Source: Polyangiaceae bacterium
GTDB taxonomy: Bacteria; Myxococcota_A; Polyangia; Polyangiales; Polyangiaceae
Direction of reading: 5' to 3'
DNA length: 37,210 nt
NCBI GenBank assembly: GCA_020849655.1
Contig: JADLFU010000058.1
Coordinates: 1-37,210 of the forward strand
Shown here: positions 1 to 37,210 of the stretch, one piece after another
Layout: each line of letters starts with the position of its first letter
Position numbering within the stretch: the stretch's first letter is position 1
Notes under the pieces: generated by a model
What the model was told of the DNA's origin: nothing
Database searches by the model: none
What the model saw: the letters and a program-made list of their open reading frames with translations, nothing else
Position numbers and translations under genes: made by a program

Positions 1-1
1 C

Positions 2-202
2 GGCGCGGGCGGCGACTCCGCCGGCGCGGGCGGCGACTCTGCCGGCGCGAGCGGATCCTCCTCCGGAGGCGCGAGCGGATCCTCCTCCGGAGGCGCGGCG
101 GGCGACGCAGGCCCGGGCGGCGCCGCGGGCGACGCAGGCCAGGGCGGCGCGGCAGGCGACGCAGGCCAGGCCGGCGCGGCGGGTGACGCGGGCCAGGGCG
201 GC
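2..202 (+). repeat. Three blocks of in-frame short tandem repeats
   Basis: Two 21-bp units (2-22, 23-43), two 24-bp units (47-70, 71-94, identical) and four 27-bp units (95-121, 122-148, 149-175, 176-202) follow one another. All unit lengths are multiples of three, so copy-number change would keep the frame. The 24-bp pair is identical at DNA level, which suggests recent duplication. Confidence 0.85.
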
Positions 203-247
203 GCTGGCCAGAGCGGCACGTCGGGCGCGAGCGGCGCGGGCGGCTGA
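2..247 (+). CDS. C-terminal end of a Gly/Ala/Ser/Asp-rich low-complexity protein (partial)
   Basis: The open frame enters from the left edge and stops at TGA 245-247, so only the last 81 residues are visible. They are almost all Gly, Ala, Ser, Asp and Gln in three successive repeat types: GAGGDSA twice, ASGSSSGG twice and AAGDAGxGG four times. There is no catalytic motif, membrane segment or cysteine in the visible part. Such tails are common in secreted and surface proteins of Polyangiales, and a similar Gly/Ala/Ser linker lies in the M23 peptidase at the right end of this window. The stop is one base away from the start of the FliQ-like gene, so the two are probably co-transcribed. Function cannot be assigned from the tail. 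The frame is supported by the in-phase repeats and the tight junction. Confidence 0.7.
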   Translation, partial: GAGGDSAGAGGDSAGASGSSSGGASGSSSGGAAGDAGPGGAAGDAGQGGAAGDAGQAGAAGDAGQGGAGQSGTSGASGAGG

Positions 248-248
248 G

Positions 249-491
249 ATGGAGCTCGTGGTCGAGCTCCAGCGCGCGCTCCAGCAGGCGGTGGTGTGGT
301 CCCTCCCGCTCCTCGGCGCGGCGTGGGTGGCGGGCCTCGTAGGGGCCAAGCTCCAGGAGGCCGCCGGCGCGCCCGATCCTGCCGTCTCTCAGCTGCCGCG
401 CGTGCTCGGTGTCGCGCTCGCCGTCGCGCTCGCGGGGCCGTGGGTCGCGCGCGGGCTCGGCGCGATGCTGTCGCGCGCGCTCGGCGGATGA
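249..491 (+). CDS. FliQ/SctS-family export apparatus protein (type III secretion-like)
   Basis: This 80-residue protein has the FliQ/SctS/YscS build: a short N-terminal amphipathic stretch, a first hydrophobic helix at about 14-35 (SLPLLGAAWVAGLVGAKLQE), a polar hairpin at 36-48 and a second hydrophobic helix at about 49-74 containing LPRVLGVALAVALAGPWV. The LPLL...G...KLQEA and P+VLGVxLAxxLxGPW patterns match those around the FliQ loop (FQAxTQ...FIPK...LLxGPW). In the family, this subunit forms part of the export gate of flagellar or injectisome type III systems, with FliP/SctR and FliR/SctT. Neither partner is next to it. The start at 249 follows the previous stop by one base; a longer in-frame start at 183 would overlap the Gly-rich gene. 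The stop overlaps the next ATG (ATGA), so translation is probably coupled to the EpmA-like gene. Confidence 0.75.
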   Translation: MELVVELQRALQQAVVWSLPLLGAAWVAGLVGAKLQEAAGAPDPAVSQLPRVLGVALAVALAGPWVARGLGAMLSRALGG

Positions 492-1675
492 TCTCTCCCA
501 TCTCCCAGATCCCGACGACGCCGGACGGCGCCAGGGTCCAGGCAGGCGGGCGGGTGCTCGCGTCGGACGAGCGCGGGATCATGCTCGGCGACGCGCTCGG
601 TGTGGCGCGCGTGGACGGCGTCCGCGGGGCGCCGGGCGATCTCGTCGTGGTCGAGGGCGAGGCGCGGGGCGGCGCGCTCGTCGACGCCGCAATTGTGACG
701 CGGCACGCGTCGCGCCACGCCGACCTCGGCGACGTGCGGCGGTTCGTGTTCGACGGGATCGGCCGCGCGCTCGTCGCGAGGCAGTCCGCCCTCGACGCGG
801 TCCGGGCGTACTTCGCGGACGAGCGGTTCCTCGAGGTGACGACGCCCGTGCGCGTGCCGTCACCGGGGCTCGATCCCCACCTCGAGGGCGTCGAGGCGTC
901 GGGCGCGTACCTCGTGACGTCGCCCGAGGTCCAGATGAAGCGCCTGCTGGTCGGCGGGGTGCCCCGTTGCTTCCAGATCGGGCCGTGCTTCCGGGCGGAC
1001 GAGCGCGGCCGCCTGCACCACCCGGAGTTCACGATGGTGGAGTGGTACCGCGCGTGGGCGGGCTGGCAGGACGTGCTCACCGACACCGAGCGCCTGGTCC
1101 AACGCGTCGCCGTCGCGGTGAGCGGCCAGCCGCGCCTCCGCGCCGGCGAGCGTGAGCTCGACGCCACGCCGCCGTTCGAGCGAGTCCGCGTGCGCGACGC
1201 GTTCGCGGAGCACGCGGGCGTCGACGCGGACGCGCTGGTCGAGCTCGCGGCCCACGATCACGACGCGTATTTTCGCCTGATGGTCGACGTCATCGAGCCC
1301 TCGCTCGCGGCGTCGACGCGGCCGGTGTTCCTCGTCGACTTCCCCGCGTCACACGCGTCGCTCGCGCGGAGGTGCCCCGACGATCCCCGCTTCGCGGAGC
1401 GGTTCGAGCTGTACGCCGCCGGCGTCGAGCTCTGCAACGGGTTCGGCGAGCTGACGGACGCCGCCGAGCAGCGCGCGCGCTTCGCCGACGATCTGCGCGT
1501 GCGCCGCGCGCGAGGGCTCGCCGAGCCTCCCGTCGACGAGCGGTTCCTCCGCGCGCTCGACGAGGGGATGCCGCCGTCGGCCGGCAACGCGCTCGGGCTC
1601 GATCGGCTGCTGATGCTCGCGGTCGGCGCGCGCTCGATCTCCGACGTCGTCGCGTTCGATCCCGACTCGCTCTGA
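488..1675 (+). CDS. epmA: EpmA/GenX-type elongation factor P beta-lysine ligase with N-terminal extension
   Basis: This is a class II lysyl-tRNA synthetase-like protein of 395 residues. In the family, EpmA (PoxA/GenX) attaches (R)-beta-lysine to EF-P and helps ribosomes pass polyproline. Visible signatures are motif 2 at about 168-188 (FRADERGRLHHPEFTMVEWY), the EpmA-like ELCNGFGELTD near 313 and motif 3 near the end (GNALGLDRLLMLAVGA followed by ISDVVAFDPD). Canonical EpmA is about 325 residues and lacks an anticodon-binding domain. Here about 75 extra N-terminal residues read like a shrunken OB fold (VQAGGRVLASDERGIML... GDLVVVEGE). The start is the ATG overlapping the fliQ-like stop. EF-P and EpmB are not in the window. 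The gene converges on the UbiB-like gene with an 8-base gap. A short LysRS is the alternative, but motif 2 and the length favour EpmA. Confidence 0.85.
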   Translation: MISPISQIPTTPDGARVQAGGRVLASDERGIMLGDALGVARVDGVRGAPGDLVVVEGEARGGALVDAAIVTRHASRHADLGDVRRFVFDGIGRALVARQSALDAVRAYFADERFLEVTTPVRVPSPGLDPHLEGVEASGAYLVTSPEVQMKRLLVGGVPRCFQIGPCFRADERGRLHHPEFTMVEWYRAWAGWQDVLTDTERLVQRVAVAVSGQPRLRAGERELDATPPFERVRVRDAFAEHAGVDADALVELAAHDHDAYFRLMVDVIEPSLAASTRPVFLVDFPASHASLARRCPDDPRFAERFELYAAGVELCNGFGELTDAAEQRARFADDLRVRRARGLAEPPVDERFLRALDEGMPPSAGNALGLDRLLMLAVGARSISDVVAFDPDSL

Positions 1676-1683
1676 GCGTCGCC

Positions 1684-3000
1684 TCACGCGAGCGTGACGG
1701 GCTCGGTCTTCGACTCGATCACCTCGCGCCACAGCCGGTGCACGCCGGGGCCCGCCCCCAGCTCCGCCAGGATCGCGAAGATGCCCCACTGCAGGCGGTT
1801 CAAGAATAGCCACTCGGGCGGCATCGCGAGCCGGAGCTTGTTGACGTTCTTGAACACGAGCGCGTCGTACGTCTCGCGCACGAACTCGCGGGTGAAGCGG
1901 AACGCGGGATCGCGCATCGGGCGGTACAGCACGCCCATCGCGGCCCACTGCGCGTCGAAGTCGAACCGCTTGTCGCCGGGGCTCACGAACCCGACGGCCG
2001 CCAGCCGCTCGGGGAAGCGCGCGCGGTCCGAGTCGGTCACGCAGAGCGCGAGGGCCTTCCATCGATCGATGAAGGCGGCGTCGAACGTGCGCGCACAGCC
2101 GAAGTCGAGGAACACGACGCCGCCGTCCGCCGCGAAGAGGTAGTTGCCAGGGTGCGGATCGGCGTTGAAGAGCCCGTGCTGGAACAGCGGCCTGAAGCAC
2201 CCCTCGTAGACGAGCGCGCCCGCCGCGTCTCGCTCGGGCTGGCTCGCGCCGGCGACGAACGCCCCGAAGCGCTGCCCCTCGGCGAGCGCGCTCGACAGCA
2301 CCCGCCGCGCGCTCCGCTCGGGCACGACCTCGGGCACCCGCGCGCCGCGGATGCGCCCGAGCACCTCGCCGAACACGCGCTGGTTGCGCGCCTCGATCCG
2401 GTAGTCGCACTCCTCGAGCAGGCGCTGGCGCAGCTCGGACGCGAGCTCGCCGCCCTTCACCTTGGAGCCCATCGACGACAGCGTCGCGAGCGTCCCGGCG
2501 GTCTTGAGATCGCTCGTCAGCACCTCCTCGATGCCCGGGTACTGCACCTTCACGACGATCTGGCGCTCGCCGAGGCGCGCGCGGTGCACCTGCCCGATCG
2601 AGGCGGCGGCGAACGGCGCGCGGTCGAACTCGTCGAACAGCTCCGCGGGCTTCTTGCCGAGCTCTCGCTCGATCTCGCGCTCGATCACCTCCGGCTCCAT
2701 CGCGACCGTGCTCGCCTGCAGCTCGCTCAGGATCTTCTGGGCCGCGGGCGGCATCGCGCCGGGCAGGTAGCTCGCCATCTGCCCGACCTTCATCACGAGG
2801 CCCTTCAAGGCGCCCATCTGCTTCACCAGCTCCTCGGCGCGAGCGACCGCGTCGGCCTCGTCTTCGTCGTCGGGCGCGCCGTCCCCGATGCCGAGGTTCT
2901 TCTTCGCCGCGGCGACGCCGAGGCGCGCCGCGAGCTTCGCGGTGACCCACGTGCGATCGCGCAGCCCGGACGGGAGGTGGGAGAGGAGCTTCGGCGGCAT
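1684..3000 (-). CDS. ABC1/UbiB (AarF) family atypical kinase
   Basis: This 438-residue protein of the ABC1/UbiB/AarF family contains the diagnostic KxGQ motif (LVMKVGQMASYLPG), an Ala-rich nucleotide loop (PFAAASIGQVHRARL) in place of a Gly-rich P-loop, a VKVQYPG lysine strand, NADPHPGNY for the catalytic loop and FLDFGCAR for the metal-binding Asp. Family members support ubiquinone or other prenyl-lipid biosynthesis and lipid homeostasis as ATPases or kinase-like proteins; the substrate here is unknown. The start MPPKLLSHLP at 3000 was chosen because upstream in-frame sequence would run into the leader of the divergent B12 receptor. No clear Shine-Dalgarno is seen. The gene is alone on its strand, divergent from the riboswitch transcript and convergent with epmA. 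Confidence 0.85.
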   Translation of the reverse strand: MPPKLLSHLPSGLRDRTWVTAKLAARLGVAAAKKNLGIGDGAPDDEDEADAVARAEELVKQMGALKGLVMKVGQMASYLPGAMPPAAQKILSELQASTVAMEPEVIEREIERELGKKPAELFDEFDRAPFAAASIGQVHRARLGERQIVVKVQYPGIEEVLTSDLKTAGTLATLSSMGSKVKGGELASELRQRLLEECDYRIEARNQRVFGEVLGRIRGARVPEVVPERSARRVLSSALAEGQRFGAFVAGASQPERDAAGALVYEGCFRPLFQHGLFNADPHPGNYLFAADGGVVFLDFGCARTFDAAFIDRWKALALCVTDSDRARFPERLAAVGFVSPGDKRFDFDAQWAAMGVLYRPMRDPAFRFTREFVRETYDALVFKNVNKLRLAMPPEWLFLNRLQWGIFAILAELGAGPGVHRLWREVIESKTEPVTLA

Positions 3001-3060
3001 CGCCCGCGGCCTGTGGGCACACCGTCGCGCGGCGACAAGGGGGAGCTGACGGCGCGACCG

Positions 3061-3087
3061 TTGACGCGGCGATCGCGACCCGATAGC
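3061..3087 (+). promoter_or_regulatory. Candidate sigma70-type promoter for the cobalamin riboswitch transcript
   Basis: TTGACG (3061-3066) is followed after 15 bases by GATAGC (3082-3087). Transcription would begin near 3095, about 30 bases before the riboswitch P1 strand. The -35 is good; the -10 and spacer are weak. The rest of 3001-3123 holds nothing else I can support. Confidence 0.35.
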
Positions 3088-3123
3088 CGTCGCGCGCCCT
3101 CGCCCTCTGCGGGGGCGTTGACT

Positions 3124-3325
3124 GGTGACGGTCGCGGCGCCTCGCAGACGGGGCCTCGCGCGCAAGAGGGAAGCCGGCGCGAGTCCGGCAGAGCCCCCGC
3201 TACGGTGACCGAGGACGACGGCTCCGAGTACGCCACTGCACGCTCCGCTTGCCCGATCCGGGCCACGGGGCCGCGGGAAGGCGGAGCCCGAGGAAGAGAC
3301 GGAACTCCGGAGACCTGCCGACACC
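3124..3325 (+). promoter_or_regulatory. Cobalamin (adenosylcobalamin-type) riboswitch
   Basis: The conserved core is easy to read: GAGGGAAGCCGG (3167-3178), the AGTCCGG arm and GCCCCCGC (3193-3200), the B12-box-like GCCACTG (3232-3238), GGGAAGGCGGAGCCCG (3275-3290) and the 3' signature GGAGACCTGCC (3309-3319). A closing P1 helix is possible between GGTGACGGT (3124-3132) and GCCGACACC (3317-3325) with one A-A mismatch. This RNA class lowers expression of the downstream gene when cobalamin is bound. It lies 37 bases before the start of a TonB-dependent receptor gene, which identifies that receptor as a vitamin B12 or cobinamide transporter. The exact ends are estimated. Confidence 0.95.
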
Positions 3326-3335
3326 GACCCGAAGC

Positions 3336-3350
3336 GCCGCGGGGTGCGGC
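3336..3350 (+). promoter_or_regulatory. Short hairpin next to the Shine-Dalgarno of the B12 receptor
   Basis: GCCGC (3336-3340) and GCGGC (3346-3350) form a five-pair stem around GGGGT. A clear Shine-Dalgarno GGAAGG (3353-3358) follows two bases later and lies four bases before the ATG at 3363. The position suits an expression platform that controls ribosome access, since no U-rich terminator is visible between the riboswitch and the gene. Confidence 0.4.
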
Positions 3351-3362
3351 TCGGAAGGTCCG

Positions 3363-5300
3363 ATGCGCCCGCTCCTTCCCCCTCTCCTGTCGCTCTCGCT
3401 GCTCGCGCCGTCGGTCGCCCGCGCCGACGACGTCACCGTGTCCGGCGAGCGGCCCTTCGCTCCCCGCGCGAGCCGCGACGCCACGGCGCCCGCCACCGTC
3501 CTCGATCGGGCGCGCCTCTCGTCACCGGGGGTGACCGCGGCCGAGGTGCTGCGCGGCGCACCCGGCGTGAGCGTCGTCGAGGGGGGCGCCGGCGCCGTCT
3601 CGACCGCGGCGGTCCGCGGCGCGACCTCCGCCGAGACCCCGGTGTACCTCGCGGGCGTCCGCATCAACGACGACGTCGGCGGCGCGGCGGATCTCTCGGA
3701 GCTCCCGCTCTTCGCGATGGAGCGCGCCGAGATCTACCGCGGGCACGCGCCGCTCGTCGCCGATCGCCTCGGGATCGGCGGCGCGATCTTCTTCGATCCG
3801 CGGCGCGCCGCCACGACCGAGCTCGCGTACGGCGCGACCGTCGGCAGCTTCGGCAAGCGCGAGTCGCGCCTCCTCGCGTCGCTCGGCACCCGTCGCGACG
3901 GCGCGCTCCTGGCCCTCCGCGCGGCCCGGAGCACGAACGATTTCTCTTACATCGACGACGGCGGCACGGCGTTCGATCCGAGGGACGACCGCGCGCGGCG
4001 GCGCGCGAACGCGGACGTCTCGCTGGTCGACGCGTGGGCGGTCGGCCGAGCGTCGCTGCCGCGCGGGGGGCACGTCGATCTCGTCGGCGCTCACGCGGAG
4101 CGCTCATCTGGCGTGCCGGGCAACGCGCTCGTGCCCTCACGTCACGCGCGCCTCCACGCGACCCGGACGCTGCTCGCGGCGCGCAGCGCGCTCGGGGAGC
4201 GGGAGGGCGTGGAGGTCTCGCTGACGACGTCCGCCCTCGCGGCCACGTCGCGCTACGACGATCCTGGGTTCGAGCTCGCGCTCGGCGCGCCCTCCGCGAC
4301 GACCCGCGGCGCGCGTGTGGAGCAGGCCGCCGACGTCCGCGCGGAGATCGGCGAGGCCTCCACGCTCCGCGTCGACGCGCGCGTCGCCCACGAGCGGCTG
4401 ACCGTGGAGACCACGAGCGCCGCGGCGTCGCGCCGGCTCTTCTCGCGCGCCGGCGCGGCGTGGACGTCGCGGCTCGGCGAGGCGGTGAGGATCGACGCGC
4501 TCGCCGCGATCGAGTGCCACGGCACCTCGACCGCCGCCGAGCCCGCGCGCCTGTGCGACACGACGGCCCCGTCGGCGCGCGCCCGGGGCACGCTCCAGGC
4601 CGGCGCGGTGTCGGTGTTCGGCGGCGCGGGGCGGTACGCGCGCGTGCCGACGCTGGGAGAGCGCTTCGGGCTCACCGGTCCGGTCCGCGGGAACCCGGCG
4701 CTCTCGCCGGAGCGGGGCCGGATCGTCGACGCAGGCCTGCGCGCGGAGGCCGGTCGCGGCGGCGCGCGCGCCGCGGTCGAGCTCTCCGCGTTCGCGCAGT
4801 GGACGACCGATCTCGTCACCTCCGAGCGCTCGTCGCTCGGCTTCGTGCGGCCGTACAACACCGACGGCGCGCGGACGCTCGGCGCGGAGCTCGACGCGCG
4901 CGCGGAGGCGTCGCGGCACCTCTCGCTCGCGATCGCCGCGACGGCGGTCGATCCGCGCACGACGACCGAGGGGCGCGCGGGAGACCTCGTGCCGTTCCGC
5001 TCGCGGCTGACCCTCTCGCCGTCGGCGCGCGCCGCGGTGGGCCCGGCGGGCGCGCTCGACGAGCTCGCGCTGACAGCTAGGTACGTATACCAATCCAGCC
5101 GCGTCGCAGACCGTCGTGGACTCGTGGTGCTGCCGGCGCAGGCGCGGGTGGATCTCGAGCTGACCGCGAGCTTCGCGCAGGCGCGGCTCCAGCTCGCGGG
5201 CCGCGTCGCGAACGCGCTCGGCGCGCGCCTCGTCGACACGCTGGGCTTCCCGCTGCCGGGTCGCGCGTACTTCGCGTCGTTCGAGGTGGTCGGGCCGTGA
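3363..5300 (+). CDS. TonB-dependent outer-membrane receptor, predicted vitamin B12 transporter (BtuB-like)
   Basis: The protein has 645 residues. A signal peptide (MRPLLPPLLSLSLLAPSVARA) is followed at once by a TonB-box-like DDVTVSGERP at 22-31. A plug domain follows, with APATVLDRARL, VLRGAPGVSVVEGGAG, the RGA segment and VYLAGVRINDD. A long Arg/Tyr-rich barrel then ends in an aromatic-rich strand (GRAYFASFEVVGP). The family brings scarce ligands such as siderophores, B12 and sugars across the outer membrane using TonB energy. The ligand call rests on the cobalamin riboswitch directly upstream, not on the barrel sequence. The start at 3363 fits both the signal peptide and the GGAAGG Shine-Dalgarno. 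The stop overlaps the GTG of the propeller lipoprotein, so both sit under the same riboswitch. No BtuFCD genes are in the window. Confidence 0.88.
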   Translation: MRPLLPPLLSLSLLAPSVARADDVTVSGERPFAPRASRDATAPATVLDRARLSSPGVTAAEVLRGAPGVSVVEGGAGAVSTAAVRGATSAETPVYLAGVRINDDVGGAADLSELPLFAMERAEIYRGHAPLVADRLGIGGAIFFDPRRAATTELAYGATVGSFGKRESRLLASLGTRRDGALLALRAARSTNDFSYIDDGGTAFDPRDDRARRRANADVSLVDAWAVGRASLPRGGHVDLVGAHAERSSGVPGNALVPSRHARLHATRTLLAARSALGEREGVEVSLTTSALAATSRYDDPGFELALGAPSATTRGARVEQAADVRAEIGEASTLRVDARVAHERLTVETTSAAASRRLFSRAGAAWTSRLGEAVRIDALAAIECHGTSTAAEPARLCDTTAPSARARGTLQAGAVSVFGGAGRYARVPTLGERFGLTGPVRGNPALSPERGRIVDAGLRAEAGRGGARAAVELSAFAQWTTDLVTSERSSLGFVRPYNTDGARTLGAELDARAEASRHLSLAIAATAVDPRTTTEGRAGDLVPFRSRLTLSPSARAAVGPAGALDELALTARYVYQSSRVADRRGLVVLPAQARVDLELTASFAQARLQLAGRVANALGARLVDTLGFPLPGRAYFASFEVVGP

Positions 5301-6475
5301 AGCGGGTCGCCGCGCTCTCCTTCGCGCTGTCGCTGCTCTCGTGCGGCGCCGAGCGTCCACCGCCCGACACCGGCGGCGCCTCCCTGCCGGAGACGGCGTG
5401 CGGGCGCGGCGTCGTGGTGGTCGCGAGCGACTACGCGTCGTCGTCCGTCGCGCTCGCGGACACGTCGGGCGCGATCGCGTCGGAGTCCGTGCTGTCGAGC
5501 GCCTCGGCGGCCGCGGGCCTCGGCGCCCCGCTGTCCGGCGACGTCACCGCGCCGTCGTCGCGGCCCCCGAGCGGCCGCGTCGTGCTGCTCGATCGGTACC
5601 CGGCGAGCGTCGTCACGTGGGTCGATCCCGAGACCGGCGCCGTCGAGGGCCAGCTCGCGCTGTCGCCTGGCGTCGCGACCAACCCGCAGGACTACCTCGA
5701 GCTCGACGACCAGCGCGCGTACATCACCCGCTACGACTCCGCGGCCTCTTCCGCCGTCGCGCCCCTGTCGCGCGGCGGTGACGTGCTCGTCGTGGATCAC
5801 CGCGCGCACGCGGCCGTCCGCTCGATCGCGCTCCCGTCGGAGGGCGCGCTCCTGCCGCGACCGACGAGGCTGGTGCGCGCGGGCGCGTTCGTCGTCGTGC
5901 CGCTCGAGCGCATGGATCGCGGGTTCCAGCAGGCGGGGGACGGCGCGGTCGTCGGGATCGATCCCGCGACCGACACGATCGCGTGGGCGCTCTCCCTACC
6001 CGGCCTCGCGAGCGGCGGCGGCGCGGCCGTGGCCGCCGCGGGCGCGACGCTCGTCGTCTCGTGCTCGGGCCGGTTCGCCGACGGCCTCGCCGCGCAGCGC
6101 GCGCGCGCCGGAGTGGCCGTGTTCGACGCGACGCAGACGCCGCCCGCGCTCGTCGCCGTCCACCGCACGCCCGCGCCGCCGAGCCCGTTCGTCGATCTCG
6201 ACGCCGACGGGCGGATCGTCCTCGTGACGTTCGGGGACGCCGACGCGGGCGTACCCGACGCCCTCGTCCGGCTCGATCCCGCGACGGGCGAGCAGCGCAC
6301 GATCTCGACGTCGACGCCGTTCACCCTCGGGGACGTCCGCTGTCTGCGCGCGTGCGATCGTTGCCTCGTCGCCGACGCCGAGGCGGGCGCCTTGCTCGTC
6401 GTCGACGCGGGCGGGGTGTCGCGCGTCCCGGCGCGCTCGCGAGGCCTGCCGCCGCGCTACCTGGGACGCTTCTGA
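5297..6475 (+). CDS. Seven-repeat beta-propeller-like lipoprotein, candidate surface B12-binding partner of the receptor
   Basis: This is a lipoprotein of 392 residues. The signal MKRVAALSFALSLLSC gives a lipobox ending at Cys16. Seven similar strand-turn units follow, each a hydrophobic strand, a variable loop and a V-x-D or L-x-D turn: VVVVASDY...VALAD, VVLLDRYP...WVDPETG, AYITRYDS...VVDHRA, FVVVPLER...GIDPATD, LVVSCSGR...VFDATQ, VLVTFGDA...RLDPATG and CLVADAEA...VVDAGG. This predicts a seven-bladed propeller of the YVTN/quinoprotein type. The GTG start overlaps the receptor stop. Bacteroides BtuG is known as a seven-bladed surface lipoprotein that captures B12 for BtuB. I infer an analogous role here from context; homology is not established. 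Four cysteines in the last 170 residues (SCSGR, RCLRACDRC) are a local oddity. Confidence 0.75.
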   Translation: MKRVAALSFALSLLSCGAERPPPDTGGASLPETACGRGVVVVASDYASSSVALADTSGAIASESVLSSASAAAGLGAPLSGDVTAPSSRPPSGRVVLLDRYPASVVTWVDPETGAVEGQLALSPGVATNPQDYLELDDQRAYITRYDSAASSAVAPLSRGGDVLVVDHRAHAAVRSIALPSEGALLPRPTRLVRAGAFVVVPLERMDRGFQQAGDGAVVGIDPATDTIAWALSLPGLASGGGAAVAAAGATLVVSCSGRFADGLAAQRARAGVAVFDATQTPPALVAVHRTPAPPSPFVDLDADGRIVLVTFGDADAGVPDALVRLDPATGEQRTISTSTPFTLGDVRCLRACDRCLVADAEAGALLVVDAGGVSRVPARSRGLPPRYLGRF

Positions 6476-6504
6476 TTCGCCCGGCGCCCGGGCGACGCTA
6501 CGCT
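6476..6504 (+). promoter_or_regulatory. Weak promoter-like pair before the oxygenase gene
   Basis: TTCGCC (6476-6481), a 17-base spacer and TACGCT (6499-6504) end seven bases before the GTG at 6512. No Shine-Dalgarno is visible, which would fit a leaderless or near-leaderless mRNA. The pair closely resembles the one before 10068. Confidence 0.3.
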
Positions 6505-6511
6505 CGGCGCC

Positions 6512-7750
6512 GTGCACGCGCGCATCCCGACCGAGTTTCGCTACTGGGAGAAGATCGACACGCCGGCCGCCGAGCGCCTGCGGAGCGTGCTCCGCGCGCT
6601 GTTCGGCGTCGATCCGCGGCTGCCCGACGAGACGGTGCGCACGTGGGGCGAGGGCTACTACGAGGCCGATCCGGTCGCCGAGGCCTTCATCGACGAGGTG
6701 ATGATCCCGCGCGGCCAGGCGGAGGGTCGGCGCATGGTCGACCTCGCGCTCGAGTCCGGCGTCGACAGCGTGCCCGACGCGCCCGCGTCGCTGAGGCGCC
6801 TGTTCGAGGAGCAAGAGCGCGCGCCGTCGTGGGTCGATCGCCGCGTCGTCGAGCAGGGCGCGCGCGTGTTCCGCCGCTTCGGCACGCACATGTACAGCTT
6901 CGCGGGCGCGATCACGCTCGAGGGCTACCGCGAGAGCTCGGTCGCGAAGCCGCTCGCCTTCACCGGCGCGTACGCGGGCGAGTCTGCGAACCGCCGCTTC
7001 CTCGAGACGGCGTCGTTCTGGGTCGACGTCTCGGAGCCCGGCGCGCTCGAGCCCGGGGGTCGCGGCCGCGCGACGGCGCTGCGGGTCAGGCTGATGCACG
7101 TCTTCGTGCGCAGGCGGCTGCTCGCGCACCCCGGCTGGGATCTCGACGCGTGGGGGGTGCCGATCAGCCAGTCGGACGCGCTCTTGACGCTGATGGGAGG
7201 GAGCTTCCTCCCGGGCTACGGGCTGCGCGCCCTCGGCTACCGCACGAGCCGCGAGGAGATCGAGGCGATGATGCTGTTCTGGCGCTGGATCGGGCACCTG
7301 ATGGGCGTGCAGCCGCGCTGGTACCCACGCGACGTGAGCGAGGCGCTCGGGCTCGTCTTCACGTCGATGGTGAAGGGCGCGTCGACCTCGGGCGACGACG
7401 GCGTGACGCTCGCGCGCTCCTACCTCGAGTCGTACGGCCCACGAGACGGCGACGACCTCCAGACCCGCCTCGTCAAGCGCTGGGAGCGCGGCCTGCAGCT
7501 CGGGTACGCGAGCTGGTTCGTGCCGCCGCGCACGTACGCGCGGTACGGCCTGCCTCGACCCGGCCTGTGGCGGCTCCACCCGCTCGCGCAGGCGCCGTGG
7601 CACTTCGCGCGAGAGACGGTGCGCCGCCGCGTCCCTGCGGTCGACGAGTGGGTCGATCGACGCGCACGCGCCGAGACGAAGGCGTGGATCTCCGCGCGGC
7701 TCGGCGCGCGCAAGGCCGAGTACCACGCGGCCGAGCGGTTCACGCGGTGA
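6512..7750 (+). CDS. MpaB/DUF2236-family (rubber-oxygenase-like) oxygenase
   Basis: This protein of 412 residues has no signal peptide. The sequence RFGTHMYSFAGAITLEGYRE, the central RVRLMHVFVRRRLL helix near 191, DLDAWGVPISQSDALLTLM and the later WRWIGHLMGVQPRW match the ER-bound oxygenase mpaB / latex-clearing-protein (DUF2236) family. Characterised members use b-type haem to cleave prenyl chains or polyisoprene with O2. The likely haem ligands are among the conserved His residues, but I cannot assign them without a structure. The substrate is unknown; isoprenoid side chains are a family-based guess. The GTG start has no Shine-Dalgarno. The stop overlaps the GTG of the kinase gene (GTGA), so both proteins are probably made in a coupled way. 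Confidence 0.7.
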   Translation: MHARIPTEFRYWEKIDTPAAERLRSVLRALFGVDPRLPDETVRTWGEGYYEADPVAEAFIDEVMIPRGQAEGRRMVDLALESGVDSVPDAPASLRRLFEEQERAPSWVDRRVVEQGARVFRRFGTHMYSFAGAITLEGYRESSVAKPLAFTGAYAGESANRRFLETASFWVDVSEPGALEPGGRGRATALRVRLMHVFVRRRLLAHPGWDLDAWGVPISQSDALLTLMGGSFLPGYGLRALGYRTSREEIEAMMLFWRWIGHLMGVQPRWYPRDVSEALGLVFTSMVKGASTSGDDGVTLARSYLESYGPRDGDDLQTRLVKRWERGLQLGYASWFVPPRTYARYGLPRPGLWRLHPLAQAPWHFARETVRRRVPAVDEWVDRRARAETKAWISARLGARKAEYHAAERFTR

Positions 7751-8556
7751 CCTTGCCCCCCGACGTCCCCGGCGAGGTGCTCGGGCACCGCGTGATCGGG
7801 GTGCTCGGCGCGGGCGCGACGGCGCGCGTGCTGCTCGCCGTGACGCCCGATGGCAGAGAGGTGGCGCTCAAGCGCGTGCACCCGCACCTCGCCTCGAACC
7901 CGGACGCGCGGGCTCGCCTGCGCCGCGAGGCGGAGTACCTGAGCCACGTGGCGGGCGACGGGGTGGTCGAGCTGCTCCGTGTGCTCGAGGACGAGCGCGA
8001 CCTCGCGCTCGCGCTGCAGCTCGAGCGCGGCCCGTCGCTCGCGCGGGTGCTCGACGAGGCGCGGGCCCAGAGCAGCGCCATCCCGACGGAGCGCGCCCTC
8101 GCCTGGGCGCGCTCGACGCTCCGCGCGCTCGCGCGCATGCACGCGGCGGGCGTCGTCCACGCCGACGTGAACCCACGCAACGTGCTCACACGCGACGAGG
8201 TCGCCGTCGTCCTCGTCGATTTCGGCTTCGCCGGGCCGCCGTCCGGCTCGGGCCCGATACGAGGGACGATCGGCTACCTCGCGCCCGAGCAAGCAGCGGG
8301 CGGCGCCTCGCCTGCCTCCGACGTCTACGCGGCCGGGGTGATGCTCTGGGAGCTGCTCCGACTCGAGCGCTACCGCCAGACCACCAACCCCGCCGCGCTG
8401 CTCGCCGCGCTACCAGGTGAGGCGCCGCGGGCCCTCGACGTCGGGCGCCCCGACCTCGCGCCGTACGCTGGGCCGGTCCGTGCGCTGCTCGCGACCGCTC
8501 CCCTCGCCCGCCCGACCGCGCGCGACGCCGCGGCGCTCCTCTCGGGTTTTGGTTGA
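7747..8556 (+). CDS. Small cytoplasmic Ser/Thr protein kinase with altered catalytic loop
   Basis: A bare Hanks-type kinase domain of 269 residues, without a membrane segment or sensor domain. It shows a glycine loop (GVLGAGATARVLLA, 18-31), the VAIK-type lysine K42 (VALKRV), an alpha-C Glu in RREAEYL, the catalytic loop HADVNPRN (138-145), DFG at 158-160 and an APE segment (LAPEQA). The activation loop is short. Compared with canonical HRDLKPxN, Arg is Ala and the phosphate-contacting Lys is Asn, while Asp140 and Asn145 remain. Activity is therefore possible but not certain. The GTG start overlaps the oxygenase stop. Kinases of this kind are abundant in myxobacteria; the substrate is unknown, though the coupled oxygenase is an obvious candidate partner. 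Confidence 0.85.
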   Translation: MTLPPDVPGEVLGHRVIGVLGAGATARVLLAVTPDGREVALKRVHPHLASNPDARARLRREAEYLSHVAGDGVVELLRVLEDERDLALALQLERGPSLARVLDEARAQSSAIPTERALAWARSTLRALARMHAAGVVHADVNPRNVLTRDEVAVVLVDFGFAGPPSGSGPIRGTIGYLAPEQAAGGASPASDVYAAGVMLWELLRLERYRQTTNPAALLAALPGEAPRALDVGRPDLAPYAGPVRALLATAPLARPTARDAAALLSGFG

Positions 8557-8582
8557 CGGCCGCGCGCGGCGAGCCCGATAGA
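8553..8582 (+). promoter_or_regulatory. Promoter before the peroxiredoxin gene, close to the start codon
   Basis: TTGACG (8553-8558), an 18-base spacer and GATAGA (8577-8582) end five bases before the ATG at 8588. The -35 overlaps the kinase stop. If used, it would yield a leaderless mRNA. Confidence 0.45.
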
Positions 8583-8587
8583 GGCGC

Positions 8588-9139
8588 ATGGCCGCCAAGA
8601 AGCCGACGTCGCCGACCGCCGCGAAGCCGACCGCCGCGAAGCCGAAGCCCGCGCCCGCGCCGAAGCCCGCGCCGAAGTCCTCGCCGCTCACGATCGGGGC
8701 GCCTGCGCCGGCGTTCTCGCTGCCGGCCGACGACGGCACGACCGTCTCGCTCGCGAGCCTGCGCGGCCGGCGCGTCGTCCTCTACTTCTACCCGAAGGAC
8801 GACACGCCAGGCTGCACCCGCGAGTCGTGCGCGTTCCAGGCGAGCCTCGGCGAGCTCGGAGACGTGGGCGCCGTCGTGCTCGGGATCAGCCGCGACGGCG
8901 CCGCCTCGCACCAGCGGTTCCGCGCGAAGTACGGCCTCACCTTCCCGCTGCTCACCGACGCCGACCGAGCGGTGCACGAGGCCTACGGCGCGTGGGGCAC
9001 GAAGACGATGTACGGCAAGCGCGTCGAGGGCGTCATCCGCACGACGGTGCTCCTCGACGAGCGCGGCCGCGTCTCGCGCGTGTTCTCACCCGTGAAGGTC
9101 GACGGGCACGCCGCGGCCGTCCTCGCGGCGCTCGGCTGA
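8588..9139 (+). CDS. bcp: Bcp/PrxQ-type thiol peroxiredoxin with Ala/Pro/Lys-rich N-terminal extension
   Basis: A 183-residue thioredoxin-fold peroxidase that reduces hydrogen peroxide and organic hydroperoxides. The family signature YFYPKDDTPGCTRESCAF holds the peroxidatic Cys76 and, five residues on, the resolving Cys81, as in atypical 2-Cys Bcp/PrxQ. GISRDGAASHQRFRAKYGL and FPLLTDAD are also typical. Usual Bcp length is about 155 residues; the extra 30 or so N-terminal residues are repeats of AKP/APKP and look like a flexible basic linker, not a signal peptide. The start at 8588 is the only in-frame ATG before the domain. The gene ends six bases before argB, so an operon is likely. Confidence 0.92.
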   Translation: MAAKKPTSPTAAKPTAAKPKPAPAPKPAPKSSPLTIGAPAPAFSLPADDGTTVSLASLRGRRVVLYFYPKDDTPGCTRESCAFQASLGELGDVGAVVLGISRDGAASHQRFRAKYGLTFPLLTDADRAVHEAYGAWGTKTMYGKRVEGVIRTTVLLDERGRVSRVFSPVKVDGHAAAVLAALG

Positions 9140-9145
9140 CAGGCG

Positions 9146-10015
9146 ATGCGCGACCTCATCGAGAAGGCGGACGTCCTCCACGAGGCGCTGCCGTACATCC
9201 GGCGGTTCCGGGGCGCGACGTTCGTCGTGAAGTACGGCGGTCACGCGATGGTCGATCCGGCGCTCCGCGACGGCTTCGCGCGCGACATCACGCTGATGAA
9301 GTACGTCGGCCTGAACCCCGTCGTCGTGCACGGAGGCGGCCCGCAGATCGATCAGACCCTCGCGTCGATGGGCGTCGTGTCGGAGCGCATCGACGGCCTG
9401 CGCGTGACCGACGAGAAGACCATGGGCGTCGTCGAGATGGTCCTCGGGGGCAAGGTCAACCAGGAGATCGTCTCGCTCATCTGCCACCACGGCGGCCGCG
9501 CGGTCGGCCTGTCGGGCAAGGACGACGGCTTCCTCCGCGGCGAGCGGGTCCTGCGGATGAAGACGAAGGCGGGCCGCGAGGTCGATCCGGGCCGCGTCGG
9601 ACGCATCGTCGAGGTGCGCACCGAGCTGCTCGAGCGCCTCGTCACGGGCGGCTTCATCCCCGTCGTCGCGCCGATCGCCGTCGACGATCTCGGCGGCTCG
9701 CTGAACGTCAACGCCGACACGGTCGCGGGCCACGTCGCGGCGGCGCTCTCGGCCGAGAAGCTAGTCGTGATGACGGACATCGAGGGCGTGCGCGGCGCGG
9801 GCGGCGAGATGATCCCGTCGCTGTCGCTCGCCGACGTCGAGCGCCTGAGGCGCGACGGCGTGATCTCGGGCGGGATGATCCCGAAGGTGCAGTGCGCGCT
9901 CGACGCGCTCTCCGCCGGCGTGAACAAAGCTCACATCATCGACGGCCGCACGAAGCACGCCTGCCTGCTCGAGATCTTCACCGACCGCGGCGTCGGCACC
10001 GAGATCGTCGCCTGA
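9146..10015 (+). CDS. argB: Acetylglutamate kinase
   Basis: This protein of 289 residues catalyses the second step of arginine synthesis, ATP-dependent phosphorylation of N-acetyl-L-glutamate. Seen are the KYGGHAM phosphate loop near 28-34, VVHGGGPQI, the LSGKDDGF segment, NVNADTVAGHVAAAL for substrate binding and the ATP-site GMIPKVQCALDAL. An N-terminal helix (EKADVLHEALPYIRRFRG) precedes the kinase core, as in the hexameric, arginine-inhibited forms and unlike the E. coli dimer, so feedback control by arginine is likely. No other arg gene is nearby. It is preceded by the peroxiredoxin gene and followed after a 52-base gap by a biotin carrier gene. Confidence 0.96.
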   Translation: MRDLIEKADVLHEALPYIRRFRGATFVVKYGGHAMVDPALRDGFARDITLMKYVGLNPVVVHGGGPQIDQTLASMGVVSERIDGLRVTDEKTMGVVEMVLGGKVNQEIVSLICHHGGRAVGLSGKDDGFLRGERVLRMKTKAGREVDPGRVGRIVEVRTELLERLVTGGFIPVVAPIAVDDLGGSLNVNADTVAGHVAAALSAEKLVVMTDIEGVRGAGGEMIPSLSLADVERLRRDGVISGGMIPKVQCALDALSAGVNKAHIIDGRTKHACLLEIFTDRGVGTEIVA

Positions 10016-10029
10016 CGACGAGTTCCCCC

Positions 10030-10067
10030 TTCGCGGTCGCGGGCTCATCAAGTACGGTTCGCCGAAC
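10030..10067 (+). promoter_or_regulatory. Promoter-like pair and palindrome before the biotin carrier gene
   Basis: TTCGCG (10030-10035), 17 bases and TACGGT (10053-10058) form a weak promoter ending nine bases before the ATG at 10068. An 11-base palindrome, GTTCGCCGAAC (10057-10067), abuts the start codon. It could be an operator or a hairpin hiding the start, but it is short enough to be chance. Confidence 0.3.
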
Positions 10068-10283
10068 ATGGCGACGAAGGTGCCCGCGCACATCACCGGG
10101 ACAGTCTGGAAGATCGAGTGCAAGGTCGGCGACGAGGTCAGCGAGGGGCAGACCCTCGTCATCCTCGAGTCGATGAAGATGGAGATGCCGGTCGAGGCGC
10201 CCGAGGGCGGCACGATCGCGTCGATCGACTGCGCCGAGGGCCAGGCCGTCAACGAGGGCGACACCCTCATCACGCTGGCCTGA
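10068..10283 (+). CDS. Stand-alone biotin carboxyl carrier domain protein
   Basis: Only 71 residues, a single biotinyl/lipoyl carrier domain. ESMKMEMPV contains the biotinylation Lys37, and the mirror halves (GTVWKIECKVGDEV and GTIASIDCAEGQAV) form the usual flattened barrel. Such free domains shuttle carboxyl groups for acyl-CoA carboxylases such as acetyl- or propionyl-CoA carboxylase. The biotin carboxylase and carboxyltransferase partners are not in this window, so the enzyme it serves is unknown. The ESMKM sequence argues for biotin over lipoate. The next gene starts six bases downstream, suggesting co-transcription with the MCE protein. Confidence 0.9.
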   Translation: MATKVPAHITGTVWKIECKVGDEVSEGQTLVILESMKMEMPVEAPEGGTIASIDCAEGQAVNEGDTLITLA

Positions 10284-10289
10284 GCGCCG

Positions 10290-11315
10290 ATGGCGAACCC
10301 CAAGTCGATCGAGGTCAAGGTCGGGCTCCTCATCCTGGCCGCGGTGGGGATCCTCGCGGGGTTCGTGCTCGTGATGGGCGGGCTGAGCTTCCAGCCCACG
10401 TACAACCTGTTCGTCGACTTCGACAACCCGGGCGGCCTGCAGACGGGCGCCCCCGTGAAGATCGCGGGCGTGAAGGTCGGCGTCGTGAAGGAGATCCAGT
10501 TCCGCGGCGGCGTCATCAACCCGACGACGAAGCAGCGCGAGCCGCTCGTCCGGCTCGCGGTGGCCATCGAGAAGCGCCACCGCGCCGCCATCCACACCAA
10601 CGGCGTGTTCTACGTGACCGCGCAGGGCGTGCTCGGCGAGCAGTTCCTCGCCGTCGATCCGGGCAGCGCCGATCGCCCCGTCCTCGAGGAGAACCAGGTC
10701 GTCCGCGGCCTCGATCCGCCGCGCCTCGACCTCTTGCTCTCGGAGAGCTTCGAGCTGTTGCACACCGCGGTCGAGTCGGTCCGCGCGAACCGCAAGGACA
10801 TCGCCGAGGCGTTCGACGGCATGCGCGACACGCTGAAGGGCACGGGGCACTTCTTCAACAACAACAAGGATCGCCTCGACCGCATCGTCGCGAACGTCGA
10901 GCAGATCACGATCGACAGCCAGGAGCTCGTGAAGGCCGGCAAGGCGAAGTACGTCGACAACCCGAGGATCGATCGCATCATCTCGAACATCGAGGCCACG
11001 AGCGCGTCCATCCGCCGCGACTCCGACGTGCTGCTCGGCGACGCCAAGGTGACGCTCGCGAACACGAAGAAGATCACGAGCACGCTCGCCGCCGACGAGG
11101 AGCAGCGCAAGATCCAGCGGACGATCTCCGACGTCTCAGAGATCGCCGCGAAGGCGAAGCTCGCGACGGCCGACGCGCAGCACATCGTGGCGCACATCAA
11201 GAAGGGCGGCGGCAGCGTCGGGAACTTGGTGATGAGCGAGCAGGTCTACGACGACATCCAGGAGCTGGTGCGGGACCTCAAGCACAACCCCTGGAAGCTG
11301 TTCTGGAAAGAGTGA
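10290..11315 (+). CDS. MlaD/MCE-family lipid transport protein
   Basis: A 341-residue protein with one N-terminal membrane anchor (about 11-30, VGLLILAAVGILAGFVLVMG), an MCE domain (about 35-145, with YNLFVDFDNPGGLQTGAPVKIAGVKVG split over two strands and GVLGEQFLAVDPGS) and a long charged alpha-helical C-terminal half ending at the stop. In Gram-negative bacteria, MCE proteins form periplasmic hexamers that move phospholipids between the two membranes with an MlaE/MlaF ABC transporter. No permease or ATPase gene is adjacent, so it either works with distant MlaEF or is an orphan. The helical tail may form a tunnel extension, as in PqiB- or YebT-like proteins (inference). The gene is probably co-transcribed with the biotin carrier gene. 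Confidence 0.85.
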   Translation: MANPKSIEVKVGLLILAAVGILAGFVLVMGGLSFQPTYNLFVDFDNPGGLQTGAPVKIAGVKVGVVKEIQFRGGVINPTTKQREPLVRLAVAIEKRHRAAIHTNGVFYVTAQGVLGEQFLAVDPGSADRPVLEENQVVRGLDPPRLDLLLSESFELLHTAVESVRANRKDIAEAFDGMRDTLKGTGHFFNNNKDRLDRIVANVEQITIDSQELVKAGKAKYVDNPRIDRIISNIEATSASIRRDSDVLLGDAKVTLANTKKITSTLAADEEQRKIQRTISDVSEIAAKAKLATADAQHIVAHIKKGGGSVGNLVMSEQVYDDIQELVRDLKHNPWKLFWKE

Positions 11316-11332
11316 AGCTACGCGCGCGCCGG

Positions 11333-11361
11333 GTGAAATCTTCCCCCGAGCCGGCTATAGT
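11333..11361 (+). promoter_or_regulatory. Promoter for the coiled-coil membrane protein gene
   Basis: GTGAAA (11333-11338), 17 bases and TATAGT (11356-11361). A leader of about 35 bases follows, with a Shine-Dalgarno AAGGAG (11388-11393) nine bases before the ATG at 11403. Confidence 0.45.
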
Positions 11362-11402
11362 ACCGACGTCTCGTCTCTCACGTTCTCAAGGAGCCCGCCC
11401 GA

Positions 11403-12167
11403 ATGTCCGGTGAAAAGCAGGAGTCCTCGGTTCTCTTCTCTCTCAAGGAGCTGATGAGCCTCGAAGAGGACCGCATCAAGCAGGAAGACGACGCCAAGCA
11501 GAAGGCCGACGACGCGGAGCGAGCGCGCCAGGCCGCGGCGGAGCGGGCGCGGCTCGAGGCGGAGCAGGCGGCGCTGGCCCAGGAGGAGGAGCGCAGGCGG
11601 CAGGAGGAGTTCCGCAAGCGCGAGGAGGACGCCCGGCTCGAGGCGCTCCGCCACGCCGAGATCGAGAAGAAGCGTATCGAGGCCGAGCGCGCGGCGCAGC
11701 TCGAGGCGATGGCGAAGCAGCAGGAGCACCAGCGGCAGCTCGCGCTCATCCAGCAGGATCAAGGCAAGAAGAAGCTCCGCAACACGCTCATCGGCGTCGG
11801 CGTCGGATCGTTCTTGCTGATCGGCGGCGGCCTCGGCCTGTACTTCGGCAAGATCAAGCCTGAGCAGGAGCGCAAGGAGGCGGCCCAGCGCCTCGAGATC
11901 GAGAAGCAGCGCGAGGAGGCCGAGAGGCTGAAGAAGGAGGCGACCGAGCAGCTGGAGCGGGTGAAGGAGCTCCAGGCCAGCCTCGCGAACGCGAAGGACG
12001 AGAAGACCCGCCTCGAGCTCGAGAAGCGCCTCGCGGAGGCGCAGGGTGAGCTGCAGAAGAAGCAGAAGGGCGTCGGCGGGCCGCTGCCGAAGACCGGCGG
12101 CGGCGACACACCGAAGGCCGGCGGCGGCGCGAAGTGCCCGCCCGGCGATCCGCTCTGCGGCCTGTGA
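11403..12167 (+). CDS. Single-pass membrane protein with two long coiled coils (unknown function)
   Basis: I do not recognise a named family for this 254-residue protein. Residues 1-20 (SSVLFSLKELMSLEEDR) look like a short conserved head. Residues 21-120 are an almost uninterrupted Glu/Lys/Arg/Ala/Gln coiled coil. A Gly-rich membrane helix follows at about 127-148 (NTLIGVGVGSFLLIGGGLGL). A second coiled coil covers 152-220, and a Gly/Pro/Lys tail ends in CPPGDPLCGL. By the positive-inside rule, the basic GKKKLR before the helix puts the N-terminal coiled coil in the cytoplasm. It has its own promoter and a good Shine-Dalgarno. The stop overlaps the GTG of pyrF. A scaffold linking cytoplasm and envelope is one possibility, by inference only. 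Confidence 0.8.
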   Translation: MSGEKQESSVLFSLKELMSLEEDRIKQEDDAKQKADDAERARQAAAERARLEAEQAALAQEEERRRQEEFRKREEDARLEALRHAEIEKKRIEAERAAQLEAMAKQQEHQRQLALIQQDQGKKKLRNTLIGVGVGSFLLIGGGLGLYFGKIKPEQERKEAAQRLEIEKQREEAERLKKEATEQLERVKELQASLANAKDEKTRLELEKRLAEAQGELQKKQKGVGGPLPKTGGGDTPKAGGGAKCPPGDPLCGL

Positions 12168-12853
12168 GCCGCGCGCGGCTGGCGTTCGCGGTCGACGCGG
12201 CGTCGTGGCGTGAGGCGGCGCCGTTGGTCGAGCGGGTGGCGCCTCACGTCGACGTGTTGAAGCTCGGGCTCGAGCTGTTCTGCGCCGAGGGCCCCGCGAT
12301 CGTCCGCGAGGCGCGCTCGCTCGGCCCGGAGATCTTCCTCGATCTGAAGCTCCACGACATCCCCGCGACCGTGGAGCGCTCCATCGCGGCGGTGGCCGGG
12401 CTCGGGGTCCGCTACGTGACGATCCACGCGAGCGGAGGCCGCGCGATGGTGCGCTCGGCGGTCGCCCGCGCGCGGCGAGAGGCGCCTGAGCTCGAGGTGC
12501 TGGCGGTGACGGCGCTCACCTCGCTCGGTGACGCGGACCTCGACGAGCTCGGCGTCGCGCGCGGCATGCTGGGGCACGTCTCGGCGCTCGCGGCGCTGGC
12601 GTGGGAAGCGGGCGCGCGCGGGTTCGTGTGCAGCCCTCGAGAGGTCGCGGAGCTGCGGGCGAGGTTCCCCGACGCGACGCTGGTGACCCCGGGCATCCGC
12701 CGGGCGAGCGATCCAGCCGGCGATCAGGCCCGCACGATGACGCCCGCGGAGGCCGCGGCGCGGGGGGCGAGCCTGCTCGTGGTCGGCCGCCCGATCCGGG
12801 ACGCCGAGGATCCGGCCGCGGTCGCGCGCGAGATCAAGGGCCAGCTCGCGTGA
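12164..12853 (+). CDS. pyrF: Orotidine 5'-phosphate decarboxylase
   Basis: A 229-residue enzyme for the last step of UMP synthesis. The catalytic DLKLHDIP motif is at about 61-68, preceded by the substrate-binding Asp in LAFAVD and the Lys of VLKLGLE. VTPGIRRASDPAGDQAR gives the phosphate-binding loop, and LLVVGRPI the final strand. Length and motifs fit the group I (E. coli-type) enzyme. The GTG start overlaps the coiled-coil protein stop, and the stop overlaps the GTG of rlmB. The next pyrimidine enzyme, pyrE, lies about 12.6 kb away in another operon, so the pathway genes are dispersed. Confidence 0.95.
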   Translation: MSRARLAFAVDAASWREAAPLVERVAPHVDVLKLGLELFCAEGPAIVREARSLGPEIFLDLKLHDIPATVERSIAAVAGLGVRYVTIHASGGRAMVRSAVARARREAPELEVLAVTALTSLGDADLDELGVARGMLGHVSALAALAWEAGARGFVCSPREVAELRARFPDATLVTPGIRRASDPAGDQARTMTPAEAAARGASLLVVGRPIRDAEDPAAVAREIKGQLA

Positions 12854-13578
12854 GCCGCCTCGTGCTCGGGGTCAACTGCGTGCGCGAGGCGTTGCGCGCG
12901 CACGGGAGCCAGGTGACCGAGGTGCTGGTCGAGCGCGGCTCGCCGACCCTGGACGCGCTCGCGAGGTTCGCCGAGGCGCGCGGCGTCCCGGTGCAGTGGG
13001 CCTCCCGCTCGACCCTCGACCGGCTCGCCGATGGGACGCGGCACCAGGGCGCGGCGGCGCGCGCGCCGGAGCTGGCGATCGCGTCGCTGGACGTGGTCCT
13101 CGAGAAGCCCGACGTGCTCGTGGTCGCGCTCGACGAGATCCAGGATCCCCAGAATTTTGGGGCGATCGTGCGCTCGGCGGTAGCCTTCGGCGCAGACGCC
13201 GTGATGTGGGGAGAGAACGCCTCCGCGCCGCTGACCCCGTCGACGTTCCGCGCGTCGGCCGGCGCGATCGAGCACGCGACGCTCGTGCGCGTGCGCTCGC
13301 TGCGCGGCGCCCTCGAGCAGTGCGTCTCGGCCGCCTGCGAGGTGGTCGCGCTCGACGGCGGCGCGAGCGTGACCATCGACCGCGCCCCGCTCGCAGGCGC
13401 GACCGTGATCGTCGTCGGCTCCGAGGGCAAGGGACTGAAGAAGGGCGTCCGCGCGATCGCGACGAGGGTCGTCTCGGTGCCGATGTCGGGCCGCCTCGAC
13501 AGCCTGAACGCGTCGAACGCCGTCGCCGTCGCGCTCTACGAATGCGTGCGACAGAGGCGTGTAGTTTCAAGTAAGTAG
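12850..13578 (+). CDS. rlmB: TrmH/SpoU-family RNA 2'-O-methyltransferase, RlmB-like
   Basis: A 242-residue SPOUT methyltransferase. The N-terminal substrate-binding domain starts with LVLGVNCVREAL, typical of 23S rRNA Gm2251 methyltransferase RlmB. The knot domain carries motif 1 (LDEIQDPQNFGAIVRSA), motif 2 (VIVVGSEGKGLKKGV) and motif 3 (VPMSGRLDSLNASNAVAVAL). It transfers a methyl group from S-adenosylmethionine to a ribose 2'-OH. RlmB is the best fit; another TrmH-family specificity is possible. The GTG start overlaps the pyrF stop. The gene ends a five-gene run on this strand and converges on the cysteine desulfurase gene. Confidence 0.9.
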   Translation: MSRLVLGVNCVREALRAHGSQVTEVLVERGSPTLDALARFAEARGVPVQWASRSTLDRLADGTRHQGAAARAPELAIASLDVVLEKPDVLVVALDEIQDPQNFGAIVRSAVAFGADAVMWGENASAPLTPSTFRASAGAIEHATLVRVRSLRGALEQCVSAACEVVALDGGASVTIDRAPLAGATVIVVGSEGKGLKKGVRAIATRVVSVPMSGRLDSLNASNAVAVALYECVRQRRVVSSK

Positions 13579-13617
13579 CACCGATCCTTCATGTAACACT
13601 TCAACGATCGATCGCCC

Positions 13618-13634
13618 GCTGAACGCGCGTTCGG
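13618..13634 (-). promoter_or_regulatory. Near-consensus myxobacterial LexA box
   Basis: On the minus strand the site reads CCGAACGCGCGTTCAGC. It fits 16 of 17 positions of CTRHAMRYBYGTTCAGS, the motif I recall for Myxococcus xanthus LexA. It also fits 13 of 14 positions of the Gram-positive GAAC-N4-GTTC SOS box. A lexA gene lies 9 kb away in this window and has a weaker version of the same site. No gene start is adjacent. Confidence 0.5.
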
Positions 13635-13657
13635 CGCAGGATTCTCTTTCGTATACT
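13629..13657 (+). promoter_or_regulatory. Possible rightward promoter overlapping the LexA box
   Basis: TATACT (13652-13657) is a strong -10. The matching -35 position (13629-13634) falls inside the LexA box and is itself a poor match. Transcription would begin near 13664 and run antisense into the 3' end of the cysteine desulfurase gene. Confidence 0.35.
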
Positions 13658-13769
13658 CAGTGGATCGACAGAGCGGGCGCCGTTGTCCCACATTTTCATG
13701 AGTCATTTCAGGCGGATCAGCACGACTCGATCTGCGGCCGATCGAAGGACAGCGCGAAGAGTTCGAGCA

Positions 13770-14885
13770 TCACTTGAGGGATCGAGCCACGACGCGCGCG
13801 AGCGCAGCGGCGAAGGCGTCGATGTCCTCTGGGGTCGTCGTCTCGCCGAGCGAGACCCGCAGCGAGTGAGCGGCCGCGTCGGCGCCCAGCATGGCGGTGA
13901 TCGCCGGAGACGGCTCGGCGGTGCCGGCCGCGCAGGCGCTGCCGCTCGAGACGCAGACCCCCTCGAGATCGAGGGCCGCGACCAGCGCGTCGCCAGATAT
14001 CGCGTCGACGAGCAGGTGGGCCACGTGCGGGGCGCGCGGAGCGGGAGTCGTCCGGCGCGCGCCGAGCGCGAGCGCGGCGGCCTCCGCTGCGTCCCGCAGC
14101 GGCGCGAGGGCCTGGTAGCGAGCCGAGCCCCCTTCCCGCGCGCGCCGCGCGGCCGCGCCGAAGCCCGCAGCGGCGATCGCGTCCTGCGTCCCGGGGCGCA
14201 GCCCCCGCTCCTGCGGTCCTCCCCACAGCACCGGGCGGGGCCCCTTCCCTGGGAGGTGCGCGAGCGCGCCGATGCCCTTCGGGCCCCGGAGCTTGTGGGA
14301 GGCGAGCGCGACTGAGTCCGCGCCGCGCCAGGACTCCGGCGGCACCCGACCCGCGGCCTGGACGGCGTCCACATGGACCTCGGCGCCGAGCGCGTGAGCG
14401 AGCGCGACGAGTTCCGTGACCGGCTGCAGCGCGCCGGTCTCGTGGTGGGCGGCGTGCATCGACAAGAGGCACGGACGAGCAGCTCGCCGCAGCGCGGCTC
14501 CCACCTCCGCCTCGAGCAGGCGCCCGTCAGCGGGCACGGGGAGCCACACCACCGTCACGCCGTCGGCTTCCATCGCGCGCGCGGTCGCGACGACGCTCGG
14601 GTGCTCGAGCGCGCTCGTCACGAGCGTCCCTCCCCGCTCGATCCGCCTCAGCGCGAGGTTGTTGGCCTCGGTGCCGCCGGAGGTGAACACCACGTCCCGG
14701 TCCGACACGCCGGCGAGCGCCGCGACCTCGGCGCGCGCGTCGTCGAGGTACCGCCGCGCCGCGCGCCCCGCGCGGTGCACGCTCGACGGGTTGCCCCACC
14801 CGTCCTCCCTCGCGCGCGCCATCGCGTCCGCGGCGGCCGAGCAGAGCGGCGTGGTCGCGTTGTGGTCGAGGTAGACGAGCGTCAC
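13770..14885 (-). CDS. Cysteine desulfurase (NifS/IscS family)
   Basis: A 371-residue PLP enzyme that removes sulfur from L-cysteine as a persulfide for Fe-S clusters or thio-modified tRNA. It shows the N-terminal YLDHNATTP, FTSGGTEANNLAL for cofactor phosphate binding, VHVDAVQAAG for the PLP ring, the Schiff-base Lys198 in SHKLRGPKG and the active-site Cys318 in SGSACAAGTAEPS. The short Cys-loop region fits the group I IscS/NifS class. Where most relatives have NNExG, this one has HHETG. The GTG start overlaps the stop of the sensor-kinase gene (GTGA), so the two are probably coupled. No iscU, iscA or tRNA-thiolation gene is adjacent. A putative antisense promoter faces its 3' end. Confidence 0.93.
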   Translation of the reverse strand: MTLVYLDHNATTPLCSAAADAMARAREDGWGNPSSVHRAGRAARRYLDDARAEVAALAGVSDRDVVFTSGGTEANNLALRRIERGGTLVTSALEHPSVVATARAMEADGVTVVWLPVPADGRLLEAEVGAALRRAARPCLLSMHAAHHETGALQPVTELVALAHALGAEVHVDAVQAAGRVPPESWRGADSVALASHKLRGPKGIGALAHLPGKGPRPVLWGGPQERGLRPGTQDAIAAAGFGAAARRAREGGSARYQALAPLRDAAEAAALALGARRTTPAPRAPHVAHLLVDAISGDALVAALDLEGVCVSSGSACAAGTAEPSPAITAMLGADAAAHSLRVSLGETTTPEDIDAFAAALARVVARSLK

Positions 14886-16069
14886 GCGCGCCCGGCGTCG
14901 ACCGGCAGCGTCACCTCGAACACCGCCCCCGAGAGCGCGCCCCCTCCGAACACGAGCGGCTCGCGGACGAGGCGCGCGTCGCCGCCGTGCCCCCGCGCCA
15001 CCCGCCGCACGATCGCGAGGCCGACCCCCACCCCGCCGTGCTGCCGGGTGGGCGACGCGTCGACCTGGTAGAATGGCTCGAAGATGGCCTCGTCGCGCCC
15101 CGCGGGCACGCCTGGGCCGTCGTCCCCGACCGACACACGGTAGCCTGCCCCGGCGCGCGCCGCGACGACGGCGACCTGCGCCGCGTCGCCCGCGAACTTC
15201 CCCGCGTTGTCGAGCAGCTGCGCGACGGCGCGCGAGACGCGCTCGGGGTCGGCGACGCCGGGGAGCGTGGGCTCCGGGAGGTCGAGCGAGACGTGCAGCC
15301 CACGCCCGCGCGCGGCCTCGACGACCTGGCGCAGCACCTCGGCGAGATCGTACGAGCGCAGCGCGAGGCGGAGCTTGCCCGTCTCGAGGCCGGTCACGTC
15401 GAGCAGGTTGTCGATCACGGCGCGCAGGCGCGCGACGCAGTCGTCGACGCTGCGGAGCGCCCGCGCCTGACCGGCCGACAGCGGGCCGAGCTCGCCGTCG
15501 GCGAGGAGCTTCACGTAGCCGACGATCGGCGTCATCGGCGTCGCGAGCTCGTGCGAGACGTTCCGGTAGAAGGACGTGCGCGCGCGATCGAGCTCGACGA
15601 GGCGGTGGTTCGCCGCGGACAGCTCGGCGACCTTCTCCTCGAGGTGGGCGACGATGCGCTGGCTCTGCTGACGCAGGCGGGAGTCGTCGGGCCCGGGCGC
15701 CGCGCTCTCGCGGTGGCCCTTCAGGTAGCCGCGGACCGCCCGCGCGAACGTGCGCGCGTCGATCGGCTTCTGAAAGTAGCCGTCGCAGCCCACGGCGAGG
15801 CTCGTCTCGCGGTCGCCCTCCGCGGTGATGGCGACGATCGGCGTGCCGACGAGCGACGGCTCGCCGCGCAGGCGCAGCGTGACCTCGTAGCCGTCGAGTT
15901 GAGGAATGTTGATATCGACCAGCACGAGATCGGGCGCGCACTCGCACGCCTTCCGGATGCCCTCGAGGCCGTCCGCCGCGTCGATGACCTCCATGCCGTC
16001 GGCCGCGAGGAGCTTGCGGACGAGCAGGCGGTTCGAGGGGTCGTCCTCGATGTGGAGGATGCGCGGCAT
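14882..16069 (-). CDS. Response regulator-histidine kinase hybrid (REC-HisKA-HATPase)
   Basis: A cytoplasmic signalling protein of 395 residues. The N-terminal receiver has the acidic pair in HIEDD, the phospho-acceptor Asp52 in [13 protein letters not shown] and Lys101 in YFQKPID. A coiled linker (about 130-165) leads to the HisKA H-box [15 protein letters not shown] with His173. The ATPase domain has the N-box [10 protein letters not shown]1 GDDGPGVP, an F-box-like IFEPFYQVD and G2 [10 protein letters not shown]. There is no transmembrane or PAS domain, so input probably comes through phosphorylation of the receiver. The start has no strong Shine-Dalgarno. The stop overlaps the cysteine desulfurase GTG. 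The cognate partner and the signal are unknown. Confidence 0.92.
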
Positions 16070-16131
16070 CGCCTCGGCCTCTCTATCACGGCTTTGCGGA
16101 GCGCCTCGCTTGGAATAGGGTCGCCGCCCCC

Positions 16132-16644
16132 ATGCGCGGAAGGCTCCTCTCGCTCCCCCTCGCGGCCGCGGCGCTCGTCGGCTGCGCTCGGCTCACGACC
16201 CCCACGGACGACCGCGTCGTGCCGATGCCCGAGGCCGTCGCCGAGGCGCCCGCGTCGGCCGCCCCTGCCCCTGCCGCGCCCGCGCCCGCGCCGGTGGCCG
16301 CGAAGCCCCCGGAGGAGCGCGTGAAGGCGTCTCACATCCTCGTGGCGTACAAGGGCGCGATGCGGGCGGCGCCGGAGATCACCCGCTCGAAGGCCGACGC
16401 GAAGAAGCTCGCCGAGGAGCTGCAGGTCAAGCTCGCGAAGGCGAAGCCCGACGCGTTCGCCGACGCCGCGAAGAAGAGCTCGGACGACAAGGGCTCGGGC
16501 AAGGCGGGCGGGGACCTCGGCGAGTTCACGCGGACGCAGATGGTCAAGCCGTTCGCGGACGCCGCGTTCGCGCTCCGGCCCGGCGAGGTGTCGAAGGTCG
16601 TCGAGAGCGACTTCGGGTTCCACGTCATCCGGCGCGCCCCGTGA
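16132..16644 (+). CDS. Parvulin-type peptidyl-prolyl isomerase lipoprotein
   Basis: A 170-residue lipoprotein. The signal [18 protein letters not shown] places the lipidated Cys at 18. An Ala/Pro-rich linker (about 33-60) follows, then a PpiC rotamase domain: [45 protein letters not shown] and a C-terminal FGFHVIRR. Parvulins catalyse cis-trans isomerisation of prolyl bonds and help fold periplasmic and outer-membrane proteins. The domain has an insertion rich in Lys and Ala between its first two motifs, which is common in myxobacterial relatives. Lnt, which completes lipoprotein acylation, starts one base after this stop, so the two are very probably one operon. It is divergent from the sensor kinase. 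Confidence 0.92.
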
Positions 16645-16645
16645 C

Positions 16646-18181
16646 GTGATCCCCCGCGCGGCGGCGCTCGGCGCGGCCTCCGGCGCGCTCTACTGGATGG
16701 GGTTGCCGGGCCACGCTGGCTGGGGGTGCGCGGTCCTCTCGTTCGCGCCGCTCGCCGCCGCCGCCGCGCGCGGGCCTCGCGTGGGCGCCGTGGCGGGCGC
16801 GGCGATGGGGATCGTCGCCTCCGCGGCGTCGCTGGCCTTCCTCCCGCGGGTGCTGGTCGCGCGCGCGGACGTGCAGCCCGGACTCGCGTGGGCGGCGCTC
16901 CTCGCGGCGGTGGTCGCGACGGCGGCGCCCTTCGCGGCCATGGTCGCGGGGGCCGCGTGGCTCGCGCGTCGAGGCGTGCCAGTCGCGCTCGGCATGGGAG
17001 CGCTGCACGTGCTCGTCGAGGCGCACGCGTGGAGGCCGCTCTCGTGGTCGATCGCCGCGTCGCTCGTCGACGCACCGCTCGCTGGCGCATGGCTCGGCCT
17101 CGTGGGCGCGCCGCTCGTGGGGGGCGCGGCGGGCGCGCTCGGCGCGTCGATCGGCGCGGCGGCGTCGGGGCGGCGCGCGTGGCCGCTGGTCGGCGCCGCG
17201 CTCGCGGTCGCGGTCGCATGGGGCGTCGCGCGCGGACGCTCTGTCGCGGTCACGGGACCCCACGTCGTCGTCGCGGCGATCCAGCCCGGCGAGGCGGAGG
17301 GCGGCCCCGAGGCGCGCGACCACGCGCGGTGGGCGCGGCACCTCGAGCTCTCGCGGCAGGCGGCGGCGCGCGGCGCGACGCTGATCGTGGGCGCGGAGGG
17401 CGTCGTGCCCGGCGTCGTCGAGCCGTCGGTCGCGGTGAAGGCGGCCGGTACGCTGCCGGCGACGGTCGTCGTCGGCGCGGTGCTCCGGGACGGCGAGAGG
17501 GTGCACAACTCGGCGCTCGTCCTCGATCGGGGGCAGGTGATCGGTCGCCACGACAAGCGCGCGCTCGTGCCGCTCTCGGATCGCGCTCAGGCGTGTATCG
17601 AGGAGGCGCTCGGGAAGCTCGCGATCGATCCAGGTGAGGCGGACGGCGCCGTCGAGACCCCCGCCGGGCGCGTCGGCGTGGCGATCTGCTACGAGGAGCT
17701 GGTCGATGGCGCGCTCGACCGGGCCATGGAAGATGGCGCGGAGCTCCTGTTGACGCTCAGCCACGACGAGTGGCTGGCGGGGACGGACGTCCCGGAGCGG
17801 CAGATCGCGCACGCGCGGCTTCGAGCGATGGAGCGCGAGCGCTGGCTCGTGCGCGCGAGCACGACCGGACCGAGCGCCCTCATCGATCCCACGGGCCGCA
17901 TCGTCGCGATCACCCCCCGCGGGGCCTCGACCGCGCTGGTCGGGGAGGCGGCGCGCGCGACCCACCGCCCGCTCGCCACGTCGCTCCGCGCTGCCTGGGC
18001 CGCGGTGCCGTGGGCCGCGCTCCTGTTCGGGCTCGCCGCGGGTGAATACCGGCGGCGGCGCGCCGTCCAAAGCACCGGCGACGAGGCCGAAAAATTGACA
18101 GGATCGGTGCCCCATGGCACTCCTCCGGGCCGCTTCCGACAGGAAGCCGACCCTGGGGAGGCGACCGGGGGCCGAACGTAA
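16646..18181 (+). CDS. lnt: Apolipoprotein N-acyltransferase
   Basis: A 511-residue inner-membrane enzyme that adds the third acyl chain to lipoproteins. Several N-terminal membrane helices (about 1-200) precede a nitrilase-fold domain. The catalytic triad can be placed as Glu251 (VGAEGVV), Lys304 (RHDKRALVPLSD) and Cys348 (GVAICYEEL). ERQIAHARLRAMERERWLVRA is split over the conserved helix that follows. A final hydrophobic helix (AAWAAVPWAALLFGLAA) comes next. The last 40 or so residues are an unusual polar tail, and the DNA there can fold into a long hairpin. The GTG start lies one base after the parvulin stop. With six lipoproteins encoded nearby, the enzyme has obvious local clients. Confidence 0.9.
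   Translation: MIPRAAALGAASGALYWMGLPGHAGWGCAVLSFAPLAAAAARGPRVGAVAGAAMGIVASAASLAFLPRVLVARADVQPGLAWAALLAAVVATAAPFAAMVAGAAWLARRGVPVALGMGALHVLVEAHAWRPLSWSIAASLVDAPLAGAWLGLVGAPLVGGAAGALGASIGAAASGRRAWPLVGAALAVAVAWGVARGRSVAVTGPHVVVAAIQPGEAEGGPEARDHARWARHLELSRQAAARGATLIVGAEGVVPGVVEPSVAVKAAGTLPATVVVGAVLRDGERVHNSALVLDRGQVIGRHDKRALVPLSDRAQACIEEALGKLAIDPGEADGAVETPAGRVGVAICYEELVDGALDRAMEDGAELLLTLSHDEWLAGTDVPERQIAHARLRAMERERWLVRASTTGPSALIDPTGRIVAITPRGASTALVGEAARATHRPLATSLRAAWAAVPWAALLFGLAAGEYRRRRAVQSTGDEAEKLTGSVPHGTPPGRFRQEADPGEATGGRT
18123..18160 (+). repeat. Extended imperfect hairpin at the end of lnt
   Basis: GCTTCC (18132-18137), loop GACA and GGAAGC (18142-18147) form a perfect six-pair core. GGG (18127-18129) with CCC (18151-18153) and CTCC (18123-18126) with GGAG (18157-18160) extend it across small internal loops. 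It lies in the coding tail of lnt, 70 bases before the next gene. There is no U-run, so it is not a standard terminator. Confidence 0.4.
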
Positions 18182-18229
18182 GACGTAACGTCGGGGTCTC
18201 CGACTTAGACAAGGAAAGCAGGAAAACAC

Positions 18230-18758
18230 ATGAAAAACTGGGCGCTTTTGTCGGTTGCGGTGGTGGCTTGTGGCTCGATGGTGATCGGCTCCGCGGCGTG
18301 CACCGTGGGCAGCGACAGCGGTGACGCGGCCGGCTCCGGCGGGGCCGCGGGCTCGACGGGCACGGCCGGCTCGGCGGGCGCGGCGGTGGCCGGCGCGGCG
18401 GGCGCGGCGGGCGCGGCCGTCGGCACCGTCGTCACGGAGTACTTTGGCGACGCGAGCGCGAAGGACTGCGCCGACTGCCTCAACACGATGACCGGCAAGT
18501 ACTCCCTCGAGGCGACGGTCGACTGCGGCGGCGCCGTGGCGGCCTGCGGCCCCAAGGGCTGCAACGACGTGATGGACTGCGTCACCGGCGAGTACGAGTC
18601 GAAGGGCGACACGCTCTCGTACGACTGCTCGGTCAAGGCCTGCCAGGGCGCGGTCGGCGGCAACAGCGAGGGCGAGGACTTCCTGAACTGCATGGCCGAC
18701 AAGTGCGGCGCGAAGTGCGGCGTCACGGTCGGCTTCAACACGACGCCCTGCAAGTTAG
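18230..18758 (+). CDS. Cys-rich lipoprotein with apparently lost stop codon
   Basis: A lipoprotein preceded by a good Shine-Dalgarno (AGGAAAAC). The signal ends at GSAAC (or the earlier VVAC), followed by a Gly/Ala/Ser/Thr linker (about 28-65) and a compact domain with at least 12 cysteines in CxxC, CGPKGC and CGAKCG patterns, suggesting several disulfides. The family is unknown to me. The frame does not stop where the protein seems to end. After TPCK (codon 175, 18752-18754) it reads TTA, a very rare codon here, and stays open to about 20068, antisense to two real genes. A TAG sits one base out of frame at 18756-18758, and a terminator hairpin follows 18 bases later. One extra base at 18755-18756, in the genome or in the assembly, explains this best. 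The end given assumes that. Confidence 0.6.
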
Positions 18759-18776
18759 AGGTCCGGCGGCGACGTC

Positions 18777-18810
18777 GAGGGCGCTCTCCGGGGCGCCCTT
18801 CGTCGTTTGT
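18777..18810 (+). terminator. Probable intrinsic terminator after the Cys-rich lipoprotein
   Basis: AGGGCGC (18778-18784) and GCGCCCT (18793-18799) pair perfectly around an eight-base loop. They are followed by a T-rich run, TCGTCGTTT (18800-18808). It lies 20 bases after the out-of-frame TAG, the normal distance from a gene end. Confidence 0.55.
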
Positions 18811-18871
18811 GCGCCAGCGCCGACAGGGACTCCAGGACCGGCGGACGCCGGGGAGCCACGATGGTGAGCGC

Positions 18872-19522
18872 CTAGAGCTTCAGCACCTTCTTCAGGCGCT
18901 TCGCGTCGGCGAACATGTCGACGTTCGTGAACACGTAGGTCGCCTCCTGCTCGGGCACCGCCCCGGCCAGCTCGCCGAGCTTGTCGATCGCCGGGTCTTC
19001 GTAGCGCGACTTGTGGCCCGCGGGGCCGGGCAGCCGGTAGTACGCGACCTTGGCCTTCGAGATGCCGGCGGTCAGCGGATCGCGCGCCGCGAGCGCCTTC
19101 ACCTCGGCGGCCATCGCCTCGGTCTCGTCGGCGTCCCACGCGGGGGACGGATCGAAGATCACGCGGCGGAACCGCTTCTTCACGAGGGCGAGCAGATCGC
19201 GCACCGCGCCCTTGTTCGCGCGGTTCGGCGCGAAGTCGGGCGGGGCGACGAGGATGACCGTGTCGGCCGAGAGCTCGGCGCCGACGGACTCCAGCGTCTT
19301 CAGCGCGGTCTCGACGACCATCCCCTCGCGAAAGCCCTCCTGGCCGATCTCGCGCGGCGCCACCATCGCGAACTCGAAGCCGTCGGGGGCCTCGCGGCGC
19401 CAGCGCCGGACGGTGCCGGGGCCAGGGGGCGCGACGTGCGTGTCCTGCACCTCGACGAACAGGAACTCCTTGAAGTACCGCGTGGCGGGTACGGGGAAAC
19501 CTGCACACCCCACCGTGATCAT
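18872..19522 (-). CDS. DUF72 family protein
   Basis: A 216-residue protein with the DUF72 (YecE-like) layout: an N-terminal strand VGCAGFPV, an early KEFLFVEVQDT, a central FEFAMVAP with REIGQEGF, then VILVAPPDF, RVIFDPSP and YYRLPGPAGHKSRYEDP, ending in YVFTNVDMFADAKRL. The last parts match the conserved YxRxHG and FFNN-type motifs loosely. The family is a TIM-barrel-like fold of unknown biochemical role. At 216 residues it is slightly shorter than the usual 240-280. It starts 12 bases after the lptE stop on the same strand, so it probably belongs to the leuS-lptE transcript. A TGaTACGGT extended -10 ending six bases before the ATG may add a private promoter. Confidence 0.8.
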   Translation of the reverse strand: MITVGCAGFPVPATRYFKEFLFVEVQDTHVAPPGPGTVRRWRREAPDGFEFAMVAPREIGQEGFREGMVVETALKTLESVGAELSADTVILVAPPDFAPNRANKGAVRDLLALVKKRFRRVIFDPSPAWDADETEAMAAEVKALAARDPLTAGISKAKVAYYRLPGPAGHKSRYEDPAIDKLGELAGAVPEQEATYVFTNVDMFADAKRLKKVLKL

Positions 19523-19534
19523 GGGCGCACCGTA

Positions 19535-20032
19535 TCACAGACGCGCGCGGTCGGTCGTGGGGAGTCCCAAGATCGTGAGCGCCATCGCCTCGCCGAGCCT
19601 GCGCCCGAGCGACGCCACGACCTCGGCGCGCCGCGCGGCGTCGAGCGCGGGATCGCCCTCCCACGCCGACTCGCCGGCGACCTCGAGCTCGCCCGTGTCA
19701 GCGCCGCCAGGCTCGACGAGAGCGCGCCCGACGAGCGTGAGCGTGGTGCCGCGCCCCGAGACGCCGTCGACCGACCGGGCGAGCCCGCTCGTCACCTCGT
19801 CGAGCCGGGAGACGTCGACGACGAGCGTCTGCGTCGAGCCGGGATCGTGCGCGCCCTCCCGCGAGAGCGCGCGGCGCGCGCCCGCGACCACCTCGAAGAG
19901 CGCGCGCGGCTCGGCGACCGTCGAGCACCCGGGCCTCACCGCGAACGCCCCGCCCTCCGCCGCGCGCACCGGCCGGTACCCGCACGCCGCGAGCGCGGGG
20001 ACGAGCGAGAGGAGCGCGCGCCGCGCGATCAC
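19535..20032 (-). CDS. lptE: LptE-like LPS-assembly lipoprotein
   Basis: A short lipoprotein of 165 residues. The signal MIARRALLSLVPALAAC is followed by GYRPV, the CGY/CGF start typical of LptE. The body contains the expected beta-strand and helix pattern (TLVVDVSRLDE, TTLTLVGRALVEPG, RRAEVVASLGRRLGEAMAL). LptE plugs the LptD barrel and is needed to deliver lipopolysaccharide to the outer leaflet. The family is poorly conserved, so the call rests on lipobox, length and its position directly downstream of leuS, the classic leuS-lptE order of proteobacteria. The GTG start overlaps the leuS stop. Confidence 0.8.
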   Translation of the reverse strand: MIARRALLSLVPALAACGYRPVRAAEGGAFAVRPGCSTVAEPRALFEVVAGARRALSREGAHDPGSTQTLVVDVSRLDEVTSGLARSVDGVSGRGTTLTLVGRALVEPGGADTGELEVAGESAWEGDPALDAARRAEVVASLGRRLGEAMALTILGLPTTDRARL

Positions 20033-22500
20033 GCGACGACGAGGTTGATGATCTTGCCGGGGACGTAGAGGAACTTCTTCTCGATCTTGCCGGCGGTGAA
20101 CGCCCGCACCGCGGCGTCGTCGGCGATCGCGGCGCGGGCGTCGGCCTCGGTCGCGCCGCGCGGGAGCGTGACGCGGCTGCGCACCTTGCCGTTCACCTGC
20201 ACCGCGAGCTCGACGAGGTCGTCGACCGTGAGCGCGGGGTCGTAGGTCGGCCAGGGGGCGCGCGAGACGAGCGTCGCGTGCCCGAGGCGCTCCCACAGCT
20301 CCTCCGCGACGTGCGGCGCGAAGGGCGCGAGCAGCTTCACGAACACCTCGGCGGTCGCCGTCGGGATGGGCGCGACCTCGTGCAGGCGGTTCGACAGGAT
20401 CATCATCGCCGAGACGGCCGTGTTGAACCGGAGCGCGACGATGTCGTCGCCGACCTTCTTCACCGTCTTGTGGAGCAGCCGCGACGTCTCGTCGTCGAGC
20501 GCGTGCTCCCCCAGGGCGCCCGCGCACACCGCGAACGCGCGGTCGAGGAACCGTCGGATGCCGACGACGCCCTTCGTCTGCCACGGCTTCACCTGATCGA
20601 GCGGCCCCATGAACATCTCGTACAGGCGCAGGCTGTCGGCGCCGTGGGCCGCGACGACCTCGTCCGGGTTGACGACGTTGCCGAGCGATTTGGCCATTTT
20701 TTGCCCGTTCTCGCCGAGGATGAGCCCCTGGTGCACGAGCCGGTGGAAGGGCTCGTCGTGCGTGACGTACCCCGCGTCGAAGAGCGCCTTGTGCCAGAAC
20801 CGCGCGTAGAGCAGGTGCAGGACGGCGTGCTCGGCGCCGCCGACGTAGAGGTCGACCGGCATCCACGCGTCGTACGCCTCGCGCGACCACGCCTCGTCTG
20901 GATTGGTAGGATCGAGGAAGCGCAGGTAGTACCAGCACGAGCCGGCCCACTGCGGCATGGTGTTCGTCTCCCGCGCGAACCACCGGCCGTCGCGCTGGAA
21001 GTAGCGCCAGTCCTTCGCGCGGGCGAGCGGCCCGGCCGGATCGTCGCCGGGCTTGAAGTCGTCGAGCTCGGGCAGGAGCAGCGGCAGCTCGCGCTCGTCG
21101 AGCGGGATGGGCTGGTCGTAGCGGACGACGTGCGCGTCGGTGCGCGGATCGCTCGCGCCGGACGCGAGCTCGACCGGGAAGTAGATCGGGAACGGCTCGC
21201 CCCAGTAGCGCTGCCGGGAGAAGAGCCAGTCGCGCAGCTTGTAGTTGACCTTGCGGGCGCCGCGGCCGTCGGCGACGAGGCGCTCGATCATGGCCGCCTT
21301 CGCGGCGTCGGTGCCGAGGCCGTCGAGGTGCCCCGAGCGCACCGCGACGCCGTCACCGGTGAACGCCGCGTCGAAGTTCGAGGCGTCGTGGAGCGCGCCG
21401 TCGGGGCTGACGACCTCGACCAGCGGCAGCCCGAACTGCCTCGCGAACTCGAAGTCGCGCTGATCGTGCGCGGGGACGCTCATGATGGCGCCGGTGCCGT
21501 AGTGGCCGAGCACGAAGTCGGCGATCCAGATCGGCAGCCGCGCGCCGCTCGCGGGGTTCGTCGCGTAGGCGCCGGTGAACACGCCAGTCTTCGTCTTCGC
21601 GAGCGCGGTGCGCTCCATGTCGCTCTTCGACGCGACCTCGCGCTGGTACGCCTCGACCGCGGGGCGCGCGTCGTCGGTCGTGATGCCGCCGACGAGCGGG
21701 TGCTCGGGCGCGACCACCATGTACGTCGCGCCGAAGAGCGTGTCGGGGCGCGTCGTGTAGACGCGCAGCGCGCCCCGGCCGCCCTCGACGTCGAAGTCGA
21801 TCTCGGCGCCCTCGCTGCGCCCGATCCACTGCTCCTGCTTCAGCTTCGTCTCGGGCCAGTCGACGCGGGCGAGATCGTCGGCGAGGCGGTCGGCGTACGC
21901 GGTGATGCGGAGCATCCACTGGCGCAGCGGGCGGCGCACGACGGGGTGCCCGCCGCGCTCGCTCTTGCCGTCGATGACCTCCTCGTTGGCGAGCACGGTG
22001 CCGAGCGCGGGGCACCAGTTGACGGGGGTCTCGGCCTGGTACGCGAGGCCGCGCTCGAAGAGCCTGAGGAAGATCCACTGCGTCCACTTCACGTAGCCGG
22101 GATCGGTCGTGTCGAGCTCGCGCGACCAGTCGTACGAGAAGCCGAGGCTCTTCAGCTGGCGCTTGAACGTCGCGACGTTCTTCGCGGTCGTCACGGCGGG
22201 GTGCGTGCCGGTCTGGATCGCGTACTGCTCGGCGGGCAGGCCGAAGGCGTCCCAGCCCATCGGGTGCAGCACGTCGACGTCGTTCATCCGCGCGTGCCGC
22301 GCGAGGATGTCCGTCGCCGTGTAGCCCTCTGGGTGCCCGACGTGCAGCCCCGATCCCGACGGATACGGGAACATGTCGAGCACGTAGAGCTTCTTCTTGC
22401 CCGGCCGCCGCTCGGCGACGAACGCGCGCTCGGCCTCCCAGCGCGCCTGCCACTTCGGCTCGATGGCCGCCGGATCGTACCTCGGGATCTCGCGAGTCAT
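20029..22500 (-). CDS. leuS: Leucyl-tRNA synthetase
   Basis: An 823-residue class I enzyme that charges tRNA-Leu. It has the HIGH region FPYPSGSGLHVGHPEGYT at about 45-62, zinc-like and insertion segments, the CP1 editing domain with YTTRPDTLFGATYMV and VPAHDQRDFEFA, the GSCWYYLRFLDP signature and YVGGAEHAVLHLLYARFW. The second signature reads KMAKS (20686-20700) instead of KMSKS. The C-terminal part is the anticodon domain and ends in LVVA. The Thr-rich editing loop and the Asp of HDQRDF are intact, so post-transfer editing should work. It heads a leuS-lptE-DUF72 run. The start MTREIPRYDP is supported by family length. Confidence 0.97.
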   Translation of the reverse strand: MTREIPRYDPAAIEPKWQARWEAERAFVAERRPGKKKLYVLDMFPYPSGSGLHVGHPEGYTATDILARHARMNDVDVLHPMGWDAFGLPAEQYAIQTGTHPAVTTAKNVATFKRQLKSLGFSYDWSRELDTTDPGYVKWTQWIFLRLFERGLAYQAETPVNWCPALGTVLANEEVIDGKSERGGHPVVRRPLRQWMLRITAYADRLADDLARVDWPETKLKQEQWIGRSEGAEIDFDVEGGRGALRVYTTRPDTLFGATYMVVAPEHPLVGGITTDDARPAVEAYQREVASKSDMERTALAKTKTGVFTGAYATNPASGARLPIWIADFVLGHYGTGAIMSVPAHDQRDFEFARQFGLPLVEVVSPDGALHDASNFDAAFTGDGVAVRSGHLDGLGTDAAKAAMIERLVADGRGARKVNYKLRDWLFSRQRYWGEPFPIYFPVELASGASDPRTDAHVVRYDQPIPLDERELPLLLPELDDFKPGDDPAGPLARAKDWRYFQRDGRWFARETNTMPQWAGSCWYYLRFLDPTNPDEAWSREAYDAWMPVDLYVGGAEHAVLHLLYARFWHKALFDAGYVTHDEPFHRLVHQGLILGENGQKMAKSLGNVVNPDEVVAAHGADSLRLYEMFMGPLDQVKPWQTKGVVGIRRFLDRAFAVCAGALGEHALDDETSRLLHKTVKKVGDDIVALRFNTAVSAMMILSNRLHEVAPIPTATAEVFVKLLAPFAPHVAEELWERLGHATLVSRAPWPTYDPALTVDDLVELAVQVNGKVRSRVTLPRGATEADARAAIADDAAVRAFTAGKIEKKFLYVPGKIINLVVA

Positions 22501-22547
22501 GGGACGACGCCCCTCTACTACAGCGGAGCGCGAGCGAGGGACCCGGC

Positions 22548-23204
22548 CTAGACGCGGCGGAACACGCCGGTGACGACGCCGAGCAGCATCGTCGAGCGGA
22601 AGTCGATCGCGCGCACGAGGATGGGCGCCATCGCGGCGTTGGCCGGCTGGAACCGGACGTGGTCCTTCTCGGGAAAGTAGTACTTGACCGTGGCCTCGTC
22701 GCCGATGAGCGCCACCACGATCTCGCCGCGGTTGGCGACGCTCTGCTTCTTCACAAAGATGTAGTCGCCGTGGAGGATGCCCGCCTCGATCATCGAGTCG
22801 CCCGAGACGCGCAGGCCGAAGATGTCGCCCTGGCCGCCGACCATCGAGCGCGCGACCCGCACGGTGTCGAGGACGTTCTCGTCGGCGAGGATGGGGAGCC
22901 CGGCCGCGACGCGACCGAGGATGGGCACGTCGAGCGTGTCGTCGTCGACGGCGTGGGGCTCATCAGCATCGGCGCCGGTGAGCTCGCGCCCGAGGGGCGT
23001 CGGGCGCAGCGAGCGGGACTTCATGTCCTCGCGCGTGAGGTACCCCTTGTTCTCCAGCGCGCGGAGGTGATCGTTCACGCCGTTCGTGGAGCGGATGCCC
23101 ATGTGCGTGCCGATCTCGCGCAGGGTCGGCGGGTAGCCGCGATCCTTGATCGAGGTGCGGATGTACTCGAGGACCTGGTACTGCCGAGGCGTCAGACCGC
23201 GCAT
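22548..23204 (-). CDS. lexA: LexA SOS repressor and autoprotease
   Basis: A 218-residue repressor of the DNA-damage response. The N-terminal winged helix has RQYQVLEYIRTSI and TLREIGTHMGIRST. The cleavage site is Ala101-Gly102 in GRVAAGLPIL. The protease dyad is Ser137 (SGDSM) and Lys174 (EATVKYYF). An acidic linker (about 76-92) is slightly longer than in E. coli. RecA filaments are expected to trigger self-cleavage. The only plausible ATG is at 23204. It has no Shine-Dalgarno and lies six bases after a -10 hexamer, so the mRNA may be leaderless. The promoter spacer holds a LexA half-site, which fits autoregulation. Confidence 0.95.
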   Translation of the reverse strand: MRGLTPRQYQVLEYIRTSIKDRGYPPTLREIGTHMGIRSTNGVNDHLRALENKGYLTREDMKSRSLRPTPLGRELTGADADEPHAVDDDTLDVPILGRVAAGLPILADENVLDTVRVARSMVGGQGDIFGLRVSGDSMIEAGILHGDYIFVKKQSVANRGEIVVALIGDEATVKYYFPEKDHVRFQPANAAMAPILVRAIDFRSTMLLGVVTGVFRRV

Positions 23205-23210
23205 GGGCGA

Positions 23211-23239
23211 TGCATACTGAACGGGCGCACCCTGGTCAA
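23211..23239 (-). promoter_or_regulatory. lexA promoter, apparently leaderless
   Basis: Read on the minus strand: TTGACC (23239-23234), exactly 17 bases, then TATGCA (23216-23211), then six bases to the ATG at 23204. The start point would fall at or near the A of the start codon. Confidence 0.5.
23216..23232 (-). promoter_or_regulatory. LexA operator within the lexA promoter spacer
   Basis: The minus strand contains GTTCAG (23222-23217), the invariant half of the M. xanthus LexA motif as I recall it. The whole 17-base site matches 13 of 17 positions. It sits between -35 and -10, where bound LexA would block RNA polymerase. Confidence 0.45.
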
Positions 23240-23420
23240 GCAACCGGTGTCGTTTTCCGGTTGACGCCCTCCGCCGAGATCGGGGATCGCGCGCTCGAGA
23301 GGTGTCCAAGCTCGCGAGCGAACCGGGCTAGGCTAGGGAGGCCGACGCAGGAATACCCGCCGTATTTCGAGGAGGCCGACCGACGCGTCGCCCGGTGCAG
23401 CCGCGAGATTGGGCACCTCA

Positions 23421-24068
23421 TCAGGGGCCGACCGAGAGCACCTGCGCCGCGAAGAGATCCCCCGCGGGCCCCGCCAGCAGCGCGACGGCGCGCGCGAGGT
23501 CGTCGGGGTCGGCCGCGTCGTCGCACCGGCCGGCGACGCCGTGGACCGTCACGCCTCGAGGCGCGAGCTCGAGCGCCAGCGCGCGGACCAGCGCGGACGT
23601 CGCGCCCACCACCAGCGCGCCGACGCCCGAGGTCGCCGCGTCCGCGCGCGCGCGGGACGACGCGACGGCGATGAGGCGGCCGCCGCGAGGCAGGAGCGGC
23701 GCCGCGGCGCGGAAGGCGTGGAGCGCGCCCGCCACCCCGGCGCCGAGCGCGTCGACGGTGGGGTCGAGCAGCGGCGCCGAGGAAGAGACGCCCGCGCACG
23801 TGACGACGAGATCGAGCCCGCCGAGCGTCGCCAGCGCGTGGCGCGCCGCGGCCTCGCAGGCGGAGGGATCGCGCGCGTCGGCGACGAGGTGGCACGCCCT
23901 GCCGCCCTGGAACGCGATCTCACCCACCGTCTCGCCGAGGGCGCGCTCGCCCCGCGCAGAGACGAGCACGCGCGCCCCCTCCGCGCCGAGGCGCACGGCG
24001 ACCGCCCGCCCGACCCCGCGCGAGGCCCCCTGGACCCACGCCACCTTGCCCGCGAGCGCCCGCTGCAT
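23421..24068 (-). CDS. Short-chain dehydrogenase/reductase-fold protein lacking the catalytic Tyr and Lys
   Basis: A 215-residue Rossmann protein. The cofactor loop QGASRGVGRAVAVRL corresponds to TGxxxGIG, with Gln for Thr. VVTCAGVSS matches the NNAG strand, and LIAVASSRARA the catalytic-Ser strand. Where active members have YxxxK, this one reads VVGATSALVRALALELAP, so both the catalytic Tyr and the Lys are replaced (Val and Thr in my alignment). The final VHGVAGR replaces VNxVxPG. It is also shorter than the usual 240-260 residues. I expect a nucleotide-binding protein without classical dehydrogenase activity, or a decayed gene that is still in frame. It is separated from lexA by 216 bases with no recognised feature other than the lexA control region, and divergent from the bactofilins. 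Confidence 0.75.
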   Translation of the reverse strand: MQRALAGKVAWVQGASRGVGRAVAVRLGAEGARVLVSARGERALGETVGEIAFQGGRACHLVADARDPSACEAAARHALATLGGLDLVVTCAGVSSSAPLLDPTVDALGAGVAGALHAFRAAAPLLPRGGRLIAVASSRARADAATSGVGALVVGATSALVRALALELAPRGVTVHGVAGRCDDAADPDDLARAVALLAGPAGDLFAAQVLSVGP

Positions 24069-24159
24069 CAGGCGCCCGGGCTACCACGAAAGACGGCGGG
24101 CGCGCGGCGCACTTCGGCGCACCGACGCGCGGGCGCTGTGGTAGGAGCGCGCACCGCAG

Positions 24160-24516
24160 ATGGCCACGAAGCGCCCCACCTCAGGAGCAGTCCTCGGTTC
24201 GAGCACCACCGTGCGTGGCCGGGTGACCGGCGACGTGGATCTGACGGTCGAGGGCACGGTCGAGGGCGACGTGCTGGTGAGCGGCGCGATCGTCATCGCG
24301 GAGGGCGGCGCGGTGACCGGCGACGCCGTCGAGGCGAGCTCGGTCGACGTCGGCGGCGCGCTCACGGCCGACGTCAGCTGCGACGGCGCGGTGACCGTGC
24401 GCGCGGGCGCGTCGCTGCGCGGCAAGGTGCGCGCGAAGAGCCTGCGGATCGACGAGGGCGCGAGCGTCAGCGCCGACCTGGACTGCGAGTTCGAGCTCCC
24501 CGCCGAGCTTCGCTGA
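24160..24516 (+). CDS. Bactofilin (first of three)
   Basis: A 118-residue beta-helical cytoskeletal protein. The core is a run of short G/V/D repeats (VRGRVTGDVDLTVEGTVEGD, then VIAEGGAVTGDAVEASSVDV and so on), with a central hydrophobic ladder as in the DUF583 domain. A short N-terminal tail (MATKRPTSGAV) and an acidic end (DCEFELPAELR) flank it. Bactofilins polymerise without nucleotide into filaments that position cell-wall, motility or chromosome-segregation proteins. M. xanthus BacN, BacO and BacP are likewise encoded in tandem. Which of these it matches cannot be told by eye. It is 36 bases upstream of the second bactofilin. Confidence 0.9.
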   Translation: MATKRPTSGAVLGSSTTVRGRVTGDVDLTVEGTVEGDVLVSGAIVIAEGGAVTGDAVEASSVDVGGALTADVSCDGAVTVRAGASLRGKVRAKSLRIDEGASVSADLDCEFELPAELR

Positions 24517-24552
24517 CGAACTATCAAATCTCACACGGAGAACGGGACACGC

Positions 24553-24867
24553 ATGGCCACCACCATCCTGGCTGCGGGCATCACCATCGAGGGCGAGCTC
24601 ACCTCTGACGACGAGCTCGAGATCGCGGGCACGGTGCGCGGGAAGATCACCTGCAAGGACGCGCTCACGGTCGCGAGCGGCGCCGTCGTCGAGGCCGAGA
24701 TCTCGGCGCACAAGGTCGCGCTCGCGGGCAGCGTGACGGGCAACGTCGTCGCCGAGGATCGCGTCGACCTGCAGGCGGGCGGGCGCCTCGTCGGCGACGT
24801 GCGCGCGGCGCGCCTCACCATCGCCGACGGCGCCAGCTTCAAGGGCAACGTCGACATGGACGTCTGA
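24553..24867 (+). CDS. Bactofilin (second of three)
   Basis: At 104 residues this is almost a bare bactofilin core: TILAAGITIEGELTSDDELE, VRGKITCKDALTVASGAVVE, then further turns ending in ASFKGNVDMDV. The N-terminal ATTILAAGITIEGEL matches the conserved bactofilin beginning, in which a short hydrophobic segment may touch the membrane. A Shine-Dalgarno (CGGAG) lies 13 bases before the ATG. It is flanked closely by the other two bactofilins, so co-polymers of unequal subunits are plausible. Confidence 0.92.
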   Translation: MATTILAAGITIEGELTSDDELEIAGTVRGKITCKDALTVASGAVVEAEISAHKVALAGSVTGNVVAEDRVDLQAGGRLVGDVRAARLTIADGASFKGNVDMDV

Positions 24868-24879
24868 CGGAGGACACGG

Positions 24880-25449
24880 ATGAACACGACTGTCATCGCA
24901 GCGGGCACGTGGGTTCGCGGCAGCATCCAGGGCGACGGAGACCTCACCGTCGCGGGGCGCGTCGACGGGGAGATCGAGGTCGCGGGGGACGTGACGCTCG
25001 AGGGCACGGCGCTCGTGAAAGGCAACGTCTCCGGCGCGCGGCTGGTCGTGCGCGGCGCGGTCGCGGGGGATCTCTCGGGCTCGACCGCCGTCGTGCTCGA
25101 GGACGGCGCGCGCGTCGTCGGCGACGTGCGGGCCCCCTCGCTCGGCGTCGGGGACGGCGCGCTCGTCCGCGGCCGCGTCGAGACGAGCGACGCGGTCGGA
25201 TCGCGCCCTGCCTCGAAGGCCACGTCCCGTGCGCCCGAGCGTCCGGCGCCCGCCGCGCGCCCCGCGCCTGCCGCGCGTCCCGCGCCGCCCCCGCCCAGGC
25301 CCGCCCCGCGCGTCGAGGCGCCGAAGCCCGTCGCGGCCAAGGCGGCGCCGCCGCCCGCTCCCGCCTCGCCGCCGAAGCCCCCGCCGCCGGTCGTCCCCGC
25401 GATGAAGCGCGGCGCGAAGGTGGGGCTGAAGAAGAAGGCCGCGGGATGA
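24880..25449 (+). CDS. Bactofilin with long Pro/Ala-rich tail and basic C-terminus (third of three)
   Basis: A 189-residue protein. The bactofilin core occupies about 1-108 (TVIAAGTWVRGSIQGDGDL through VRGRVETSDA). An 80-residue disordered tail rich in Pro, Ala and Lys follows, with stretches such as APPPAPASPPKPPPPVVP. It ends in a basic peptide, MKRGAKVGLKKKAAG. M. xanthus BacP and BacM also carry tails with conserved basic ends used for partner binding, so this copy is the likely adaptor of the trio. The polyproline runs would depend on EF-P, whose modifying ligase is encoded at 488-1675. The stop overlaps the pyrE ATG (ATGA). Shine-Dalgarno GGAGG at 24869-24873. Confidence 0.92.
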   Translation: MNTTVIAAGTWVRGSIQGDGDLTVAGRVDGEIEVAGDVTLEGTALVKGNVSGARLVVRGAVAGDLSGSTAVVLEDGARVVGDVRAPSLGVGDGALVRGRVETSDAVGSRPASKATSRAPERPAPAARPAPAARPAPPPPRPAPRVEAPKPVAAKAAPPPAPASPPKPPPPVVPAMKRGAKVGLKKKAAG

Positions 25450-26000
25450 GCGATCGCGCGCGCCTCCGCGAGCTGCTCGCGGCGCGCAGCTACGAGCGTC
25501 GGCGCGTGGTGCTCGCGTCGGGTCGCGAGAGCGATTTCTTCATCGACTGCAAGCAGACCATCCTGACCGCGGAGGGGCACGCGCTCGTCGGCCGCGTGAT
25601 GCTCGAGGCGCTCGGCGAGCTCCCGTCGTGCGGCGCCGTCGCGGGCGTCGAGCTCGGCGGCTGCCCGCTCGCGTCCGCGGTCTCGTTGACGAGCTTCCTC
25701 GCGGCGCGCCCGCTCGACGCGCTGTACGTGCGGAAGGAGACGAAGGACCACGGCTCGCGGCGCCGCGTCGAGGGCGACCGCTCGCTCACCCCTGGGCTCG
25801 CCGTCGTGCTGCTGGAGGACGTCGTGACGACGGGCGGCTCGTCGCTGCGCGCGGTCGAGGCGCTCCAGGCGTCCGGCGCGCGCGTCGTGGGCGTGCTCGC
25901 CCTCGTCGACCGGGAGGAGGGCGCCGCGGAGACGTTCTCGCGCGCGGGGCTGCCGCTCGCGTCGGTGTTCAAGAAATCGGATTTCGTCGGCGCGCCGTGA
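25446..26000 (+). CDS. pyrE: Orotate phosphoribosyltransferase
   Basis: A 184-residue type I phosphoribosyltransferase that joins orotate to PRPP to give OMP. It shows the substrate strand ESDFFIDCKQTIL, the flexible loop region with VRKETKDHGSRRRVEG and the PRPP-binding signature VVLLEDVVTTGGSSL near 120-135. Length fits the bacterial enzyme. The ATG overlaps the bactofilin stop and the stop overlaps the GTG of the SctN-like ATPase, so a housekeeping pyrimidine gene sits inside a cytoskeleton/secretion transcript. pyrF lies 12.6 kb upstream. Confidence 0.95.
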   Translation: MSDRARLRELLAARSYERRRVVLASGRESDFFIDCKQTILTAEGHALVGRVMLEALGELPSCGAVAGVELGGCPLASAVSLTSFLAARPLDALYVRKETKDHGSRRRVEGDRSLTPGLAVVLLEDVVTTGGSSLRAVEALQASGARVVGVLALVDREEGAAETFSRAGLPLASVFKKSDFVGAP

Positions 26001-27277
26001 CGCCGCCGGGCGATCTCGCGCGCGCTCGCCCCGTCGCGGTGTCGGGCCGCGTGGTCGGCGTGACCGGCGGGATCGTGCGGGCCGCGCTGCCGCTCGCGCG
26101 CGTGGGGGAGAGGGCGCGCGTGCTGCGCGAGGGCGCGCCGCTCGACGTGGAGATCATCGGCTTCGACGAGCGCGCGGCCTCTCTCGCGCCGCTCGGCGAG
26201 ACCGCGGGCGTGCGCCTGGGGGACGTCGTCGAGCCCGTCGAGGCGCCGCTCACGGTGCGCGTCGGGGAGGGCTGCCTCGGGCGCGTGCTCGGCCCGCTGG
26301 GCGCGCCCGTGGACGGACGCGGACCGCTCGAGGGAGGCCGCGAGGCGCCGCTCCGGCGCGCGCCCCCCGCGCTCACCGAGCGGCGACCGGTCACGCGGCA
26401 GCTCGTCACCGGGCTGCGGGTGATCGACGCGCTCGCGCCGCTCGGAGAGGGGCAGCGAGTGGGGCTGTTCGCGCCGAGCGGCGCCGGGAAATCCACGCTG
26501 CTCGCGCGCCTCGCGGCCGCCTCGGGCGCGGACGTCGTCGTGCTCGGTCTCGTGGGGGAGCGCGGCAGGGAGGCCGCGGAGCTCGCCGCGCGCGTGACGT
26601 CGTCGGCCGGCGCGCGCGCCGTCGTGATCGTCGCGACGAGCGACGCGCCGCCGCTCGCGCGCGTCTGCGCGGCCGAGTGCGCGACGGCGATCGCGGAGGG
26701 GTTCCGGGACACCGGCCGGCGCGTCCTGCTCGCGGTCGACTCGATCACCCGCGTCGCGCGGGCGCTCCGGGAGCTCGGGCTGGCGGCCGGTGAGCCCCCG
26801 GCGCGCAGAGGGTTCCCGCCGAGCACGTTCTCGTACCTGCCGCGGCTGTTCGAGCGCGCGGGCGCGACCGCGACGGGCACGATCACGGCGATCTACTCGG
26901 TGCTCGTCGAGGGCGACGATCCCGACGAGCCGGTCGCCGACGAGGTGCGCGGCCTGCTCGACGGGCACCTCGTGCTGTCGCGCGGCCTGCTCGCGCGCGG
27001 CGTCGTGCCCCCCGTGGATCCGGTCGCGTCGCTGTCGCGCGTGTCGGTGACCCCGGAGGACGTCACCGCGCAGCGGCGGCGCTGCGTGGCGTGGCTGGCG
27101 ACGCTGGAGCAGAAGCGGGAGCTCGTGGCCCTCGGCGGGCACGCGCCCGGGAGAGACCCGCTGCTCGACGAGGCGCTGTCGATGGAGCGAGGGCTCGACG
27201 CGCTCGTCCGTCAGCCGGACGCCTCGCCCGCGCCGCTCGCGGAGACGCGCCGGATGCTCGAGCAGCTCACGCGCTGA
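25997..27277 (+). CDS. FliI/SctN-family type III secretion ATPase
   Basis: A 426-residue RecA-fold ATPase of the FliI/YscN/SctN class. The N-terminal beta-barrel (about 10-85) precedes the Walker A loop LFAPSGAGKSTLL with Lys165, the GLVGERGREAAE switch with the catalytic Glu, the Walker B LLAVDSITR with Asp248 and the family stretch GEPPARRGFPPSTFSYLPRL followed by FERAG. VEGDDPDEPVADEVRGLLDGH and the LSRVSV region are typical. F1 beta subunits lack the GEPPxxRGYPPS element, and Rho differs elsewhere, so the secretion assignment is firm. Such ATPases form hexamers that unfold and feed substrates into flagellar or injectisome export gates. No SctL, SctQ or SctV gene is adjacent; a SctS-like gene lies 25 kb away. 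The GTG start overlaps pyrE. It overlaps the convergent thioesterase gene by 11 bases. Confidence 0.9.
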   Translation: MTPPGDLARARPVAVSGRVVGVTGGIVRAALPLARVGERARVLREGAPLDVEIIGFDERAASLAPLGETAGVRLGDVVEPVEAPLTVRVGEGCLGRVLGPLGAPVDGRGPLEGGREAPLRRAPPALTERRPVTRQLVTGLRVIDALAPLGEGQRVGLFAPSGAGKSTLLARLAAASGADVVVLGLVGERGREAAELAARVTSSAGARAVVIVATSDAPPLARVCAAECATAIAEGFRDTGRRVLLAVDSITRVARALRELGLAAGEPPARRGFPPSTFSYLPRLFERAGATATGTITAIYSVLVEGDDPDEPVADEVRGLLDGHLVLSRGLLARGVVPPVDPVASLSRVSVTPEDVTAQRRRCVAWLATLEQKRELVALGGHAPGRDPLLDEALSMERGLDALVRQPDASPAPLAETRRMLEQLTR

Positions 27278-27668
27278 TCCCGCCGAGCGCCGCCACGACC
27301 TCGGCCGGCACCGCGCGCGGGCGCCGCGTCGCTCGGTCGATGAACACGTGCTTCGTCAGCCCGCGCGCGCAGGCGTCGGCGCCTCTCCGCGCGACGTAGC
27401 GGACGGTGATCGACGTGTCGCCGACGGCGGCGAGCGCGACCTCGATCTCGAGCGCGTCGCCGAACGCGAGCGGCCTCGCGTAGTCGGCCTCGGCGTGCAC
27501 GAGCGGCGCGCCCCACTCGCCCGCCCGGAGCACCTCCTCGAGCCGCACGCCGCCCTCGCGGAGCGACGCCACGAACGCGTCATGAAACAAATCGAACACC
27601 CTCGCGAAGAACACGATCCCGGCGGCGTCGACGTCCTGGAACCTCACCCCCGCAGGGATCGTGCGCAT
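27267..27668 (-). CDS. Hotdog-fold acyl-CoA thioesterase (YbgC/4HBT type)
   Basis: A 133-residue hotdog protein. RFQDVDAAGIVFFARVFDLFHDAF matches the YbgC/4-hydroxybenzoyl-CoA thioesterase motif, with the catalytic Asp in VDAAG. YARPLAFGDALEIEVALAAVG forms the second strand pair and TKHVFIDRATRRPRAVP the last. The substrate is unknown; short-chain acyl-CoA is usual for YbgC, and 1,4-dihydroxy-2-naphthoyl-CoA is an alternative in related enzymes. The ATG at 27668 fits the domain start exactly. The gene stands alone on its strand between two plus-strand units and overlaps the end of the ATPase gene by 11 bases. Confidence 0.88.
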   Translation of the reverse strand: MRTIPAGVRFQDVDAAGIVFFARVFDLFHDAFVASLREGGVRLEEVLRAGEWGAPLVHAEADYARPLAFGDALEIEVALAAVGDTSITVRYVARRGADACARGLTKHVFIDRATRRPRAVPAEVVAALGGISA

Positions 27669-27746
27669 GAAGCGTGGCGTGCGCGGCCGTGAGGCCCGCG
27701 TCAAGGCTCGCGACGGGCGCGCGGCGGACGGGTATGGTGCGCTGCG

Positions 27747-30700
27747 ATGGCAGCCGTTCGGCGTGGCCCCGTCGCGGGGTTCCTCTTCTGCTCGGGTGCG
27801 TGCGCGCTCGTCTACCAGGTCGCCTGGACGCGCGAGTTCCGGCTCGTCTTCGGCGCCTCGACGGCGGCCTCGGCGGCCGTGCTCGCGATCTTCATCGGAG
27901 GCCTCGGCGCCGGCGGGCTGTGGCTCGGCGCGCGGGCCGACCGCGCGAAGAGCCCGCTGATGATGTACGGCAACCTCGAGGCGGTCGTGGCGCTCTCGGC
28001 CGCGGCGACGCCGCTCCTGCTGAAGGCGGCGCGCGCGGCGTACCTCGGCATAGGCGGGGCCTCGACGCTCGGCGACGCGGGCGGGACGGTCGCGCGGCTC
28101 GCGCTCTCGGCCCTCGTGCTCGCGGTTCCCACCTTCGCGATGGGCGGCACGCTGCCGGCGGCGGTGCGCGCGGCGCAGGGCGAGGCGGATCAAGGCCGGC
28201 GCGACACCGCGCTCCTCTACGGCGCCAACACGATGGGCGCCGTCACGGGGAGCCTCGCGACCACGTTCGTCCTGCTCGAGGTGTTCGGCACGCAGATCTC
28301 GCTGTGGCTCGCGTGCCTGGTGAACCTCCTCGTCGCGATGGTGGCGCGCATGGTCGCGCGGAGCGGCGCGTTCGTCGAGCTCGCGCCCGCGCCGCCCCCC
28401 GAGCCCGTCGCGGCGTCGCGCGCGGAGGCCGCGCCCGCGCCGTTCGTGCTCGCGTCGGCGCTGATCGTGGGGTTCGTGTTCTTCCTGATGGAGCTCGTGT
28501 GGTACCGGATGCTCGGGCCGCTGCTCGGCGGCTCCGTGTTCACGTTCGGGATCATCCTCGCGGTCGCGCTGGCGGGCATCGGGCTCGGGGGACTCTCCTA
28601 CGCGCTGCTCGGGAAGAACCGCCCCGCGACCCTGAGCGCGTTCGCGGTGACGTCGCTGCTCGAGGCGCTCCTGGTCGCCGTCCCGTTCGCGCTCGGCGAC
28701 AGGCTCGCCGTGCTCGCGGGCTCGCTGCGCGCGCTCGGCGCGTTCGGGTTCGTCGGGCTCTCGACCGCGTGGGTCGCCGTCGCGGCGATCGTCGTGTTCC
28801 CCGCGGCGTTCGCGTCGGGGGTGCAGTTTCCGCTGCTGATCGCGCTCCTCGGTCGCGGTCGTGACGGCGTCGGCCGGCAGCTCGGGCTCACCTACGCGTG
28901 GAACACCGTGGGAGCGATCCTCGGCTCGCTGGCGGGCGGGTTCGGGCTCGTGCCGGCGCTCGGCGCGCCCGGCGCGTGGCGCCTGGTCGGCATCCTGCTC
29001 GCCGGGATCGGGCTCGCGGCCGGCGGGCTCGCGGCGCTCCGCACGAGGCGCCCGCTGCTGCTCGTGCTCCCGGCCGCGCTCTCGGCGCTCACGTTCGTGA
29101 CGCTCGCGGCGACGGGCCCGACGGCGGCGTGGCGGCACACGCCGATCGGCGCGGGCCGCGTGGCGATCTCGACGTTCTCGACCCCGACGACCACGCACGC
29201 CTGGCTGTCCGACGCGCGCGCGCGCGTGCTGTGGGAGCGAGACGGCGTCGAGAGCAGCGTCGCGCTGACGCAGGGGGACGACGTCTCGTTCGTCGTCAAC
29301 GGCAAGACCGACGGGAGCTACCGGACGGACGCCGCGACGCAGGTGATGGCGGGGATCGTCGGCGGCTGCCTCCACGGATCGCCGAGGTCGGCGTACGTGA
29401 TCGGCGTCGGCACGGGATCGTCGGCGGGCTGGCTGGGCGTGTTCCCCGGCATCGTGCGCGTCGACGTCGCCGAGATCGAGCCGGCCATCCTCGACGTCGC
29501 GAGGCACGGCGCGCTCATCAACAAGGACATGCTGCGCAACCCGAGGGTCCAGGTGCACCTGCACGACGCCCGGGAGGGCCTCTTGACCTCGCACCGCAGG
29601 TTCGACCTGATCGTCAGCGAGCCGTCGAACCCGTACCGCGCCGGCATCAGCAGCCTCTTCACGCGCGAGTACTACGAGGCGGTCGCGTCGCGCCTCTCGG
29701 ACACCGGGCTCTTCTTGCAGTGGGTGCAGGCGTACGAGATCGACGCAGAGACGGTGCGGAGCATCTACGGGACGGTCGGCGGCGTGCTCCCCAACATCGA
29801 GACGTGGCGGCTCGAGACCAACGATCTGCTCCTCGTCGCGTCGAAGCATCCCCGCGCGGTGACGGTCGCGGCGATCGAGGCCTGCATGAAGGACGAGGCC
29901 GTGCGCGAGGCGCTGCGCGTCGCGTGGACGACCGACTCGACGGCGGGGTTCCTCGCGCACTACGTCGCGCGGCCGTCGTTCGCGACGTACCTGCGCGGCG
30001 CCTACAAGGACCAGCCGCTGAACACCGACGATCAGAACCCCCTCGAGTTCGGCCTCGCGCGGACGGTCGGCGTGGCGGGGCTGCTCGGGCACGACGTGGT
30101 GGAGGCGGCGGCGGCGCGCGGCGAGTCGCGCCCTGCCCCCGACGCCGGCTCCATCGACCAGGCGCTGGTCGACGACGAGCTGGTCTCCCAGGGGTTCGCG
30201 CGGGACACGGGCGCGGCGCTCCCGGCCGGCGCGTCGCCGGAGCTCGCCGCGCGTCACCGCGCGCTCAGCGCCTGGCTGAGGGCGGACGCGCCCGACGCCG
30301 TCCACGCGTGGAAGCAGCAGCCGAAGGCCCCGACGACGATCCTCGAGCGCGTCGCGATGTCCGAGGCGTTCGCGGCGGTCGGCGATCCCGCGGCGCCCGG
30401 CCTGGCTCAGGCGCTCGACGCGACGCACCCCGCGGAGGCCGCGCTCGCGCGCGCGCTGTACGAGCTCGCCGCGCAGCGCGCCGACGACGCCCTCCCTCAC
30501 CTGTCGCGCACGTTCGCGGTGATGCGGGAGAACCCCTGGATGGTGGGCCCCTCGGCCGAGCACGCGCTCGCGGTCGCGGTGAGCGCGGCCCGCGACCAGC
30601 CGCGGCTCGCGCCCGCCATCTACGAGATGCTGAAGCGCCCGTTCGCGGCGGGCCTCTTCGAGAGCCGCCGGATCATGGCGGCGTTCGAGGTGTCACGCAA

Positions 30701-31055
30701 GCTGCGAGGGGGAGCCGTGTGCGTCGAGGCGCTCCAGCCGTTCGAGAAGAATCCGCCATGGAGCATCCCGATCTTGACCGCGCGCGCGGCCTGCTACGCG
30801 GAGCTCAACGATCCGCGCCGCGCGGCCGCGGACGCCGACCTCGCGCGCGCGCTCGCGTACCAGCCCGCGCAGCTCGATCCGGACGCTCCCCCGCCCGCGC
30901 CGCCGCCTCGTCGACGACCCCAGGCCCCCTCGGTCTCTGCCTCGGCCGCGGCGGCCGTGTCGGCGCCGGGATCGGCCTCCGCAGCCCCAGCCACCTCTGC
31001 CCCGGCGGCGCCGTCGGCCTCGACGCCTCCTCCGGCGCCTGCGCCCTCGCGATGA
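27747..31055 (+). CDS. Membrane-embedded spermidine synthase-like fusion protein with helical C-terminal domain
   Basis: A large protein of 1102 residues in four parts. Residues 1-450 are about a dozen hydrophobic helices of an MFS-like kind (GFLFCSGACALVYQVAWTRE, later FFLMELVWYRMLGPLLGG). Residues 455-690 are a spermidine-synthase/Rossmann methyltransferase fold with IGVGTGSSAGW, VDVAEIEPAIL, HDAREGL and IVSEPSNPYRAGISSLF. Residues 760-1035 are Ala-rich helices that look TPR-like. Residues 1040-1102 are a Pro/Ala/Ser tail. The GGGDGG and DxTDP motifs of true spermidine synthases are replaced (GVGTGSS, SEPSNP), so aminopropyl transfer is doubtful. Such MFS-synthase fusions are frequent in Myxococcota and Planctomycetes, with unknown role. 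The stop overlaps the next ATG. A TATGGT hexamer lies eight bases before the start. Confidence 0.85.
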   Translation: MAAVRRGPVAGFLFCSGACALVYQVAWTREFRLVFGASTAASAAVLAIFIGGLGAGGLWLGARADRAKSPLMMYGNLEAVVALSAAATPLLLKAARAAYLGIGGASTLGDAGGTVARLALSALVLAVPTFAMGGTLPAAVRAAQGEADQGRRDTALLYGANTMGAVTGSLATTFVLLEVFGTQISLWLACLVNLLVAMVARMVARSGAFVELAPAPPPEPVAASRAEAAPAPFVLASALIVGFVFFLMELVWYRMLGPLLGGSVFTFGIILAVALAGIGLGGLSYALLGKNRPATLSAFAVTSLLEALLVAVPFALGDRLAVLAGSLRALGAFGFVGLSTAWVAVAAIVVFPAAFASGVQFPLLIALLGRGRDGVGRQLGLTYAWNTVGAILGSLAGGFGLVPALGAPGAWRLVGILLAGIGLAAGGLAALRTRRPLLLVLPAALSALTFVTLAATGPTAAWRHTPIGAGRVAISTFSTPTTTHAWLSDARARVLWERDGVESSVALTQGDDVSFVVNGKTDGSYRTDAATQVMAGIVGGCLHGSPRSAYVIGVGTGSSAGWLGVFPGIVRVDVAEIEPAILDVARHGALINKDMLRNPRVQVHLHDAREGLLTSHRRFDLIVSEPSNPYRAGISSLFTREYYEAVASRLSDTGLFLQWVQAYEIDAETVRSIYGTVGGVLPNIETWRLETNDLLLVASKHPRAVTVAAIEACMKDEAVREALRVAWTTDSTAGFLAHYVARPSFATYLRGAYKDQPLNTDDQNPLEFGLARTVGVAGLLGHDVVEAAAARGESRPAPDAGSIDQALVDDELVSQGFARDTGAALPAGASPELAARHRALSAWLRADAPDAVHAWKQQPKAPTTILERVAMSEAFAAVGDPAAPGLAQALDATHPAEAALARALYELAAQRADDALPHLSRTFAVMRENPWMVGPSAEHALAVAVSAARDQPRLAPAIYEMLKRPFAAGLFESRRIMAAFEVSRKLRGGAVCVEALQPFEKNPPWSIPILTARAACYAELNDPRRAAADADLARALAYQPAQLDPDAPPPAPPPRRRPQAPSVSASAAAAVSAPGSASAAPATSAPAAPSASTPPPAPAPSR

Positions 31056-31969
31056 CCTGGGCAGATGCTCCGCGCGGGGCGCTCGGGGACGCGTCCCACT
31101 ACCCGACGCTCTCGGCCATCTCGAGCGCGCTCGGGGCGCTCGGGCGCGAGGGCGCGGGGGTGCTCACCATCGGCGCGTCCGTCGAGCACCGGCCGCTCTT
31201 CGCGCTCGCGCTCGGCCCCGCGACGCGCGACACCACGCTCGTCGTCGCAGGGCTGCACCCGCTCGAGTGGATCGGCGTCGCGGTCGCGCTGGGTCTCGCG
31301 CGCGCGCTCTCGGCCCCGGGCGCGGCTCGCCGTCGCGTCGTCATCGTGGCGCTCGCGAACCCCGACGGCTACGCCCGGGTCGAGCGTGACCAGCGCGAGG
31401 GTCGACGCGACCTCACACGGACGAACGCGCGCGGGGTCGATCTGAACCGCAATTTTCCATCGTATTTCGCGCCACGTCGGGCACGCGCGCTCCCCGGACC
31501 GCTCGGCTGGGGGCACGGCGAGCGCCCGCGCTCCGAGCCGGAGGTCGACGCCGTGTGCGGCCTCGCGGACGATCTCACGAGGAGCGGCGCGCGGCTGTCA
31601 CGCGCGCTGTCGCTGCACAGCGCGGGTCGCAAGGTGCTCTACCCGTACGGCGGCCGGCTCGCGGCGCCGCGTGACGCGGAGGCGCACAGGAGGGCGGCGA
31701 CGGCGCTCGCGCGCGCGTTCGACGACGGGTACACCGTCGATCAGAGCTCGCGCTGGGTGCCGGGGGCGTTCGCGCCGGGCATGGAGATCGACCACCTTCA
31801 CGACGCGCACGGCGCGCTCGCGCTGCTCGTCGAGTGCCGCGGCGCGCGGCCGTCTCACCCGCGCGACGCGCTCGATCCCTTCAGGCTGTTCAACCCGCCA
31901 GATCCCGAGCCCGTCGTGCGAGGGCTCGTCCCCGCGCTCGCGCGCTTCGTGAACGGAGAGCTGCCGTGA
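31052..31969 (+). CDS. M14-family zinc carboxypeptidase, cytoplasmic
   Basis: A 305-residue metallopeptidase without a signal peptide. The zinc site is His69-Pro-Leu-Glu72 (AGLHPLEWIG) plus His189 (SLHSAGRK). The substrate Arg lies in GVDLNRNFP, and the general-base Glu261 in ALLVECRG. A specificity region carries GMEIDHLHDAHG. The M14 family includes carboxypeptidases, the cytoplasmic murein-peptide amidase MpaA and gamma-D-glutamyl-diamino-acid peptidases. Lack of export argues for an intracellular peptide or murein-peptide substrate (inference). The ATG overlaps the stop of the spermidine-synthase-like gene, and the stop overlaps the GTG of the gamma-glutamyltransferase gene, giving a tightly coupled trio. 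Confidence 0.88.
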   Translation: MTWADAPRGALGDASHYPTLSAISSALGALGREGAGVLTIGASVEHRPLFALALGPATRDTTLVVAGLHPLEWIGVAVALGLARALSAPGAARRRVVIVALANPDGYARVERDQREGRRDLTRTNARGVDLNRNFPSYFAPRRARALPGPLGWGHGERPRSEPEVDAVCGLADDLTRSGARLSRALSLHSAGRKVLYPYGGRLAAPRDAEAHRRAATALARAFDDGYTVDQSSRWVPGAFAPGMEIDHLHDAHGALALLVECRGARPSHPRDALDPFRLFNPPDPEPVVRGLVPALARFVNGELP

Positions 31970-33657
31970 TCACCTCCTCCCCTGCCCTCTCTGCCGTCCT
32001 GCGGTGGGCCCCGACGACGCTGCTCCTCGCGATCGGCGCCTGCGCCGCGCGGCCCCCCGCCACGTCGCGCGCGGGCGCTCCCTCGGGCGCGGCGGTCGCG
32101 ACCGAGAACGCGACCGCGAGCCACATCGCGATGGAAATCTTGAAGCGCGGGGGGCGCGCGGCCGACGCCGCCGTCGCCGCGGCGTTCGCGCTCGGCGTCG
32201 CGGTGCCCGTGTCGAGCGGCATCGGAGGCGGCGGCGTCGCGCTGACCTGGGACGCGCGCGCGAAGCGGCTGTCCGCGCTCGATTTCCGCGAGACGGCCCC
32301 GAGCGGAGCCGTGGCGGCCGAGCTCGAGGACGCTCCTCCGCTCGGCGCGCTGGTGGGCGTGCCGGGCGAGGTGGCGGGGCTGCTCGAGCTGCACGCGAGA
32401 GAGGGCTCGCGGCCGCTCGCGGAGCTCGTGGAGCCGGCGGCCACGCTCGCGGAGCGCGGCTTCCCCATCAGCCCGCACCTCGCGCGCGCGCTCGACAAGA
32501 TGTCGGCGCACGCGCGCAGATCGCCCGTGCTCGCGCAGCGCTTCTTCGTGGGCAGCGCGCCGCTCGCGGCCGGCGCGGTCGCGACCAACCCGGAGCTCGG
32601 CCGCACGCTGCGCGCGATCGCGGCGCGCGGGCGCGACGCGTTCTACACGGGCGAGACCGCGGGGAAGCTGGCCGACGCCGTCGCGCGAGAGGGCGGGCAC
32701 CTGACGGCAGCCGACCTCGCGGCGTACCGCGTCGTCGAGCGCGTGCCGGTGCGCGTGCGACGCGGCGACCGCGAGCTCGCGACGATGCCTCCGCCGTCGG
32801 GCGGCGGGCTGATGCTCGCGCAGCTGGCGACGATGTTCCCGCCGGGCGATCCCGCGCTCGCGGCGCCCGACTCGGCCGCCTGGATGCATGCGCTCGCCGA
32901 GGCGATGCGCGGATCGTTCGCCGACCGGCTGCGCAAGATGGGCGATCCCGCCTTCGCTGACGTCGACGTCTCGGCGCTCGCGGCGCCCGAGCGGATGCGC
33001 GCGCGTCGCGCCGCGATCGATCCCGACAAGACCCGCGGGATCGCGTCGTTCGTGGCCGAGGAGCACGGCACGTCGCACCTCGTCGTCGTCGATCGCGAGG
33101 GCTCGATCGTGACGCTCACGACGACCGTCAACGGCCCGTTCGGCGCGCGCATCGTCGCGGGCGACACGGGCGTCCTGCTCAACGACGAGCTCGGGGATTT
33201 CGTCCGCCAGAAGCACGCCTCGAAGGTCGGCGTGAAGGATCCCCCCGGCGGCCTGCGCCCCGGCGCGAGGCCCCCGACGAGCATGTGCCCGACGATCGTG
33301 TTCGACGGCGAGCGCCCCACCCTCGCGCTCGGAGGATCGGGAGGGTTCCGCATCGCGACCGGCGTGACCCAGGTGGCGCTGCGCGTGCTCTCGGGTGCCA
33401 CCGCCGACGCCGCCGTCCGCGCGCCGCGCTTCCATGTGCCGCCCGACGGATCGCTCGTGCTCGAGGAGGGCCGGGCCGACGCGGCCACTCGGACCGACCT
33501 CGCGAGGCGTGGAGAGCGCGTGAAGGAGAGCGACGCGCCAGCCGCGGTGCAGGCCATCGAGCTGTTGCACGGCTCCGACGGCGTCACGCCGCGGCCCGTC
33601 GCCGACCCGAGAAAATTCGGGCTGGCGCTCGCCGAGGAGCGCCCTCTTCGATTATAA
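31966..33657 (+). CDS. Gamma-glutamyltransferase family lipoprotein
   Basis: A 563-residue Ntn-hydrolase. A lipoprotein signal ends at LLAIGAC (Cys26), whereas most bacterial enzymes have a plain signal peptide. The large-subunit region includes ATENATASHIAMEILKRGG, SSGIGGGGVALTW and VGVPGEVAGLLELH. Autoprocessing should occur before Thr369 in EEHGTSHLVVVD. NGPFGARIVAGDTGVLLNDEL and PPTSMCPTIV supply the remaining substrate-binding residues. LALGGSGGFRIATGVTQVAL completes the fold. The enzyme cleaves gamma-glutamyl bonds such as glutathione or gamma-glutamyl peptides; the substrate here is unknown. The GTG start overlaps the carboxypeptidase stop. The stop TAA shares bases with the ATG at 33657. 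Confidence 0.92.
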   Translation: MITSSPALSAVLRWAPTTLLLAIGACAARPPATSRAGAPSGAAVATENATASHIAMEILKRGGRAADAAVAAAFALGVAVPVSSGIGGGGVALTWDARAKRLSALDFRETAPSGAVAAELEDAPPLGALVGVPGEVAGLLELHAREGSRPLAELVEPAATLAERGFPISPHLARALDKMSAHARRSPVLAQRFFVGSAPLAAGAVATNPELGRTLRAIAARGRDAFYTGETAGKLADAVAREGGHLTAADLAAYRVVERVPVRVRRGDRELATMPPPSGGGLMLAQLATMFPPGDPALAAPDSAAWMHALAEAMRGSFADRLRKMGDPAFADVDVSALAAPERMRARRAAIDPDKTRGIASFVAEEHGTSHLVVVDREGSIVTLTTTVNGPFGARIVAGDTGVLLNDELGDFVRQKHASKVGVKDPPGGLRPGARPPTSMCPTIVFDGERPTLALGGSGGFRIATGVTQVALRVLSGATADAAVRAPRFHVPPDGSLVLEEGRADAATRTDLARRGERVKESDAPAAVQAIELLHGSDGVTPRPVADPRKFGLALAEERPLRL

Positions 33658-34169
33658 TGCACCGCGCCATGGCGTGGACGCTCGACCGCGATGCCTCGAA
33701 GATCAGACTCCTGACGCGCGCCGAGGGCTTCCTCTCGCCGCTCGCGCACGATCTCGAGCTCGTGGCGACCCCAGGCGAGCTGCTGGACGGAGAGACGCTC
33801 GTGTTCCCTGCGGCGGGCGTGCGCGTCGTCGGCGCCGTGAAGAAGGGGCGCGTCGACGAGGGCGCCCTCTCGGTCGGCGATCGCTTCGAGATCGACCGCC
33901 GCGTCCGCGAGGAGCTCCTGGCGGGCGACGTCCGCGTGACCGCGCGCCGCGACGGACGCGATCTCGACGTGACGATCGCGGCGCCGCGGGGCCGCGAGTC
34001 CCGGCGCGCGGCGGGCTTCGTCAGCGAGCGCGACGGCGTCGTCGAGGTGCGCGGAGAGCTGTCGCTGTCGATGAAGGCGCTCGGCGTCGGCCCCGTGAAG
34101 GGCCCGATGAACATGTTCCGCATGAAGGACGAGGTGACCGTGATCGTCGCGCTGAGGTTCACCTCGTGA
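33657..34169 (+). CDS. YceI-like domain protein
   Basis: The domain begins WTLDRDASKIRLLTRAEGF and continues with SPLAHDLELVA, a FPAAGVRVVGAVKKG strand and a final MKALGVGPVKGPMNMFRMKD followed by VTVIVALRF. This is the layout of the YceI lipocalin-like family, which binds isoprenoids or other lipids. There is no signal peptide, unlike periplasmic YceI, so it may be cytoplasmic. Two starts compete. ATG 33657 (170 residues) overlaps the upstream stop as TAATG. ATG 33669 (166 residues) starts at MAWTLD, closer to the domain. A TATAAT at 33653-33658 lies just before the second. The stop overlaps the GTG of the DAHP synthase gene. Confidence 0.7.
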   Translation: MHRAMAWTLDRDASKIRLLTRAEGFLSPLAHDLELVATPGELLDGETLVFPAAGVRVVGAVKKGRVDEGALSVGDRFEIDRRVREELLAGDVRVTARRDGRDLDVTIAAPRGRESRRAAGFVSERDGVVEVRGELSLSMKALGVGPVKGPMNMFRMKDEVTVIVALRFTS

Positions 34170-35212
34170 GCGGCACCGACGATCTGCGGATCGCGGAGAT
34201 CCGCCCGCTCCTGCCGCCTGCGATCCTGATCGAGGATCTCCCGCTCACGCCCGCCGCCGCGGCCACCGTCTCCCGCGCGCGAGCGGAGATCGACGCGGTG
34301 CTGCGCGGCGACGATCGGCGCCTCGTCGTCGTCTGCGGGCCGTGCTCCATCCACGACGTCGACGCGGCCACCGAGTACGCCGAGCGGCTCGGGCGGGAGG
34401 CGGCGCGGCTCGCGTCGGAGCTCGTGATCGTGATGCGCGTGTACTTCGAGAAGCCGCGCACGACCGTGGGGTGGAAGGGCCTCATCAACGATCCTGACAT
34501 CGACAACTCGTTCCGGGTGAACCACGGCCTGCGCACCGCGCGCGCGCTGCTGGCGGGCCTCGCCGAGCGCGGCGTCCCCGCGGGCACGGAGTTCCTCGAC
34601 ACGATCACGCCGCAATTCATCGCCGATCTCGTCTCGTGGGGCGCGATCGGCGCGCGCACGACCGAGAGCCAGGTGCACCGCGAGCTCGCGAGCGGCCTGT
34701 CGATGCCGGTGGGGTTCAAGAACGGCACCGACGGCGACGTGCAGCTCGCGGTCGACGCCATCCGCGCGGCGCACCACCCGCACTGCTTCCTCTCGGTGAC
34801 GAAGCAGGGGCTCTCCGCCATCGTGCGGACGCGCGGCAACGACGCATGCCACGTCATCCTGCGCGGCGGGCGGAGCGGACCGAACTACGACGACGCCGGC
34901 GTCACGCACGCGACGAGCCAGCTCGAGGCGGCCGGGCTGCGCGCCGCCGTGATGGTCGACTGCAGCCACGGCAACAGCCAGAAGGACCACCGCCGCCAGG
35001 CGCTGGTGGCGGACGAGATCGCGCGGCAGCTCGAGGCCGGCTCGCGGCGCATCTTCGGCGTCATGCTCGAGAGCCACCTCGTCGAGGGCCGACAGGACGC
35101 GACACCCGGTCAGCCGCTCGTGCGCGGGCAGAGCATCACCGACGCGTGCCTCGGCTTCGACGAGACGGTCTCCGTGCTCGAGCGGCTCGCCCGCGCCGCG
35201 CGAGCGCGTTGA
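34166..35212 (+). CDS. 3-deoxy-7-phosphoheptulonate synthase (DAHP synthase, AroF/G/H class)
   Basis: A 348-residue class I-alpha DAHP synthase that condenses phosphoenolpyruvate and erythrose 4-phosphate as the first step of aromatic amino-acid synthesis. It shows VVCGPCSIHD, YFEKPRTTVGWKGLINDP, GTEFLDTITPQF, GARTTESQVHRELASGLSMP (Glu and Arg at the PEP site), GFKNGTDGD, VDCSHGNSQKDH and ESHLVEGRQD. The Cys of CGPCS and the His of CSHGN are metal ligands. Feedback type (Phe, Tyr or Trp) cannot be told by eye. The GTG start overlaps the YceI-like stop. A new promoter begins at the end of this gene. Confidence 0.95.
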   Translation: MSGTDDLRIAEIRPLLPPAILIEDLPLTPAAAATVSRARAEIDAVLRGDDRRLVVVCGPCSIHDVDAATEYAERLGREAARLASELVIVMRVYFEKPRTTVGWKGLINDPDIDNSFRVNHGLRTARALLAGLAERGVPAGTEFLDTITPQFIADLVSWGAIGARTTESQVHRELASGLSMPVGFKNGTDGDVQLAVDAIRAAHHPHCFLSVTKQGLSAIVRTRGNDACHVILRGGRSGPNYDDAGVTHATSQLEAAGLRAAVMVDCSHGNSQKDHRRQALVADEIARQLEAGSRRIFGVMLESHLVEGRQDATPGQPLVRGQSITDACLGFDETVSVLERLARAARAR

Positions 35213-35235
35213 CAGCGACCAGGATTTGATAGTCT
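35209..35235 (+). promoter_or_regulatory. Promoter for the propeller lipoprotein/M23 peptidase pair
   Basis: A perfect TTGACA (35209-35214, sharing its TGA with the DAHP synthase stop) is followed after 15 bases by TAGTCT (35230-35235), six bases before the ATG. The local TTTGATAGT is an AT-rich patch. The -10 is weak and the spacer short. Confidence 0.4.
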
Positions 35236-35241
35236 GGCGGG

Positions 35242-36087
35242 ATGCCGTGGCGTCCGTGGTGCCTGCTGGTCCTCTCGTCGATCGCCGCCTGCGCCGCCGA
35301 CGCGGAGCGCGCGCCCGCGCCGTCGTCGCCGCCCGAGCTGGGCGCCGAGGACGCGCGCGTGGTGGAGGCGCTGCGAGACGCGAGCGCGCGAGGTGACGAT
35401 CTCCTGCTCGACGTGGACGCGCGCCGCGCCCTCTCCGCCGAGGCGCGGCCGACGAGCGCGCACGAGCACGCGTTCGTCCCGCTGCGCGTCACGCTGATCG
35501 AGGGCGGCGAGCAGAAGACGCTCGGCCTTGCGCTCGACGGGCGCCTTCTGCCCGGAGGCGACGAGGTGTTGCTCGTCTCGATCGACGGCGGCCTCTGGCG
35601 CTGGTCGAGCCGCCGCGTCGCGCCCCTCGAAGACGAGGTGGTGCCGGGCCTCGCGCTGTCCCCGGACGGCGCCCGCCTCGCGTACGCGAAGGGCGATCCG
35701 CCCGAGCTCGACGTGTGGGAGATCGATCTGCGTGACGGGACGCGACGACGGGTGACGTCCGGCGACGGCCCGGAGCACGCGCCCGCCTACTCGGCCGACG
35801 GCGCGACGCTCGCCTGGATCGAGTACCGCGGCGACGGCGCCGCCCTCGTCTCCGCGGGGCGCACGGTCGTACCGCGGGTGCCGGTCATCCCCGACGGCCG
35901 GAGGACCCCAGTGTGGGGTCGCGGATGGGTGTGGCTCCACGGCAGCGGGGGCACGGTCGCGGTCGAGGAGGTGACCGGGAGGACCGGCCTCGATCTCGGC
36001 GCGGGCGGCGACGTCATCTGGAGCGCCAATTCCCCGGTGTTTCGATCGACCTCGGGCGAGGTCCGCGCGATGGGAGGCGCCCGATGA
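35242..36087 (+). CDS. TolB/WD40-like beta-propeller-repeat lipoprotein
   Basis: A 281-residue lipoprotein. The signal MPWRPWCLLVLSSIAAC places the lipid on Cys17. After a polar linker, a series of propeller-type blades is visible: VLLVSIDGGLWRWSS, LALSPDGARLAYAKGD with VWEIDLRDGTRRRVT, and PAYSADGATLAWIEYRG. The SPDGxxLAY pattern is typical of TolB/PD40 repeats. The final blades (VWGRGWVWLHGSG, GGDVIWSANSPVF) are degenerate. A periplasmic or outer-membrane protein-protein or glycan contact role is usual for such repeats; the specific function is unknown. The stop overlaps the M23 peptidase ATG, so the two are coupled. Confidence 0.78.
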   Translation: MPWRPWCLLVLSSIAACAADAERAPAPSSPPELGAEDARVVEALRDASARGDDLLLDVDARRALSAEARPTSAHEHAFVPLRVTLIEGGEQKTLGLALDGRLLPGGDEVLLVSIDGGLWRWSSRRVAPLEDEVVPGLALSPDGARLAYAKGDPPELDVWEIDLRDGTRRRVTSGDGPEHAPAYSADGATLAWIEYRGDGAALVSAGRTVVPRVPVIPDGRRTPVWGRGWVWLHGSGGTVAVEEVTGRTGLDLGAGGDVIWSANSPVFRSTSGEVRAMGGAR

Positions 36088-37210
36088 GCCCCCGGCGCGT
36101 CGCCGTCGCGCTCCTCCTCGCGGCGGCGTCGCTGGCCCCCTCGGCCGGGGCGGTGAAGTACCGGCGGCCCTTCACGCCGGCGCTCGGCGTGAAGTACGGC
36201 ATGGACCACGACGGCTCGAAGACCAACGGCTCCTGCAAGTCGTTCGACTGTGACGGCACGTGCTACGACGGGCACAAGGGCAGCGATTTTCCGCTGCCGC
36301 TCGGCACCGACGTCCTCGCCGCGGCCGACGGCGTGGCGACGACGGTCGTCCAGGGGTGCGCCGACTACGGGGGGCTCGGCAACACCTGCGGCGGGGGCTT
36401 CGGCAACTACGTCAAGCTCACCCACTCCGACGGGCGCGCCACGTACTACGGGCACATGAAGAACGGCTCGATCGTCGTGTCGCAGGGCGCGACGGTCAAG
36501 TGCGGCCAGAAGCTGGGCCAGTCGGCGAGCTCGGGCAGCTCGACCGGGCCCCACCTGCACTTCGAGCCCCGCGACGGCGGCACGGTATCCACCGATCCGT
36601 TCGCCGGAGGTTGCAGCCAGGCGTCCTCGCTGTGGGTCAAGCAGACCGGCAAGCTCCCCGGTGATCAGTGCGAGCCTCAGTGCGCTTGCACGCCGGGGCA
36701 GACCCAGGACCAGCCATGTGGAAATTGTGGCGTGCAGCACCGCGCTTGCAGCTCCGCCTGCCAGTGGGACGCCTGGGGTGCCTGCGGCGGCGAGGGCGCC
36801 TGCGCGCCGGGCGCGACGGAGGCCAGCGCCTGCCCGTGCGGCGGAGACAGGAGCCGGGCGTGCACCCCCGCCTGCCAGTGGGGGGCGTTCGGCGAGTGCC
36901 CAGCCTGCCCTGAGGCCGGGAGCGCCGGAGCGGGAGGCACAGGTGGGGCGGGCGGCGCGAGCGGCGCGAGCGGAGGGGCCGCGTCCGCCGCGGGCGGCGG
37001 GGGCACCGGCGGCGCTCCGGCCTCGGCCGGCGCCTCGGGATCGGCCGGCGCTGCGCCAGGTGGGGCGGGAGGCGCCTCGGGCGCGAAGGGAGGCCAGGCC
37101 GGGCGCGCCGGGGCGCCGCCCGCCGGCGCCGGTGGCCGCGCAGGCCACCAGACCTTCTCGCTCGACACCCCGGAGTCCACCGAACAGGGAGCCTGCAGCT
37201 GCTCGGGGCC
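36084..37210 (+). CDS. Secreted M23 peptidase with Cys-rich repeats and Gly-rich linker (3' end missing)
   Basis: At least 375 residues, cut by the window edge. It has a signal peptide (SPRRVAVALLLAAASLAPSAGA), then an M23 (LytM/lysostaphin) domain with zinc ligands His64 and Asp68 (GHKGSDFPLP) and His159 in GPHLHFE, plus YYGHMKNG. M23 enzymes cut peptidoglycan cross-bridges. Next come two 33-residue Cys repeats (about 202-234 and 241-273) sharing the pattern C-x-PG-x-T...RAC...ACQW-x-A-x-G-x-C. A Gly/Ala/Ser/Pro linker follows (about 279-360). The last visible residues, QGACSCSG, are compatible with the start of a myxobacterial surface-sorting C-terminus, but the hydrophobic part is outside the window. 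All active-site residues are present. It starts in the lipoprotein stop (ATGA). Confidence 0.88.
   Translation, partial: MSPRRVAVALLLAAASLAPSAGAVKYRRPFTPALGVKYGMDHDGSKTNGSCKSFDCDGTCYDGHKGSDFPLPLGTDVLAAADGVATTVVQGCADYGGLGNTCGGGFGNYVKLTHSDGRATYYGHMKNGSIVVSQGATVKCGQKLGQSASSGSSTGPHLHFEPRDGGTVSTDPFAGGCSQASSLWVKQTGKLPGDQCEPQCACTPGQTQDQPCGNCGVQHRACSSACQWDAWGACGGEGACAPGATEASACPCGGDRSRACTPACQWGAFGECPACPEAGSAGAGGTGGAGGASGASGGAASAAGGGGTGGAPASAGASGSAGAAPGGAGGASGAKGGQAGRAGAPPAGAGGRAGHQTFSLDTPESTEQGACSCSG

Follow-up and report, generated by a model that had tools for sequence, protein, structure and literature searches.

Whether bacteria other than Bacteroidetes capture vitamin B12 at the cell surface with a receptor and a propeller lipoprotein is a question raised by a locus of a Polyangiaceae bacterium (Myxococcota). 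An earlier study reported BtuG as occurring only in Bacteroidetes and discussed how it arose against a background of gut competition (PMC6143338). The locus lies in the window, a stretch of 37,210 nt (contig JADLFU010000058.1 of assembly GCA_020849655.1), and we suggest that its receptor and propeller lipoprotein most likely work like BtuB/BtuG. The features are as follows.

3118-3336, + strand: cobalamin riboswitch aptamer (RF00174; Rfam match), its 3' end followed after 26 nt by the receptor start codon
3363-5300, + strand: BtuB-type TonB-dependent outer-membrane receptor, 645 aa (domain profiles, PDB matches)
5297-5300, + strand: GTGA overlap of receptor stop and lipoprotein start (gene coordinates)
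5297-6475, + strand: BtuG-like seven-bladed propeller lipoprotein, 392 aa, predicted lipidated Cys16 (lipobox, homologues, predicted model)
5411-6469, + strand: propeller proper, aa 39-391 (DSSP strands of the model)
Blades 1 to 3: aa 39-67 with 386-391; aa 81-121; aa 130-178
Blades 4 to 7: aa 193-238; aa 240-289; aa 295-339; aa 344-378
5429-5782, + strand: most conserved stretch, aa 45-162 in blades 1-3, candidate ligand face (invariant columns)

Riboswitch and receptor

The initial annotation had described a cobalamin riboswitch upstream of a TonB-dependent receptor whose stop overlaps the start of a lipoprotein with seven strand-turn units, and these elements were borne out. The riboswitch matched the complete RF00174 model (1-189 of 189) with 51.8 bits and an E-value of 2.9e-10, above the gathering cut-off of 31.5 bits; folding of the leader RNA gave no excess stability (z +1.0). 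The same RNA family was also detected elsewhere in the window's genome and in related genomes. The receptor frame runs from an ATG at 3363 to its stop at 5300, and the lipoprotein frame from a GTG at 5297 to its stop at 6475, the two sharing the letters GTGA. This overlap may couple their translation, and in relatives the two genes likewise overlap or are closely spaced.

The receptor begins with a signal peptide and a TonB-box-like DVTVSG, followed by a plug domain (PF07715, aa 38-141, E 2.3e-15) and a barrel domain (PF00593, aa 195-617, E 1.3e-18). BtuB entries occupied all of its top phmmer matches in the PDB, and a profile of the receptor family ranked E. coli BtuB (E 1e-47) ahead of Bacteroides BtuB3, BtuB2 and BtuB1, and then CirA (E 4e-24). 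The BtuB model TIGR01779 was the top-scoring NCBIfam model, with 82.3 bits against an equivalog cut-off of 599.7, and was matched by all 10 receptors compared. Judged by its sequence, the receptor is of the BtuB type, its nearest solved relatives being B12 receptors.

Fold and conserved face of the lipoprotein

Searches of Pfam, NCBIfam and the PDB with the lipoprotein sequence alone returned nothing of weight and no Pfam family. The reading frame is nevertheless real, because homologues with 34-44% identity span almost its full length. It carries a lipobox, LLSC, with Cys16, a position that is nearly invariant across the family. The AF2 model (pLDDT 95.0, pTM 0.92) reads as a closed propeller of seven four-stranded blades, the boundaries of which were assigned by hand from its DSSP strand list, with the C-terminal strand 386-391 closing the ring. 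The seven units noted earlier thus correspond to blades, and the propeller fold, on which the initial annotation had staked its proposal, is predicted by the model and by Foldseek alike.

The conserved residues in aa 45-162 are D45, G81-D82, D99-R100, Q119, N129-P-x-D132, R145 and G160-D162. Among the 40 best-conserved residues, 36 lie on one face of the propeller and 29 fall in blades 1-3; in BtuG2, the hydrogen bonds to B12 come from blades 1-4 (PMC10404256). N149 and C240, which are nearly invariant in the family, are missing from the window copy, a point against the favoured reading as a B12 capture lid. A crude count of loop charges, likewise a point against, gave no negative conserved face: in the window protein, this face had 0 and the other face −9, and the family values were −8.8 and −9.1, respectively, unlike BtuG2.

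Relationship to BtuG

Bacteroides BtuG structures took ranks 1-9 in a Foldseek search of the PDB (E 1.9e-11 to 1.6e-10), at an identity of only 13-14%. In the VIA structural alignment, the model reached a Z-score of 31.8 to BtuG2 over 314 residues; an archaeal YVTN propeller (1l0q) was level with BtuG2, and BtuG was only 2-3 Z units ahead of nitrous-oxide reductase and lactonase-type propellers. Given the tie with 1l0q, the structural closeness to BtuG would reflect a shared fold and is no proof of descent.

The sequence comparisons are in agreement with the earlier remark that there is no obvious kinship with BtuG. PF16819 (DUF5074, the BtuG family) had no match in the window's genome and matched only 2 of 60 relatives of the lipoprotein, at E 0.03 or worse; among 379 Myxococcota genomes, four had matches above the cut-off, and no propeller locus was among the matches listed. 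A profile of the lipoprotein searched against PDB sequences found YncE as its best match, at E 0.05. Kinship with BtuG is thus undetectable in these sequence searches. By the DUF5074 profile, the lipoprotein is placed outside the BtuG family. The annotation had also suggested an independent origin, with which the undetectable sequence kinship is consistent. However, BtuG is the closest structure in Foldseek and the genome encodes a companion lipoprotein with a predicted BtuH fold (see below), and the proteins may therefore instead share common descent.

Distribution in Myxococcota

A search of the genome contigs with the single protein gave no matches and the 60-sequence alignment was too diverse for genome searching; a search with the family alignment A2 succeeded. 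Homologues occur in 75 of the 379 Myxococcota genomes, and 78 copies were compared. A cobalamin riboswitch lies on the same strand 0-4.5 kb upstream of 50 of the 78 copies, where rough arithmetic gives about 0.05 expected, and 12 of those 50 stand directly behind it, within 700 bases. A receptor is encoded on the same strand in the region fetched around 42 of 61 copies. Co-conservation of the pair beside cobalamin riboswitches, another point on which the proposal had been made to depend, is thus observed. At no fewer than four loci (L068, L069, L082 and L092), one riboswitch belongs to the receptor and another to the lipoprotein, and one operon (L044) has the order riboswitch, BtuH-like lipoprotein, receptor, propeller lipoprotein and BtuF-like binding protein. 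A relaxed-threshold search of four loci with receptor and lipoprotein but no detected riboswitch found none. Solitary copies with neither receptor nor riboswitch (L036, L037, L040, L041 and L043) count against reading the family as part of B12-uptake operons.

A companion lipoprotein and the need for B12

A second riboswitch of the window's genome controls another lipoprotein, outside the window, which resembles the Leptospira family LIC_13355. Its model (pLDDT 76.5) gave VIA Z-scores of 13.7 and 13.1 to 7biz and the C-terminal domain of 8blw, the next entry having 9.3, with 18-21% identity to the BtuH-fold structures. No BtuH chain appeared in its profile matches up to E 1, nor up to E 10. 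The modelling suggests that this companion family has the B12-binding fold of BtuH. The genome also encodes MetH and two candidate BtuF-type binding proteins, and CbiC was not found when sought there. This combination makes it plausible that the cell depends on B12 from outside, which fits a scavenger; release of corrinoids from prey, as put forward in the initial annotation, would be one putative source.

Alternative explanations

We consider it probable that the locus is an uptake operon for vitamin B12 (corrinoids) with the propeller as putative capture lid. It could be argued that the propeller is a member of the B12 regulon and a partner of the receptor but does not bind corrinoids, serving as a structural lid, as a scaffold for gating or as a binder of a carrier protein, while the BtuH-like lipoprotein encoded elsewhere performs the capture. 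The missing charge asymmetry, a sequence that is not that of BtuG and the riboswitch control of the companion would agree with this. It is nonetheless unlikely, since conservation concentrates on one face and in blades 1-3 and not on the rim, some copies stand directly behind their own riboswitch, and 29 of the 75 genomes with the propeller lack a BtuH-like protein.

It is improbable, too, that the lipoprotein is periplasmic, like YncE or BamB, with a role downstream of transport such as that of a corrinoid or cobalt carrier or of an enzyme that acts on corrinoids. Its top, weak profile match is YncE, surface export in Myxococcota is not readable from sequence, and Asp occupies position +2 in 6 of the 73 copies that were scored; yet BtuF-type periplasmic binding proteins are already encoded, and the top Foldseek matches are surface proteins. 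That the pair serves another substrate (a siderophore, heme or a cobalt chelate), with the riboswitch providing regulation only, is very improbable. The receptor score is far below the equivalog cut-off and some related receptors also match MxcH, the myxochelin receptor model, but the BtuB group came first in every comparison, with a lead of about 23 orders of magnitude over the second-ranked class in the profile search, the riboswitch association is phylum-wide, and one relative has a BtuF-like neighbour.

Proposed mechanism and implications

In the uptake operon that we favour, low B12 would let the riboswitch permit expression of the transcript. The BtuB-type receptor would insert in the outer membrane, and the propeller, anchored by Cys16, would rest on the outer opening of the barrel as a capture lid. 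Corrinoids may bind to the conserved face formed by blades 1-3 and be passed on to the receptor, which would import them with TonB energy for enzymes such as MetH.

It is possible, with a chance somewhat short of even, that Myxococcota capture B12 at the surface with a complete system that parallels the one in gut Bacteroidetes and consists of a BtuB-type receptor, a BtuG-like propeller lid and a BtuH-like lipoprotein, and that the lid and the BtuH-like lipoprotein are anciently related to the two domains of BtuG1. In that case, BtuG was not invented by Bacteroidetes, and the LIC_13355 lipoproteins, for which a B12 role is suggested, would bind corrinoids. A propeller partner of BtuB in about one fifth of the sampled Myxococcota genomes would make lid-based extracellular corrinoid capture older or repeatedly invented, and such capture would then not be a gut adaptation. 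An unannotated lipoprotein family gains a candidate function that can be examined in species available in culture, namely Minicystis rosea (homologue at L109:7968-9233) and Sorangium cellulosum.

Comparison with known systems

A literature search combining BtuG with Myxococc- found only a DUF4465 paper. BtuG is characterized by femtomolar corrinoid binding, a stable complex with BtuB and a face of strong negative charge where the corrinoid is held. BtuB2-BtuG2 and BtuB3-BtuG3 of B. thetaiotaomicron likewise have a cobalamin-riboswitch locus with adjacent genes for a BtuB-class receptor and a seven-bladed propeller lipoprotein (PMC6143338, PMC10404256), and conservation in the myxobacterial family favours the blades with which BtuG2 holds B12. 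In its mode of action, the proposed counterpart of BtuB/BtuG is supported by the fold, the co-conserved pair and the riboswitches; membership of the DUF5074 family is not. Compared with Bacteroides BtuG, the myxobacterial protein belongs to another phylum, lacks the DUF5074 signature, the Bacteroidetes surface-export signal and, in the crude count, the charge polarity of BtuG2, and its corrinoid binding is putative.

YncE (3vgz) and the YVTN surface-layer protein (1l0q) share the general seven-bladed fold, with the equal VIA score of 1l0q and the weak profile match of YncE; to our knowledge, neither belongs to receptor operons under cobalamin riboswitches. The BtuB-BtuF-BtuCD system of E. coli is alike in its receptor class and, in L044, in the BtuF-like protein downstream, whereas it has no propeller lipoprotein partner. 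Sequence kinship of the companion with BtuH is undetected. BtuG1, which has a fused BtuH domain (8blw_B), combines two folds that are predicted here for two riboswitch-linked lipoproteins, the propeller and the LIC_13355-like companion, the latter with the fold of BtuH2 (7biz). In contrast to BtuG1, the two are encoded by separate genes, often at separate loci.

Gene organization and receptor class

The riboswitch, the receptor and the propeller lipoprotein lie on the same strand in a tightly packed unit:

3118-3336, plus strand: cobalamin riboswitch (RF00174, full-length model, 51.8 bits, cut-off 31.5)
3363-5300, plus strand: TonB-dependent receptor, ATG at 3363 and stop at 5300, with plug and barrel domains identified by domain matches
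5297-6475, plus strand: propeller lipoprotein, GTG start, 392 amino acids, lipoprotein signal MKRVAALSFALSLLSC with Cys16
6512-7750: MPAB/Lcp-type oxygenase gene, beginning 36 bases downstream of the propeller lipoprotein gene

The receptor ATG is 26 bases past the 3' end of the riboswitch, and the GTGA at 5297-5300 contains both the receptor stop and the overlapping GTG with which the propeller lipoprotein begins. An ABC1-kinase-type gene is located upstream of this unit on the opposite strand, and beyond the oxygenase gene comes a protein kinase frame, at about 7750-8556; neither gene in 6512-8556 is known to have a tie to B12.

In phmmer, the top PDB matches of the receptor were without exception BtuB proteins, from Bacteroides and from E. 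coli, at about E 1e-13; other receptor classes scored far more weakly. A profile built from ten receptors of homologous loci placed E. coli BtuB on top (E 1e-47), followed by Bacteroides BtuB3, BtuB2 and BtuB1 (E 1e-34 to 1e-28) and then the colicin I receptor (E 4e-24). The B12-receptor model TIGR01779 was the best NCBIfam match of the window receptor and was matched by all ten compared receptors, and the window protein scored well below its equivalog cut-off. On sequence grounds the protein is classed as a BtuB-class receptor, which by TIGR01779 is no close BtuB orthologue.

Predicted fold and candidate ligand face of the propeller lipoprotein

Searched alone, the propeller lipoprotein had no weighty sequence match in Pfam, NCBIfam or PDB. 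Its AF2 model, for which the input included 43 homologues from named loci, reached a mean pLDDT of 95.0 and a pTM of 0.92, and by our reading of the strand list the predicted structure has seven blades of four strands, blade 1 being completed by the closing strand 386-391. BtuG structures (BT1954, BT2095 and complexes) filled Foldseek PDB ranks 1-9 (E 1.9e-11 to 1.6e-10, 13-14% identity), and rank 10 was the YVTN propeller 1l0q. In the structure aligner VIA-align, 1l0q (Z 32.0) was tied with BtuG2 (Z 31.8; 314 residues, 2.9 A), other BtuG chains scored Z 29-32 and unrelated seven-bladed proteins Z 28-29. Because of these matches, the predicted fold is assigned to the BtuG-type propeller, an assignment that by itself leaves descent undecided.

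Ten residues are invariant across 60 homologues (D45, G81, Q119, N129, D132, R145, G160, D162, C256 and G258). The propeller face made up of BC and DA loops holds 36 of the 40 most conserved residues, with 29 in blades 1-3, and its loops are more conserved than those of the other face (P = 0.0003), the faces being assigned by allotting residues to loops. Propellers often keep the BC/DA face conserved for structural reasons. The window copy does not have two near-invariant residues (Ala in place of N149, Gly in place of C240), and by loop charge count the negative face of BtuG2 was not seen. In BtuG2, the hydrogen bonds to B12 all come from blades 1-4 (PMC10404256).

Distribution of the family and its association with cobalamin riboswitches

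Of the 379 Myxococcota genomes sampled, 75 contained homologues. A pattern scan of bacteria and archaea (one genome per species), with its sensitivity restricted to the patterns used, gave 57 loci, whose titles were nearly all Myxococcota or 'delta' lineages, including the cultured Minicystis rosea and Sorangium cellulosum. A record labelled Klebsiella pneumoniae (L147, CAMDBH010000008.1) also carries the family; it equals a genome of the window's phylum (G106) and is probably a mislabelled MAG.

Most genomes of the phylum (327 of 379) have cobalamin riboswitches, and therefore their co-occurrence within a genome is uninformative and it is adjacency that counts. A same-strand cobalamin riboswitch lies 0-4.5 kb upstream of 50 of 78 propeller copies (within 700 bases for 12), against a chance expectation of 0.05, our own estimate from about 1.7 riboswitches per genome. 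For 42 of 61 copies the fetched region includes a same-strand receptor, often spaced by less than 50 bases. A separate riboswitch for the receptor and for the propeller lipoprotein is present in at least four cases (loci L068, L069, L082 and L092). The operon in L044 (4834-10891, minus strand) runs from a cobalamin riboswitch through a BtuH-like lipoprotein (LIC_13355-like, with a cysteine-rich N-terminus), a BtuB-type receptor and the propeller lipoprotein to a Peripla_BP_2 (BtuF-like) protein. For certain receptor-propeller pairs no cobalamin riboswitch was detected even with relaxed thresholds, and five Polyangiaceae loci (L036, L037, L040, L041 and L043) hold solitary propeller copies with neither receptor nor riboswitch nearby.

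Two further arrangements were observed. In L057 (G318, contig C254), a second, divergent propeller lipoprotein (8460-9878, minus strand) lies between the riboswitch, which it directly follows, and the first propeller lipoprotein, so that the locus has two propellers and a BtuH-like protein. In L098 (1336-2604; G260, contig C993), a cobalamin riboswitch is followed by a different YVTN-type propeller protein, which weakly matches BtuG1 (8ptf, E 5e-4) and PF16819 in sequence and represents a second propeller class in Myxococcota B12 loci.

A BtuH-like companion lipoprotein

The window's genome has three cobalamin riboswitches, all preceding genes or operons that encode lipoproteins. Those outside the window are:

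Contig C233, 36168-36292, minus strand: second cobalamin riboswitch
L002 (contig C233), 715-1446, minus strand: companion lipoprotein, motif DGPGPDFIVFENPF, 64 bases after the second riboswitch
L001 (contig C261), 1501-1636: third cobalamin riboswitch
L001 (contig C261), 1759-2405: start of another lipoprotein, after the third riboswitch, with a long linker rich in Gly and truncated where the contig ends

The companion is distantly related to the LIC_13355 family (NF033170, matched by 20 of 22 relatives). Its family occurs in 46 of the 75 propeller-bearing genomes, often upstream of the receptor gene, and for 30 of its 47 copies a cobalamin riboswitch lies no more than 5 kb upstream. An AF2 model of the Minicystis rosea member (L109, pLDDT 76.5) best matched the B12-binding lipoprotein BtuH2 (7biz; Z 13.7, 18% identity) and also the BtuH domain of BtuG1 (8blw_B residues 390-660; Z 13.1, 21% identity), the next entry reaching only Z 9.3. 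In BtuH2, Asn399 is among the residues that hold B12 and Phe401 contacts it; the invariant N-x-F of the companion family is spaced identically (N150 and F152 in L109), which offers a lead to a possible counterpart. For BtuH itself, structural homologues have been reported as not known. The LIC_13355 family has been tested in Leptospira as a host-binding lipoprotein (PMC11891782). The association of its Myxococcota relatives with cobalamin riboswitches, together with their predicted BtuH fold, points to a possible role in corrinoid binding.

Proposed mechanism and comparison with BtuB/BtuG

In the window's genome (6.56 Mb, a draft 97% complete), CbiC had no match, and MetH (E 1e-124) and two Peripla_BP_2 proteins were present. 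This gene content fits an organism that would use and import B12, a single missing gene in a draft genome being no proof of auxotrophy. We propose that low B12 would permit expression through the riboswitch and that receptor and propeller lipoprotein would be made together through the overlapping start. The propeller lipoprotein would cap the receptor, catch corrinoids on its conserved face and pass them into the receptor, and TonB and a BtuF-type protein would complete the uptake route. The direction of regulation, export to the surface, corrinoid binding and assembly of the complex are inferred from the likeness to BtuB/BtuG and from the riboswitch class.

BtuG of Bacteroides is a member of the DUF5074 family, whereas the window propeller lipoprotein fails this defining profile and is therefore named BtuG-like, not BtuG. 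BtuG has been reported to be exclusive to Bacteroidetes (eLife 2018, PMC6143338), and our literature search, with partial journal coverage, found no paper describing a propeller that partners BtuB in Myxococcota. The initial annotation had proposed a counterpart of BtuB/BtuG that might have arisen independently. Independent origin is weakly favoured by the absent sequence kinship with BtuG, but the occurrence of BtuG-like and BtuH-like folds together speaks against it. As for function, the receptor-propeller pair most likely works like BtuB/BtuG.
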